Shown piece after piece: positions 1 through 64,000 of a stretch of 64,000 nucleotides of DNA (the first letter of the stretch is position 1; each line of letters begins with the position of its first letter). This DNA comes from Flavobacteriaceae bacterium (lineage in GTDB: Bacteria > Bacteroidota > Bacteroidia > Flavobacteriales > Flavobacteriaceae). A program made the translations under genes and the position numbers. The DNA lies in the NCBI GenBank assembly GCA_021739635.1, contig JAIPBH010000008.1:124001-188000 (forward strand). Reading direction: 5' to 3'. A model generated the notes under the pieces. The model had not been told where the DNA came from and ran no database searches. It worked only from the letters and a program-made list of their open reading frames with translations.

Positions 1-1376
1 ACTTCATTAGGATAAATATCGCCTAAACCTCTTAAAAACTTTATAAATTCTTTTTGCACTTCATATAAATCTTCCATCTTGATTAAAAACTTAAAGGTGC
101 TTTTTATAAGTGTTTCTAAGTTATAGTCTAAACCCGCTTCATAATGTGCTACAAGGTTTAAAATTCTGGCAAAACACAATAAATCTTCTCTCATTTCAAG
201 AGATTTATTATCTATTATTTTTTCTAAAAAGAAAATACATTTTTTGTTTTCTCCTGCACCAAAATAAAGGCTAGCTATTTTATAATAAAACACCATAATG
301 TGATGTTCATCAATTCTGTCTTGGTAATTTTTTAAATTCTCTAAAACTTTTTCCGCCATAGGTAAACCTTCTTTAAAGCTACCTTCAATAAAATGCAAAT
401 TGAATTTATTATTATAGATGTATAAAAAAGCTAACCCTTCTAAATTGTCATCTACAGGAAACCAAAGTTGCTTAGTAACATTTTCCAATTCCTCCAGCGT
501 TTTCTTAAATTTTTCATAGTGCCTTAAATAATATAAAGACTCTAACAAATAATGATTTCCTTTTAAGAAAAATACGGGATTTAAAACAATCTGATCTTTA
601 TTATCATAAAATAAAGTAACCCATTTTGCAGAATATTTATAACATGATAAAAAATCTTGGGTTAAAAAACTATACCATAAATGAGCTTTATATAACCATA
701 ATTTCTCTCTAAAACCTAAAGCAGTTATATCATACTTTGGAAGCCTATCATTAAAATACTTGGTAATTCTTTTATTTTCTTTATCATTTTTCACATAACC
801 GGTCTTAAGAAATAAACCATACAATTGAAGTGATAAATTTGATAGTTTACTAGCTAATACATTTTGCTGACTAAGCTCTTTAGCTTGTACTGTTAACTCG
901 TCAGCTCGGCTACTAATACTTCTTGTAATATATTGGGATTCAATCACTTTTTCAAGTTCAACTATTTCATAAGCAATATTTTTTTCTTCGTTGGCAATAG
1001 CTAAACTTTTTGCTTTATCTAATATTTTCAAACTTTGCCTGTACAACCCTTTATGATACAAAATCGTTGCAAAATCTAATTGTTCACGTATTTGAATTCT
1101 TATATTTTGATGTGATGGATTTAACCTTAAAGAAATAAGAATTTGCTTGTATAGATGTGCTTTTAAGTTTGATAATTGTTGTTTTTTTACTATCCCCTTT
1201 TTTAGAATTGTTGTTTCATCATAAAAAGGAAGTTTTTCAAGGATATTGAAAAGGGTTAAAAATTTTGAATCTTCATTTACACCTAATCTTCCAACATAAA
1301 GCTTAAACTGTCTTTTTTCTGATTTTGACAGCGATTTTATTAAAACAAACAAATTATCTTTTTGTTCTTTTGTCAT
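1..1376 (-). CDS. hypothetical protein (TPR-like/alpha-helical), C-terminus truncated by window edge
   Basis: Open frame read manually on minus strand from ATG at 1376 (MTKEQKDNLFVLIKSLSKSEKRQFKLYVGRLGVNEDSKFLTLFNILEKL...) running off the window; not in the ORF track because it has no stop inside the window. Confidence 0.8.
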   Translation of the reverse strand, partial: MTKEQKDNLFVLIKSLSKSEKRQFKLYVGRLGVNEDSKFLTLFNILEKLPFYDETTILKKGIVKKQQLSNLKAHLYKQILISLRLNPSHQNIRIQIREQLDFATILYHKGLYRQSLKILDKAKSLAIANEEKNIAYEIVELEKVIESQYITRSISSRADELTVQAKELSQQNVLASKLSNLSLQLYGLFLKTGYVKNDKENKRITKYFNDRLPKYDITALGFREKLWLYKAHLWYSFLTQDFLSCYKYSAKWVTLFYDNKDQIVLNPVFFLKGNHYLLESLYYLRHYEKFKKTLEELENVTKQLWFPVDDNLEGLAFLYIYNNKFNLHFIEGSFKEGLPMAEKVLENLKNYQDRIDEHHIMVFYYKIASLYFGAGENKKCIFFLEKIIDNKSLEMREDLLCFARILNLVAHYEAGLDYNLETLIKSTFKFLIKMEDLYEVQKEFIKFLRGLGDIYPNE

Positions 1377-1524
1377 AGTTGCAAAACTAATATTAAATAA
1401 CTGAAAAACAATACATTAAACAAATAATAAATAGGTTAAACATCGTAATAAAAATATGATGTATTCTATATTTTCGAAACCAAAATATACATTCGTACTA
1501 CAATACAAAAATTTATTTTAATAA

Positions 1525-2700
1525 ATGTTAAATAAGAACGTACATATTTTTGATACAACGCTTAGAGATGGAGAGCAAGTGCCTGGCTGTAAACTAAATA
1601 CAGAACAGAAATTGATTATTGCTGAACAACTTGATTTTTTAGGTGTTGATATTATTGAAGCTGGTTTTCCTGTATCTAGTCCTGGCGACTTTAAATCGGT
1701 AGAAGCCATTTCAAAATTAATAAAACACGCGACAGTTTGTGGACTTACAAGATCGGTTGAAAATGATATAAAAGTAGCTGCTGAAGCCTTAAAATACGCT
1801 AAAAAACCAAGAATTCATACAGGTATTGGAACTTCTGATTCTCATATCCAATTTAAGTTTAAATCCACTCGTGAAGATATTTTAAAAAGAGCTTATGATG
1901 CTGTAAAATATGCTAAATCATTTGTTGAGGATGTTGAATTTTATGCCGAAGATGCTGGAAGAACTGATAATGAATTTTTAGCAAGAGTTTGCGAAACTGT
2001 CATTAAAGCAGGTGCAACTGTACTTAATATTCCAGATACTACAGGGTATTGTTTGCCACATGAATACGGAGCAAAAATTAAATATTTAAGAGAAAACGTA
2101 AAAGGTATAGATAAAGCTATTTTATCTTGCCATTGCCATAACGATTTAGGATTAGCAACAGCCAACTCTATTGAAGGCGTTATTAATGGTGCTAGACAAA
2201 TTGAGTGTACTATTAACGGTATTGGAGAACGTGCTGGAAATACTGCTCTTGAAGAAGTAGTGATGATTTTAAAACAACATCCATACCTTAATTTAGACAC
2301 AAATATTAAAACCGAAATGCTGTATGGTATTAGTCATTTAGTGTCAGATAGTATGGGAATTTATACGCAACCAAACAAAGCAATTGTTGGTGCTAACGCC
2401 TTTGCTCATAGCTCAGGCATTCATCAAGATGGCGTGATAAAAAACAGAGAAACTTACGAAATCATTGACCCAAAAGATGTTGGTGTTACTGAATCATCCA
2501 TTGTACTAACTGCCAGAAGCGGAAGAGCAGCATTAGCATACAGAGCAAAAAATATTGGATTTGAATTAACCAAATTACAATTAGACGAAATCTACTCAAC
2601 CTTTTTAGAATTTGCAGATAAAAAGAAAGAAGTAGATGATTCTGATATTCATCAAATCATTGAATCAAGTAAAGTTTATAAAGAGATTATTTCAGCATAA
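1525..2700 (+). CDS. leuA: 2-isopropylmalate synthase (short form)
   Basis: [33 protein letters not shown] motifs of the LeuA/HMGL-like family; next to leuB. Confidence 0.9.
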
Positions 2701-2716
2701 AAAAATTAAAAAGTAA

Positions 2717-3835
2717 ATGAAATTACATATTGCTGTTTTACCAGGTGATGGAATTGGTCCAGAAGTGATAGCTCAAGCTGTAAAAGTTTTGAAAGCTATT
2801 GCAATGGAATTTGGTCATATATTTACTTTTGAATATGGATTGATTGGTGGTGTAGCCATTTCTAAAACAGGAGTTGCTTTACCTGATGAAACCATCACAA
2901 TATGTAAAAATGCCGACACTGTTTTATTTGGAGCCATTGGAGAACCAAAATATAATTTTGACCCTAATGCAAAAGTAAGACCAGAACAAGGCCTTTTAAA
3001 CTTAAGAAAAGAACTTGATTTATTTGCAAATATAAGACCCGTAGTTGCATATGAAGATCTTTTAGAAAAATCTTCACTCAAAAAAAAGTTTATTAAAGAT
3101 GCCGACATAGTTATCTATAGAGAACTTACAAGTGGCATTTACTTTGGCGAAAAAACATTAAGTGATGATGGCAATACAGCTTCTGACATTTGTAAATACA
3201 CAAGATTTGAAATAGAACGCATATCACATCTAGCTTTTAAAGCTGCACAGTCAAGAAAACGAAAACTTACTTTAGTAGATAAAGCCAATGTTTTAGAAAG
3301 CTCAAGACTTTGGCGAAGAGTTATACAAGAACTTGCTCCTCAATATCCTGATGTAGCTTTAGATTTTTTATACATAGATAATGCCGCAAAACAATTAGTT
3401 GTAAACCCAAGACAGTTTGACGTTATTTTAACTGAAAACATGTTTGGCGATATTCTTTCTGAAGAAGCTAGTGTTATTGTAGGTTCTATTGGTTTATTGG
3501 CATCATCATCTTTAGGTACAAAATATTCCATGTTTGAACCCATTCATGGAGCATATTCAAAAGCAACAGATAAAGGTATTGCAAATCCAATAGCATCTAT
3601 ATTATCTGCTGCTATGTTACTTGATCATTTTGGCTTACTAGAAGAAGCAAATTTAGTAAGAAAAGCCATTGACAAATCATTACACCTTCACATAACCACA
3701 CCAGATTTAAATACTAAATATGATAATATTTCAACTAGTAAGGTTGGTGATTTTATTGAAGATTTTATTAATAATCCTGAAGAAACAAACTTAAACTTTA
3801 CAAATATCCATTTAGGACAGTCCACAATCATTTAA
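2717..3835 (+). CDS. leuB: 3-isopropylmalate dehydrogenase
   Basis: LPGDGIGPEV, RELTSGIYFGE, ENMFGDILSEEAS, FEPIHGAY motifs. Confidence 0.95.
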   Translation: MKLHIAVLPGDGIGPEVIAQAVKVLKAIAMEFGHIFTFEYGLIGGVAISKTGVALPDETITICKNADTVLFGAIGEPKYNFDPNAKVRPEQGLLNLRKELDLFANIRPVVAYEDLLEKSSLKKKFIKDADIVIYRELTSGIYFGEKTLSDDGNTASDICKYTRFEIERISHLAFKAAQSRKRKLTLVDKANVLESSRLWRRVIQELAPQYPDVALDFLYIDNAAKQLVVNPRQFDVILTENMFGDILSEEASVIVGSIGLLASSSLGTKYSMFEPIHGAYSKATDKGIANPIASILSAAMLLDHFGLLEEANLVRKAIDKSLHLHITTPDLNTKYDNISTSKVGDFIEDFINNPEETNLNFTNIHLGQSTII

Positions 3836-3878
3836 TTATTTGAATTAGTCACAAGCAAATTAATATTATGGATTAGAA

Positions 3879-3907
3879 AGAGCATTATAATAAATGCTCT
3901 TTTTTTA
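3879..3907 (+). terminator. rho-independent terminator downstream of leuB
   Basis: AGAGCATT-ATAATA-AATGCTCT followed by TTTTTTT. Confidence 0.75.
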
Positions 3908-3924
3908 TGCTAATATTAAAAAAA

Positions 3925-4356
3925 CTAAATATAGTTTTTAACTACTTCAGATTGCTTATACAATGTTAAAAGTGCTCCAATAATCACAACATTTTTAAAA
4001 ATATATTGCCCTAACAAAGTAAAAACTAATGGTGAATGATTAAAAGATTGATTTGGAAAGAATATGAAAGGTGTAAAAGTAAATACTAAATGTATTAATG
4101 CGATGATAACGACTTGCTTTCTGAAAATATTTGAAATTAAAAAGATTCCAATTAATGTTTCCCAAATAGCCAATAAAATAATTGAAACATTTGAAGGAAT
4201 TAAACCTAATGTAAGGACATCAATAGTACTTTTAGCTAAATCTTCAGCAGGACTTAAATGATTAAAAAACTTTAATCCACCAAACCATAAATATACCAAT
4301 CCAATGGTAATAGCCAAAATATGATTCTTTTTAATTTGCTCAATAATTCTCATCAT
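3925..4356 (-). CDS. DoxX-like small membrane protein
   Basis: 4-TM pattern, GLVYLWFGGLKFFN start, DoxX-like composition. Confidence 0.6.
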   Translation of the reverse strand: MMRIIEQIKKNHILAITIGLVYLWFGGLKFFNHLSPAEDLAKSTIDVLTLGLIPSNVSIILLAIWETLIGIFLISNIFRKQVVIIALIHLVFTFTPFIFFPNQSFNHSPLVFTLLGQYIFKNVVIIGALLTLYKQSEVVKNYI

Positions 4357-4458
4357 AATTCATTAAATTTTAGTCAGTTTACAATTAATAAAATATTAAT
4401 TTTTTTTAAAAGTAATATTTTTAGATTTACAAAAAATTTAATTAATTTTTTTAACAAA

Positions 4459-5550
4459 TTATGCCCCAACAATCATTTTTGAATACGTCCCAAATATTTT
4501 TTTTGATATCATTACAATAGTAACACAAATACATGTTACAATTACAAAAAGTATCATAGCACCAAAAACAACATTAAAAGGCTCTATGTTTTTGGCAGCA
4601 ATAACAAACATAAATAATGGAGAAATGACATATAAAATAGACCCATGTATAAAATAAATAGAAAAAGAATCTCTTGCAATAGGGTTTAACCACTTGGGTT
4701 GATTTTTTTCAAGCCTTTTGAACATTAAAATTATAATAAATGCAAAGCATATTTTTTGAATATAGAAAGCCATTTCTCTTAATGACACAGTTCCAATGAT
4801 ATCAATTTTATTTTTATAAAAATAAAATAGAATTACAGTGCTCATTAAAGCTATTAAAACAAAAACACCTTTGTAAGTATTTATGATACTTAATTTTTTG
4901 TTTAAATCATCTCCCAAATAGATTCCAAGAGCATAGGCTCCCATAAAATAAATCATGGTTTCAATACTTAAATTGTAATCTGTTAAATTTTGAACTCTTG
5001 ATATAAAAAGCGGCAATATTATAATTAAAGCAAAGAGTGCTTTAGTTAATTTATTTCTTTTTTGTAGGAATTCTAAAACTGGTGTAACTAAATAAAGAAA
5101 TATTAAAACAGGAATATACCATAAAGCAAAATTGGCTTTTCCAAAAATAAAGTTCATCCAGATTTTTGAAATAGTAAATTGAACTCCTTCTTGAAAACTT
5201 GACAATTCACTAAACTTTATTTTAATGATTGTCAGCACAATCGTAAAAAACAAATAGGGTAGTAAAATATTTTTAAGTTTACTTTTATAAAATTTATAAT
5301 AGCCTTTTCGTTTTAAAACTTTTGAAAATAATATTCCAGAAATAATGGCAAAATAAAGTGTACTATCATGATAAAATATTTCACTTATCATTAACATAGT
5401 GTTTGACACATCAAACACTGTGTAGGCACCAATAAAAGCTGCAGAAACAGCATGACCTAGAACTATTTTTAAAATTGCTAATCCTCTAAAACTATGCAAA
5501 TATCCTAAAAATTCAGAATCTTTACTATTGGAGATATTTGCTTGAGTCAA
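4459..5550 (-). CDS. acyltransferase family 3 membrane protein
   Basis: SFRGLAILKIVLGHA N-terminal motif and about 10 TM segments. Confidence 0.85.
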   Translation of the reverse strand: MTQANISNSKDSEFLGYLHSFRGLAILKIVLGHAVSAAFIGAYTVFDVSNTMLMISEIFYHDSTLYFAIISGILFSKVLKRKGYYKFYKSKLKNILLPYLFFTIVLTIIKIKFSELSSFQEGVQFTISKIWMNFIFGKANFALWYIPVLIFLYLVTPVLEFLQKRNKLTKALFALIIILPLFISRVQNLTDYNLSIETMIYFMGAYALGIYLGDDLNKKLSIINTYKGVFVLIALMSTVILFYFYKNKIDIIGTVSLREMAFYIQKICFAFIIILMFKRLEKNQPKWLNPIARDSFSIYFIHGSILYVISPLFMFVIAAKNIEPFNVVFGAMILFVIVTCICVTIVMISKKIFGTYSKMIVGA

Positions 5551-5564
5551 TTGTAATTTCAGGT

Positions 5565-6434
5565 TTAATATTGATGAAATGCTTCTGAAACAAATTTTAA
5601 CACATCAGGAAGTGATTCTCTCCAATACGTCCAGGTGTGTGCTCCATTTCTGATTCTAAACTCATGCTTTACATCTTTTTTTCTTAAAGCAATATGTACC
5701 AAACTGTTTCCTTCAAAAAGGAAATCATCGTCACCACAATCAATATACCATCTAACGGCCTGAATTTGCTCTTTACTCATATTTTCAATAAGAGAAAGAG
5801 CATTATGCTTAGGAAAATAATTTTGTGCCAATATACTATCAACTTCAACTTTCATGAAATTTTTAGCAAAATCTTGTACTTCTTTAACATTTTTAGGACC
5901 TATATATGCACTTAATGGGCATGCAGATGAAAACAATTCTGGATGACGCAAAGCATATATAAAAGAACCTCCACCACCCATAGATAATCCCGCTATAGCT
6001 CTAAATCGCTTTTCAGTTTTTATACGATATGTTTTTTCAACGTAAGGCATAAACTCCTTAAAAAAATAATCTTCATAATCCCAATCACCTCTCATATCAT
6101 TAAAATAACCCATTCTATTTGTAAATGCATCTGGCATCACAATAATCATTGGGGTTGCGGTACCTTCTTTAATTGCATTGTCTGTAATATTTAAAACTTC
6201 CCCAAACTGAACCCATCCTGTTTGGTCATCACCAGCTCCATGAAGTAAATACAAAACTGGGTAACTCCTTTGAGAAGTTTCATAATCAGGTGGCAAATAA
6301 ATAGCAAAATTACGTTCTGTTTTAAGTATTTTACTTGAGTGTGATAATTTATCAAATACTTTTCCAGTTTGAGCGTAAGTTGTTATTGAAATACATAAAC
6401 TACAAGTGATAATTTTTAGAAAATGATGCATCAT
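5565..6434 (-). CDS. secreted esterase (esterase D/feruloyl-esterase-like alpha/beta hydrolase)
   Basis: YPVLYLLHGAGDDQTGW, AGLSMGGGGSF nucleophile elbow, signal peptide, GAHTWTYWRESL His motif. Confidence 0.85.
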   Translation of the reverse strand: MMHHFLKIITCSLCISITTYAQTGKVFDKLSHSSKILKTERNFAIYLPPDYETSQRSYPVLYLLHGAGDDQTGWVQFGEVLNITDNAIKEGTATPMIIVMPDAFTNRMGYFNDMRGDWDYEDYFFKEFMPYVEKTYRIKTEKRFRAIAGLSMGGGGSFIYALRHPELFSSACPLSAYIGPKNVKEVQDFAKNFMKVEVDSILAQNYFPKHNALSLIENMSKEQIQAVRWYIDCGDDDFLFEGNSLVHIALRKKDVKHEFRIRNGAHTWTYWRESLPDVLKFVSEAFHQY

Positions 6435-6561
6435 GATTCACATTATTATTATGACAACAATTTAAAACTAATTCAATTCAAAATCAATGATTAACAAAAA
6501 TATTTACAAGCTGTATATAAGCTCAATACACCCATTTTTAATAAATCCACTTTAGATACCC

Positions 6562-7530
6562 TTAAATTAAATTCCTTGTTGCAAACTTTGAAGCTATAAT
6601 ACTAATAATTAATATTTGAATAGCATGAAACAACATAAGTGGTAATAAAATAATACCAATAGTTGCTGAATTTCCAAATAAAATAGCTGAAAAAACAGTA
6701 CCATGTAGCAATGATTTTTTGGTGCCACAAAACTGAGCTGTAATTTGATCTTCTTTGTTAAAGTTCAATTTTTTAGAAACATATTCAGTCATAGAAAATA
6801 CAATGAAAAACAAAATTAATACAGCAATTAGTAGGAACAGAAAATCTAACAATGAAACCGAGCTAAATATATGTTCTGAGAAAGATTCAGAAAAACTCCT
6901 GTAAATAATTAATAAGATCATAGACTTATCAAACAAGGTAAGTTTGCTATTATATTTACGTGCAAATTGACCAAAAAAACGTTGCAAAATAATACCTAAA
7001 ACCACTGGCAAAATAATTTGTATTATAAGCCTCATATAAATTTCATGAAAATCAAAATCTGTATGAGTGTCATTTACAAACAGTCCCATCCAAAGCGGTG
7101 TAATAACAATCCCTATAATTCCAGAAATACTAGCATTGAAAATAGCTGCAGGAATATTTCCTTTAGCTATAGAAACCATCACTACTGATGATGACACAGT
7201 AGAAGGTAATGCTGCTAAAAAAAAGAAAGCCAGCCATATGATTTCTTGTTCTTGTGTTTGTAATAATGGGTAAAATCCTAAAACAATTAAAGGAAAAATT
7301 AAAAATGTTGATGTTTGCACTAACAGATGCAATTTCCAGTTTTTAAGTCCTGCTTTAAGTTTATCATGACTTAATTTAAGGCCATAAAAAAAGAAAATTA
7401 ATAAAATTCCTATAGTGCTAATAGTTTTTAGAGGAATTTGGCTTTCTTTCGAACCCCATTGAGGGAAAAAATAAGAGATACCTATTACTACAATAATAGC
7501 AAGTACAAACTTATCAATCTTTATTTTCAT
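6562..7530 (-). CDS. bile acid:sodium symporter (SBF-like) family protein
   Basis: PF13593-like: GLKLSHDKLKAGLKNWKLH, ALPSTVSSSVVMVSIAKGN, CGTKKSLLHG. Confidence 0.8.
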   Translation of the reverse strand: MKIKIDKFVLAIIVVIGISYFFPQWGSKESQIPLKTISTIGILLIFFFYGLKLSHDKLKAGLKNWKLHLLVQTSTFLIFPLIVLGFYPLLQTQEQEIIWLAFFFLAALPSTVSSSVVMVSIAKGNIPAAIFNASISGIIGIVITPLWMGLFVNDTHTDFDFHEIYMRLIIQIILPVVLGIILQRFFGQFARKYNSKLTLFDKSMILLIIYRSFSESFSEHIFSSVSLLDFLFLLIAVLILFFIVFSMTEYVSKKLNFNKEDQITAQFCGTKKSLLHGTVFSAILFGNSATIGIILLPLMLFHAIQILIISIIASKFATRNLI

Positions 7531-7550
7531 AGTTATAAATATAGAAACCC

Positions 7551-8825
7551 TTAGCTAGGAAACTTGGCTCTAATCTTATCTAAACACAAATTATGAATGC
7601 TCCCAACATGTGTGTGTTTTTTTGAAGTATCTGGCACATAAGTGCCGTCTTGCACTTGACCCCCAATTTTTTGATACGCTTCCCTAAACGTTTGTCCTTC
7701 AACAACCAATGTGTTAATATTATCGACCGTAAATAAGTATTTATACAAATCGCTATGTACATTAATATCGTTTACAATGATTTGTTGAATGGAATAATTG
7801 AAAATATCAAGAATATCTTTCACCTCCTCAAATGCAGCTATCATATTTTCTTTTAACAATTGAAAATCTCTATGGTAACCACTTGGCAAATTATTGGTTA
7901 TTAAAATCATTTCAGTTTGCAAAGACTGAATTTTGTTACATTTTCCACGTATTAATTCAAACACATCTGGATTTTTTTTATGGGGCATAATGCTACTGCC
8001 TGTGGTTAGTTCATCTGGAAAGGAAATAAAACCAAAATTCTGACTCATATACAAACAGACATCCATAGCAAAACGCGCCATGGTGTTACATAAACCTCCT
8101 AACGCGGCCGCAATAGTACGCTCGTTTTTACCACGACTCATTTGAGCTGCTACCACATTGTATTTTAAAGTTTCAAAACCCATTTCTTTAGTGGTAAACT
8201 CCCTATCAATTGGAAACGAACTACCATAACCAGCTGCAGAACCCAGAGGATTTTGATCGACTGTTTTGATAGCTGCGTTCAATAAATACACATCATCAAT
8301 CATTAATTCGGCATACGCAGAAAACCATAACCCAAAAGATGATGGCATGGCGACTTGTAAATGCGTATAACCAGGTAGCACCTTGTTTTTATGTGTTTCG
8401 GCTAAGTCTAAAAGTGTATTAAAAAACACAAGCGTTTTTTCTTTTACTAAACCTAAATTTTCTTTGTAATATAAGTGAAGTGCTACTAAAACTTGATCGT
8501 TTCTAGAACGTGCAGTATGTATTTTTTTTCCAACATCACCTAAACTTTTAGTCAGTTCAAACTCTATTTTAGAATGTACATCTTCAAATTGTTGGTCTAT
8601 GGCAAACGTACCATTTTCAATTTGAGTTTCTATTTTTTTTAAGCCTCCTAATAATTCTATTAACTCATTAGTAGAAATTATTCCTACTTTTTGAAGCATT
8701 TTAGCATGAGCTCTAGATGCAATAACATCGTATTTTGCTATGTGAATATCAATTTCTCTATCGTTGCCAACAGTAAATTGCTCTATTTTTTTATCGATTG
8801 ATATGCCTTTGTCCCAGAGTTTCAT
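7551..8825 (-). CDS. argH: argininosuccinate lyase
   Basis: GSSIMPHKKNPD signature, HTARSRNDQV, arg operon context. Confidence 0.95.
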   Translation of the reverse strand: MKLWDKGISIDKKIEQFTVGNDREIDIHIAKYDVIASRAHAKMLQKVGIISTNELIELLGGLKKIETQIENGTFAIDQQFEDVHSKIEFELTKSLGDVGKKIHTARSRNDQVLVALHLYYKENLGLVKEKTLVFFNTLLDLAETHKNKVLPGYTHLQVAMPSSFGLWFSAYAELMIDDVYLLNAAIKTVDQNPLGSAAGYGSSFPIDREFTTKEMGFETLKYNVVAAQMSRGKNERTIAAALGGLCNTMARFAMDVCLYMSQNFGFISFPDELTTGSSIMPHKKNPDVFELIRGKCNKIQSLQTEMILITNNLPSGYHRDFQLLKENMIAAFEEVKDILDIFNYSIQQIIVNDINVHSDLYKYLFTVDNINTLVVEGQTFREAYQKIGGQVQDGTYVPDTSKKHTHVGSIHNLCLDKIRAKFPS

Positions 8826-8833
8826 TTCTTAAT

Positions 8834-8865
8834 GTTGATTTGTTGATTTGTTGATTTGTTGATTT
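8834..8865. repeat. tandem repeat, 4 exact copies of 8-bp GTTGATTT (AAATCAAC on coding strand)
   Basis: Direct reading; fills most of the argE-argH intergenic gap. Confidence 0.95.
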
Positions 8866-8867
8866 GT

Positions 8868-9935
8868 TTAAACGATTACCCGATTCAACAATTCAACATA
8901 AATTTTAATTCCTTCTTCTATTTCATGCAAATGAATATATTCATCGGCTGAATGTGAGCGTGGACTATCGCCTGGCCCTAATTTTAAAGATTTACATGAT
9001 AACCATGCTTGATCTGATAATGTTGGCGAGCCATAAGTTGTTCTACCCAACCCAATACCTGCTTGTACCAACGGATGTTCCACAGGAATGGATGATGAAT
9101 TTAAATTCAAACTACGTGGTGTAATGCTGGAACATGGTGCATTTTTTTGTAAAAAATCAGCAATTTCCTTATTTGTATATTTATCATTAACACGCACATC
9201 TATAACTAAATCTACTTCGGCTGGCACTACATTATGTTGTTTTCCGGCATTGATTTGAGTAACGGTTAATTTCACATCGCCCAAAGTTTCAGAACTTTTT
9301 TCAAACTTTAAATCCTTAAACCATTGCAAGGTTTCTGTAAGTTTATAAATAGGATTATCATCATTCGGATGTGCTGCATGACTTGCCGTTCCTTTTACTT
9401 TCGCATCAAAAACCACCAAACCTTTTTCTGCAACTGCTAAATTCATCAATGTGGGTTCTCCAACAATGGCGACATCAATGTTCGGTATGATTTTTAACAT
9501 GCTGTTCAATCCGTTAGGCCCACTACTTTCTTCTTCCGCAGAAGCAACCATAATCAAATTATATTTTAAATCTTTATGATTGTAAAAATAAGTAAATGTG
9601 GCAATTAAAGACACCAAGCAACCACCAGCATCATTACTACCCAAACCGTATAATTTCCCGTTTTCAACAATGGCTTTAAATGGGTCTTTGGTGTAGGCTG
9701 AATTAGGTTTTACTGTATCATGATGCGAGTTGAGTAACATATTTGGTTTGCTATCATCAAAATATTTATTAACTGCCCAAACGTTGTTTTGGTTTCGTTT
9801 ATAATCTATTTTGTTACGATTAAACCAAGCTTCTATATGCGACGCTGTAGCATCTTCTTCCGAAGAAAAAGAAGTAGTTTCTATCAATTGTTTTAAAAGT
9901 GCTATTGCATCGTTTGTTAAGTCTTGTAACGCCAT
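8868..9935 (-). CDS. argE: M20 family N-acyl-ornithine deacylase (ArgE-like)
   Basis: LLNSHHDTVKP, GSNDAGGCLVS, ASAEEESSG, arg operon context. Confidence 0.88.
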   Translation of the reverse strand: MALQDLTNDAIALLKQLIETTSFSSEEDATASHIEAWFNRNKIDYKRNQNNVWAVNKYFDDSKPNMLLNSHHDTVKPNSAYTKDPFKAIVENGKLYGLGSNDAGGCLVSLIATFTYFYNHKDLKYNLIMVASAEEESSGPNGLNSMLKIIPNIDVAIVGEPTLMNLAVAEKGLVVFDAKVKGTASHAAHPNDDNPIYKLTETLQWFKDLKFEKSSETLGDVKLTVTQINAGKQHNVVPAEVDLVIDVRVNDKYTNKEIADFLQKNAPCSSITPRSLNLNSSSIPVEHPLVQAGIGLGRTTYGSPTLSDQAWLSCKSLKLGPGDSPRSHSADEYIHLHEIEEGIKIYVELLNRVIV

Positions 9936-9936
9936 A

Positions 9937-10719
9937 TTATAATGTTATTCTTGTAAAATTATCATTTTCTTGGGTTAACATATTCGTATTTCCCATATTT
10001 ATGGTTTGTACGCCGTGTTTTAAAGCATCAAAACAGTTTTCCAACTTTGGAAGCATCCCATCAGCTATAATACCTTGTTCTAATAATTGGTTATATGTAT
10101 TAGAATTGATATGTTTTATAACGGAGTTTTTATCATTGATATCTTTTAACACGCCATTTAATTCAAAACAATAATAAATCGAGGTTTCATAAATAGGGCT
10201 CATACCAATTGCTAATTGTGAGGTGACGGTATCAGCATTGGTATTTAATAATTGTCCGTTACCATCATGTGTTATTGCACAAAAAACAGGTGTGAAATTG
10301 GCATTAATTAATTTATTAATAGACTGGTACGCAACTTTTTTAACATCGCCAACAAATCCGAAATCTACGTCTTTAACAGGTCTTTTTTTAGATAAGATAC
10401 TATTGATATCTGCTCCTGTTAAACCAATAGCATCAATGTTTAAAGCTTGTAATTTAGCCACGATGTTCTTGTTTACCAAACCTCCATAGACCATCGTAAT
10501 AACTTCTAACGTTTCTGCATCGGTAATCCGTCTGCCATTCACCATGTTAGATTGAATTCCTAATTTTAAGGCAATACTTGTGGCACGTTTTCCTCCTCCG
10601 TGCACTAAAATTTTATATCCTTCTAATTTAGAAAATAGTTTAAGAAAATCATTTAAAGACGTTTCGTCTTCAATGATATTTCCTCCTATTTTTACTATGG
10701 ATAGTTTTTCTTTAGGCAT
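9937..10719 (-). CDS. argB: acetylglutamate kinase
   Basis: VKIGGNII, LVHGGGKRAT, GLTGADIN. Confidence 0.93.
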   Translation of the reverse strand: MPKEKLSIVKIGGNIIEDETSLNDFLKLFSKLEGYKILVHGGGKRATSIALKLGIQSNMVNGRRITDAETLEVITMVYGGLVNKNIVAKLQALNIDAIGLTGADINSILSKKRPVKDVDFGFVGDVKKVAYQSINKLINANFTPVFCAITHDGNGQLLNTNADTVTSQLAIGMSPIYETSIYYCFELNGVLKDINDKNSVIKHINSNTYNQLLEQGIIADGMLPKLENCFDALKHGVQTINMGNTNMLTQENDNFTRITL

Positions 10720-11650
10720 TTTCTAATAATTTTTTAAGCACCAATTGAGCTGCATAAGTTCTATTATTGGCTTGTTGGATAACAATAGAACTCTCGCTAT
10801 CCAAAACAGCATCTTCTACAATCACATTTCGTCTTACAGGTAAACAATGCATAAATTTAGCATTACCCAATTTAGCTTTGGTAATCATCCAATTAGGGTC
10901 TGTGTTCAATATCTTTCCGTAATCTTCATACGAACTCCAGTTTTTCACATAAACAAAATCAGCCTCTTTAAATGCTTCATTTTGATTATGGAGTATCGGC
11001 GTATTAGCTGTTATTTTCGGATTTAAATCATAACCTTCTGGGTTGGTGATTACAAACTCCACATCCATTTTTTGCATGACTTGCACAAAGCTATTGGCAA
11101 CAGCATGCGGCAAGGCTTTTACATGAGGTGCCCAACTTAGCACAACTTTAGGCCTTGCTCTTTTTGAATATTCTGAAATTGTAATGGCATCTGTCAAACC
11201 TTGAAGTGGATGCCCAGTGGCACTTTCCATATTAACAATAGGTACAGAGGCATATTTTACAAAAGCATTTATTACTTGCTCACTTTCATCTTTGGCCTTA
11301 TTCGTCAACGTTGGAAAAGCCCTTACTGCAATAATATCACAATATTGAGACACAACAGCGGCGGCTTCTTTAATATGTTCAGCTGTGTTGCCATTCATAA
11401 TGGTACCATCTCCAAACTCAATGCCCCAAGCATCGCCAGACACATTCATCACAATCGGGTCCATACCTAAATTCAAGGCCGCTTTTTGGGTGCTTAATCG
11501 TGTGCGCAAACTGGAATTGAAAAACAATAACCCTATGGTTTTATGTTTTCCTAAAGTGATGTGTTTAAGCGGATTTGATTTTAAAGCTTTCGCTTCCTCA
11601 ATCCAAGAATGGATATTATCTATATCATTTATGGAGATGTAATTTTTCAT
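10712..11650 (-). CDS. argF': N-acyl-ornithine carbamoyltransferase (acetyl- or succinyl-ornithine transcarbamylase)
   Basis: FFNSSLRTRLSTQKAALNLGM, MHCLPVRRNVIV; Bacteroidetes-type transcarbamylase in arg operon. Confidence 0.9.
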   Translation of the reverse strand: MKNYISINDIDNIHSWIEEAKALKSNPLKHITLGKHKTIGLLFFNSSLRTRLSTQKAALNLGMDPIVMNVSGDAWGIEFGDGTIMNGNTAEHIKEAAAVVSQYCDIIAVRAFPTLTNKAKDESEQVINAFVKYASVPIVNMESATGHPLQGLTDAITISEYSKRARPKVVLSWAPHVKALPHAVANSFVQVMQKMDVEFVITNPEGYDLNPKITANTPILHNQNEAFKEADFVYVKNWSSYEDYGKILNTDPNWMITKAKLGNAKFMHCLPVRRNVIVEDAVLDSESSIVIQQANNRTYAAQLVLKKLLENA

Positions 11651-11658
11651 TTTTACTT

Positions 11659-12423
11659 TTATTTTATTTTTGTATACGGCACTTTGTTTTGAAAAGCATT
11701 GACGATGAAATTATCTTCCAACCCATTAACAATCCAAGTTTCTATATTGGCTTTTTTTGCTACCGAAGCCGCTTCAATTTTGGATGCCATACCTCCGCTG
11801 CCGTGTGATGATTTTGAACTGACTACTTGACTTGCCAATTCCTCAAAATTCTCAACCAATTCGATGGTTTTTGGAACACCATTTTCCATAGATTCTTTTG
11901 TGTAAATACCATGGGTATTGGTTGCAATAATAAACAAATCTGCTTCTAAAAGTGATGCGGTTAAAGCTCCTAATTTATCGTTATCACCAAACTTAATTTC
12001 ATCGGTTGCTACCGTATCATTTTCGTTAATGATGGGAATGTAATTATTACTAATCAAGACATTAATGGTGTTTACGATATTGATCCTGCTTTGTTCTCTT
12101 TCAAAATCGGAATAAGACAATAAACATTGTGAACTTAACAAACCATATTCTCTAAAAATTTCTTGATAAATACGAATTAAATGTGGTTGCCCAATAGATG
12201 CCAACGCCTGTTTTACATTAATATCTTTGCCTTTACTTTCCAGTTTTACAAACTGCTTAGCCACTGCTATAGCACCTGAACTTACGATAACAAACTCATA
12301 AGTATCTTGAAGTTGGGCTATTTGATTCGCCACATCTTCAATCTTACCCCTAGATATATTATTGGTTTCTTTGGTTAAAGTATTCGAACCTATCTTAAGT
12401 AATATTCTTTTCTTTTTCTGCAT
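11659..12423 (-). CDS. proB: glutamate 5-kinase
   Basis: LLKIGSNTLT, VSSGAIAVAKQ, FGDNDKLGALTASLLEAD. Confidence 0.93.
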   Translation of the reverse strand: MQKKKRILLKIGSNTLTKETNNISRGKIEDVANQIAQLQDTYEFVIVSSGAIAVAKQFVKLESKGKDINVKQALASIGQPHLIRIYQEIFREYGLLSSQCLLSYSDFEREQSRINIVNTINVLISNNYIPIINENDTVATDEIKFGDNDKLGALTASLLEADLFIIATNTHGIYTKESMENGVPKTIELVENFEELASQVVSSKSSHGSGGMASKIEAASVAKKANIETWIVNGLEDNFIVNAFQNKVPYTKIK

Positions 12424-13619
12424 TATCTTATTTGTCCGTTACCATGAACATACCATTTATTGGTTACTAAATGTTGTAAACCTATCGGACCACGTTGATG
12501 TAATTTATCGGTACTAATCGCCAACTCTCCACCCAGACCTAATTGAAAACCATCTGTAAATCTGGTAGATGCATTGTGATATACTACAGCATTATCTACA
12601 TTTTCCATAAATTTTTTCGCCTCTGCTTCATTTTTTGTTATGATGGAAGATGAATGTCCGCCAGAATAGTTATTAATCATGGTAACTGCATCTTGAGTGG
12701 AACCAATTTCCCCAATAACAATTTTATAATCTAGAAATTCTTGATGCCAAATATCATGTGATTTAATCGCTTCAACATGCTCATATTTTGAAAGAGTTTC
12801 ATTTCCCAAAATTTGAACTTTAAATCCTTTTAATTTTGAAATAAGTTCTTTAACAAAGGTATCTTTATTAGGTAAATTTTTATCAATCAACACTTTATCC
12901 AAAGCATTACACGCTGAAATTTTAGCTGTTTTTGCATTTATAATTATACTTAAAGCTATATCTAAATCTGCCTCTTTGTGCACATACACAAAATTATTCC
13001 CACGACCACTTATAATTACGGGGCATGTTGCATGTTGTTTCACAAAAGCTATCAATTTTTCTCCACCACGAGGCACAATTAAATCGACTTTTTGTGTTGG
13101 TTTTTCCAAAAATGTTTGCGTTTCAGTTCTATTGAATTGTAAATATTCCACCCAATCGGTTGAAGCACCACATGCTTTCAAAGCTTGATGCCATAACTCC
13201 ACAATTTTTAAGTTAGAATTCAAAGATTCTTTTCCTCCTTTCAATAATATTTTATTTCCCGATTTAAAAGCGATGCCAGCAGCTTCAACAGTAACATCTG
13301 GACGTGATTCATAAATAATTAAAACCGTTCCAAAAGAAGCTGTTTTATTATACACTTGCATCCCATTATCATGCTTGAAAACAAAACGCTCGACTCCCAC
13401 AGGATCTTCTTGAGAAGCTAAATTTTTCACAGATGCAATCATGCCATCTACTTTTAAATCGTCTACTTTCAATCGGTCATACATAGAAATATCCTCGCCA
13501 GTATAAGCTTCAACATCTGCTTTATTAATCTCAATAATTGCAACTCTTTCTTTTTCTAAAAGTACTGCCATTTTAAGCAATACGGCGTTTCTTGTTTCTA
13601 TGTTTAATAATGTATTCAT
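12423..13619 (-). CDS. proA: glutamate-5-semialdehyde dehydrogenase
   Basis: YESRPDVTVEAAG, LIVPRGGEKLI, DNAVVYHNASTRFTDG. Confidence 0.95.
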   Translation of the reverse strand: MNTLLNIETRNAVLLKMAVLLEKERVAIIEINKADVEAYTGEDISMYDRLKVDDLKVDGMIASVKNLASQEDPVGVERFVFKHDNGMQVYNKTASFGTVLIIYESRPDVTVEAAGIAFKSGNKILLKGGKESLNSNLKIVELWHQALKACGASTDWVEYLQFNRTETQTFLEKPTQKVDLIVPRGGEKLIAFVKQHATCPVIISGRGNNFVYVHKEADLDIALSIIINAKTAKISACNALDKVLIDKNLPNKDTFVKELISKLKGFKVQILGNETLSKYEHVEAIKSHDIWHQEFLDYKIVIGEIGSTQDAVTMINNYSGGHSSSIITKNEAEAKKFMENVDNAVVYHNASTRFTDGFQLGLGGELAISTDKLHQRGPIGLQHLVTNKWYVHGNGQIR

Positions 13620-13673
13620 TTTTGTTTATAATTTTTGAAGTTTTAGGCTTCTTAATTTTCAACAAACTTTGTT

Positions 13674-14834
13674 TTAACCTTGAACTTCTAGTTCTTTATT
13701 TTCTATGTTAATCAACGCTTTTTTAAGGGCTTCAAAGAATTCATCAACATGATTTTCAGTAATGGTTAATGGTGGTAAAATTCTAATCAATTTTTTATTT
13801 GAAGCTGCACCTGTGAAAATATGATACTCATAAATAAGCTTTTTTCTTAATTCACCTACTTCAAAGTCGAATTCTAAACCAAGCATTAAGCCTCTTCCTT
13901 TAATAATTTTTATCTGCGGAATTGTTTTAGCTATAGAAATAAAGTATTCTGAAATATTGTTGACATTATCCATTAAATTTTCTTCTTCAATCGTATTTAA
14001 AACGGCTAATCCAGCAGCACATGCCAAATGATTTCCGCCAAAAGTAGTTCCTAACATGCCATACTTGGCTTCAATACTTGGGTGAATCAAAATCCCCCCA
14101 ATTGGGAAACCATTTCCCATACCCTTTGCAATGGAAATCACATCTGGCGTTACATTATAATGCTGGAAAGCAAAGAATTTTCCTGAACGTCCGTAACCAG
14201 ATTGCACCTCATCTGCAATAAAAAAGGTATTATTAGCTTTACAAAGAGTATCTACTTGTTCAAAAAAAGCTTTAGTTCCTTGATCTAAACCTCCAACGCC
14301 TTGAATAAATTCCACAATTACGGCACAAACGTCTCCTTTTTCTAATTCATTTTTTACTCCTTCTACATCATTTAAGGCTAAAAAAGTTACTTTATGTTGC
14401 GCATTAATAGGCGCTACTATAGACTTACTATCAGTTGCTGCAACAGCTGCTGATGTACGACCATGAAATGAATTATTGAAAGCTATAACTCTTGAATTAC
14501 CAGTTTTAAATGAAGCTAATTTTAGTGCGTTTTCGTTTGCCTCAGCACCAGAATTACATAAAAATAACTCACACCCTTTACACCCTGAAAGTGCTTCAAG
14601 TTTGTCAGCTAAGGCTACTTGCAATGGATTTTTAATCGCATTGGAATAAAATCCTAGTTTAGAAACCTGATTGCTAACAGCTTTCACATAATTAGGATGC
14701 GAATGCCCAATGGAAATTACGGCATGACCTCCGTAAAGGTCTAAATATTCAACTCCTGTTTCATCGTAAACATACATATCTTTTCCAGATACTGGAGTGA
14801 TATTATATAATGGGTAAACGTCAAATAATGGCAT
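13674..14834 (-). CDS. argD: acetylornithine/N-succinylornithine aminotransferase
   Basis: Class III aminotransferase motifs FFIADEVQSGYGRSG, SIAKGMGNGFPIG; start taken at internal Met (MPLFDVYPLYN) because the longer ORF overlaps proC. Confidence 0.93.
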   Translation of the reverse strand: MPLFDVYPLYNITPVSGKDMYVYDETGVEYLDLYGGHAVISIGHSHPNYVKAVSNQVSKLGFYSNAIKNPLQVALADKLEALSGCKGCELFLCNSGAEANENALKLASFKTGNSRVIAFNNSFHGRTSAAVAATDSKSIVAPINAQHKVTFLALNDVEGVKNELEKGDVCAVIVEFIQGVGGLDQGTKAFFEQVDTLCKANNTFFIADEVQSGYGRSGKFFAFQHYNVTPDVISIAKGMGNGFPIGGILIHPSIEAKYGMLGTTFGGNHLACAAGLAVLNTIEEENLMDNVNNISEYFISIAKTIPQIKIIKGRGLMLGLEFDFEVGELRKKLIYEYHIFTGAASNKKLIRILPPLTITENHVDEFFEALKKALINIENKELEVQG

Positions 14835-14835
14835 T

Positions 14836-15630
14836 CTAATTCTTTTTAATTTGGTTAATTTTTTCAAAGGATGCAACAATACCTTTAATTAAAGATGAAC
14901 TTAATCCTTGATGCTCCATTTCGTTTAAACCTTCAATGGTACAACCTCTTGGTGTTGTTACACGATCTATTTCTTGTTCTGGATGGCTTCCAGATTCAAT
15001 TAATAAGCTAGCGGCTCCAAAACAGGTTTGCATAGCTAATTCTTGTGCCTCACGAGCTTCAAACCCCAATTGAATAGCTCCTTGAGTGGTAGCTCGAATT
15101 AAACGCATCCAAAATGCAATACCACTGGCACAAATAACAGTTGCTGCTTGAATTTGCTCTTCGGGAATTTCTAGTGAACGCCCAAGGCGATTAAAAATTT
15201 CTAATGCAAGTTTTACTTTTTCTTTTCCTTTTTCATTAGATGCTATACAAGTCATAGATTGCCCTACTGAAATAGCCGTATTAGGCATGGCTCTTATAAT
15301 GTATTTAGCTTCTCCAACTACAGACTCAATTCTTGCTATGGAATAACCTGTAATGGTTGAAATAATTATATGATTTTTAGTTAAAAATGGTTCTAATTTT
15401 TTTAAAATATTTTCAAGTTGTGATGGCTGAACAGCAAAAATTAAAATATCTGAATTTTTTACGGCTAAAGCATTATCAGAAGTTAAAGTGACTCCTTTTG
15501 AACCTTCAAATTCCTTGAGATGTTCAATATTCCTTTTAGTTAAATACAATGTTGAAATAGCATCATGCGCTATTAGTCCTTTTGCTATGGATTTTCCTAA
15601 ATTCCCTGCTCCTATAATGGCTATTTTCAT
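14836..15630 (-). CDS. proC: pyrroline-5-carboxylate reductase
   Basis: IIGAGNLGKSIAKGL, IRAMPNTA, VTTPRGCTIEGL. Confidence 0.95.
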   Translation of the reverse strand: MKIAIIGAGNLGKSIAKGLIAHDAISTLYLTKRNIEHLKEFEGSKGVTLTSDNALAVKNSDILIFAVQPSQLENILKKLEPFLTKNHIIISTITGYSIARIESVVGEAKYIIRAMPNTAISVGQSMTCIASNEKGKEKVKLALEIFNRLGRSLEIPEEQIQAATVICASGIAFWMRLIRATTQGAIQLGFEAREAQELAMQTCFGAASLLIESGSHPEQEIDRVTTPRGCTIEGLNEMEHQGLSSSLIKGIVASFEKINQIKKN

Positions 15631-15702
15631 TTTTTTACATTTTATTGTTCTTAAAAGGAAAAATGTGTTAGCATAAATTATGCTCAGTGCATAATTTCCT
15701 AA

Positions 15703-16680
15703 TTAAAAATAATTGGCTTTTAATTGCAATCCTTCAGTTTCTTCAAACCCAAACATCAAATTCATATTTTGGATGGCTTGTCCAGATGCCCCTTTTAATA
15801 AATTATCAATAATACTTGTAATAAGTAATTTGTTATTATGTTTATGCAAATGAATCAAGCATTTATTGGTGTTTACTACTTGTTTTAAATGCAAGTCTTC
15901 ATCAGAAATAAAAGTAAATCTTGAATCTTGATAAAAGGCTTTATATAAATGTTTTACTTCTTCTAAAGTGCCTTCAAAACTGGTATAAACAGTTGCAAAA
16001 ATGCCTCTGGAAAAATTACCTCTGTTTGGCATAAAAACGATTTCTGAAGAAAAACTTTCTTGTAATTGTTTAACGGATTGATTGATTTCGCCTAAATGCT
16101 GATGTGTAAAAGGTTTATAATATGAGAAATTGTTATCTCTCCAAGTAAAATGAGTAGTTTCAGACAACGAAGTTCCTGCTCCAGTTGAACCGGTAACTGC
16201 ATTTACATGCACATCACTATTTATTAAATTGTTCTCTGCCAATGGTAATATTGCTAATTGTATGGCTGTTGCAAAACAGCCTGGGTTTGCTACATAATCA
16301 GCTTTTTTAATGGCTTCTTTTTGAAGTTCAGGCAATCCATAAACAAAGGTTTTATTATTAAAAACTTTATCTTTTTCTAGTCTGAAATCATTTCCTAAGT
16401 CAATAATTTTTGTAGTATCTGAAAAAGTATTTGCTTTTAAAAACTTAACTGAATTTCCGTGCCCTAAACACAAAAACAATACATCGACATTTGGATTGAT
16501 AACATCAGTGAATTTTAAATCTAAACTACCTTCTAAGTCTTGATGCACTTTACAAATTTTATTACCAGCATTTGATGTGCTGTAAACAAAATTGATTTCT
16601 GCTTCACGATGAAACATCAATAGTCTAATCAATTCTCCTGCCGTATAACCTGCTCCTCCAATAATGCCGACTTGTATCAT
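15703..16680 (-). CDS. argC: N-acetyl-gamma-glutamyl-phosphate reductase
   Basis: GIIGGAGYTAGELIRLL, NPGCFATAIQLA, VTGSTGAG. Confidence 0.95.
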   Translation of the reverse strand: MIQVGIIGGAGYTAGELIRLLMFHREAEINFVYSTSNAGNKICKVHQDLEGSLDLKFTDVINPNVDVLFLCLGHGNSVKFLKANTFSDTTKIIDLGNDFRLEKDKVFNNKTFVYGLPELQKEAIKKADYVANPGCFATAIQLAILPLAENNLINSDVHVNAVTGSTGAGTSLSETTHFTWRDNNFSYYKPFTHQHLGEINQSVKQLQESFSSEIVFMPNRGNFSRGIFATVYTSFEGTLEEVKHLYKAFYQDSRFTFISDEDLHLKQVVNTNKCLIHLHKHNNKLLITSIIDNLLKGASGQAIQNMNLMFGFEETEGLQLKANYF

Positions 16681-16684
16681 GCCT

Positions 16685-17869
16685 TTATGAGTTTACTTGT
16701 TGATAGATTTTATTTTGATTTCCAAAGATTTTTATAAATCCTTTGGCTTCATCAGGAGTCCAACCTTTACTTTCTTCGCCATAACTTCCAAACTTAGCAT
16801 TCATTAAATCATGTTTAGAAACAATACCATCTAAAGTGAAATGATATGGTTTTAAACTTACTGTTACATCACCACTAACCTTGTCTTGACTACTTTGTAA
16901 AAAAGCTTCAATGTTTCGCATCACTGGATCTAAATATTGTCCTTCGTGTAAATGCATTCCATAGAAACTTGCTAAATATTCTTTATGTTGCAATTGCCAT
17001 TTAGTAAGCGTGTGTTTCTCTAATAAATGATGTGCTTTTATGGTAATTAAAGCTGCTGGTGCTTCAAAACCAACACGTCCTTTAATACCAACAATAGTAT
17101 CTCCTACATGAATATCTCTACCAATAGCATAGGCTGATGCCAAATTATTTAAGGCTTCAATATTTACTTCAGGATCATTTTTAACACCATTTACGGCTAC
17201 CAACTCTCCTTTTTCAAAAGTTAACTTTACCTTTTCTTCGTCACTGTGTTTTAGTTGAGATGGATAGGCTTCATTTGGTAATGGTTTTTCAGAAGTTAAA
17301 GTTTCTTGACCTCCAACACTAGTTCCCCAAAGCCCTTTGTTTATAGAATACTTGGCTTTCTCCCAAGACATATCGATACCATTGGCTTTTAAATATTCTA
17401 TTTCTTCTTGTCTTGAAAGTTTTTCATCTCTAATAGGCGTTACGATTTGGATTTCTGGAGCCAAAGTTTGAAAAATCATATCAAATCTAACTTGGTCATT
17501 TCCTGCACCTGTACTTCCATGAGCAATATATTCTGCTCCAATACTTTTAGCATATTCTACTATTTCAATAGCTTGAATAATTCGTTCAGCACTTACTGAT
17601 AATGGATACGTATTATTTTTTAAAACATTACCAAAAACTAAATACTTAATCACTTTTTGGTAAAAAGAATTAACAGCATCAATATTTTTATAAGTTGAAA
17701 CACCCATTTTATAGGCATTAGCTTCAATGTTATCAATTTCAGTTTGCGTAAATCCGCCTGTATTGACGCTTACCGCGTGCACATCAAATTTTTTAGACAA
17801 ACTTACGGCACAATAAGAGGTATCTAATCCGCCACTATAGGCAATTACTAATTTTTTCATGGTACTCAT
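16685..17869 (-). CDS. argG: argininosuccinate synthase
   Basis: VIAYSGGLDTSYC PP-loop, AHGSTGAGNDQVRFD. Confidence 0.95.
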   Translation of the reverse strand: MSTMKKLVIAYSGGLDTSYCAVSLSKKFDVHAVSVNTGGFTQTEIDNIEANAYKMGVSTYKNIDAVNSFYQKVIKYLVFGNVLKNNTYPLSVSAERIIQAIEIVEYAKSIGAEYIAHGSTGAGNDQVRFDMIFQTLAPEIQIVTPIRDEKLSRQEEIEYLKANGIDMSWEKAKYSINKGLWGTSVGGQETLTSEKPLPNEAYPSQLKHSDEEKVKLTFEKGELVAVNGVKNDPEVNIEALNNLASAYAIGRDIHVGDTIVGIKGRVGFEAPAALITIKAHHLLEKHTLTKWQLQHKEYLASFYGMHLHEGQYLDPVMRNIEAFLQSSQDKVSGDVTVSLKPYHFTLDGIVSKHDLMNAKFGSYGEESKGWTPDEAKGFIKIFGNQNKIYQQVNS

Positions 17870-18483
17870 TTCTTATCTTTTTTTAAAAACATGGTTTCTT
17901 TGATATGCTTTAATCTTTGAAACACTTTTGTTTTTACTTGTTTTTTTTCGTTAATGTCTTTTGCTGCAGGGTCATATAACATCCCGGTACACAAACACAT
18001 TTTTCTATTGGTACGTGTTAAAACGTCATAATTTTTACAAGTTTGGCATCCATCCCAAAAGGTTGGATCATCGGTTAACTCTGAAAACGGTACTGGTTTA
18101 TAACCTAATTCGGTATTCATTTTCATAACCGCTAAACCTGTGGTGATACTAAACACTTTAGCTTCTGGGAATTTATTTCTTGAATGTTGAAATACTTTAT
18201 GCTTAATTTTTTTTGCTAAACCGGCATTTCTGTAATCTGGATGCACAATCAATCCGGAGTTAGCAACAAACTTACCATGGCCCCATTTTTCGATGTAACA
18301 AAAACCAGCAAATTTATCGCCATCTAAAGCGATAACAGCGTTACCATTTTCCATTTTTGTGGTAATATATTCCGGGGTACGTCTGGCTATACCTGTGCCC
18401 CTAACTGCAGCAGATTCTGCAATGGTTTCGCAAATAATTTCTGCGTATTTACTATGAGATTTATCAGCAATTACAATGTCCAT
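17866..18483 (-). CDS. GNAT family N-acetyltransferase, first gene of arg operon
   Basis: GLIVHPDYRNAGLAKKIKHKVF acetyl-CoA motif; C-terminal DGCQTCKNYDVLTRTNRKMCLCTG. Confidence 0.85.
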   Translation of the reverse strand: MDIVIADKSHSKYAEIICETIAESAAVRGTGIARRTPEYITTKMENGNAVIALDGDKFAGFCYIEKWGHGKFVANSGLIVHPDYRNAGLAKKIKHKVFQHSRNKFPEAKVFSITTGLAVMKMNTELGYKPVPFSELTDDPTFWDGCQTCKNYDVLTRTNRKMCLCTGMLYDPAAKDINEKKQVKTKVFQRLKHIKETMFLKKDKK

Positions 18484-18544
18484 TTATTGTATTGATTTTC
18501 AAATTAAAAATTAAAAATTAATGCTTTTTCTTTAATGATGAACT

Positions 18545-18610
18545 GGACTCACCTAGTTCTTTATGAGACTTACAACCCTTACGGGCGACGTGGAAAAATA
18601 TGGCACATAA
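18545..18610 (-). promoter_or_regulatory. candidate structured leader element of arg operon (GC-rich island; CCC-GUAA-GGG hairpin; mini-ORF MCHIFPRRP)
   Basis: GC-rich island in AT-rich leader; hairpin CCCGTAAGGG at 18576-18585; GAACT...AGTTC hairpin; mini-ORF ATG at 18608 to TAA at 18579. Confidence 0.5.
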
Positions 18611-18715
18611 AATAGTGGTTAATTGACCTACTAATTATATTTTGATATGCTATGAATGAAACTTTGTTCAATGTGATAAAAATTAAAATGACGTTTTGGT
18701 TTTGGTAACTAAAGA

Positions 18716-18790
18716 CTAAAAGCGACGGCGATTACTACGCGCGCGCAAACCGGGTGATGAAGGACGTATTTTATTTTTTAAAGTATTCAT
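18716..18790 (-). CDS. candidate arginine-rich leader peptide, MNTLKNKIRPSSPGLRARSNRRRF (24 aa)
   Basis: Manual translation: 6 Arg in 24 codons, all CGT/CGC, in the leader of an 11-gene arg operon; ends NRRRF-stop. Confidence 0.65.
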   Translation of the reverse strand: MNTLKNKIRPSSPGLRARSNRRRF

Positions 18791-18984
18791 ATAGTAAAAT
18801 TATAATTTTATTTTTTACAACCTGTAAAAACACGTTGCTTTTTTAAAAAAATTATGAATACTCACACTAAAACTCATATTTATTATGAATAATGTAGTTA
18901 TTTATTGCTGAATTTATCATATAAAAAAAGGAAATCATTTATTGAACACCTTTTTTACTATTGATATGTTGTTAAATGGCTCAT

Positions 18985-19722
18985 TTACAGGTTCCTTATT
19001 TTAATGTTTTTAAAACTGACTTTATTGCCATGATCTTGCAATCCAATATGACCCGTTTGATGCTTACCAAAACCTTCCCAACCTTTAAACTTTGAGTTTT
19101 CTACCATGTTATCCCATTCTTCTCCATGAACAGGAAATTTCACAATCTCTGTTCCGTTTAAAGTCACACTTCCTTGGTTGGTTTTATGGTTCACTTTTAA
19201 AACACACAAATTCCATTGATTAGCTGGTTTGCAAACGTCGTGTTCTGGTTGTACCATATCATATAAGGCTCCTGCTTGATGAAATTTAGGATTTGCCAAA
19301 GCATCTGGATGACGCTCGTTATCTAACACTTGAATTTCTGGGCCAGTCTGATAGGCTTCACTGTATTTTAGATCTTCAAAAACTCCCCAAAAAATACCAC
19401 TATTGCCCCCTTCTGATATTTTCCATTCCAGCGAAAGTTCAAAATTCGTAAAGGTGTCTTTGGTAATTATATTTTTACCTCCATTTCCACTAGGTATAAA
19501 TACCATGTCGCCGCCTTCAATAACCCACTCTGGATACATACTGTCTGTTAAATAACCTCGCCAACTTTCAAAAGACGTTCCATCAAAAAGAACAACCCAA
19601 TCTGATTCCATTTTATCCATTACATTTTGAGTTTCACTCTCTACTTGTTTAATTTCTTTTTTTTCTTGTTTACAACCTAAAATGGTTAATGCAAGAATAA
19701 AAATTAGTATTTGATTTTTCAT
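18985..19722 (-). CDS. DUF1080 (3-keto-disaccharide hydrolase-like) lipoprotein
   Basis: LFDGTSFESWRG, NSGIFWGVFED, EIQVLDNERHPDA; lipobox LTILGCKQ if start is MKNQILIF (19722); ORF track extends to 19764. Confidence 0.88.
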   Translation of the reverse strand: MKNQILIFILALTILGCKQEKKEIKQVESETQNVMDKMESDWVVLFDGTSFESWRGYLTDSMYPEWVIEGGDMVFIPSGNGGKNIITKDTFTNFELSLEWKISEGGNSGIFWGVFEDLKYSEAYQTGPEIQVLDNERHPDALANPKFHQAGALYDMVQPEHDVCKPANQWNLCVLKVNHKTNQGSVTLNGTEIVKFPVHGEEWDNMVENSKFKGWEGFGKHQTGHIGLQDHGNKVSFKNIKIRNL

Positions 19723-19745
19723 TTTTGATGTTTTTAAAGTTAATA

Positions 19746-20504
19746 TTATAATGCTCTTACCCAAATATTTCTATAACTTACTCTACTGTTATCTCCATGA
19801 TCCTGAAGTTTTATAGGTGCATCTCCATGAGCTATATTTTTGGGCCAACCAATATATTCTGTAGTACCTTTAATTTCGTAATGGTCTTGAATTAATACTC
19901 CGTTATGAAGTACTGTAATCGTGGCCGATTTTGTTTTATTTCCTTCAGAATCAAATTCTGGCTTATGATAAATAATATCATAAGAATTCCAATCTCCTGT
20001 TTTTGATGAAGCTTTAGCCAAAGGAATAGATTGCTTGTAAATAGAGCCTACTTGCCCATTTACATAAGTATCGTTGTCATTATTATCTAAAACTTGAACT
20101 TCATATCTGTTTTGAAGAAATATACCACTATTGCTTTTACTTTGATTAGAACCCGTGTTTTCTGGAGAGGAACGCCATTCTATGTGCAATTGAATGTTTC
20201 CAAAATTTCTTTTGGTTTGAATATCACCAGTTTTATTTTTAACAGTCATACTACCATCACCATTCAAAATCCATTTTACTTCAGTTGAATCAGCAGCAGT
20301 AACCCATTCATCAAAATTAGCTCCATCAAAAAGCACAATAGCATCTAAAGGTATTTTAGTTTCAGAATCTACTGTAACCACTTTAGGTTTAGGCTCCCAA
20401 ATTTCAGTCTCCTCTGGTTTTGTTGGCTCTTGCGCAAAAGCTATAGTAACATTAGACACAAAAATTAGCATAGCAAAAATTAAAATTGTAACTAGTTTTT
20501 TCAT
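19746..20504 (-). CDS. DUF1080 (3-keto-disaccharide hydrolase-like) secreted protein
   Basis: LFDGANFDEWV, SNSGIFLQNRYEVQVLDN, signal peptide. Confidence 0.88.
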   Translation of the reverse strand: MKKLVTILIFAMLIFVSNVTIAFAQEPTKPEETEIWEPKPKVVTVDSETKIPLDAIVLFDGANFDEWVTAADSTEVKWILNGDGSMTVKNKTGDIQTKRNFGNIQLHIEWRSSPENTGSNQSKSNSGIFLQNRYEVQVLDNNDNDTYVNGQVGSIYKQSIPLAKASSKTGDWNSYDIIYHKPEFDSEGNKTKSATITVLHNGVLIQDHYEIKGTTEYIGWPKNIAHGDAPIKLQDHGDNSRVSYRNIWVRAL

Positions 20505-20525
20505 TGTTAAGTTTTTTATTTTATT

Positions 20526-21581
20526 TTAAATACCGAGTATTCTTCTTAATTGGTCTTCATCAGTTTTTCCTCCACCAGCAAAATCATCAAATGCTTTATT
20601 AGTTGCTTCAATAATATGATTTGATATAAAGGAAACACCTTCTTTAGCACCTTGTTCTGGGCTTTTAATAACACATTCCCATTCTAAAACAGCCCAAACA
20701 TCACAACCATACTCAGTTAATTTTGAGAATACTTTTTTAAAATTGACTTGACCGTCACCAGGAGAACGATACCGTCCAGCTCTATCTTTCCAATCGTTAT
20801 AGCCACCAAAAGTTCCTTTTTTCCCTGTTGGATTAAACTCAGAATCTTTTACATGAAACGCCTTAATAAATTGATGATAATGATCTATATATGAAATGTA
20901 ATCTAGTTGTTGAAGCACAAAATGTGATGGATCATATAAAATATTTACTCGTTTATGGTTTCTTGTAGCTGCCAAAAAACGTTCGAAAGTATCACCATCA
21001 TGAATGTCTTCAACTGGATGTACTTCATAACAAACATCGACGCCATTCTCATCAAACGTATTTAGAATTGGTAACCAGCGGTTAGCAAGTTCTTTAAAAC
21101 CCATTTCAACCAATCCTTTGGGTTGTTGTGGCCATGGATGCATCATTGGCCATAATAATGACCCTGAAAATGTAGCATGTGCTTTTAAATTTAGTCTTCT
21201 ACTTGCTATGGCGGCATGTTTCATTTCCTGAATAGCCCATGCTGTTCTGTCTTTTGGCTTCCCTTTTAAATGGTCTGGAGAAAAAACATCAAACATGATA
21301 TCATGAGCTGGATGAACTGCCACTAACTGACCTTGAATATGTGTAGAAAGTTCTGTCAATTCTAAACCATAGGAATTTATTTTCCCTAATAAATCATCAC
21401 AATAAGTTTGACTTTCTGCTGCTTTTGATAAATCAATTAAACGCGGATCTAACGTTGGCATTTGAATACCTTTATAACCCAAATCACTTGCCCATTTACA
21501 CAACCCATCCAATGAATTGAATGGTGCTTTATCATCCATAAATTGTGCTAAAAATATAGCTGGTCCTTTTATTGTTTGCAT
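20526..21581 (-). CDS. sugar phosphate isomerase/epimerase (AP_endonuc_2 TIM barrel)
   Basis: YEVHPVEDIHDG, ILYDPSHFVLQQ, AFHVKDSEF. Confidence 0.88.
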   Translation of the reverse strand: MQTIKGPAIFLAQFMDDKAPFNSLDGLCKWASDLGYKGIQMPTLDPRLIDLSKAAESQTYCDDLLGKINSYGLELTELSTHIQGQLVAVHPAHDIMFDVFSPDHLKGKPKDRTAWAIQEMKHAAIASRRLNLKAHATFSGSLLWPMMHPWPQQPKGLVEMGFKELANRWLPILNTFDENGVDVCYEVHPVEDIHDGDTFERFLAATRNHKRVNILYDPSHFVLQQLDYISYIDHYHQFIKAFHVKDSEFNPTGKKGTFGGYNDWKDRAGRYRSPGDGQVNFKKVFSKLTEYGCDVWAVLEWECVIKSPEQGAKEGVSFISNHIIEATNKAFDDFAGGGKTDEDQLRRILGI

Positions 21582-22726
21582 TATTCTACATTTTCAATAT
21601 TCACCCAAACATTTCCTTTTTGGTGAGATTCTACAGCTTTTTCTATAAAGTTCATACCTCTTACACCATCAATCATGTTTGGGAATTCCCCATGATTATA
21701 AGGCTCTTTGTTAATGGCTTTTGAAACACCTTTGTAAATGTTACCCATAGAATCAAAAATACCTTCAGGATGACCTGGCGGTAATTTGGTTCCATCTAAT
21801 GACAACTCAGAATTATAAGAATGTCCAGGTTTTAAAATGCGAAGTGGTTTTCCGTCTTCCATTAAATAAAGGTAATTAGGATTTTCTTGTTCCCATTTTA
21901 ATCCGGCTTTATCGCCATATATTTTTACTATAAAACTATTCTCTTCACCAGTTGCAATTTGACTGGTGCAGATAACCCCTTTTGCGTTATTGCTGCAACG
22001 TAATAAAACCGTTCCATCAATATCCATTTTATTGTCTGAATATAGGTAATTTAAATCGGCTAAAACAGATTCAATTCTTAATCCTGACACAAATTCAATC
22101 ATATCAAAAGCGTGCGTACCAATGTCGCCAATACAACAACTTATTCCAGATTTTTCAGGGTTTAATCTCCAAGTTGAAGATCTTTTGTCTTTATCATGAA
22201 TGATTGGATTTATCCAACCTTGATAATATTGAGCATCAACTTTTTGAATTTTTCCCAATTCACCGTTTTTTATCATTTCGCGCATTTGACGAATCATTGG
22301 GTAACCTGTGTAGGTGTAAGTAACCGCAAAAACCGTTTGAGATTTTTTTAAAGTTTCATTTAGAATTTTAGCTTCTTCATAAGTTGTTGTCATTGGCTTT
22401 TCACAAATAACATGAAAGCCATTTTCTAAAAGTTTTTTTGCCATTGGAAAATGAAGGAAATTAGGTGTAAGTATTGATACCACTTGCATTCTTTCATCTT
22501 TTGAAAGTTTTAATTCTTCCTCTATTAAGGTGTCAAAATCTCTATAGATTCTATTTGTTGGCAAACCAATTTTTTCAGCAAAACCAATATTTTCTTCCCA
22601 AATTGGATTAAAAATGCCCCCAACAATTTGATACTTATCAAACATTGCTGATGCAATTCTATGCAAAACTCCTATTAAAGAATCACCTCCTCCTCCTAAT
22701 ATTCCTAATCTAATTTTTGTACTCAT
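21581..22726 (-). CDS. Gfo/Idh/MocA family oxidoreductase (cytoplasmic)
   Basis: Rossmann GILGGGGDSLIG, CEKPMTTTYEEA. Confidence 0.9.
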   Translation of the reverse strand: MSTKIRLGILGGGGDSLIGVLHRIASAMFDKYQIVGGIFNPIWEENIGFAEKIGLPTNRIYRDFDTLIEEELKLSKDERMQVVSILTPNFLHFPMAKKLLENGFHVICEKPMTTTYEEAKILNETLKKSQTVFAVTYTYTGYPMIRQMREMIKNGELGKIQKVDAQYYQGWINPIIHDKDKRSSTWRLNPEKSGISCCIGDIGTHAFDMIEFVSGLRIESVLADLNYLYSDNKMDIDGTVLLRCSNNAKGVICTSQIATGEENSFIVKIYGDKAGLKWEQENPNYLYLMEDGKPLRILKPGHSYNSELSLDGTKLPPGHPEGIFDSMGNIYKGVSKAINKEPYNHGEFPNMIDGVRGMNFIEKAVESHQKGNVWVNIENVE

Positions 22727-22736
22727 TAATAATTGT

Positions 22737-23972
22737 TTAAGCTTTATATTCTACTTTTTCATTTTTAAATAATACTGCAAAAAATATAAAAACACCTATT
22801 GCAAATAAGGCTGGAAAAAGCCATACATCTTGCCAGCTATGCGAACCATCTAATAATTTATTTTTATCTACAATTTGCCCGGCAACCCAAAAACCGACCA
22901 GCATCCCAACTCCATAAGTTGCTAATGTAATTAACCCTTGAGCAGCACTTTTTACTTTATCTCCAGCTTTAGAATCTGTATAAATTTGACCGGATACAAA
23001 GAAAAAATCATAACAAATACCATGTAACGCAATACCAATAACAAGCATAAAGAATAAATCTCCTGAATTTCCATAAGCAAACAAGATATATCTAATAGCC
23101 CATGCTAACATGCCAAAAAGTATTGTTTTTTTAAATCCATATTTTTTAAAGAAAAAAGGTAATAACAACATAAACCCTACTTCAGATGCTTGTCCTAAAG
23201 TCATTTTGCCTGTAGGATTTTCAACACCTATTTCGGATAAAAAAAGATTTGTATTCTGATAATAAAAAGCCAGTGGAATACAAATTAATACAGATGAAAC
23301 AAAGAATACTAAAAAATTTCTGTCTTTTAATAGCTTTAGCGCATCCAATCCAAGGATGTCTTTAATGGTGACTTTTTCATCTTTTGATACACTAGGTGGT
23401 GTTTTTGGTAAAAAGAAACTAAATAATCCTAATACTAATGAAACAACTGAAACCATTAAAAAAGTATTTTGTAATAATCCTTTATCTCCTTCAATTTCAG
23501 GATTTGGATCCCAATTGAAAACATAGCTTATGGCCAAGCCAGCTAATATCCAACCAATAGTTCCCCAAACTCTTATAAAAGGAAACTGTTTTGCAGGATC
23601 ATTCATTTGATTAAATGATACCGAATTAACCAATGCTAACGTTGGCATATAAGCAATCATGTATCCTAAAATGTAAGGGTAAAATGTTTCAAATTCAGTT
23701 GATTGTGACATTTGATACATTAAAACTGCACCTATTAGATGTAAAACACCAAGAATTTTTTCAGCATTAAAAAACCTGTCTGCTATTAATCCAATAATAA
23801 ACGGTGCTATTATAGCACCCCAAGATTGCGTAGAATAAGCCATACCTGTTTCTGCGCCAGTAGCATTTAAATTATTGCCCATAAAAGTTCCAAGGGTTAC
23901 AAACCAGCCTCCCCAAATAAAAAATTCAAGGAACATCATAAATGATAACTGATACTGTGTTGTTTTTTTCAT
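22737..23972 (-). CDS. MFS nucleoside/sugar permease (NupG/NHS-type)
   Basis: MMFLEFFIWGGWFVTLGTFM, 12 TM pattern. Confidence 0.85.
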   Translation of the reverse strand: MKKTTQYQLSFMMFLEFFIWGGWFVTLGTFMGNNLNATGAETGMAYSTQSWGAIIAPFIIGLIADRFFNAEKILGVLHLIGAVLMYQMSQSTEFETFYPYILGYMIAYMPTLALVNSVSFNQMNDPAKQFPFIRVWGTIGWILAGLAISYVFNWDPNPEIEGDKGLLQNTFLMVSVVSLVLGLFSFFLPKTPPSVSKDEKVTIKDILGLDALKLLKDRNFLVFFVSSVLICIPLAFYYQNTNLFLSEIGVENPTGKMTLGQASEVGFMLLLPFFFKKYGFKKTILFGMLAWAIRYILFAYGNSGDLFFMLVIGIALHGICYDFFFVSGQIYTDSKAGDKVKSAAQGLITLATYGVGMLVGFWVAGQIVDKNKLLDGSHSWQDVWLFPALFAIGVFIFFAVLFKNEKVEYKA

Positions 23973-24010
23973 GTATTAAAAAAGTTTAGTTAGTTGATTA
24001 TTTAAGATTT

Positions 24011-24994
24011 TTACTTTAGTAACGCTACAGAATTTAATAGTAATTCTTTTGTTGCTATTATGCCCTCTTTTTCGTTTAATCTTGTGCCTTCATATTCAAC
24101 ACCTATAAAGTTTGTGTAACCAGATTCTTTAACCAATTGTAATATTCTAGGATAATCTAAAGTTGTTTCATTACCGTTTTCATCAAAATCATAAGATTTA
24201 GCACTTACCGCCTTTGCAGCTGTTAGCATCATTTCAATTCCTTGATATTTGTCTGGATACTCTTCTAAACATTCTCCCCATTGAGCACCATCTTTTCTTT
24301 TAATACACCAGTTTCCAAAATCTGGTAACGTACCACAGTTTGACATATTAACTTGATGGATAGCTTCCATTAATTTTGGAGCATCAGAGGATAACCATCC
24401 ATGATTTTCGCAAAGTACATTGATGTTTTTTGTTGCGGCATATTCTGATAGTTTTTTAAGACCATCTACAACGGTTATTTTCCAAACCTCTGGATCATTG
24501 GTTCCAAAAGTATTGACTCTTATTGAGTGGCATCCTAATTTTTGAGCGGCATCTACCCATTTTTTATGATTTTCAACCGCTTGGTTTCTTTTAACTTCAT
24601 CAGGATCAGCTAAGTCACCTTCACCATCAACCATAATTAACACATTTTGCATACCACTTAATTGACTCATTATGTTTAATGAATCAATCACTTTTTCAAT
24701 GCCTAATAATTCAATTTTATCGTTATAAAGTTGACTAACATATTCTAAGCCTTCAAAACCCATATCTTTTGCCATGGAAGCAAATTGAAAAGGATCTCCT
24801 CCTTGTTCATTTACAAATACATGTAAAGACCATTGCGCTAATGATAATTTAAAAAATGGCTTTGATTCTTGAACTTCGGTTTGTGTAGTTTCCTTATTCT
24901 CTTCCTTCTTACCATTTACACAATCAAAAAAAACGAGAAAAAAAAGTAAAATAACAATTTGGGAGATTCGTTTTAAAAGAATTTTTGTTTTCAT
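24011..24994 (-). CDS. sugar phosphate isomerase/epimerase-like lipoprotein (hydroxypyruvate isomerase-like)
   Basis: TIM barrel pattern LCENHGW, GTLPDFGNWCIKR, IGVEYEG; N-terminal signal/lipobox-like FFDCVNG. Confidence 0.83.
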   Translation of the reverse strand: MKTKILLKRISQIVILLFFLVFFDCVNGKKEENKETTQTEVQESKPFFKLSLAQWSLHVFVNEQGGDPFQFASMAKDMGFEGLEYVSQLYNDKIELLGIEKVIDSLNIMSQLSGMQNVLIMVDGEGDLADPDEVKRNQAVENHKKWVDAAQKLGCHSIRVNTFGTNDPEVWKITVVDGLKKLSEYAATKNINVLCENHGWLSSDAPKLMEAIHQVNMSNCGTLPDFGNWCIKRKDGAQWGECLEEYPDKYQGIEMMLTAAKAVSAKSYDFDENGNETTLDYPRILQLVKESGYTNFIGVEYEGTRLNEKEGIIATKELLLNSVALLK

Positions 24995-25090
24995 TTTTTA
25001 GTTTTTTGAAAGTTTGAAATTGAAAAATATAAAATCAATTAACCAAACTTGTGTATATTTATTCAGTGAAAAAAATTGAACATATAAAAA

Positions 25091-26113
25091 TCATAAAATA
25101 ACCTCTAGATTTTTTTGACGATATTCTAAAGGAGTACATTTTTCTTGCTTTTTAAAAACTGTTGAAAAATACTGGCTAGTTGAAAAACCGCAAGCAAAAG
25201 CTACTTCAGAAACAGTAAGGAAATTTTTTTTAATTAAAATTTGTTTTGATAGCTCAATTCGTTTCATCATCAAATAACGCATTGGCGTTAAGTTAGTTAA
25301 TTGTTTGCAATGATGTGTAAATCTGGTTAAACCAACTCCTGCCGATTTTGCCATACTTTCAATGGTCCATGCCTCCAATAAATTATTATCAAGTTCGCTT
25401 AAAAATAATTTTACACTTCTGGAACTATCTGTTAGTTGTTCATTTAATTCCACTTCTTCTTCCACCAATAAATCTAGAAGAAGTATAAGTAAGTAATTAA
25501 TTAACAGTCTAATTCTTGAAGAATTACTTCCTTCAATATCTGTATCAACAGCCTTTCCTAATCTTTGAAAACAATCTCTAATACGCTTATCTGCCTTCCA
25601 TATAATTTTCTCGTTTTGCCTTAATATAATAGTTAGTTTTTCAAGATCATTTGGAGCCAACATAATCCAATCTGGCCAAACCCAATTTTGATGAGGTCTT
25701 CTAACATCCAAATCTAAAATAACCCAATAAAACTTACCCATTCCAATTGATGGACAACCTACTTTATGCACTTCCCATGGCCTAGTGATAGTAAGGTAGT
25801 TAGGCAAAAGCTCCATCTCTTTATTTTGCTGAGCATAAGGCATGGTTCCAGATTCTAAAAAATGAATTTCAATACCCTCATTTCTATGCCAATCTAAACC
25901 CCAATCCTGTGGTTCATTAGCATCCCAATAACCTACACTGTTCAAACCTAATGTGTCATCGGTTAATCTATCTCCAGGATAGGTATATCTAGCTAGAGCT
26001 TTAAATTTTAATTTCTTTCTTTTTACAGCATCAATTAAGGGCAAACAGGTATCAGCCTGATAAACAATTCCATCTGCTTCAAAAGGTGCTATTTTTTGTA
26101 TATTTATCTTCAC
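25091..26113 (-). CDS. AraC family transcriptional regulator
   Basis: C-terminal HTH: MAKSAGVGLTRFTHHCKQLTNLTPMRYLMMKRIELSKQIL...VAFACGFSTSQYFSTVFKK. Confidence 0.9.
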   Translation of the reverse strand: MKINIQKIAPFEADGIVYQADTCLPLIDAVKRKKLKFKALARYTYPGDRLTDDTLGLNSVGYWDANEPQDWGLDWHRNEGIEIHFLESGTMPYAQQNKEMELLPNYLTITRPWEVHKVGCPSIGMGKFYWVILDLDVRRPHQNWVWPDWIMLAPNDLEKLTIILRQNEKIIWKADKRIRDCFQRLGKAVDTDIEGSNSSRIRLLINYLLILLLDLLVEEEVELNEQLTDSSRSVKLFLSELDNNLLEAWTIESMAKSAGVGLTRFTHHCKQLTNLTPMRYLMMKRIELSKQILIKKNFLTVSEVAFACGFSTSQYFSTVFKKQEKCTPLEYRQKNLEVIL

Positions 26114-26217
26114 TGAAAAAAATTAAACACAATTAACATGCAAAATACTTATTTTGGCGTAAAATGTATAATTTTAGACATATTTAATTATCAATTTAAT
26201 AAAAAATTCGCTTTTAA

Positions 26218-27942
26218 ATGAACAATACTAATTTTAAAGTTTCAGAAGAAGAATTCGACGCCATCGTTGTTGGAACTGGTATCTCTGGAGGATGGGCAGC
26301 CAAAGAGCTTTGTGAAAATGGTTTAAAAACTCTAGTACTTGAACGTGGTAGAATGGTTAAACATATAGAAGATTACCCAACGGCAAATTTGGACCCTTGG
26401 GATTTTCCAAATGGAGGAGATGCTACTAGAGAAACCATAGAGAGAATGCCTAAACAGCACAGAACTGGATATGTAACACAAGAAGCTCGGAAACATTTTT
26501 TTGTAGATGATATAAAGCATCCATATAATGAAGATAGAAGATTTGATTGGATTAGAGGATATCATGTTGGCGGTCGTTCATTAATGTGGGGAAGACAAAG
26601 TTATAGATTGAGTGATATTGATTTTGAAGCAAATAAAAAAGATGGTATTGCTGTAGATTGGCCAGTGCGATATAAAGATATTGAACCATGGTATGACAGA
26701 GTGGAAGAATTTATTGGGGTAAGTGGAGAGAACTTAGGATTAAAACAATTACCAGACCAAAAGTTATTAAAACCCATGAACCTTAATTGTGTTGAAGAAC
26801 ATTTAAAAAGTAAAGTTGCAGAAAATTTTGATGATGGCAGACTTATAACTATTGGAAGAACTGCTCATATTACTGAAGGCACAAAACCAGGTTTAGGTAG
26901 AAGTACGTGTCAATATAGAAATAGATGTATGAGAGGCTGTCCTTTTGGAGCTTATTTCAGTAGTAATTCATCTACACTCCCAACAGCTGAGGCCACAGGA
27001 AATATGACTTTAAGACCAAATTCCATAGTTCATGAAGTTATCTATGATGATGTCACCAAAAAAGCAACCGGAGTTAAAGTGATTGATGCAGAAACCAAAG
27101 AATCAATTATATATAATGCCAAAGTTATTTTCTTATGTGCCTCTGCCATGGCATCAGCATCTATCTTATTACAATCAAAGTCTGAACGTTTTCCAAACGG
27201 CTTAGGGAATGATAGTGGTGAGTTAGGGCACAATGTTATGGATCATCATTTTCATGTTGGTGCACAAGCAATAGCTGATGGTTTTGAAGATAAATATACT
27301 AAAGGAAGAAGAGCAAATGGTATATACATTCCAAGGTTTAGGAACCTTGGTGGCAATACTGATACAAAAGAATTTATAAGAGGTTATGGCTATCAAGGAA
27401 GTGCTTCAAGAAGCAGTATATCAGAATCTGTTGCTGAATTAAAATATGGACCAAAATTGAAAGAAGCCATTTTGAAACCTGGTGAATGGACAGTTGCCAT
27501 TACAGCTTTTGGAGAAACACTTCCAGATCACAAAAATAGAATGTATTTAGATTACAATAAACTTGACGAATGGGGTTTACCAACGGTAACTTTTGATGCC
27601 GATTTTGGAGAAAATGAACTTGCTATGCGTAAAGATATGCAAGAGCAAGCAGTAAAAATGCTTGAAGCCGCAGGTTTTAAAGAAGTTGTAGGTTATGATA
27701 ATGTAGAAGGAAGAGCCATGGGATTAGGTATACATGAAATGGGAACTGCTAGGATGGGTAGAGACCCAAAAACTTCAGTTTTAAATGAATACAATCAAGT
27801 ACATGCCTGTCAAAATGTTTATGTAACCGATGGCTCTTTCATGACATCAGCTGGTTGTCAAAACCCTTCATTAACATACATGGCATTTACTGCTAGAGCT
27901 GCAAATCATGCCGCAGAACAATTGAAAAAAAATAACGCCTAA
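26218..27942 (+). CDS. GMC family FAD-dependent oxidoreductase (glucoside/gluconate dehydrogenase-like large subunit)
   Basis: AIVVGTGISGGWAAKEL, GGRSLMWGRQSYR, HEMGTARMGRDPKTSVLN, VTDGSFMTSAGCQNPSLTYMA. Confidence 0.92.
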   Translation: MNNTNFKVSEEEFDAIVVGTGISGGWAAKELCENGLKTLVLERGRMVKHIEDYPTANLDPWDFPNGGDATRETIERMPKQHRTGYVTQEARKHFFVDDIKHPYNEDRRFDWIRGYHVGGRSLMWGRQSYRLSDIDFEANKKDGIAVDWPVRYKDIEPWYDRVEEFIGVSGENLGLKQLPDQKLLKPMNLNCVEEHLKSKVAENFDDGRLITIGRTAHITEGTKPGLGRSTCQYRNRCMRGCPFGAYFSSNSSTLPTAEATGNMTLRPNSIVHEVIYDDVTKKATGVKVIDAETKESIIYNAKVIFLCASAMASASILLQSKSERFPNGLGNDSGELGHNVMDHHFHVGAQAIADGFEDKYTKGRRANGIYIPRFRNLGGNTDTKEFIRGYGYQGSASRSSISESVAELKYGPKLKEAILKPGEWTVAITAFGETLPDHKNRMYLDYNKLDEWGLPTVTFDADFGENELAMRKDMQEQAVKMLEAAGFKEVVGYDNVEGRAMGLGIHEMGTARMGRDPKTSVLNEYNQVHACQNVYVTDGSFMTSAGCQNPSLTYMAFTARAANHAAEQLKKNNA

Positions 27943-27952
27943 ACATTTTAAA

Positions 27953-28549
27953 ATGAAAAGAAGAGAAGCATTAAAAAATTTAGGTTTTGCTACAGGGTTT
28001 TTTGTTGCAACACCAACTATTGTTAGTTTATTACAAAGTTGTACTAGTGATGTTAAAACTTGGATTCCAGAATTTTTAAGTCCAGAACAAGGTGTTGTAT
28101 TAATCAACTTAGTTGATATTATTTTACCAAAAACAGATTTGCCATCAGCAACAGAAATGAATGTTCCCCAATTCATTGATAAATACATCAATGAAGTATT
28201 TGATGATGAATCCCAAGCACAAATTAAAACAGCTTTTAGCACATTGGTTTCCATACTTAAACCAAACGCAGAAGAACCTATTGACAAATTAACCCCAGAA
28301 GATTACAAAGCGCTTTTAGATAAGCACATGCTAATAAAAGGAGAAATTGATGAAGAAAGAGAAGCTAATCCAGAGTCATTAGATATGACAAAATCTGAAT
28401 TTTTAAACACATTAAAATGGATGACAATCAATGCTTATGTTACTACAGAACAAATTGGTGAAACCGTTTTAAAGTATGACCCAATTCCAGCAGCATATTA
28501 CTGTGGAGATTTACAAGAATTAACTGGTGGAAAATCATGGTCTCTTTAA
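27953..28549 (+). CDS. gluconate 2-dehydrogenase subunit 3 family protein, Tat-like signal
   Basis: MKRREALKNLGFATGFF twin-Arg N-terminus; family-typical LVDIILPKTDLPSA. Confidence 0.85.
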   Translation: MKRREALKNLGFATGFFVATPTIVSLLQSCTSDVKTWIPEFLSPEQGVVLINLVDIILPKTDLPSATEMNVPQFIDKYINEVFDDESQAQIKTAFSTLVSILKPNAEEPIDKLTPEDYKALLDKHMLIKGEIDEEREANPESLDMTKSEFLNTLKWMTINAYVTTEQIGETVLKYDPIPAAYYCGDLQELTGGKSWSL

Positions 28550-28570
28550 TTTTATAAGACTTAAGTTTTT

Positions 28571-29359
28571 ATGAGTATAATTCGTTTTACAAGTAAATTA
28601 CTAGTTTTAACTTTACTAGCCTTAGTTTTTACAAATTGTCAAAATAAAGACAAAAAAGAAACAGAACACTGGATAAAACTTTTTAATGGCAAAGACTTAA
28701 CTGGATGGTTTGTCAAAATAAGTGGTTATCAACTAAACGAAAATATTCACAATACTTTTAGAGTTGAAGATGGGCTTTTAAAAGTTTCATATGATGGTTA
28801 TGAGGATTTTAGCAAATCATTTGGTCATATTTTTTATAAAAACCCCTATTCAAATTATATTTTAAAACTTCAATATAGGTTTGTAGGCGAACAAGCCAAA
28901 GGAGGACAAGAATGGGCTAAAAAAAATAATGGCATTATGATTCATTGTCAATCTCCAGAAAGCATGGAGTTAAACCAAGCATTTCCTGTGTCTTTAGAAG
29001 TACAACTTTTAGGTGGTATTGAAGAAAATGTTGAACGCCCAACGGGCAACCTTTGTACTCCAGGAATGCATGTAACAATGAATGGCCAATTGATAACTGA
29101 ACATTGTATAACATCATCTTCTCCAACTTTTCATGGTGAAGAATGGATTGAAGCAGAAGTTGAAGTTCATAATGATTCACTTATCACTCACAAAATAAAT
29201 GGTAAAATAGTCATGTCATATTCAAAACCTGTTATTGGTGGTGAATTTAATACCTCGTTTAAAGAAGGTGAACCCGTAAAAAGCGGTTATATTTCATTAC
29301 AAAGTGAAAGCCATCCAATTGAATTTAAAAATATAGAATTACTAGAATTAAAATCATAA
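28571..29359 (+). CDS. DUF1080 (3-keto-disaccharide hydrolase-like) lipoprotein
   Basis: LFNGKDLTGWFVK, NNGIMIHCQSPESM; lipobox VFTNCQN. Confidence 0.88.
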   Translation: MSIIRFTSKLLVLTLLALVFTNCQNKDKKETEHWIKLFNGKDLTGWFVKISGYQLNENIHNTFRVEDGLLKVSYDGYEDFSKSFGHIFYKNPYSNYILKLQYRFVGEQAKGGQEWAKKNNGIMIHCQSPESMELNQAFPVSLEVQLLGGIEENVERPTGNLCTPGMHVTMNGQLITEHCITSSSPTFHGEEWIEAEVEVHNDSLITHKINGKIVMSYSKPVIGGEFNTSFKEGEPVKSGYISLQSESHPIEFKNIELLELKS

Positions 29360-29377
29360 CATAAATCCTTTTTACAA

Positions 29378-30829
29378 ATGAAAACTAATCACCAAAGTGG
29401 CAGACGTACTTTTATAAAAAAATCAGCACTAACAGCATTAGGCATTTCCATTATACCTAGGCATGTTATGGGTAAAGGTTTTATTGCGCCAAGCGACAAA
29501 TTAAATATTGCTGTTATTGGTGGTGGTGGAAAAGGGTTTAGTGATGCTGTAAATGTTTATAACAAAGGCGCATCAAATATAGTTGCCATTTGTGATGTTG
29601 ATTGGAATAGATCTGCAAAGGCCTTTGAAACATTTTCAAAAGCAAAGAAATTTAAAGACTACAGAAAACTTTTAGATGATGCAAATGAATTTGATGCCAT
29701 AACCGTATCAACTCCAGACCATACCCACGCTGTTATAACTTTAGCTGGTATGCAATTAAATAAGCATGTGTATGTACAAAAACCATTAACCCACAGCATT
29801 CATGAAGCTCGTGTTTTAACAGAAGCTGCTAATAGATACCAGATAGTTTCTCAAATGGGTAATCAAGGTGCTTCTGGTAAAGGTGTACAAACTATGATTA
29901 ACTGGTTTGATTCTGGGATGATTGGAACAGTTAGTGAAGTTCATGTTTGGACCAACAGACCTGTTTGGCCACAAGGCATAAAAACACCTACAGAAAAGCC
30001 TACAGTTTTAAATGGTTTGGATTGGGATACTTGGGTTGGACCTGCTCAATGGGTTGATTATCATCCTTTATACCATCCTTTTAAATGGCGTGGCTGGTGG
30101 AATTTTGGAACAGGTGCACTTGGCGATATGGGTTGTCATTTAATGGATCCTCCTTACAGAGTATTAGGTTTAGGATATCCATTAGAAGTTGAAAGTAGTG
30201 TGGGTTCTATATTTACCCAAGACTGGACACCTGATTATTATCCAGAATCTTGTCCGCCTTCTTCAAGAACGCAATTAAAATTTGCTGCTACTGATAAAAA
30301 TCCTTCTGAAGTGAAATTAAACTGGACTGATGGTGGTTTACGGCCATTCCATCCAGAATTGATTCCTGCTGATCATCCAATTGGTGATAAAGATAGTTCT
30401 AATGGCGTTATTATGATAGGCGATAAAGGTATTATGACTTGTGGAACTTATGGATTAAATCCAAAAATATACCTAAATACTGGAGAACTTATCACTCCTA
30501 CATATTCTGAAGATGACAATAGTTCTTTTAATTTACCAGAAAATGGACATCAAGCTAAATGGGTTGAAGCGTGTAAAGATGGTTATGGAAGTAAAAAACA
30601 TAAAGAATTAACTTCTTCTTTTGATTTTGCTGGACCACTTACAGAATCTATTTTAATGGGGAATTTAGCAATAAGAAGTTATAATCTTAGAGAAAAAACT
30701 GGAAATGGTTTTGAATATCCTGGGCGTAAAAAGCTACTTTGGGATGGCATTAATATGAAAATAACCAATTTCGAACCTGCTAATCAATTCGTTAAACGAA
30801 CTTACAGAGAAGGTTGGAAATTGGAATAA
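29378..30829 (+). CDS. Gfo/Idh/MocA family oxidoreductase with Tat signal
   Basis: GRRTFIKKSALTALGISI Tat-like N-terminus; VIGGGGKGF, VQKPLTHSIHEAR. Confidence 0.9.
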   Translation: MKTNHQSGRRTFIKKSALTALGISIIPRHVMGKGFIAPSDKLNIAVIGGGGKGFSDAVNVYNKGASNIVAICDVDWNRSAKAFETFSKAKKFKDYRKLLDDANEFDAITVSTPDHTHAVITLAGMQLNKHVYVQKPLTHSIHEARVLTEAANRYQIVSQMGNQGASGKGVQTMINWFDSGMIGTVSEVHVWTNRPVWPQGIKTPTEKPTVLNGLDWDTWVGPAQWVDYHPLYHPFKWRGWWNFGTGALGDMGCHLMDPPYRVLGLGYPLEVESSVGSIFTQDWTPDYYPESCPPSSRTQLKFAATDKNPSEVKLNWTDGGLRPFHPELIPADHPIGDKDSSNGVIMIGDKGIMTCGTYGLNPKIYLNTGELITPTYSEDDNSSFNLPENGHQAKWVEACKDGYGSKKHKELTSSFDFAGPLTESILMGNLAIRSYNLREKTGNGFEYPGRKKLLWDGINMKITNFEPANQFVKRTYREGWKLE

Positions 30830-30844
30830 TTTTCAATTCAGTTT

Positions 30845-31366
30845 TTATTCAACAATAAATTGTCCTCGCATCATAGCATAATGTGCAGGGAAGCTACATA
30901 GATACTCATAAGTACCAACTTCAGGAGCATCAAATTCTATAGTAGTTACTTGTCCGCCACCAATGATATCGGTATGTGCAATAACATCTTGCGTTCCTTG
31001 AGGTATATATTTATTGTCTTTTTGAGTTGCTGCAGCTGCTGCAAAAGCAACCAAATCAACATCTTTTTTTAATAGCACAAAATTATGTCCCATGATATTC
31101 ACATCTAATTTACCAATATGTCTTAATGTAAGTCTTACCTTTTGACCAGCTTTAACCTTAATTTCTTTGGTACTAAACTGCATCATATCATTTCCAGTTA
31201 AAACAATATTTGCAACATTGTCATCTACTTTTTTTGTTTCAGCTTCTTTCTGAGTATTAGCTTTTTCATATGAAAAACCTTCTTGCTTTTTCTCTTCTTT
31301 ATTTCCGCAATTAAAAAGTAATACAGATGCGAAAAAAGCCAATAGTTGAATTTTAATTATTTTCAT
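30845..31366 (-). CDS. azurin-like blue copper lipoprotein
   Basis: MGHNFVLL and YEYLCSFPAHYAMMRG copper-ligand pattern (His, Cys, His, Met); lipobox LLFNCGN. Confidence 0.92.
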   Translation of the reverse strand: MKIIKIQLLAFFASVLLFNCGNKEEKKQEGFSYEKANTQKEAETKKVDDNVANIVLTGNDMMQFSTKEIKVKAGQKVRLTLRHIGKLDVNIMGHNFVLLKKDVDLVAFAAAAATQKDNKYIPQGTQDVIAHTDIIGGGQVTTIEFDAPEVGTYEYLCSFPAHYAMMRGQFIVE

Positions 31367-31427
31367 GTTTTGAGTTTTTTAATCGGTCTAAAATAATTAA
31401 AACAGATATGATTATCTAATTTTAGAC

Positions 31428-33020
31428 TTATAAAATATAATCTGTACTAATAAAATTAGATGATTTTTTATCCAATAATTCATTTAAAATAGCATTGTTA
31501 TAATCATTATCTTTTGAAGCTACAAAGGTTCTAATTGAAAATGAACGCAACGCATCATGAACACTTAAGGTACTAAAAGCTGAATCTTTTCTGCCTGTAA
31601 ATGGATAAACATCTGGTCCACGTTGACAAGAGCTATTTAAATTAACTCTACAAACTAGGTTTACCAATGTATCAATTAATGGCGCTAACTTGTTTACATC
31701 TTTTCCAAAAATACTTACCTGCTGCCCGTAATTTGATTCAGCCATATCATCTAAAGGTTCTGCTATATTTGTAAAAGGTAAAATTGGAATAACTGGTCCA
31801 AATTGCTCTTCTTTAAAAACACGCATATCCTTATTTACAGGATACAGAACAGCTGGAAAAATGTAATTTTCAGTTGTTATACCTCCTTTTTCATTAATTA
31901 TTTTGGCTCCTAACTTTTGTGCGTCATCAATTAATTCTTGAATATATGCAGGTTTGTCTTTTTCAGGAAGTGGTGTTAACTTCACTCCTGTTTCCCATGG
32001 ATTTCCAAATTTAAGAGCATCTACTCGTGCTACAAATAGTTTGTTAAATTCATCAATAATATCATTGTGAACATACAACACTTTTAAAGCGGTACAACGT
32101 TGTCCATTAAACGATAAAGTTCCCGCAATACATTCATCAATGGCTAAATCTAAATCGGCATCTGGCAACACTATGGCAGGATTTTTTGCTTCTAAACCTA
32201 GCACTAAACGCAATCTGTTTTTCTTTGGATGTATGGTTTGTAAAGCATTGGCTGAAGTGCTATTTCCAATTAAAGCCAATACATCAACTTTACCTGATTC
32301 CATAATTGGCGATGCTACGGTTCTACCTCTACCATAAATAATGTTAACGACTCCTTTTGGAAAACTCTTCTGAAACGCTTCTAAAAGAGGTGATATTAGT
32401 AAAACGCCATGTTTTGCTGGCTTAAAAATGGCGGTATTACCCATAATTAAAGCAGGAATCAATAAACAAAAGGTTTCATTGAGCGGATAATTATAGGGTC
32501 CTAAACACAATACAACACCAAGAGGACCTCTTCTAATATGGGCATAAATTCCTTCGCTTTTGTGAAACTTAGCACTATCACGATCCATTTGCTTATAATC
32601 TTCAATGGTGTCATAAATATAATCTACAGTTCTATCAAATTCTTTTTGTGAATCGGGTAAATTTTTACCTATTTCCCACATTAATAGTTTAACAACTTCA
32701 TCACGCTTTGTTTTCATCATTTCAACAAAAGTTTCCATGCATTTTATCCGGTCTGAAACTTTCATGGTTGGCCATAAACCTTGGCCTTTATCATAAGCTA
32801 AGCAAGCAGAATCTAAAGCTTCTAAAGCTTCTGGTTTGCCTAGATTTGGAATACTTCCTAATAGTGTTGGTTGGTATTTTTCGGTTGATGAAATGGTTGA
32901 GTATATGTTAGAGGTTTCTCCATGCCAATTTTTTAATTCGCCTGATACTAAATAGGTGTTTTGATGTAACAGAGAATTAATTTTATAAGCTTCTGGTATT
33001 TCTGAAAATGGTATGTTCAT
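31428..33020 (-). CDS. gapN: NADP-dependent (non-phosphorylating) glyceraldehyde-3-phosphate dehydrogenase
   Basis: ALDH fold with [11 protein letters not shown] and [23 protein letters not shown] typical of GapN. Confidence 0.85.
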
Positions 33021-33151
33021 AAATAAAATATTTGTTTTAAAACGATATGCTAATATACTTATATTTTTATGAAGACTTCTTTTTTTGAAAGAGAAGCATT
33101 AAAAAATATGATAATTATATGTTTTTAATTACCTGAAAATAAATTACTTAT

Positions 33152-33169
33152 AACGAAAACGTTTTCGTT
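33152..33169. promoter_or_regulatory. 18-bp perfect palindrome AACGAAAACGTTTTCGTT, LacI-family operator-like, upstream of gapN
   Basis: Direct reading; located 132 bp upstream of the gapN start. Confidence 0.6.
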
Positions 33170-33204
33170 TAACAATGCTAAAAATCTATTGAATTGAAAT
33201 ATGT

Positions 33205-33248
33205 TTAAAAAGCAAGAAGTCGATATATTTTTATTATACCGACTTCTG
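33205..33248 (-). terminator. rho-independent terminator downstream of ilvC
   Basis: Minus strand AGAAGTCG...CGACTTCTTGCTTTTT with extra AT pairs. Confidence 0.55.
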
Positions 33249-33301
33249 TTTATGATCCTTTACTAGAGTTGAAAGGATTTATTTGTAAAAATTTGTTGTT
33301 C

Positions 33302-34777
33302 TTAAACTATTGGTTTCATAGCTGTCATAGAAGCTCTTAAGAATGTTCCTATTTTTTCAACAGGATGATTTCTTAAAGCAGCGTTAACTTCAATTAGTTT
33401 AGCGTTATCAACTCCTTTACCATTGTCTTTTGCATATGCTTTCCCAATAACATCGGTATCAATTTTCTTCATAAAATCTGCTAATAAAGGTTTACAAGCA
33501 TGATCAAATAAATAGCAACCATATTCAGCTGTATCAGAAATTACACTGTTCATTTCGTATAATTTACGCCTTGCTATGGTGTTTGCAATAAGCGGCGTTT
33601 CGTGTAATGATTCGTAATAAGCAGATTCATCAATGATTCCGGAATCTGTCATGGCTTCAAACGCTAATTCGACGCCAGCTCTTACCATGGCTACCATTAA
33701 CACGCCATTATCATAATACTCTTGTTCTGAAATTTCAACAGTTCCGGCAGGTGTTTTTTCAAAAGCTGTTTCAGCAGTTGCAGCTCTCCAAGTTAATAGT
33801 TTCACATCATCGTTAGCCCAATCTGCCATCATACCACTAGAAAAATTGCCTTCCATAATATCATCCATATGCTTTTGGAATAATGGACGCATGATGTCTT
33901 TCAATTCTTCTGATAATTCAAACGCTTTAATTTTAGCAGGATTTGAAAGTCTATCCATCATATTTGTAATGCCTCCATATTTAAGACCTTCAGTCACTGT
34001 TTCCCAACCATATTGAATTAATTTTGAAGCATATCCAGCGTCAATTCCTTTTTCAATCATTTTATCGAAACAAAGAATGGAACCTGTTTGTAATAAGCCA
34101 CAAAGAATGGTTTGCTCACCCATTAAATCAGATTTTACTTCGGCAACAAATGAGGATGCTAAAACACCTGCTCTATGGCCGCCAGTAGCTGCTGCATAGG
34201 CTTTTGCTTGCGCCCAACCTTTTCCTTCTGGGTCATTTTCTTCGTGAACAGCGATTAATGTTGGTACGCCAAATCCTCTTTTATATTCTTCTCTTACTTC
34301 AGTTCCAGGACATTTTGGAGCCACCATAATAACTGTTAAATCTTTACGTATTTGAGTACCTTCTTCAACAATATTAAATCCATGAGAATAAGAAAGTGTT
34401 GCTCCTTTTTTCATTAAAGGCATAATGGCTTTTATAACACTAGTATGTTGTTTGTCTGGCGTTAAATTTAATACCAAATCTGCTGTTGGAATTAACTCTT
34501 CATAGGTTCCAACCTTGAAATTATTACTGGTTGCTTTTTGATAGGATGCCCGTTTTTCTGCAATGGCTTCAGCACGTAATGTGTATGATATGTCTAAACC
34601 AGAATCTCTCATATTTAGTCCTTGGTTTAGCCCTTGTGCGCCACAACCTACAATAACGATTTTCTTTCCTAATAAAGCATTAACGCCATCTTCAAACTCT
34701 GAAGAATCCATGAATCGACACTTTGATAATTGATTTAATTTATCTCTTAACGACAGTGTGTTAAAATAATTTCCCAT
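33302..34777 (-). CDS. ilvC: ketol-acid reductoisomerase (class II, long form)
   Basis: [39 protein letters not shown]; 491 aa. Confidence 0.95.
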
Positions 34778-34786
34778 TTCTTATTT

Positions 34787-35320
34787 TTATTGATTATTGA
34801 ATGCTAAAAGCATTTCTGTTATTTTCATTTCTGATTTTGTTACGGCTATGCGTCCTGAACGAACAAATTGCATGATTCCAAACACATTTAAATCTCTGCG
34901 AAGTGATTCAATTTCATGACGTCTTCCTGATTTTTCTAACACAAAAAATTCTCTATTTACAGTCACAATTTGCGAATTACTATCTTTAATTATGTTTTGA
35001 ATTTGAGGTTCTTCAAACAGTAAAGCCGATTTTATTTTGAACATACAAGACTCAGTATAAATAGTTTCTTCATCTGTATGATAATAAGCCCGTATTGTTT
35101 CTACTTGTTTTTCTATTTGTTTTACCACTTTTTTCGCCTGAACTTCACTAATGTTAACCACGATAACAAATCTGTTAACACCTTCTATTTCAGACTGAGA
35201 TGTTGTTAAACTTTCAATATTGATATGTCGGCGTTGAAAAATTGCTGAAATACGATTTAATAACCCAATATTATTTTCGGTATAAATCGATATGGTAAAT
35301 GTTTTTATTTCTTCGTTCAT
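34787..35320 (-). CDS. ilvN: acetolactate synthase small subunit
   Basis: ACT domain TISIYTENNIGLLNRISAIFQRRHINIESL. Confidence 0.92.
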   Translation of the reverse strand: MNEEIKTFTISIYTENNIGLLNRISAIFQRRHINIESLTTSQSEIEGVNRFVIVVNISEVQAKKVVKQIEKQVETIRAYYHTDEETIYTESCMFKIKSALLFEEPQIQNIIKDSNSQIVTVNREFFVLEKSGRRHEIESLRRDLNVFGIMQFVRSGRIAVTKSEMKITEMLLAFNNQ

Positions 35321-35333
35321 TCTTTCTAAATAT

Positions 35334-37067
35334 TTAACTTAAACGTATATCTGAAACAGATGCTCCAGAAGGAATCATTGGGAATACATTGTCTTCTTTT
35401 TCAACACAAACTTCCAAGAAATAAGCTTCTTTAGAAGCAATCATTTCTTTTACAGCATCAGCCAATTCTTCTCTAGTTTTAACGCGTTTAGAATTAATAT
35501 AATAGCCTTTTGCAATGGTAACAAAATCTGGATTTGTCATTTCTGTTGAAGCATAACGCTTATCAAAAAATAATTGTTGCCATTGGCGTACCATTCCTAA
35601 AAATTCGTTATTCAACACCACAATTTTTAAAGCCAGTTTTTGTTGCAAAACAGTTCCTAACTCTTGTATTGTCATTTGAAAACCTCCATCACCAATTATT
35701 GCAACAACTTCACGTTCTGGTGCTGCCATTTTAGCTCCAATAGCAGCTGGAAGCGCAAATCCCATAGTTCCCAAACCGCCAGAGGTTATATTGCTTTTTG
35801 TGATGTTAAAATCGGCATACCTACAAGCAATCATTTGGTGTTGACCAACATCAGATACAATAGCAGCATTTCCTTTGGATTGAATATTAATTTCATTTAA
35901 TACTTCACCCATAGTTAGTCCTTCTTTTGTAGGATGCAAATCATTTTTTATGACTTTTTCAAATTCTATATTATATAAATCTTTAAATTCTTGAAGCCAT
36001 TCTGGATAAGAATTTTTATTTAATAAAGGTAAAATAGTTGCTAAACTAGCTTTTGAATCGCCTAAAACTGCAATGTCGGTTTTTACATTTTTATCAACTT
36101 CAGCTGGGTCAATTTCAAAATGAATAATTTTAGCTTGTTTAGCGTAAGTATTTAAATTACCTGTAACGCGGTCATCAAATCGCATGCCGATAGCAATCAA
36201 AACATCACATTCATTAGTTAATCTATTAGGCGCATAATTACCATGCATACCAACCATACCTATGTTAAGTGGATGCGAAGTTGGTAATGCCGAAGCTCCA
36301 AGAATAGTCCATGCTGCAGGAATACCAGCTTTTTCAATGACCGCTTTTAATTCGGTTTCTGCTTTTCCTAAAATGACACCTTGTCCCCAAATAATCATTG
36401 GTTTTTTTGCCTGATTTATTAATGCAGCTGCAGATTTAATAGCATCTATATTTATTTTTGGCACTGGATTATAACTTCTAATTCCTGTGCATTTTTTATA
36501 AGAAAAATCAAATTCTTCAAATTGAGCATCCTTTGTGATGTCAATTAATACGGGTCCAGGTCTTCCGCTTTTAGCAATATAAAATGCTTTAGCAATAACT
36601 TCGGGAATTTCAGAAGCTTTAGTAACTTGATGATTCCATTTAGTTACTGGTGTTGAAATACCAACAATGTCCGTTTCTTGAAACGCATCGCTTCCTAATA
36701 AGTGAGATGCAACTTGCCCAGTAATACATACAATGGGCGTTGAATCTATTTGAGCATCTGCAATACCAGTAATTAAATTAGTTGCTCCTGGACCTGATGT
36801 TGCCATAGCAACACCAACTCTGCCAGAAATACGAGCATATCCTTGTGCAGCGTGTGTTGCTCCTTGCTCATGGCGTGTTAATACATGATGTATTTTATCT
36901 CTAAATTTGTATAACTCATCATACACTGGCATAATAGCGCCTCCTGGATATCCATAAAGAATCTCAACTCCTTCTTCTAATAAGCATCTTATAATGGCTT
37001 CGCTACCTGTAATACGTTCTGTTTTTTGAGCCATTTCCTTTGTTTTATTTTCTGTTTCTGTATTCAT
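35334..37067 (-). CDS. ilvB: acetolactate synthase large subunit
   Basis: GYPGGAIMPVYDEL, RHEQGATHAAQGYAR, GDGGFQMTIQEL. Confidence 0.95.
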   Translation of the reverse strand: MNTETENKTKEMAQKTERITGSEAIIRCLLEEGVEILYGYPGGAIMPVYDELYKFRDKIHHVLTRHEQGATHAAQGYARISGRVGVAMATSGPGATNLITGIADAQIDSTPIVCITGQVASHLLGSDAFQETDIVGISTPVTKWNHQVTKASEIPEVIAKAFYIAKSGRPGPVLIDITKDAQFEEFDFSYKKCTGIRSYNPVPKINIDAIKSAAALINQAKKPMIIWGQGVILGKAETELKAVIEKAGIPAAWTILGASALPTSHPLNIGMVGMHGNYAPNRLTNECDVLIAIGMRFDDRVTGNLNTYAKQAKIIHFEIDPAEVDKNVKTDIAVLGDSKASLATILPLLNKNSYPEWLQEFKDLYNIEFEKVIKNDLHPTKEGLTMGEVLNEINIQSKGNAAIVSDVGQHQMIACRYADFNITKSNITSGGLGTMGFALPAAIGAKMAAPEREVVAIIGDGGFQMTIQELGTVLQQKLALKIVVLNNEFLGMVRQWQQLFFDKRYASTEMTNPDFVTIAKGYYINSKRVKTREELADAVKEMIASKEAYFLEVCVEKEDNVFPMIPSGASVSDIRLS

Positions 37068-37076
37068 ACGATTAAC

Positions 37077-38762
37077 TTAAATTCCATCTGTAACGCATCC
37101 TTTTGATGCTGATGAAACGGTTCTTGCATATTTAAATAATATTCCTTTATTATGTTTTAAGGCTGGGGCAACCCATTGTGCTTTTCTTTTAGCTAATTCT
37201 TCATCTGAAAGTAATACGTTTATAGAATTATCTTCGGCACTGATTTTAATCTTATCACCTGTTTTTAAAAATCCTATGGCACCTCCATTTTGTGCTTCAG
37301 GCGTAATATGACCTACCACAAAGCCGTGCGTTCCTCCAGAAAAACGTCCATCAGTTATTAATGCAACCGACTTTCCTAAACCTGCACCCATAATAAGCGA
37401 GGTTGGTTTTAACATTTCTGGCATGCCTGGACCTCCTTTTGGGCCAACATAACGAATGACGACAACATCTCCTTTTTCTACTTCACCATTTGAAATACCT
37501 GTGTTTGCTGCTTGTTCTCCATCGTAAACTACTGCTTTTCCTTCAAACAAGAGCCCTTCGTTTCCTGATATTTTTGCAACAGCACCTTCAGTTGCTAAGT
37601 TTCCATAGAGAATTTGTAAGTTTCCAGAAGATTTTAAAGGGTTTTCTTTTGGATAAATAACATCTTGGTCATTTTCAAAAACAAGTGGTTTTACATCGGC
37701 TAAATTTTCTGCTAAGGTTTTTCCAGTAACAGTCATACAATCGCCATGCAAGTAGCCATTATCTAATAAGTATTTCATCACAGCAGGAGTTCCACCAATA
37801 CCGTGAACATCTTCCATTAGGTATTTTCCGCTAGGTTTTAAATCGGCTATTAAAGGTGTTCTATCACTAACCCGTTGAAAATCTTCTAAAGTAAACTCAA
37901 TATCTGCCGCATGTGCAATAGCTAAAAAGTGTAACACAGCATTTGTTGAACCACCAAGAGCATTTACCAATGCAATGGCGTTTTCAATAGATTTTTTAGA
38001 AATAATATCTAATGGTTTTAAATCTAACTCCAAAAGATTTTTGATGGCGATGGCAGTGCGTTCACTTTCTGATAATTTATTAGGATTTTCAGCAGGAATA
38101 GACGAATTATAAGGCAATGCAAACCCCATACATTCGATGGCCGAAGCCATAGTATTGGCAGTGTACATACCACCACAAGCACCTGCGCCTGGAATGGCAC
38201 TTTTTATAATTTCTTTATATTCTTCTTCATCAATCTCACCAGCAACTTTTTGTCCTAAAGCTTCAAAAGCCGAAACAATATTTAATTTTCTTCCTTTATA
38301 TTTCCCTGAAGCTATCGTTCCACCATACATCATTATAGACGGGCGATTTAAACGCAACATAGCTATTACGGCGCCTGGCATATTTTTATCACATCCAACT
38401 ATAGAAATAAGAGCATCATAACTTTGAGCATTTACAACCGTTTCAATAGAATCTGCAATAATATCTCTTGATACTAATGAATAATTCATCCCCGAAGTTC
38501 CCATAGAAATACCATCTGAAACTCCAATGGTATTAAATCCTAAACCAACTAAACCTGCAATATTACACTCAATTTTCACTTGATCTTTTAAGCCATTTAA
38601 ATGCATGTTACAAGGATTTCCATCATATCCTGTGCTAACTATTCCTACTTGCGCTTTTTTCATATCTGCATCTGTCAACCCTATGGCATATAACATGGCT
38701 TGAGATGCTGGCTGAGATTCATCTTGTGTTAATCTTTTACTGTGTTTATTAAGTTCTTTCAT
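37077..38762 (-). CDS. ilvD: dihydroxy-acid dehydratase
   Basis: [35 protein letters not shown]. Confidence 0.96.
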
Positions 38763-39130
38763 TTAATTTTTTACTCGAATGTTTAGTTTATTCTGCAGTT
38801 TAAAAACAATGTGTTTTTAAAATTTTGCTCGAAATTAAATCTTTACACATTTAATAAATTAATTCTTTAGATTTTAAGTTTAAATTCAGCACACTTTAAA
38901 TTGACTTATTTTACTGATTTTCATGTATTTAATTTGCATTTTTTATGATGTTCAATGTTAAAAAAAATGAATAAAAAACTCTTCTAATTTGGTAACTATT
39001 TTAAATTTTAATAAATCATTTTATGACCTTGTGAAATAATCACAACACAAAAAATAGAAATGCTATTTAAAAAAAGTTAAAAATATTCGTCATTCCTTTT
39101 ATTTTATTAATTTTGCCATCAACAAATAAT

Positions 39131-39235
39131 AGAGGAAAGATTTGACTGATTGCAACCTCTTATACTAAATAAACTTAGTATAATAAAAATGCTAAAGGCA
39201 GTGTAAACTTCCTTCGACGTACTCGTCAAATCTTC
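39131..39235 (+). ncRNA. SAM-II-like riboswitch (long-loop variant) upstream of metK
   Basis: AGAGG-AAAGATTTGACTGATTGCAA-CCTCT (P1 with GAUUU...UUGCAA core), inserted hairpin TATACTAA/TTAGTATA, then ATAAAAATGCTAAAGG; precedes SAM synthetase. Confidence 0.8.
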
Positions 39236-39252
39236 TGTGTAAAATTAAAATA

Positions 39253-40506
39253 ATGGCATATTTATTTACTTCAGAAAGTGTTTCTGAAGGACATCCGGAT
39301 AAGGTAGCTGATCAAATTAGTGATGCTTTAATTGATAATTTTTTAGCTTTTGATGTTAATTCAAAAGTGGCTTGTGAAACTTTAGTTACTACTGGCCAGG
39401 TGGTTCTTGCTGGTGAAGTGAAATCTAAAACCTATTTAGATGTTCAAAAAATAGCAAGAGATACTATTAACAAAATTGGCTACACCAAAAGTGAATACAT
39501 GTTTGATGGTAATTCTTGTGGTATCTTTTCTGCTATTCATGAACAGTCTGAGGATATAAATCGTGGCGTTGACAGAGCAAATAAAGAAGAACAAGGTGCT
39601 GGAGACCAAGGGATGATGTTTGGCTATGCAACCAATGAAACAGAAAATTTTATGCCTTTAGCGTTAGATTTATCTCACCGCATTTTAATTGAGTTAGCTG
39701 AATTACGGAGAGAGAATAAAGACATTACTTATTTAAGACCAGATTCTAAAAGTCAGGTTACTATTGAATATAGTGATGATAACATACCTCAACGCATTGA
39801 TGCTATTGTAATTTCAACACAACATGATGATTTTGATGAAGATGAAACCATGTTAGCCAACATAAGAAAAGATATTATAAATATTCTTATTCCACGCGTT
39901 AAATCAAAATTACCTGAACATATTCAAGCTTTGTTTAATGATGATATCACTTATCATATTAACCCAACAGGAAAATTTGTAATTGGTGGACCGCATGGCG
40001 ATACTGGTTTAACCGGACGAAAAATTATTGTAGACACCTACGGAGGAAAAGGTGCTCATGGCGGTGGAGCTTTTTCAGGAAAAGACCCAAGTAAAGTTGA
40101 CAGAAGTGCTGCGTATGCTGCACGACATATTGCTAAAAACTTAGTAGCTGCTGGTGTAGCCGATGAAATTTTAGTACAAGTATCCTATGCTATTGGTGTG
40201 GTTAAGCCAACATCTATTTTTGTGGACACTTATGGAACCTGCCCATTTAATATGACTGACGGAGAAATTGCTCAAGAAGTTGCCAAATTATTTGATATGC
40301 GCCCAGCGGCTATTGAAGAGCGTTTAAAATTACGTTCACCAATATATAGTGAAACTGCTGCTTACGGCCATATGGGAAGAAAAAACGAAATAGTTTCAAA
40401 AACATTTTCTCAACCTAATGGCGAAACCATAACACTTGATGTTGAGTTATTTACTTGGGAAAAATTAGATTATGTTGATAAGGTAAAAGAAGTTTTTGGC
40501 TTATAA
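39253..40506 (+). CDS. metK: S-adenosylmethionine synthase
   Basis: [52 protein letters not shown]. Confidence 0.98.
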
Positions 40507-41535
40507 TTAAATATTTTGCAATAACCTTTCTGATAGCTCTGTTGCTACAATGTGATTTGTAATAATCTCATCAACAATATACTGAGCTCTATCAGGAAAA
40601 TCAATATCAATAATTGTTGAGCTTTCAATCCATTCTAAAAGGATTGGAAGCTTTTTTTTATTGAAAGATGACAAAACTAATACACCTAATTCCTTTAAAC
40701 TTTCTGCATTACAAGCTTGTTCATACTGTCCTTTCATTGGCACAACCAATAATTTCTTTTTTAAATACATAGCTTCAGCTGGTGTCTCAAAACCAGCACC
40801 ACAAATAACACCGCTACTCCATGCCATTTGTCGTTCAAAATTACTGTTTGAGATAGGTTTCACTTTTATATTTTTAAAGCTATAAGCTTCTTTTGAGTGT
40901 TTAGAAAACACCTTCCATTTTACTTCTTTAATTTTTGAAAGTACTTTTATAATTTTTTCATCACTATAAAAGGGCAAATACACTACATAATAGTTTTTTT
41001 CTTTGATGCTTTGTCGTCTAATATCATTCCTGATAATTGGAGTGAACATATTTTTATCATAACTTTTAAAATGAAAACTATAATTTGTTGCTGATGGTGC
41101 AAAATATTTTAAAACCAATTTTCCTATAACACTTTGTCGTTTTGGCCTAGGAACTTTACTTGATAAAAATGCGCCTTGATGACTTAATGAAATACAGTTT
41201 AAATCGCCTCTAAAATAACTGGTCCACGCAGTTATTGGTTCAAAATCATTAATAATTAAATCGTAATCTTTTAAATCACAATTTCTTATTTCTTTAAAAA
41301 TTTTAAACGGATTATTCGATTTTAAAGTTTTGAAATAATCTATTCCACCATTTTTACCAAACGCAAAAACAATGCCTTTTAGTTGATATTTTACTGGAAA
41401 AGGGCAGTCAATTTCAAACTGATTTCCACTTACAAGCACATCAACCTCAACTCGATTGTTTAAAACCGAATAAATTTCTTTTGCCCTACTTAAATGGCCA
41501 TTTCCAGTACCTTGAACAGCATATAAAATTTTCAT
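40507..41535 (-). CDS. glycosyltransferase family protein (MurG-like)
   Basis: YAVQGTGNGHLSRAKEIY, ICGAGFETPAEAMYLKKKLLVVPMKGQYEQACNA. Confidence 0.8.
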   Translation of the reverse strand: MKILYAVQGTGNGHLSRAKEIYSVLNNRVEVDVLVSGNQFEIDCPFPVKYQLKGIVFAFGKNGGIDYFKTLKSNNPFKIFKEIRNCDLKDYDLIINDFEPITAWTSYFRGDLNCISLSHQGAFLSSKVPRPKRQSVIGKLVLKYFAPSATNYSFHFKSYDKNMFTPIIRNDIRRQSIKEKNYYVVYLPFYSDEKIIKVLSKIKEVKWKVFSKHSKEAYSFKNIKVKPISNSNFERQMAWSSGVICGAGFETPAEAMYLKKKLLVVPMKGQYEQACNAESLKELGVLVLSSFNKKKLPILLEWIESSTIIDIDFPDRAQYIVDEIITNHIVATELSERLLQNI

Positions 41536-42401
41536 TATGGTTTTATTAAATTAAAATCCATCAATAGTTCGTTGAAAATTTCTTTATTAGATTTTTCAAG
41601 GATACCTTCATTATCGTCATTTTCTTTTTGTAATGACTTAAAAGAATCTTCATCATACTTGTAAATAGTCCATGTAGATTTATGATATTCAAGAGCTGTT
41701 AAATTTTCAACCCAATCACCAGAATTTAAATAGGTTACTTCTTTATCTAATGATTGAAAGGTTTCCATTTTAGGATGATGAATATGACCGCAAACCACAT
41801 AGTCAAAATTGTTTTCTACCGCAATATCAACAGCTGTTTTTTCAAAATTATTGATATGCTTAACCGCACTTTTTACACTATTTTTTATTTTTTTTGATAA
41901 TGATATTTTTCCTTTGCCAAAAAAACCACTTATTTTATTTACCAAGCTATTTATTAAAATAAGCAAGTCATACCCGTTAGAACCTAATTTAGCTAACCAT
42001 TTTGAGTGTTGCATGGTTACATCAAACACATCGCCATGAAAAAACCAAGCTGTTTTATCATCTAGTTTAAGAACTACTTTATTAACTATTTTAAAAGAGT
42101 TTATTTTAAAATCTACAAACTTACGCAGCATTTCATCATGATTTCCTGTAATGTAATACACCTCAACACCATCAGTAATCCATTTAATAATATGCCTAAT
42201 AACCTGCATATGCTCTTTAGGCCAATAGCTTTTTTTAAATTGCCATATGTCAATAATATCACCATTAAGAATTACTTTTTTGGGTTTGATACTTCGCAAA
42301 TAATTTAAAAGTTCAGCAGCTTGACATCCATAGGTTCCCAAATGAACATCAGAAATTACAACAAGATCTATTTTTCTTTTTTTCGAACCATTTTTGCTCA
42401 T
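41535..42401 (-). CDS. UDP-2,3-diacylglucosamine diphosphatase-like metallophosphoesterase
   Basis: VVISDVHLGTYG, LNGDIIDIWQ, YITGNHDEM, VCGHIHHP. Confidence 0.85.
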   Translation of the reverse strand: MSKNGSKKRKIDLVVISDVHLGTYGCQAAELLNYLRSIKPKKVILNGDIIDIWQFKKSYWPKEHMQVIRHIIKWITDGVEVYYITGNHDEMLRKFVDFKINSFKIVNKVVLKLDDKTAWFFHGDVFDVTMQHSKWLAKLGSNGYDLLILINSLVNKISGFFGKGKISLSKKIKNSVKSAVKHINNFEKTAVDIAVENNFDYVVCGHIHHPKMETFQSLDKEVTYLNSGDWVENLTALEYHKSTWTIYKYDEDSFKSLQKENDDNEGILEKSNKEIFNELLMDFNLIKP

Positions 42402-42762
42402 AATAGTAGCTAAAAATTACATGTACATTTGGTATCTAAAAATAGTCTAAGTGTTTAAAGATTACTTGCTTTAATAATTAAGAATAGGTTAAATAATGTT
42501 GTATAATTAACATTTAAAATTATGATAATGTGTTTTTAATGTAAATGAAATATTATGCAGTTGATTTTTTATAGTTTCCCTCAATTTTGATATGATTTAA
42601 TACTGGAAATAGATAAATAAATATGTTTATATTATGATTGAAGAAATAGATAAAATTACGTTTGTAGTATATATATGATATTACATCGAAAAAAATATTG
42701 GCTAATTACAATTACCATTACATTTACAAAGCTATTAGTCAATAACTTTAAATTGTAAATTA

Positions 42763-43020
42763 ATGAAAAACCAAATTAAAACTATTATCATTGTTTTAGC
42801 CTTGATAATATCTTCTAGTGCTTTTGCTGGAAGGAATAGTGACAACAGACGTAGTGACGACAGACGTAGTGACGACAGACGTAGTGACGACAACAGTGAC
42901 GACAACAGTGAAGGTAACAATGACTCAGTTCCATTAGATGGAGGTCTAAGTATTTTGTTATTAGGTGCTGCTGCTTTTGGAGTTAAAAAACTGCGTGACA
43001 ACAAAAATGGGACTATTTAG
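42763..43020 (+). CDS. small secreted PID-CTERM-like protein-sorting substrate with SDDRR repeats
   Basis: Signal peptide MKNQIKTIIIVLALIISSSAFA; low-complexity SDNRRSDDRRSDDRRSDDNSDDN; C-terminal VPLDGGLSILLLGAAAFGVKKLR (motif-TM-basic tripartite signal) next to xrtF. Confidence 0.85.
   Translation: MKNQIKTIIIVLALIISSSAFAGRNSDNRRSDDRRSDDRRSDDNSDDNSEGNNDSVPLDGGLSILLLGAAAFGVKKLRDNKNGTI
42838..42912 (+). repeat. in-frame tandem repeat, about 15-bp units (GTGACGACAGACGTA) decaying to 12-bp GTGACGACAACA units
   Basis: Direct reading of 42838-42912. Confidence 0.92.
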
Positions 43021-43603
43021 TTCATTAAAAAATGACATTCCATTACCAATAAGGCTTTTTTTAGGAAAAGCCTTATTGTTTTTTATTGTTTGGAAACTTA
43101 TTTACAGTTTTTTCTTAGTAGATTCAGGTTACATAGACAATATATTAACCAATCATGTTGGTAATTCATCTGTTTATGTTTTAAATAATTTTACTTCTAT
43201 GTCTGGCTTTACTGCTAAAGAAGCCATTTATTCTGAAGTTCTTGCGGGAGAAACTGTAGAACATTTAAGTTCAGCTATTTATCATAATGATTATAAAGTT
43301 CTTAACATTGCTCATGCTTGTAATGGCTTAGAATTAATCGTACTATATATTGGCTTTATTGTTTGCATGCCTTCAAAAATAAAGCGTAAATTACTTTATA
43401 TTTTAATTGGAGTGATTCTTTTGGATAGTGTTAATATTTTAAGATGTGTTGGGTTAATTTATTTACGAGAATATTTACACGCCTATTTTGATTTTGCACA
43501 TCATTATGTATTTAAAATTATGATTTACACTGCAACCTTTCTAATTTGGGTGCGGTTTAGTCGAAAAATTCAGTTAAAAAATGAATCTTTACAAATCGGA
43601 TAG
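43007..43603 (+). CDS. xrtF: exosortase family protein XrtF
   Basis: AHACNGLELIVLYIGF (Cys), NILRCVGLIYLREY (Arg), FAHHYVFKIMIY (His), multi-TM; start at MGLFSSLKND overlaps preceding ORF by 14 nt (ORF track start 42965 extends upstream). Confidence 0.88.
   Translation: MGLFSSLKNDIPLPIRLFLGKALLFFIVWKLIYSFFLVDSGYIDNILTNHVGNSSVYVLNNFTSMSGFTAKEAIYSEVLAGETVEHLSSAIYHNDYKVLNIAHACNGLELIVLYIGFIVCMPSKIKRKLLYILIGVILLDSVNILRCVGLIYLREYLHAYFDFAHHYVFKIMIYTATFLIWVRFSRKIQLKNESLQIG
43047..43090 (+). terminator. intrinsic terminator-like hairpin inside 5' end of xrtF
   Basis: CAATAAGGCTTTT-TTTAGG-AAAAGCCTTATTG (13 bp stem) followed by TTTTTTATTGTTT. Confidence 0.6.
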
Positions 43604-43976
43604 GGTTCGTTTTATATCTGGCCTTATTTTTATTCTTATTATTTACACAACCTATTATGTGTTTTTTTTGGAAAACAGTAATCTAGTTATTCCAAGTAAA
43701 ATAAGACATATTATTAAATTCATAGCCACCATTGCTGTTTATTTGGTTGGCACATTTCATTTAGGTCAATTAAAAGACAAATGGATGTCGTTGATTTGGC
43801 ATCTTGTGCATGTTTCTGGATTAGTTATTATTACTTTCTTGGGCCTTTTTGATTGGTTTATTACTGAAATTAGTTTAAATTTAAGATTATTTGCAAATTC
43901 TATTCAAGAAATTTTAATCTCCCCACTTTTATACTTAGCTATGGGTTTGATTAATACAACTTTAAAAAAACCTTAG
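43581..43976 (+). CDS. exosortase F system-associated membrane protein
   Basis: Small 4-TM protein overlapping and directly following xrtF; typical neighbour. Confidence 0.75.
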   Translation: MNLYKSDRVRFISGLIFILIIYTTYYVFFLENSNLVIPSKIRHIIKFIATIAVYLVGTFHLGQLKDKWMSLIWHLVHVSGLVIITFLGLFDWFITEISLNLRLFANSIQEILISPLLYLAMGLINTTLKKP

Positions 43977-44052
43977 ACTTTATAATTTTACCAACTAATT
44001 TGACTGATTTAATTATTACATGTTTTTTAATATGAAAAGTTAAATTGTCAAA

Positions 44053-46764
44053 TTATAACTCATATCGCAACCTAAAGGTTAAAAATCGTGGTTGAATATA
44101 ATATTCTGTTGCACTCACTGAAATATTTCCTGTATTACTAGTATTCTGTGATTTAGTATCTAACAAATTAGTTGCTTTAAGTTCATATTCCCATTTACTA
44201 TCTTTTTTCTTTTTATACGATAAAGAGGCATCCCAAAACTCAAAATTATTAATGGTGCTAGTTTCATTACTAAAATTGGTATAGCTATATTTTGTTTTAA
44301 AAGTAAACGATTTTAAAATTAATGCGTCAAATTGAATTGATGGTGCTTTTGTAAAAAACTTGGTTCTACTAGAACCTTGGTCATTATCTTGAATGACATA
44401 TCTATAACCAATTTCAAAATTTGGAGCTTCTCTAAAATTAGTCCCTAAAGTAGTTGTATAAGTTTGAGAATAATTTTCGTTAACCGATGCTCTATTATTA
44501 ACAAGCTGATTAAATTTATTATAACTAAAATTACCGCTTAAACTGGCTCTAAATTTACCAATGGTTTTTTGAGCTCGCCCAGATGCACTTGCACTTTCAT
44601 CAGCAAAACCAGAATTAATTGGTGAGCTAACATTCACAACACTTCCAGGTTCGAATTGTGCAGTTGTTCTTATTCTATCAATGGTTTTTGTATAACTAAT
44701 TCTGGCATTTACATTGGTATAATTAAACATATTAAAACTAAAATATGACAAGTTTACATTATGCGCCAAAGCACTTTCTAATTCTTGATTTCCAGAGAAA
44801 ATAGACTTATAATTATTTAAAACCAAGCCTCTTGCTAATTGATTTACATCTGTAAAACTAGTTCGCATAGCATAATTAAACGTAATTTGCTCACTCTTTT
44901 TTAATTGCAAAAGCATATTAAAATCGGGTAATACTCTAAAAAAATTGTCTTTAAAATTGATGTTAAATTGATTATTTTTAGAACTATACGCATGTGCTGA
45001 AACTCCTGGTGTAAATGTGAAAATACCAGATTTTAATCGGTAATGCAACCCTAAATACACATCATTAAATGTGTATGAAATATCATTATAATCTAACCCA
45101 TTATTTATGGTTGGTGTGGTTTCAAATGTTGAATTATCATCTAAAAACTGAAAGATATTGGAGTTAAAATCTTGCTTACTATAAATGGTTCCAATTGTAA
45201 AATTAATATCACTTTTTTGATTTAAAATATTCCAATAATCTAATTTAGCATCTACTTGATTTGATTTTACTCGCTTATCTTGCGCAATATCATAACCTAA
45301 CTGAGAACTATTAAGCCCCAAGGCAGATGCGGTGTTTGTATAGCCTGCTTTATCTTCAAGGAAAGCATTATAAAATGGGTCTTCATCTTGCAATAAATGT
45401 TGTACTTCAAAAGCAAAAATATTCTTATCATTAAGGGTATAATAATAATTTAAATTTTGATTGATACTAAACGGTGACGATTTTTCTAACACATTAATAT
45501 TACCGTTTACAGATGAATAAAATAATTGATCTTGGGACTCTTTTGACGTTCTTGCTAATATATCATAATCTAGTTGATTATTGGTGTTTGGTTTATATTT
45601 TAAACTAAATTTTAGCATTCCCAAGTCACTACGTTGCATGGTGTTGCTTTCAGTGTTTTCATTAGGTATTCCTAAACTTGGATCTGTATAAATAGTTGCA
45701 TTGTTTTCTTGCAACTCTGTTTTGCTACTTGAAAAAATAGCAAAACCACTCACATCTAAAGTCTTTTTTGGTGAATAGCTAAAATTGGCAGCTCCAAACT
45801 TAGTATTGATGTCTTTAGCGCGATTATTTTGCATTGATAAAAAGCCTAAATCATTACTTCCTAAATTTATATTTGTTCCACTACTTCTACTAGGACTTCT
45901 AAATCCGCCTGTGAAATTGAAATAATCTCTTCTTGTAAAGGCAATTTCACCAATATTATTTAAATCACCTATAAAGTTTATACTATGATCTGGACTGTAA
46001 TAAAACAATTTTGGTTGTGCTAAATACAAGGTATTATTTTTTGAATCGCCCAATCCTGCAGTGACATTACCAAACCAAAAGTTCTTTTTTCCTTGCTTAA
46101 GTTTAATATTAATAGCAATATTGTCTTGATTGTTTGTTACCCCACTTAATTGCCCAACTTCTGAATAATTTTTAAGAACTTCAACTTTATCAATGGCGTT
46201 GGCAGGAATATTTTTAGTTGCTAATTTGGAATCACCATCAAAAAAATCTTTGCCCTCAACCATAACTTTACCTACCGTTTTTCCTTCAACTTGAATCTCT
46301 CCATCATCATTCACTTCAACTCCTGGCAATTTGTTAAGTACATCTCCTAATTTTTGTTCAGTTCCAGAAGTAAATGAGTCTGCATTATAAACAATGGTAT
46401 CTCCTTTAACCACAACTGGCATTTCATACACAAGTTCTATAGTATCTAAGGTATTGTCATTTTGTAAAGTAACATTGTTATTAATATCAACTTCAGTAGT
46501 ATTAATTTCAATTTGAGCTGTTTTCAAACCAATATAGCTCACTTGCAATTTATAGGATGCATTTTTTTCTACTGATAATTTAAAGCGACCATCACTGTTT
46601 GTAATACCATATGAATCTAACTTTTGTGTTTTTTGATTGATGGCAATTACATTAGCTAATTCTAATGGATTTCCAATACTATCTTTTACTACACCTTCAA
46701 TTTTTATTTGGGCAAAATTGATGTTTACCACAAATAGCAGCATTAAAAAAATAATTTTTTTCAT
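44053..46764 (-). CDS. TonB-dependent receptor-like outer membrane protein with CarboxypepD_reg-like domain
   Basis: IKIEGVVKDSIGNPLELANVIAINQKT..., plug-like LGDVLNKLPGVEVNDDGEIQVEGKTVGKVMVEGKDFF, beta-barrel C-terminus. Confidence 0.88.
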   Translation of the reverse strand: MKKIIFLMLLFVVNINFAQIKIEGVVKDSIGNPLELANVIAINQKTQKLDSYGITNSDGRFKLSVEKNASYKLQVSYIGLKTAQIEINTTEVDINNNVTLQNDNTLDTIELVYEMPVVVKGDTIVYNADSFTSGTEQKLGDVLNKLPGVEVNDDGEIQVEGKTVGKVMVEGKDFFDGDSKLATKNIPANAIDKVEVLKNYSEVGQLSGVTNNQDNIAINIKLKQGKKNFWFGNVTAGLGDSKNNTLYLAQPKLFYYSPDHSINFIGDLNNIGEIAFTRRDYFNFTGGFRSPSRSSGTNINLGSNDLGFLSMQNNRAKDINTKFGAANFSYSPKKTLDVSGFAIFSSSKTELQENNATIYTDPSLGIPNENTESNTMQRSDLGMLKFSLKYKPNTNNQLDYDILARTSKESQDQLFYSSVNGNINVLEKSSPFSINQNLNYYYTLNDKNIFAFEVQHLLQDEDPFYNAFLEDKAGYTNTASALGLNSSQLGYDIAQDKRVKSNQVDAKLDYWNILNQKSDINFTIGTIYSKQDFNSNIFQFLDDNSTFETTPTINNGLDYNDISYTFNDVYLGLHYRLKSGIFTFTPGVSAHAYSSKNNQFNINFKDNFFRVLPDFNMLLQLKKSEQITFNYAMRTSFTDVNQLARGLVLNNYKSIFSGNQELESALAHNVNLSYFSFNMFNYTNVNARISYTKTIDRIRTTAQFEPGSVVNVSSPINSGFADESASASGRAQKTIGKFRASLSGNFSYNKFNQLVNNRASVNENYSQTYTTTLGTNFREAPNFEIGYRYVIQDNDQGSSRTKFFTKAPSIQFDALILKSFTFKTKYSYTNFSNETSTINNFEFWDASLSYKKKKDSKWEYELKATNLLDTKSQNTSNTGNISVSATEYYIQPRFLTFRLRYEL

Positions 46765-46789
46765 GAAATGTTGTTGTTGCTTAAAAAAA

Positions 46790-47656
46790 TTAATGGTTTG
46801 GTCCTCTTTGTCCGCCTCTACCTCTAAACATCTCTCGCATTTCTTCCATTTTTTGTTTTACAATAGCATCATACTCAGTTTTTGTGACTTCTTTCCCTTT
46901 TGAAGGTTTTTTTATTATATCTTTCTCTGTAGGGTTTAAAACAATTTTAGAACAAAGAATTGTTGTTCTATCAGCATTAACCTCAAGTATTAAACCCGGT
47001 AAACCCCAATAGTCTCCCGGACCTTGATTTACAGGAATTTGCGGTACATACCAAGCTGTAACTATGATTTGTTTTGGTGTTTCTTTAATGTCGTCTTTAT
47101 TTGTTTTTGTTGAATCCTTTGGTTTATCATTATTTTCTGGCCTTCTAAAACTATTAAAATCAAATCCATCAGCATTTTTTACAGCAGTTGCTTTAAAGCA
47201 TATATATTGCCCAATAGTTTTTGTTTCAGAACCCAATTCCCAATTTAATTTAGGCAGACTATCTTTAATTAAAAATTGTTTTCCAAAGAGTTCATTTTCC
47301 TGAATAAGTTGTTGCTCTTTTACATTTTTATACTGGTTTCCTCCTGTAAAACTCATCATACCAAAACGCATACCGCCACCTTGACTTGGAGTATCAAGCT
47401 TTTCTTCTTCTTTAAAAATTGACTCTGATTGGTTGAATGTAAGAATATAAGATTTTTCAAGGGCACTTTTCATTCGTTCAGCAATTTGCTTTTTTCGCTC
47501 TTCAGTAAGTTGGCCTCCACCAAAATTACTCATATCCATGGTTGTTTTGGATTCATAATAGGCCTTTCCTTGAAAATCTTTTTGTGAGAAGGAAACAAAA
47601 GAAATTAAAAACAATATACAGGTGATTGGTAATTTAAAGATGTAAGATATTTTCAT
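46790..47656 (-). CDS. GLPGLI family protein
   Basis: Signature GPGDYWGLPGLILEVN, AWYVPQIPVNQGP. Confidence 0.92.
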   Translation of the reverse strand: MKISYIFKLPITCILFLISFVSFSQKDFQGKAYYESKTTMDMSNFGGGQLTEERKKQIAERMKSALEKSYILTFNQSESIFKEEEKLDTPSQGGGMRFGMMSFTGGNQYKNVKEQQLIQENELFGKQFLIKDSLPKLNWELGSETKTIGQYICFKATAVKNADGFDFNSFRRPENNDKPKDSTKTNKDDIKETPKQIIVTAWYVPQIPVNQGPGDYWGLPGLILEVNADRTTILCSKIVLNPTEKDIIKKPSKGKEVTKTEYDAIVKQKMEEMREMFRGRGGQRGPNH

Positions 47657-47824
47657 TTATAATAGTCTTAGATTAGTAATTGAATTTTTAAAAACTCAAT
47701 ATTAGTTAATATTAGACTACTAACTATTGAAATAGTTTAAATATATTTTTAAAATTTATATAAACAGTACTTTCTTTTCAACTTCCATTTTTATTATAAA
47801 TGTTTTTGTATTTTTCAAGTCAGT

Positions 47825-48604
47825 ATGAAACTCTCTTATTTTATATTTTTATTTATACCATTCTCAATATTTTCACAAGAAACTATTGAAGCAAATTTTA
47901 TTGAAGAAATAAATTTAAAGGCAGAAACACCAATTTCCATTGATGGTTTTAAAACGATGTATTATATTAATAACAATGTGTTTTATAAAAAAGATGCTAT
48001 TAAAACCACTTCTTATAATAATTTACAATTAGGCAATATTGCATCAGCAAATACTTTTAATACCCTAAAAATCAATTTATTTTATAAAGATTTTAATTCG
48101 GCTGTTATACTTGATAATAGGCTAGCTGAAATATTCAAAATTGAGTTTAGCTCTTTGCAGCCTTATAGAAGTGTTTCCCACATTTCAACTGGTTATGATA
48201 CTATTTTATGGTTATTTAATCAAGACACGCAACAATTAGAAGTTTATGATTATAAATACAATTCAACCAAAGTTAAAACGTTACCCATAAAAAGTAATGT
48301 ATTAGACATGACGAGCAATTATAATTATTGTTGGTTACTTACTACTAACAATTTATTAATTTATAATTATTTTGGAACTTTAATTTCAAAAATACCTAAT
48401 GATGGATTTACAAGTATGGCCGTAAGTGGTGAAAATATTATTTTAAAAAAAGACAATACTTTGTTTTATTTAAAAAAAGAAACCACAGAATTCATTCCTA
48501 TCAAAATTCCAAATTTGTTAATAAATCGGTTTTTTGTAACCAATGAAACCTTGTATATTTACCATAATGAAACCCTTCAAAAATACCAATTAAAAACCAA
48601 CTGA
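47825..48604 (+). CDS. hypothetical secreted protein, beta-propeller-like
   Basis: Signal peptide and repeated beta-strand pattern; no specific motif. Confidence 0.6.
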   Translation: MKLSYFIFLFIPFSIFSQETIEANFIEEINLKAETPISIDGFKTMYYINNNVFYKKDAIKTTSYNNLQLGNIASANTFNTLKINLFYKDFNSAVILDNRLAEIFKIEFSSLQPYRSVSHISTGYDTILWLFNQDTQQLEVYDYKYNSTKVKTLPIKSNVLDMTSNYNYCWLLTTNNLLIYNYFGTLISKIPNDGFTSMAVSGENIILKKDNTLFYLKKETTEFIPIKIPNLLINRFFVTNETLYIYHNETLQKYQLKTN

Positions 48605-48608
48605 TATT

Positions 48609-49223
48609 ATGCATATTGCCATTGCAGGAAACATAGGCGCTGGAAAAACCACGCTTACTAAATTACTAGCAAAACATTATAAATGGGAAGCACAACTTGA
48701 AGATGTTGTTGACAATCCTTATTTAGACGACTTTTACAACCAAATGGAACGTTGGAGTTTTAACCTTCAGGTTTATTTTTTAAACAGTAGATTTCGTCAA
48801 GTTTTACAAATACGAAAAAGCGGAAAAGATATTATTCAAGACCGAACCATTTATGAAGATGCGCACATATTTGCGCCCAACCTTCATGCTATGGGTTTAA
48901 TGACCAACCGTGATTATGAAAACTATAAATCGCTTTTTGATTTAATGGAATCACTAGTTCATGGTCCTGATGTTTTAATTTATTTACGTAGTTCTATTCC
49001 AAACTTAGTATCACAAATTCACAAACGTGGTAGAGATTATGAAAACTCTATAAGTATTGACTATTTAAGCAGATTGAATGAACGTTATGAAGCTTGGATT
49101 CATAACTATGACAAAGGAAAACTTCTTATTATAGATGTAGATAATTTAGATTTTGTTGAAAAACCTGAAGATTTAGGAACTATTATTAATACTATTGATG
49201 CGGAAATTAATGGGTTGTTTTAA
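48609..49223 (+). CDS. deoxynucleoside kinase
   Basis: IAGNIGAGKTTLTKLL P-loop, QDRTIYEDAHIFA, DVLIYLRSS, RGRDYE. Confidence 0.92.
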   Translation: MHIAIAGNIGAGKTTLTKLLAKHYKWEAQLEDVVDNPYLDDFYNQMERWSFNLQVYFLNSRFRQVLQIRKSGKDIIQDRTIYEDAHIFAPNLHAMGLMTNRDYENYKSLFDLMESLVHGPDVLIYLRSSIPNLVSQIHKRGRDYENSISIDYLSRLNERYEAWIHNYDKGKLLIIDVDNLDFVEKPEDLGTIINTIDAEINGLF

Positions 49224-49241
49224 AATTAAATTGATAGATAT

Positions 49242-49280
49242 AAAAACGCCAAACTTAAAAAAGTTTGGCGTTTTTGTTTT
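49242..49280. terminator. bidirectional terminator between deoxynucleoside kinase and hppA
   Basis: AAAAACGCCAAACTT-AAAA-AAGTTTGGCGTTTTT perfect 15-bp stem. Confidence 0.88.
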
Positions 49281-49294
49281 AGAAATATTAACCC

Positions 49295-51676
49295 TTAATT
49301 TACTTTTTCTTCAATAACTTTTTTAACAATTATTTTAGATGAAGCGCTTTTATTGTTTAAAGCTTCAATTTTAGCTTTAACTTCAGCTTCTGTGCCTTTA
49401 AATACTTGTTTTGTTGTTGATTTTTCGCCATTATTATTGATATCGGTTGAAACTGTAGCTGTAAAAGTTCCTTCATCATTACTTTCCATGGTTACTCTTA
49501 CTTCTTTAGTTGATGTATTTCCAGTTTCAGCATAAGCTGTAACGCTATCAACATCTAAAGCAATACTTGGAGCAATTACCAATGCAACTACCGACATTAA
49601 TTTTAATAATATGTTTAATGATGGCCCTGATGTGTCTTTAAAAGGATCTCCAACCGTATCACCAACAACAGCTGCTTTATGAGCATCTGAACCTTTACGT
49701 CCTTCAGCTTCAATCATTTTCTTAGCATTATCCCAAGCGCCACCGGCATTTGATTGGAAGATAGCCATAAGAACTCCACATGTTGTTACGCCAGCTAATA
49801 AGCCTCCTAACATTTCGGCGCCACCTATAAAACCTACAGCAACAGGAACAGCTAAAGCCAATAATCCTGGTAAAACCATTTCTTTAATAGATGCCTTTGT
49901 AGATATTTCAACACATTTTTCATATTCGGCATAACCATCAGCTTCGTCAAATATTTTTCTCTGTTCTGCTGTAACTTTTGACATATCTGAATCAACATCT
50001 CTCATCACTTTTAAGGCTGCTTTTAATTGAGGAATATCTCTAAACTGACGACGAACTTCTTCAATCATTGCCATTGCAGCACGACCTACAGCGTTCATAG
50101 ATAATGCAGAAAATACAAATGGCAACATACCACCTATTAATAATCCAGCCATAATATTTGGTTTTGAAACATCAATTGCTTCAACGTGTGCCGTATGCAT
50201 AAAAGCTGCAAATAAAGCTAATGCAGTTAATGCAGCAGATGCAATTGCAAATCCTTTACCAATGGCAGCAGTTGTATTACCTACAGCGTCTAATTTATCT
50301 GTACGTTCACGAACTTCTTTAGGTAATTCGGCCATTTCGGCAATTCCACCAGCATTATCAGAAATTGGTCCGTAAGCATCAACTGCTAATTGGATTCCTG
50401 TATTAGCTAACATGCCAACGGCTGCAATTGCAATACCATACAAACCAGCATAATAATGAGAAATCATGATTGCGGCAGCTATTAATAATATTGGAATAGC
50501 CGTAGACATCATACCTACGCCTAAACCAGCAATAATATTGGTTGCAGAACCTGTTTCAGATTGTCTAACAATTGAAGTAACAGGTTTAGTTCCTGTACCA
50601 GTATAATATTCTGTTACTTTTCCAACAAAAAATCCGGAAATTAATCCAGCAAGAGTAGCCATAAAAACACCAAAAGAACCAAATGGTAATCCTTGAACTG
50701 TTTCTGGAATCATAGCATCAATTATAAAATAGGAAGCTATAATCATTAAAAATCCTGAGCCAAACTCTCCTAAATTCAACGCTTTATGTGGTGAACCGCC
50801 ATCTTTAACTTTCACAAATAAGGTTCCTATAATTGACATGACAATACCAATAGCAGCTAAAACAAGTGGTAAATATACAGCGCCTAAACCACCATAACCA
50901 GGAGTAATAATGATAGCGCCTAATACCATGGTTCCAATAATAGAACCCACATATGATTCGAATAAATCGGCTCCCATACCTGCAACATCCCCAACATTGT
51001 CACCAACGTTATCTGCAATTGTAGCAGGGTTTAAAGGATGATCTTCTGGAATTCCAGCTTCTACTTTACCAACTAAATCTGCACCAACATCGGCTGCTTT
51101 GGTATAAATACCTCCACCAACACGCGCAAATAAAGCTATAGAAGACGCACCTAATGAAAACCCAGAAAGCACATTTAATACCATAGGGATATTTTCTGAA
51201 CCTGGCCACATCCATTGATAAATTATGAACAAACCACTAAGCCCTAAAACACCTAATCCAACCACACCTAGTCCCATAACAGCTCCTCCAGCAAAGGCCA
51301 CTTCTAAGGCTTTACCTAAAGATGTTCTTGCGGCTTGAGTCGTTCTTACATTTGCTTTTGTTGCAACTCGCATTCCAATAAAACCTGCTAAAGCAGAACA
51401 AACAGCTCCTACTACAAATGATAAAGCTACCATTCCATTGGAACCTTCTTCATAAGTTCCTTTAAAAAATAATAAGATTGCTACAGCAATCACAAAAATT
51501 GCCAAAATTTTATATTCGGCTTTTAAAAATGACATAGCCCCATCAGCTATATGTTTAGCTATTGTAACCATTTTTGGAGAGCCCACCTCCTGTTTAGTTA
51601 TCCAAACATTTTTCACAAAAACAAATAGGAGTCCTAAGACCCCAAAAGCAGGCAGAAATTTTACTATTAATTCCAT
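49295..51676 (-). CDS. hppA: membrane-bound ion-translocating pyrophosphatase (K+-dependent type by motif) with C-terminal extension
   Basis: [93 protein letters not shown]. Confidence 0.95.
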
Positions 51677-51742
51677 TTTAATTGATTAGTTGTTAGTTAA
51701 TTTTTTTTTTAGAAACGGCTAAAAATAGTAAAATATAATTGA

Positions 51743-51775
51743 TAAAAAAAACCACCTTAAATTAAGATGGTTTTA
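51743..51775 (-). terminator. rho-independent terminator downstream of ppa
   Basis: Minus strand AAAACCATCTTAATTTAAGGTGGTTTTTTTT. Confidence 0.7.
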
Positions 51776-51807
51776 TTTTATTGTAGATATTTTATTAATC
51801 TAATAAT

Positions 51808-52335
51808 TTAGATAGTAAATGTTCTTTTTTTCTTGTGTTCACTGTCATCATATCGTTTTACACAATTATGATAAATTTCAATAGCTTCTTCAGCACTTCC
51901 CCAACCTCCAACATCAACTTTCTTTTCCTCTAAATCTTTATATACTTGAAAAAAATGTTCAATTTCTTTTAATCTATGAGGATTTAAATCACTTATATCA
52001 TTATTCTGACTCCAAATAGGATCTGAAACTGGTACACAAATAATTTTTTCATCGGGTCCTTTTTCATCGGTCATATGGAAAACACCAATAGGTTTAACTT
52101 CCATAACAACCATTGGAAATGTAGGTTCTGTTCCCAAAACCAATACATCTAATGGATCTTTATCAAGTGCTAATGTTTCAGGAATAAAACCGTAATCTCC
52201 AGGGTACATCATAGATGAAAACAACATTCTATCAAAACGGATTTTATGCAATGTAAAATCATATTCGTATTTATTTCTACTTCCTTTAGGTATCTCAATT
52301 AACACATCAAAAGTTAATTCGCTTTTCTTAGTCAT
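51808..52335 (-). CDS. ppa: soluble inorganic pyrophosphatase (family I)
   Basis: IEIPKGSRNKYEYD, YPGDYGFIPETLALDKDPLDVLVL. Confidence 0.95.
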   Translation of the reverse strand: MTKKSELTFDVLIEIPKGSRNKYEYDFTLHKIRFDRMLFSSMMYPGDYGFIPETLALDKDPLDVLVLGTEPTFPMVVMEVKPIGVFHMTDEKGPDEKIICVPVSDPIWSQNNDISDLNPHRLKEIEHFFQVYKDLEEKKVDVGGWGSAEEAIEIYHNCVKRYDDSEHKKKRTFTI

Positions 52336-52587
52336 AATTAATATTATAAATTATAATGATTCTCTATTATTTAGGGCATTTTAAAATGCATTGCAAAGAT
52401 ACTCATACCTTAAAGATTAAGCAACAAAATGAAGATTGATTTAAAACATTTTAAAAGGAAGAAAAAAAATGTATTAATAATACAATCAAATAACTATCAA
52501 CTTAAAAAAATCAATTAAAACTATTAACTTCGTATCAAATCATATCTTTTAAAAACTACACGCCATGAATCATTTTACATTAAGAAA

Positions 52588-54237
52588 ATGAGAAAAGAAT
52601 TTACCCCCAAATTATTTTCGCTTCTTAAACTAGGTATCTCTAAAGAAACGTTTATAAAAGATTCTCTTTCTGGTTTAATTGTTGGAATTGTGGCTTTACC
52701 ACTTGCCATTGCTTTTGCCATTGCATCTGGAGTTTCTCCTGAAAAAGGTATTATTACAGCCATCATTGCTGGTATCATTATTTCTTCATTTGGCGGCAGT
52801 AGAGTTCAAATTGGTGGCCCAACAGGCGCTTTTATTGTTATTGTTTATGGCATTGTAGAACAATATGGTATCAATGGTTTAACTATTGCAACCTTTATGG
52901 CAGGGTTTATAATTATTGGCTTTGGAATTGCTAAACTTGGAAATTTACTAAAATTTATTCCTTATTCGCTCATTGTAGGATTTACAAGTGGGATTGCCTT
53001 AATTATTTTTTCATCACAAATAAATGATTTTTTCGGGCTTCATATTGCCAAAGTACCTGCTGATTTTATTGAGAAATGGATTATTTATTTTAAAAATTTT
53101 AATCACATTAACTGGTATTCTGTAGCATTAACTGTTGGTACTATTACTATAATGATTGCTTTTCAAAAATTTGCAAAAAAAATTCCGGGTTCAATCATAG
53201 CTATTTTAATATCAACTATTATTGTTCAAGTATTTAAAATTCCTGTGGATACCATAGAAAGTAATTTTGGTGAAATTCCAAATAGTTTTAATATGCCATC
53301 ATTTCCTCATGTAGATTTTAATACTATTCAGGCACTTATTCAACCTGCTTTTGCCATTGCTTTATTAGGAAGTATAGAATCTTTACTTTCTGCAGTTGTG
53401 TCTGATTCTATGATTGGAGGAAAACACAGATCAAATATTGAATTAATTGCTCAAGGAGCAGCCAATATATTTTCCTCATTATTTGGCGGCATTCCTGCAA
53501 CTGGGGCCATAGCCAGAACAGCTACTAACGTAAAAAATGGTGGCAGAACGCCTATTGCCGGTATTATACATGCTTTAGTTTTACTAGCCATTATGCTAAT
53601 TTTTGGTCTGTACGCTAAATTAATCCCACTTTCTTGTTTAGCTGGAATTTTAATTATTGTAGCTTATCATATGAGTGAATGGCGGCAATTTAAGTCTATT
53701 ATAAAAGGAAGCCGAATGGATATTATTATCATGCTAACCACCTTTTTCTTAACCGTTATTTTTGATTTGGTTATTGCTATTGAAATTGGTATTGTGCTTT
53801 CAAGTTTTATGTTTATGAAGCGAATGAGTGAATCTGTTCAGGTTCAAAATATATTAACCGATACTGTAAATGGTGAGCATTTATTTGATGATGAATTAGT
53901 TGATTTACCAAAAGGAGCGTTGCTTTATGAAATTAATGGCCCACTGTTTTTTGGTGCTGCTCGCCAATTTCAAGAAACGATAACCAACACCAATCAAGAA
54001 CCTAAAATTATTATTATAAGAATGCGCTATGTGCCTATGATTGATGCTACTGGATACCAAAGTTTAAAAGAAATAATAAATACTTATAAAGCAAGAGGTA
54101 TCAACGTAATTCTATCTGGTATAAGCGAAACTCTTAGAAAAGATTTTGAAAAAAACGCCTTGTTTTTAATTATTGACAAAAAATTTGTTGTTGAAGATAT
54201 TTCAAAAGCTATAGAGCTAGCTAAAAAAACCTTTTAG
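52588..54237 (+). CDS. SulP family inorganic anion transporter with STAS domain
   Basis: DSLSGLIVGIVALPLAIAFAIASGVSPEKGI, IGGPTGAFIV; C-terminal STAS MRYVPMIDATGYQSLKEI. Confidence 0.92.
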   Translation: MRKEFTPKLFSLLKLGISKETFIKDSLSGLIVGIVALPLAIAFAIASGVSPEKGIITAIIAGIIISSFGGSRVQIGGPTGAFIVIVYGIVEQYGINGLTIATFMAGFIIIGFGIAKLGNLLKFIPYSLIVGFTSGIALIIFSSQINDFFGLHIAKVPADFIEKWIIYFKNFNHINWYSVALTVGTITIMIAFQKFAKKIPGSIIAILISTIIVQVFKIPVDTIESNFGEIPNSFNMPSFPHVDFNTIQALIQPAFAIALLGSIESLLSAVVSDSMIGGKHRSNIELIAQGAANIFSSLFGGIPATGAIARTATNVKNGGRTPIAGIIHALVLLAIMLIFGLYAKLIPLSCLAGILIIVAYHMSEWRQFKSIIKGSRMDIIIMLTTFFLTVIFDLVIAIEIGIVLSSFMFMKRMSESVQVQNILTDTVNGEHLFDDELVDLPKGALLYEINGPLFFGAARQFQETITNTNQEPKIIIIRMRYVPMIDATGYQSLKEIINTYKARGINVILSGISETLRKDFEKNALFLIIDKKFVVEDISKAIELAKKTF

Positions 54238-54241
54238 AGCT

Positions 54242-56764
54242 CTAAAAGTGAAAGCCAAATGTGCCAGTAATTCCAAATTTTCTAGCATTAGGATTTTCAA
54301 GATAATTACCTCTAAAGTTAAAGTCTAACCTAAAAATTTTAAAAATATTTCCTACACCAAGGCTGTATTCATAATACACCTTATTGTTTGGAGCTACTAA
54401 AGGAATACTATTTGGGTTTGTTGTGGTATTTAATGCAATATTTTTATCTGAAATATCTCCCCAAACTGCACGTATTCCAACAATTTCACGAAGATTAAAT
54501 TGTTTTAAAAAAGGAATTCTTGAAAAGAATAATCCATTAAAATTATGCTCAAAATTCACAGACGTGTAGGTGTCTGAAACAAATTCATAAAAATCTAATT
54601 GAGAAAATGTGTTATAAATTGAAAAGTAAGATTGATTACCTGGAATAACACTTAACAAACCTAATGGCACTTCTCCAAAAGTTTTACCTGCTTCAATAGT
54701 AGTTGTTAATCTTCCTAAACCTCCTATTAACCAAGGTTGCACATATGACATTTGAACTTTGGTGTAATTAAAATCACTGTTAAATATGCTTTTATCGCCA
54801 CGACTTACTTGGGCAAAAAGACGTGCAAAATTATCGTTTGCTTCGAGTCTTTCAACACCAAATCCAGTCATTTTTCGTTTTGGAAAATATGATAACGACA
54901 GTGTTGTTTCGTATTGCTTAATTTGAGATTCAACACCTGTAGGTGTATTATAATCTAAACTAAACGTAGGTGAAGCAGATTCTAAAGTACGATAATTTGC
55001 GCCTAATTTAAAAAGTACATTTCTTAAAGGTTCTAATTCAATTCCTAAACTTGTTAGATTTATTGAAGTAAGCTTATCATTAGCTCCTGTTCCAACGACT
55101 GAAGATGACGCTAAACTTCTGCCTAAAACATCTGTTGATGTGGTTAAACTAGCGCCTATTTGTTCTACATCTCTTCTATTTCCTCCAGAAATAATCAATC
55201 TGCTTTTTTTATCTAACAGCCATTTACCTGAAATGCCATACTTAAACTTATCGTCTTTAAAACCATAAGCTAAAAACCCTTCTAAACGCCAAAGATCATT
55301 TTTTCCAAAATAAGTTCTTAAGCCTGTTCTTAAACGAATCCCTTCAACTTCATTAAACCCAAAGGTGGAAAAAATAGGTCCGTAATCTAACGGAAGCTCG
55401 TTAAATTCAACATAACCAGATGCTAAAATGCTTCCTAAATTATAAAGTTTCTTAAATTTTTTGACTGTTTTTAACGTGTCTAACATTTTGTAAACCCCTT
55501 TTTCGTCTTTATTTAAGGCTTCTAACCTGTTTTCGTTCCAAAAAGACTCATCTCTGTCATACACATCTTTATCAAAATTAAAAACCTCTTGTTCGTAGAA
55601 CTTTTTATCTAAAGGTTTATCAAACTCATAATTATTATAAAGTGTGGTTCTTTTACCATAAACACCTCTTGATTTTTCTTTTTTGTTAAGCGCAAAATCA
55701 GACATCATATAATCTCTTTTTACTAAGAATAATGAGTCGTTTAAAACTTCAAATTCTTGCTCAATATAAATGTCTTTAACCCAGTTAATATTAGCACTTT
55801 TTGAGGCTTGCAAATTAATTTCTTTAATGGCATATGTTGTATCTGCCACCCAAAAATCTCCTTTAAAAGTTAATTCATTTTTCCTTCTAGGGTAATAAAT
55901 GATATTATAACACCACTTATTGTCTATATAAGTACTATCTGATAACACATAATTATAGGTGTTTATTCCTGTTCGTGAAAGTGGACTTACAAAACTTTTA
56001 TCAAAGAATTTGAGGTAATTATCATATACATTAAAGTCTGAATACAAATCGTTAACAAAATCAATTACCACTTGATTATCACTAAATCCAGAGTTTTTAT
56101 TTCCTTCTAAAACGTTCTTTTCTTTTTTAAGCACATTATCTCCATAAACTTTTGATACGGCTTCATTGATAAAGATTGGCAAGTATGTTTTTCCTGTAAT
56201 ACTTGAAGTATCAACTTCATTAAAAACAAATTCCATGCCTTTAAACAGTTTACTTTTTATAAGAGTGCTATCAATGGTATTGATGTCAAATTCAACCTTT
56301 TCATATTTATCATACTTGTATTGATTGAATTGTTTTAAGCCATTTGTTCGTTTATGTTCCCATATTTTTCTGAGCAAATCTATTGCTGGATTATCCTTTT
56401 TAGATTGTTTGCCTGTTACAATTAATACTTGATCCAGTTGAGATGCTTGTTCTTTTAAGATGAATTTTAAATCATAATTCACTTTTTTGGTTAGCGGAAC
56501 TATAATAGTTTCATATCCAATAAAAGAGACTGTAAGCTCTGACCAAGTATCGGAAGATTCTAAATAAAACTTGCCATTCTCATCAGTAATTGTTCCTTGA
56601 GTTGAACCTTTGAAAATAATATTAGCAAAGGAAATAGGTAAATTATCTTCATCAAAAACATAACCACTTACTTTGGTTTGAGCTAATGAGGAAAAAAATC
56701 CAAGGAAGAAAAGGGCAAAAAATATTCTTATATTCATAATACAAAAAACTTCATCAACAATCAT
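54242..56764 (-). CDS. DUF5686 and carboxypeptidase-like regulatory domain-containing outer membrane protein
   Basis: TKVSGYVFDEDNLPISFANIIFKGSTQGTITDENGKFYL; long beta-barrel C-terminus. Confidence 0.82.
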   Translation of the reverse strand: MIVDEVFCIMNIRIFFALFFLGFFSSLAQTKVSGYVFDEDNLPISFANIIFKGSTQGTITDENGKFYLESSDTWSELTVSFIGYETIIVPLTKKVNYDLKFILKEQASQLDQVLIVTGKQSKKDNPAIDLLRKIWEHKRTNGLKQFNQYKYDKYEKVEFDINTIDSTLIKSKLFKGMEFVFNEVDTSSITGKTYLPIFINEAVSKVYGDNVLKKEKNVLEGNKNSGFSDNQVVIDFVNDLYSDFNVYDNYLKFFDKSFVSPLSRTGINTYNYVLSDSTYIDNKWCYNIIYYPRRKNELTFKGDFWVADTTYAIKEINLQASKSANINWVKDIYIEQEFEVLNDSLFLVKRDYMMSDFALNKKEKSRGVYGKRTTLYNNYEFDKPLDKKFYEQEVFNFDKDVYDRDESFWNENRLEALNKDEKGVYKMLDTLKTVKKFKKLYNLGSILASGYVEFNELPLDYGPIFSTFGFNEVEGIRLRTGLRTYFGKNDLWRLEGFLAYGFKDDKFKYGISGKWLLDKKSRLIISGGNRRDVEQIGASLTTSTDVLGRSLASSSVVGTGANDKLTSINLTSLGIELEPLRNVLFKLGANYRTLESASPTFSLDYNTPTGVESQIKQYETTLSLSYFPKRKMTGFGVERLEANDNFARLFAQVSRGDKSIFNSDFNYTKVQMSYVQPWLIGGLGRLTTTIEAGKTFGEVPLGLLSVIPGNQSYFSIYNTFSQLDFYEFVSDTYTSVNFEHNFNGLFFSRIPFLKQFNLREIVGIRAVWGDISDKNIALNTTTNPNSIPLVAPNNKVYYEYSLGVGNIFKIFRLDFNFRGNYLENPNARKFGITGTFGFHF

Positions 56765-56799
56765 GCTAATGAAGTTTATATAACGTAAAATTTAACGAT

Positions 56800-57777
56800 T
56801 TATTTGTATAAAACTTTTTTAACAGCTTTAATGACATCTTCGCTATTTGGCAACCATTCTGCTAATAAAACTGGTGAATAAGGAGCAGGAGTATCAGCCG
56901 TATTAATTTTAATAATTGGTGCATCTAAATAATCAAAAGCTTCAGATTGCACTATGTATGTGATTTCGGTAGAAACGTTTCCAAAAGGCCAAGCTTCTTC
57001 TAAAATGACCAATCTATTTGTTTTTTTAACAGATTTTAGAATAGTTTCTTTATCCATAGGTCTTACAGTACGTAAGTCAATAATTTCACATGAGATGCCT
57101 TCTTTAGCTAATTCATCGGCAGCTGCGTAAGCTTCTTTTATAATTTTCCCAAATGACACTATTGTTACATCTGTTCCTTCTCTTTTTACATCAGCAACAC
57201 CTAATGGAATGGTATACTCTCCTTCCGGAACTTCACCTTTATCTCCATACATTTGTTCGCTTTCCATGAAAATAACTGGGTCATCATCACGAATAGCAGA
57301 TTTTAGTAATCCTTTCGCATCATATGGATTTGAAGGCACTACCACTTTTAAACCTGGTGTATTTGCAAACCAACTTTCAAAAGCTTGAGAATGAGTTGCT
57401 CCTAATTGACCTGCAGATGCTGTTGGGCCTCTAAAGACGATTGGGCATTTAAATTGTCCACCAGACATTTGTCTAATTTTAGCAGCGTTGTTTATAATTT
57501 GATCAATTCCAACTAGTGAAAAGTTAAAAGTCATGTATTCAACAATTGGTCTGTTTCCAGTCATAGTGGAACCCACAGCAATCCCAGCAAAACCTAGCTC
57601 TGCAATAGGCGTATCAATAACACGTTTTGGACCAAATTCATCTAACATTCCTTTTGATGCTTTATAAGCACCATTGTATTCTGCAACTTCTTCTCCCATT
57701 AAATATACGCTTTCGTCTCTGCGCATTTCTTCGCTCATTGCTTCACAAACAGCTTCTCTAAATTGAATTGTCTTCAT
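56800..57777 (-). CDS. pdhB: pyruvate dehydrogenase complex E1 component subunit beta
   Basis: MKTIQFREAVCEAMSEEMRRDESVYLMGEEV, EAWPFGNVSTEITY; start taken at internal Met (57777) rather than ORF-track 57834. Confidence 0.92.
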   Translation of the reverse strand: MKTIQFREAVCEAMSEEMRRDESVYLMGEEVAEYNGAYKASKGMLDEFGPKRVIDTPIAELGFAGIAVGSTMTGNRPIVEYMTFNFSLVGIDQIINNAAKIRQMSGGQFKCPIVFRGPTASAGQLGATHSQAFESWFANTPGLKVVVPSNPYDAKGLLKSAIRDDDPVIFMESEQMYGDKGEVPEGEYTIPLGVADVKREGTDVTIVSFGKIIKEAYAAADELAKEGISCEIIDLRTVRPMDKETILKSVKKTNRLVILEEAWPFGNVSTEITYIVQSEAFDYLDAPIIKINTADTPAPYSPVLLAEWLPNSEDVIKAVKKVLYK

Positions 57778-57848
57778 TAAATTATTTTTTAAATCGAGTT
57801 GCAAAAATAACAATAAATGATTTACGATACTCAAAAGAATTATTTAAA

Positions 57849-57872
57849 ATTTATTATGCGTGCATAGTAAAT
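57849..57872. promoter_or_regulatory. 24-bp inverted repeat ATTTATTATGC-GT-GCATAGTAAAT in divergent pdhB/etfB promoter region
   Basis: 11-bp arms with one mismatch, 2-bp spacer; direct reading. Confidence 0.5.
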
Positions 57873-57992
57873 ATTCAGAATAAAATAATTAACTTCGTGA
57901 CTTCTAAGTTATAGTTTTAGTTACACTTTTAATATTATTACAGTTTTCTGATTCTATTTTTTAATAAATTAAAAACACATAAATTACTAGAA

Positions 57993-58739
57993 ATGAAAAT
58001 ATTAGTATGTATCAGTCATGTTCCAGACACTACATCAAAAATTAATTTTACTGATGACAATACCAAGTTTGATACAAATGGTGTACAATATGTAATTAAT
58101 CCAAATGATGAATTTGGTTTAACTCGTGCTATGTGGTTTAAAGAAAAACAAGGTGCAGAAGTCACCGTAGTTAATGTAGGCGGAGCAGAAACTGAACCAA
58201 CGTTGCGTAAAGCTTTAGCAATAGGCGCTGATGCTGCCATTAGAGTAAATGTAGCTGCTGCTGATGGATTTTCAGTGGCTAAACAATTAGCTAAAGTGGT
58301 TAAAGATGGTGGTTATGATTTAATTATTGCAGGCAGAGAATCTATTGATTATAATGGGGGTATGGTGCCTGGAATGATTGCAGGTCTAACAAATTCAAAT
58401 TTTGTAAGCAATTGTATTGGCCTTGAAGTTGACGGTAATTCTGCTAAAGTAGTTAGAGAAATTGATGGCGGTAAAGAAACTGTTAATACAAGTTTACCTT
58501 TAATTATTGGCGGACAAAAAGGGCTTGTAGAAGAAAGCGATCTTCGCATCCCTAATATGCGTGGTATTATGATGGCACGACAAAAACCTTTAACTGTTTT
58601 AGAGCCTATTGATATTGCTCCTGAAACTGCTTCTGTTAAGTTTGAAAAACCAGCTCCAAAAGGTGCTGTAAAATTAGTTTCGCCTGATAATTTAGACGAA
58701 TTAATAAGTCTGCTCCATAACGAAGCAAAAGTCATTTAA
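57993..58739 (+). CDS. etfB: electron transfer flavoprotein beta subunit
   Basis: MKILVCISHVPDTTSKI, LIIAGRESIDYNGGMVPGMIAG. Confidence 0.94.
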   Translation: MKILVCISHVPDTTSKINFTDDNTKFDTNGVQYVINPNDEFGLTRAMWFKEKQGAEVTVVNVGGAETEPTLRKALAIGADAAIRVNVAAADGFSVAKQLAKVVKDGGYDLIIAGRESIDYNGGMVPGMIAGLTNSNFVSNCIGLEVDGNSAKVVREIDGGKETVNTSLPLIIGGQKGLVEESDLRIPNMRGIMMARQKPLTVLEPIDIAPETASVKFEKPAPKGAVKLVSPDNLDELISLLHNEAKVI

Positions 58740-58768
58740 AAAATACGATTTCAAATTAAAAAAATATT

Positions 58769-59728
58769 ATGTCAGTTTTAGTATATACAGAATCAGACCA
58801 AGGACGTTTCAAAAAAACAGCTTTTGAAGTGGCTTCATATGCCAAGTCAGTTGCTGATCAATTAGGAACAACTGTAACCGCAATTACTATCAATGCTGCT
58901 GATACGTCAGAGTTAGAAACCTATGGTGTTAGCAAAGTTTTAAAAGTTACCAATGCATCTTTAGAGTCCTTTAATGCCAAAATATATGCATCAATAATTC
59001 AACAAGCTGTTGAAAAAGAAAGTGCAAAAGTTGTGGTTGTTAGCTCGAGTGTTAACAGCAAGTATTTAGCACCTCTGCTATCTATTAATTTGAATGCAGG
59101 TTATGCTACCAACGTACTTGAAACTCCTTCAAATACGGCTCCCTTTATTGTAAAACGTACAGCATTTACAAATAAGGCTTATGAAATGTTTCAAATAAAT
59201 ACAGATGTGAAACTATTGGGTATTTCTAAAAACAGTTTTGGATTAAAAGAAAATAAAACAACAGCTTCTTCTGAAGATTTCTCTCCTTCCATTCCAGAAT
59301 CAGGAATTCATGTGGAATCTGTAGATAAAGCATCTAATAAAGTAACCATTGCGGATGCTGAAATTGTAGTTTCTGCTGGGCGTGGTTTAAAAGGACCTGA
59401 AAACTGGGGAATGATTGAAGAATTAGCTGATGTTTTAGGAGCTGCAACAGCTTGTTCAAAACCCGTTTCAGATTTAGGTTGGAGACCTCATGGTGAACAC
59501 GTTGGTCAAACAGGCAAACCAGTTGCTTCAAATTTATATATAGCCATTGGTATCTCTGGAGCCATTCAGCATTTAGCAGGTATTAACGCTTCCAAAGTAA
59601 AAGTTGTAATAAATACAGATGCAGAAGCGCCATTTTTCAAAGCTGCAGATTACGGTGTTGTTGGCGATGCGTTTGTAGTGGTACCAGAACTCATAAAAAA
59701 ATTAAAAGCATTTAAAGCACAACAATAA
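58769..59728 (+). CDS. etfA: electron transfer flavoprotein alpha subunit
   Basis: VSAGRGLKGPENWGMIEELADVLGAA, GQTGKPVASNLYIAIGISGAIQHLAG. Confidence 0.96.
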   Translation: MSVLVYTESDQGRFKKTAFEVASYAKSVADQLGTTVTAITINAADTSELETYGVSKVLKVTNASLESFNAKIYASIIQQAVEKESAKVVVVSSSVNSKYLAPLLSINLNAGYATNVLETPSNTAPFIVKRTAFTNKAYEMFQINTDVKLLGISKNSFGLKENKTTASSEDFSPSIPESGIHVESVDKASNKVTIADAEIVVSAGRGLKGPENWGMIEELADVLGAATACSKPVSDLGWRPHGEHVGQTGKPVASNLYIAIGISGAIQHLAGINASKVKVVINTDAEAPFFKAADYGVVGDAFVVVPELIKKLKAFKAQQ

Positions 59729-59845
59729 ATATTTTTTTCTACATTGTATTACCAAACAAACTGTTTAATTTGCATTTTAAAATTTATCTGCAAAAGGTAG
59801 TTGCTAAAGTCCAAATTTAAGCAGTTATTTGCGTTTTGTATATTT

Positions 59846-60460
59846 ATGAGTTTAGTAAGACTTAACATAAAAGGAATATCCTACAGCCAAACCCAAAATG
59901 GAGCTTACGCTTTAATTTTAAATGAAGTTGATGGTGATCGTAAATTACCTATTGTTATTGGAGCTTTTGAAGCGCAATCAATAGCTATTGCTCTTGAAAA
60001 AGAGATTCGCCCACCAAGACCATTAACACATGATTTATTTAAAAATTTTGCTGACAGATTTGATATTGTTGTCAAACAAGTCATCATTCACAAGTTAGTT
60101 GATGGCGTATTTTATTCAAGTTTGATTTGTGAACGTGATAAAATTGAAGAAATCATTGATGCAAGAACTAGTGATGCTATTGCTTTAGCTCTTCGCTTTC
60201 AAGCACCCATTTTCACCTATAAAAATATTTTGGATAAAGCGGGTATTTACCTAAAAGTAAATCCTAAAAAGGAAGATGAAGAAGAACAAGACAGTATTTT
60301 AGTTAATGATTTATTAGCTGATGAACTTGAGTTAAATAAACCCAGAGAAAACTACAAATCAAAAACGCTTGAAGAACTTCATAATATGCTAGATGAAGCT
60401 GTTGCTAATGAAGATTATGAAAAAGCCGCCCACATTCGAGATGAAATTTCAAAACGATAA
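59846..60460 (+). CDS. bifunctional nuclease (DUF151) family protein with C-terminal UVR motif
   Basis: RKLPIVIGAFEAQSIAIALE, ARTSDAIALALRFQAPI, LDEAVANEDYEKAAHIRDEIS; start at MSLVRLNIKGISYSQTQNG. Confidence 0.9.
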   Translation: MSLVRLNIKGISYSQTQNGAYALILNEVDGDRKLPIVIGAFEAQSIAIALEKEIRPPRPLTHDLFKNFADRFDIVVKQVIIHKLVDGVFYSSLICERDKIEEIIDARTSDAIALALRFQAPIFTYKNILDKAGIYLKVNPKKEDEEEQDSILVNDLLADELELNKPRENYKSKTLEELHNMLDEAVANEDYEKAAHIRDEISKR

Positions 60461-60539
60461 TCATTAAATCTTATTTAAGTAAACATTTAAAAAATTGAAG
60501 CCTTTAATCTGATTTTAAACAATACTGAAAACTGAGCAT

Positions 60540-62057
60540 ATGAAACGTATTTTACTGGCTTTAATAGCTATTTTTTTTGGATTCAATTCAACCATATTAG
60601 CTCAAAACACCAATCAAAGTTCTACTGTAGATTCCTTAAACCATAGCGCTGAAATTATTTCCAATTCCATTGATACCTTAACAACTCAAACAACCGATAT
60701 CATTCAAACTACCATTGAAACCGCTAAAGCAACCAATGATGTTATAATTCCTGTTAGCGGATTTTCAACAGATAGCTTATTACGTGGTGTTCTAGGAATG
60801 TTAGCCTTACTTCTAATTTCTTTCATTCTAAGTAAAAACAGAAAAGCCATCAATTGGAAAACGGTAAGTTTTGGCTTATTAGCTCAACTATTATTAGCCA
60901 TTGGCGTTCTAAAAGTACCTATTATTCAATCTGGTTTTGAATTTGTTGGAAAGATTTTTGTTAAAATCTTAGAATTCACACAAGCTGGAAGTGTTTTTTT
61001 ATTAGGAGACATGATGAATGTTGAAAGTTATGGATTCATTTTCTTGTTTCAAGTATTACCAACCATTATTTTCTTTTCAGCACTTACATCCGTCTTATTT
61101 TATTTAGGCATTATTCAAATTGTAGTTAAAGGAATGGCATGGGTTTTAACTAAACTCCTTGGAATTTCAGGTGCCGAAAGTTTAAGTGTTGCCGGCAACA
61201 TATTTTTAGGGCAAACAGAAGCTCCTTTGATGATAAAAGCATACTTGGAGCGTATGACAAAATCAGAAATTTTACTGGTGATGGTTGGTGGAATGGCTAC
61301 CGTTGCTGGTGGCGTTTTAGCAGCCTATATTGGGTTTTTAGGCGGTGACGATCCCGTTATGAAAATATTTTACGCCAAACATTTATTAACCGCTTCTGTT
61401 ATGGCAGCTCCTGGCGCTATTGTAATTTCTAAAATGTTATATCCACAAGAGGAAATCATAGATTCTTCTTTAGAAGTGTCTCAAGAAAATATTGGTTCAA
61501 ACTTTTTAGATGCCATTGCCAACGGAACTACTGAAGGATTAAAACTAGCTGCCAATGTAGGTGCTATGTTATTGGTTTTTGTTGCCTTTATAGCCATGAT
61601 AAATTATGGTTTTGGAAAAATAGGAACCATAGGTGGTCTTAATTCATGGATTTTAAAAAATACACCTTACACGGCATTTTCGTTAGAATTTGTTTTAGGC
61701 TACTTATTTTCACCATTAATGTGGCTTATAGGTGTGGCTAAAGAAGATATGGCACTTATGGGGCAATTGTTGGGTATAAAACTAGCAGCAAGCGAATTTG
61801 TAGGCTATATTCAATTAGCAGACCTTAAAAACATGACTAACTCCATACACTTTAAATTTGAAAAATCAATTATTATGGCCACGTACATGCTTTGTGGATT
61901 TGCAAATTTTGCATCCATAGGCATCCAAATTGGAGGTATTGGTTCTTTAGCACCTGGACAACGCAAAACACTTTCTGCTTTTGGTATTAAGGCGCTTATA
62001 GGAGGAACAATTGCTTCATTATTATCGGCCACTATTGCTGGAATGATTATTGGTTAA
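60540..62057 (+). CDS. NupC/CNT family nucleoside transporter
   Basis: GNIFLGQTEAPLMIKAYLERMTKSEI, LMWLIGVAKEDMALMGQLLG, GFANFASIGIQIGGIGSLAP. Confidence 0.92.
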   Translation: MKRILLALIAIFFGFNSTILAQNTNQSSTVDSLNHSAEIISNSIDTLTTQTTDIIQTTIETAKATNDVIIPVSGFSTDSLLRGVLGMLALLLISFILSKNRKAINWKTVSFGLLAQLLLAIGVLKVPIIQSGFEFVGKIFVKILEFTQAGSVFLLGDMMNVESYGFIFLFQVLPTIIFFSALTSVLFYLGIIQIVVKGMAWVLTKLLGISGAESLSVAGNIFLGQTEAPLMIKAYLERMTKSEILLVMVGGMATVAGGVLAAYIGFLGGDDPVMKIFYAKHLLTASVMAAPGAIVISKMLYPQEEIIDSSLEVSQENIGSNFLDAIANGTTEGLKLAANVGAMLLVFVAFIAMINYGFGKIGTIGGLNSWILKNTPYTAFSLEFVLGYLFSPLMWLIGVAKEDMALMGQLLGIKLAASEFVGYIQLADLKNMTNSIHFKFEKSIIMATYMLCGFANFASIGIQIGGIGSLAPGQRKTLSAFGIKALIGGTIASLLSATIAGMIIG

Positions 62058-62174
62058 TAACTTTTAATATTATTTAACACTAGCTTATTTACTCTTCAAG
62101 CCTTTTTTCTATTTTTATTTTTTGAAAATTTCAATTAAACTTTAATGATATTTCCACTTTAGTGGAATACAAAT

Positions 62175-62999
62175 ATGAAGCAATATCACGACCTAGTAAG
62201 ACATGTTTTAACCAACGGAAATCAAAAAGGCGATCGTACTGGAACTGGAACAAAAAGCGTTTTTGGCTATCAAATGCGATTTGATTTAAGTGAAGGTTTT
62301 CCAATGGTTACTACAAAAAAACTCCATTTAAAATCTATTGTTTATGAACTATTATGGTTTTTAAAAGGAGACACCAATATTAATTATTTAACTGAAAATG
62401 GTGTTAGAATTTGGAATGAATGGGCCGATGAAAACGGAGATTTAGGACCAGTTTATGGCCATCAATGGCGTAATTGGAATAATGATGACATAGACCAGAT
62501 TAAAGAAATTATTGAAACCTTAAAAACCAATCCAAATAGCAGACGCATGTTGGTTTCTGCTTGGAATCCATCGGTACTACCAGACACTACAAAATCATTT
62601 AGTGAAAATGTTGCCAACGGAAAAGCAGCATTACCACCTTGTCATGCCTTTTTTCAGTTTTATGTGGCCGAAGGAAAATTATCATGTCAACTTTATCAAC
62701 GTAGTGCAGACATTTTTTTAGGCGTGCCTTTTAACATTGCCTCTTATGCTTTATTTACCATGATGATGGCTCAAGTTTGCGGGTTTGAAGCAGGCGAATT
62801 TATTCACACCTTTGGTGATGCGCATATTTACAATAATCATTTTGAACAATTAGAATTACAACTTTCTAGAGAGCTAAGACCATTACCAAAAATGATTTTA
62901 AACCCTGATGTTAAAAATATCTTTGACTTCACATTTGAAGATTTTACGCTCATTGATTACAATCCACATCCGCACATAAAGGGTCAGGTTGCTATATAA
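62175..62999 (+). CDS. thyA: thymidylate synthase
   Basis: [59 protein letters not shown]. Confidence 0.97.
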
Positions 63000-63030
63000 A
63001 AAAAGGCTTTCAAAATGAAAGCCTTTTTAT
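63000..63030. terminator. bidirectional terminator between thyA and the isoamylase-N-domain gene
   Basis: AAAAAGGCTTTC-AAAAT-GAAAGCCTTTTT. Confidence 0.85.
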
Positions 63031-63045
63031 TAAAATTTTTCTAAA

Positions 63046-63342
63046 TTAAAGGTTTATTACCCCATTTTCAGCTGAAGCAAAATCATTCCATAAATAGCCA
63101 TCAGCTTCAGAATCATTCACATAAACACCATCAATGATGTATTTAAACTCATAAGAATTTCCAGTTTCTAAATCAATAGTCCCTTTAAAAGTACCATTTT
63201 TTAATTTTTTAAGTCCTTCTACGTTAGCATCCCAATTATTAAAGGAACCAACAACTTTTACCTCGCTTGCATTTTCTGCAGGAACAGAAAAAGTAATTTT
63301 ACAAACAGGCTTGCTTTTTAAGTATTGTTTTGTAATAGCCAT
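63046..63342 (-). CDS. isoamylase early set / glycogen-recognition domain protein
   Basis: KVVGSFNNWDANVEGLKKLKNGTFKGTIDLETGNSYEFKYIIDG (E-set/CBM48-like). Confidence 0.88.
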   Translation of the reverse strand: MAITKQYLKSKPVCKITFSVPAENASEVKVVGSFNNWDANVEGLKKLKNGTFKGTIDLETGNSYEFKYIIDGVYVNDSEADGYLWNDFASAENGVINL

Positions 63343-63637
63343 AATTCAATTTTATTAATTAACTATGCAAAGTTATAAAACAATTCTCAAGGTGTTAATA
63401 TTTAACCTTTTTTAGGTGTAAGAATTATTAATTTGATAATATTATCTCATATAAATCTAATGTATTGAATAAAAATCAATATATATTATGGTATTATCAT
63501 CGCGTTTTTTTGTGATTTAGCATTGATAATCAACACATTTAAATCGATATCGATTGCGTTACAACAGTTTAATTGCTATATTTTTCAACAAAAAATGTCA
63601 TCAAAAATCTGTAACTTTACACCAATGATTTAAAGGT

Positions 63638-64000
63638 ATGTTTAGAACAAAAAAAAATAACCCACAAATAGATAAAGAACAATTAGAACTCATTAAAAAC
63701 GCTCAAAAACGTATTAAACAAAAAAAGCGATTATATATTCACTTTGTTATATTTTTAATAGGTTCAGTATTTTTTATATTACTAAATTTAGTTCTTGGCT
63801 TTGGTAAAGACTTCAAACCTTTTCATACAAATTGGTTTGTATATGCTATTTTAAGCTGGCTATTTTTACTTCTATATCACACATTCAATGTTTTTATTAC
63901 CCACTATTTTATGGGAAAAGAATGGGAACAAAAGCAATTAGAAAAACTAGTTGCCAAACAAAAACAGCGTATTGAAGAACTTAAAAAAGCAATTCCAGTT
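63638..64000 (+). CDS. 2TM domain-containing protein, 3' end outside window
   Basis: Manual translation MFRTKKNNPQIDKEQLELIKNAQKRIKQKKRLYIHFVIFLIGSVFFILLNLVLGFG...HYFMGKEWEQKQLEKLV; runs off the window. Confidence 0.8.
   Translation, partial: MFRTKKNNPQIDKEQLELIKNAQKRIKQKKRLYIHFVIFLIGSVFFILLNLVLGFGKDFKPFHTNWFVYAILSWLFLLLYHTFNVFITHYFMGKEWEQKQLEKLVAKQKQRIEELKKAIPV

Follow-up and report, generated by a model that had tools for sequence, protein, structure and literature searches.

Tandem arginine-rich leader ORFs and two conserved hairpins precede the arginine operon of Flavobacteriaceae and suggest ribosome-read control

The window analysed here, a 64,000-nt stretch of DNA from a Flavobacteriaceae genome, carries on its minus strand an operon of arginine and proline biosynthesis genes, preceded by a leader with two short open reading frames (ORF1 and ORF2), a long-range stem and two hairpins (Table 1). 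All 11 genes of the operon are co-directional, and the gene scans assign argF' as an N-acyl-ornithine transcarbamylase and argE as an argE-like deacylase; argH was identified by reading its sequence, the other arg and pro genes by scan. An initial annotation had placed an arginine-rich leader peptide about 230 nt before the first gene of this operon, and the sequence reads as it claimed: ORF1 encodes 24 amino acids, 6 of them Arg, written with three CGT and three CGC codons and including a terminal Arg-Arg-Arg run, and 232 nt separate its end from the GNAT start at 18483. It had also held that the GC-rich tract of this ORF is not background composition. The tract is locally GC-rich (0.48–0.50 versus 0.13–0.25 around it in 60-nt windows), but this is partly explained by the RNA pairing described below. 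On average, a shuffled window contains 0.6 ORFs that have six or more Arg, and 0.2 that also have an Arg-Arg-Arg run. Hence, ORF1 is not very improbable when the window is taken alone, and we take it as real because it is conserved.

Table 1 Features of the arg/pro operon and its leader in the window.
Feature	Position	Strand	Description
-7 promoter box	18795..18802	minus	TAATTTTA, a TAnnTTTG-type box of Bacteroidetes; 4 nt separate it from the ORF1 start codon
ORF1	18716..18790	minus	Arg leader peptide MNTLKNKIRPSSPGLRARSNRRRF and stop; probably near-leaderless
ORF1 codons			ATG AAT ACT TTA AAA AAT AAA ATA CGT CCT TCA TCA CCC GGT TTG CGC GCG CGT AGT AAT CGC CGT CGC TTT TAG
5' arm, long-range stem	18764..18781	minus	ORF1 codons 4-9, TTAAAAAATAAAATACGT; partner 18677-18694
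3' arm, long-range stem	18677..18694	minus	ACGTCATTTTAATTTTTA, directly before the ORF2 start
ORF2	18579..18671	minus	Second Arg leader peptide LNKVSFIAYQNIISRSINHYFMCHIFPRRP and stop (...FPRRP-stop)
Hairpin A	18574..18587	minus	CGCCC-GUAA-GGGUU (elsewhere GGGUG)
Hairpin B	18540..18559	minus	GAACU-A-GG-UGAGU-CC-AGUUC: bulged A between the outer stem and a 2-bp inner stem; pentaloop UGNGU
GNAT	17866..18483	minus	First operon gene; NAGS-like by position, weak N-acetyltransferase match
argG, argC, proC, argD, proA, proB, argF', argB, argE, argH	7551..17869	minus	Rest of the 11-gene operon

A peptide search with ORF1 across 201 genomes of the family gave matches in many genera. We collected 76 arg leaders, comprising the DNA upstream of the GNAT orthologue (found in 63 of 101 family genomes) together with further loci, and in 46 of these sampled Flavobacteriaceae leaders an ORF1 ending in an Arg cluster lies about 300 nt before GNAT (for example MKTLKNKIRCTIPGLPVRSRRR, MNSKKNKIRTFSPGLRLRNRRR and MLKTQNKNERPSSLPARRRRR, each followed by a stop). 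A separate scan of named genomes found an ORF1-type ORF in 76 of 80 loci, with Yeosuana, Algibacter, Flavivirga, Hyunsoonleella, Polaribacter and Nonlabens among the genera. Conservation of the Arg cluster and of GNAT-argG synteny, which had been proposed as the check on the first reading, is thus borne out in both samples.

The conserved part of ORF1 is its Arg content. Arg makes up 22% of ORF1 codons, and 85% of these are CGT or CGC, a share that falls to 30% in neighbouring genes. In a set of 16 window genes, Arg stands at 2.6% and AGA is its commonest codon. In the 46 genomes taken together, the last 12 codons of ORF1 include 193 Arg codons in frame. Dinucleotide shuffles give 89 ± 8, and the other two frames of the same stretch give 16 and 51; the excess over shuffles is z = 13. 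Outside Arg the peptide is poorly conserved and varies in length and motifs, with a pN/pS of 0.69 over codons 10–22 indicating weak protein-level constraint, and the N-terminus MxxLKNKIR is kept in one clade. The only copy of ORF1 in its own genome stands before GNAT. On this comparative sequence evidence, ORF1 is an Arg-codon-rich leader ORF whose Arg cluster and GNAT-argG synteny are kept across many genera.

The promoter of the leader lies very close to ORF1. The -7 box of the window is of the TAnnTTTG type described for Bacteroidetes promoters in PMC9723704, and a TAnnTTT[GA] box ends 4–7 nt before the ORF1 start in 39 of the 46 genomes (at 4–5 nt in 37), compared with 12 of 282 control ATGs that have such a box at 3–7 nt. 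No conserved -33 TTG was established upstream of ORF1. Given a -7 box 4–5 nt before the ATG and the layout of Bacteroidetes promoters, the transcript should begin at or next to the ATG, and ORF1 is probably leaderless or near-leaderless. The start codon itself can vary: seven Algibacter-like loci (L007, L040, L207, L209, L213, L222 and L235) begin ORF1 with GTG rather than ATG, with the spacing to the -7 box unchanged.

The initial annotation described a single leader peptide. ORF1 is present, but it is one of two, and the second ORF and two conserved hairpins had been missed. ORF2 starts with TTG in the window and with GTG or ATG in relatives; an Arg-rich ORF2 is found in 67 of the 76 leaders, where it mostly ends 82–98 nt before GNAT. 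Endings among relatives include ...MRRIFPRRP, ...VRPFSRRRRP and ...VRRTPRRP, and the stop that follows at the same place is TAA, TAG or TGA depending on the genome. Arg accounts for 33% of its last 12 codons, with CGT or CGC in 92% of these cases, and the in-frame Arg excess reaches z = 19, or z = 13 when the RRP triplet is left out. With a pN/pS of 0.83, protein-level constraint on ORF2 is weak as well; a weak coding signal in the substitution pattern of both ORFs is what is expected if the Arg codons alone matter. Many leaders without ORF1 have ORF2 directly behind the promoter, and a TACATTTG-type box lies 6–8 nt before the ORF2 ATG in 11 of 25 genomes that lack ORF1. Because ORF2 is more widespread and stands alone behind the promoter in many genomes, we regard it as the family-wide core of the leader and ORF1 as an addition in a large subgroup.

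The window itself departs from its relatives in ORF2. At 18608..18600 on the minus strand (ORF2 codons 22–24), the Arg-Arg ATGCGTCGT of relatives is replaced by ATGTGCCAT, reading Met-Cys-His. The upstream Arg pair is thereby lost in the window and its nearest relatives (MCHI versus MRRI), which points to reduced sensing by the ORF2 of the window. In this clade ORF2 appears to be partly decayed, and ORF1 may carry more of the sensing.

The two ORFs are connected by the long-range stem. Both arms are near-invariant in the close clade, where an A/C-variable base of the 3' arm falls at a bulge, and in distant genera differing arms still pair through compensatory changes, as AAATAAAATTGT does with ACAATTTTATTT and ATATAGAGT with ACTCTATAT. 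Pairing between the two arms of one genome is better than pairing across genomes, with 0 of 5000 permutations as good. The conserved LKNKIR at the N-terminus of ORF1 is explained in part by this pairing with the ORF2 start region, which keeps its nucleotides fixed. When a modelled ribosome footprint blocks ORF1 at its first Arg codon, the ORF2 start region opens in 34 of 41 leaders, and the mean unpaired probability of that region rises from 0.38 to 0.63; a ribosome modelled at the last ORF1 Arg codon or at the stop does not open it. Since any block on the 5' arm would open the ORF2 start, the modelled step is plausible but not proven. The modelled accessibility of the GNAT start region is unchanged by the position of a ribosome on ORF2.

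At the other end of ORF2, coding sequence and RNA structure overlap. The 5' arm of hairpin A consists of the last Arg codon and the Pro codon of ORF2, with the ORF2 stop in the loop. A ribosome standing on the final Arg codons of ORF2, or on its stop, would cover this hairpin. In two genomes the hairpin covaries to CGCAC/GUGCG, which turns Pro into Thr and leaves the Arg codons unchanged, so the Pro serves the hairpin and not Pro sensing. Sensing of Pro through the RRP ending is disfavoured for the same reason.

Hairpin B is the most conserved feature of the leader and lies at a near-fixed distance downstream of hairpin A. Its outer stem has many compensatory changes and its two inner pairs covary in a few genomes, and among 67 leaders the loop is UGAGU in 44, UGUGU in 14 and UGCGU in 5. 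In a covariation count over 48 sequences, 94.5% of cells are paired. Double changes number 31, where shuffles give 9.5 ± 2.5, and the covariation score is 0.252, compared with 0.143 ± 0.010 for shuffles; sliding the structures as a control lowers the paired share to 23–65%. A covariance model of both hairpins gives one match with E < 0.01 per genome, always at the arg locus, in 11 of 12 relatives, and the twelfth (G111) has a diverged copy. Pattern and covariance searches for hairpin B place it at the arg locus only, given that other pattern matches lack the stem and other model matches are weak. Outside the Flavobacteriaceae the search for the combined element gave nothing credible, the two weak matches in other families lying inside unrelated ORFs, and Rfam covariance models run against the leader returned chance matches only, all far below the gathering score.

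The minimum free energy fold of a single leader is no better than that of shuffles (z = -0.22). Single-sequence folding is hence uninformative here, and comparative data are needed for the structure of the leader RNA. Inspection of the alignments by eye revealed no conserved pairing between the arms of A and B; a single short alternative, UCGCC with GGUGA, was all that stood out. Hairpin B also contains AGGUGA-G-UCC, which we take to be roughly complementary to the 16S 3' end with one bulged G. We rejected an anti-Shine-Dalgarno role, given that the would-be pairing base varies (A, U or C) and the would-be bulged base is almost invariant.

The regulatory setting was examined through the arginine repressor and through the his operon. 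The ArgR domain PF02863 was found in 0 of 24 family genomes searched, including that of the window, in a search whose controls were positive in Bacteroides, E. coli and others; its absence fits leader-based control of the arg operon. Ribosome-mediated attenuation is apparently at home in Flavobacteriaceae. The genome of the window (L151, C15) encodes a his leader peptide, MNFIKLHHHHFQICTQAK, about 134 nt upstream of hisG with the terminator ACCCGTTTGAGACCATCAAACGGGTTTTTT, and a His-rich leader with an intrinsic terminator precedes hisG in 10 of 10 family genomes examined. In contrast, when the identical scan was applied to the 76 arg leaders, no more than 9 gave a terminator-like element. Most of these are weak and consist of hairpin A with a poor U stretch, and no U-run consistently follows hairpin B. 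This difference indicates that the arg leader is not of the classical attenuator type. Hence, the earlier proposal of a candidate arginine attenuator keeps its conserved Arg leader ORF and its agreement with the absence of ArgR, but not the classical terminator that the his leaders have.

We propose that the arg/pro operon has a 5' leader that is probably an Arg-specific, ribosome-read switch made of tandem leader peptides, whose output is something other than a classical intrinsic terminator. That the leader senses Arg is well supported by comparison across genomes; how it produces its output, and what hairpin B does, are inferred. The sensor would most likely be a ribosome waiting at Arg codons. 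Transcription would begin at the ORF1 ATG or a little upstream of it. With charged tRNA-Arg in good supply, ribosomes would traverse ORF1, and the long-range stem would close and cover the start of ORF2. Under Arg shortage, a ribosome would wait at codon 9 of ORF1, the first Arg codon and inside the 5' arm, so that the arm is covered and the ORF2 start stays open; a ribosome then stalled on the Arg run that ends ORF2 would block hairpin A, and the operon would be on. In genomes without ORF1, the same task would fall to ORF2 alone, directly behind the promoter. Candidate relays from hairpins A and B are Rho, RNA decay, a bound protein and RNA polymerase. A more specific form of this proposal, which we offer tentatively and would not bet on at even odds, is that A and B together are a new RNA element of flavobacterial arg operons that converts ribosome position on tandem leaders for the same amino acid into terminator-free control of the operon. 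Its binding partner may be a protein, RNA polymerase or a ligand.

A Rho-dependent output would give the hairpins a smaller part: the position of the ribosome on ORF2 would expose or hide a C-rich stretch (in the region of the Arg and Pro codons and the stop) for Rho, with A and B pacing or marking the transcript. In its favour, the end of ORF2 is C-rich by eye, and most arg leaders are without an intrinsic terminator. The Salmonella orf34 leader moreover combines Arg codons in pairs with Rho and alternative folding of the RNA (PMC6386406). However, Rho sites have no strict consensus, hairpin B has a conserved loop and a conserved bulge that are left unexplained, and we consider this version unlikely.

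It is less probable still, and in our judgement improbable, that the RNA element came first, with A and B acting in the manner of a riboswitch or a protein-binding site and the ORFs arising as by-products of GC-rich arms. The conservation, covariation and nearly invariant loop of hairpin B are what such an element would have, but the in-frame Arg content far exceeds that of shuffles even outside the hairpin triplet. Start, Arg cluster and stop also share one frame in 46 genomes for ORF1 and in 67 for ORF2, and the ORF1 of the window ends 129 nt before hairpin A.

Classical transcription attenuation of the trp/his type with an intrinsic terminator is very improbable. The family's his operon belongs to that type and a few genomes have a U-rich stretch after hairpin A, but the terminator counts given above and the lack of a consistent U-run after hairpin B argue against it. 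We give next to no credence to ORF1 being a small Arg-rich functional protein (for example, a nucleic-acid-binding one) or a remnant gene, given that the N-terminus kept in one clade is set by nucleotide pairing, little else but Arg is conserved, lengths and motifs vary, and no second copy occurs in its own genome.

The tandem leader-peptide switch that we favour has parts in common with several known systems. Like his and trp attenuators, including the local hisG leader, it has a short ORF with a run of codons for the regulated amino acid just before a biosynthetic operon, but it differs in the absence of an intrinsic terminator, the tandem ORFs for the same amino acid, the near-leaderless ORF1 and hairpin B. 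In E. coli, consecutive Arg codons in the leader ORF speFL pause the ribosome. In the Salmonella orf34/speF leader, consecutive Arg codons likewise pause the ribosome and the downstream RNA refolds (PMC6386406). By their descriptions, both share with the arg leader a short upstream ORF that contains consecutive Arg codons; orf34/speF, however, has a single ORF and concerns polyamine synthesis in enterobacteria, whereas the arg leader precedes GNAT-argG and not an ornithine decarboxylase gene. The Arg-sensing upstream ORF rbfL of S. aureus controls the translation start of the next reading frame (PMC13009471), but uses the rare codons AGA and AGG, occludes the ribosome-binding site directly, targets a biofilm regulator and represses at low Arg. 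Tandem short ORFs in one leader are known from Salmonella mgtM/mgtP, which sense ATP and proline (PMC3641672), and from ermBL/ermBL2 of ermB (PMC8274638). The two ORFs of the arg leader are both Arg-rich, unlike mgtM/mgtP with their differing signals, and judged from sequence both are conserved.

The initial annotation named no precedent, and in the open-licence literature that we searched, no Bacteroidetes arg biosynthetic operon is described as having an Arg leader peptide. Leader-peptide control in flavobacteria is nevertheless not a new idea, as attenuation by leader peptides before amino-acid operons has been suggested in general terms for Flavobacterium psychrophilum (PMC9723704). The structured 5' elements named there include pheA and hisG; arg, tandem ORFs and hairpin B do not appear in its main-text passages on such elements.

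The Flavobacteriaceae tested keep the arg operon, and with ArgR in 0 of the 24 genomes searched, the leader is a concrete candidate for their control of arginine synthesis. If the proposal is true, it extends leader-peptide control to arginine biosynthesis and provides a case in which one amino acid has two leader ORFs in tandem. Pairing and codon sensing share bases in this leader, the Pro codon being set by hairpin A and the N-terminus of ORF1 by the long-range stem. Small ORFs in flavobacterial leaders can also escape notice.

Some members of the family have other forms of the leader. In three Aestuariibaculum loci (L199, L230 and L236) and in G062 (L044), the usual type of ORF1 is absent and a single ORF ends in PARRFRRPL(R/G)V and a stop; a simple pattern misses hairpin B in some of them, and the leader has a reduced form. 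Three species of genus g129 (L156, L157 and L158) are without ORF1, ORF2 and hairpins A and B. At about -332 from GNAT, behind a TACTTTTG box, they have in common another short ORF, MNK.SLHITSLSRT...SPEVR, and apparently represent another leader type for the arg operon.
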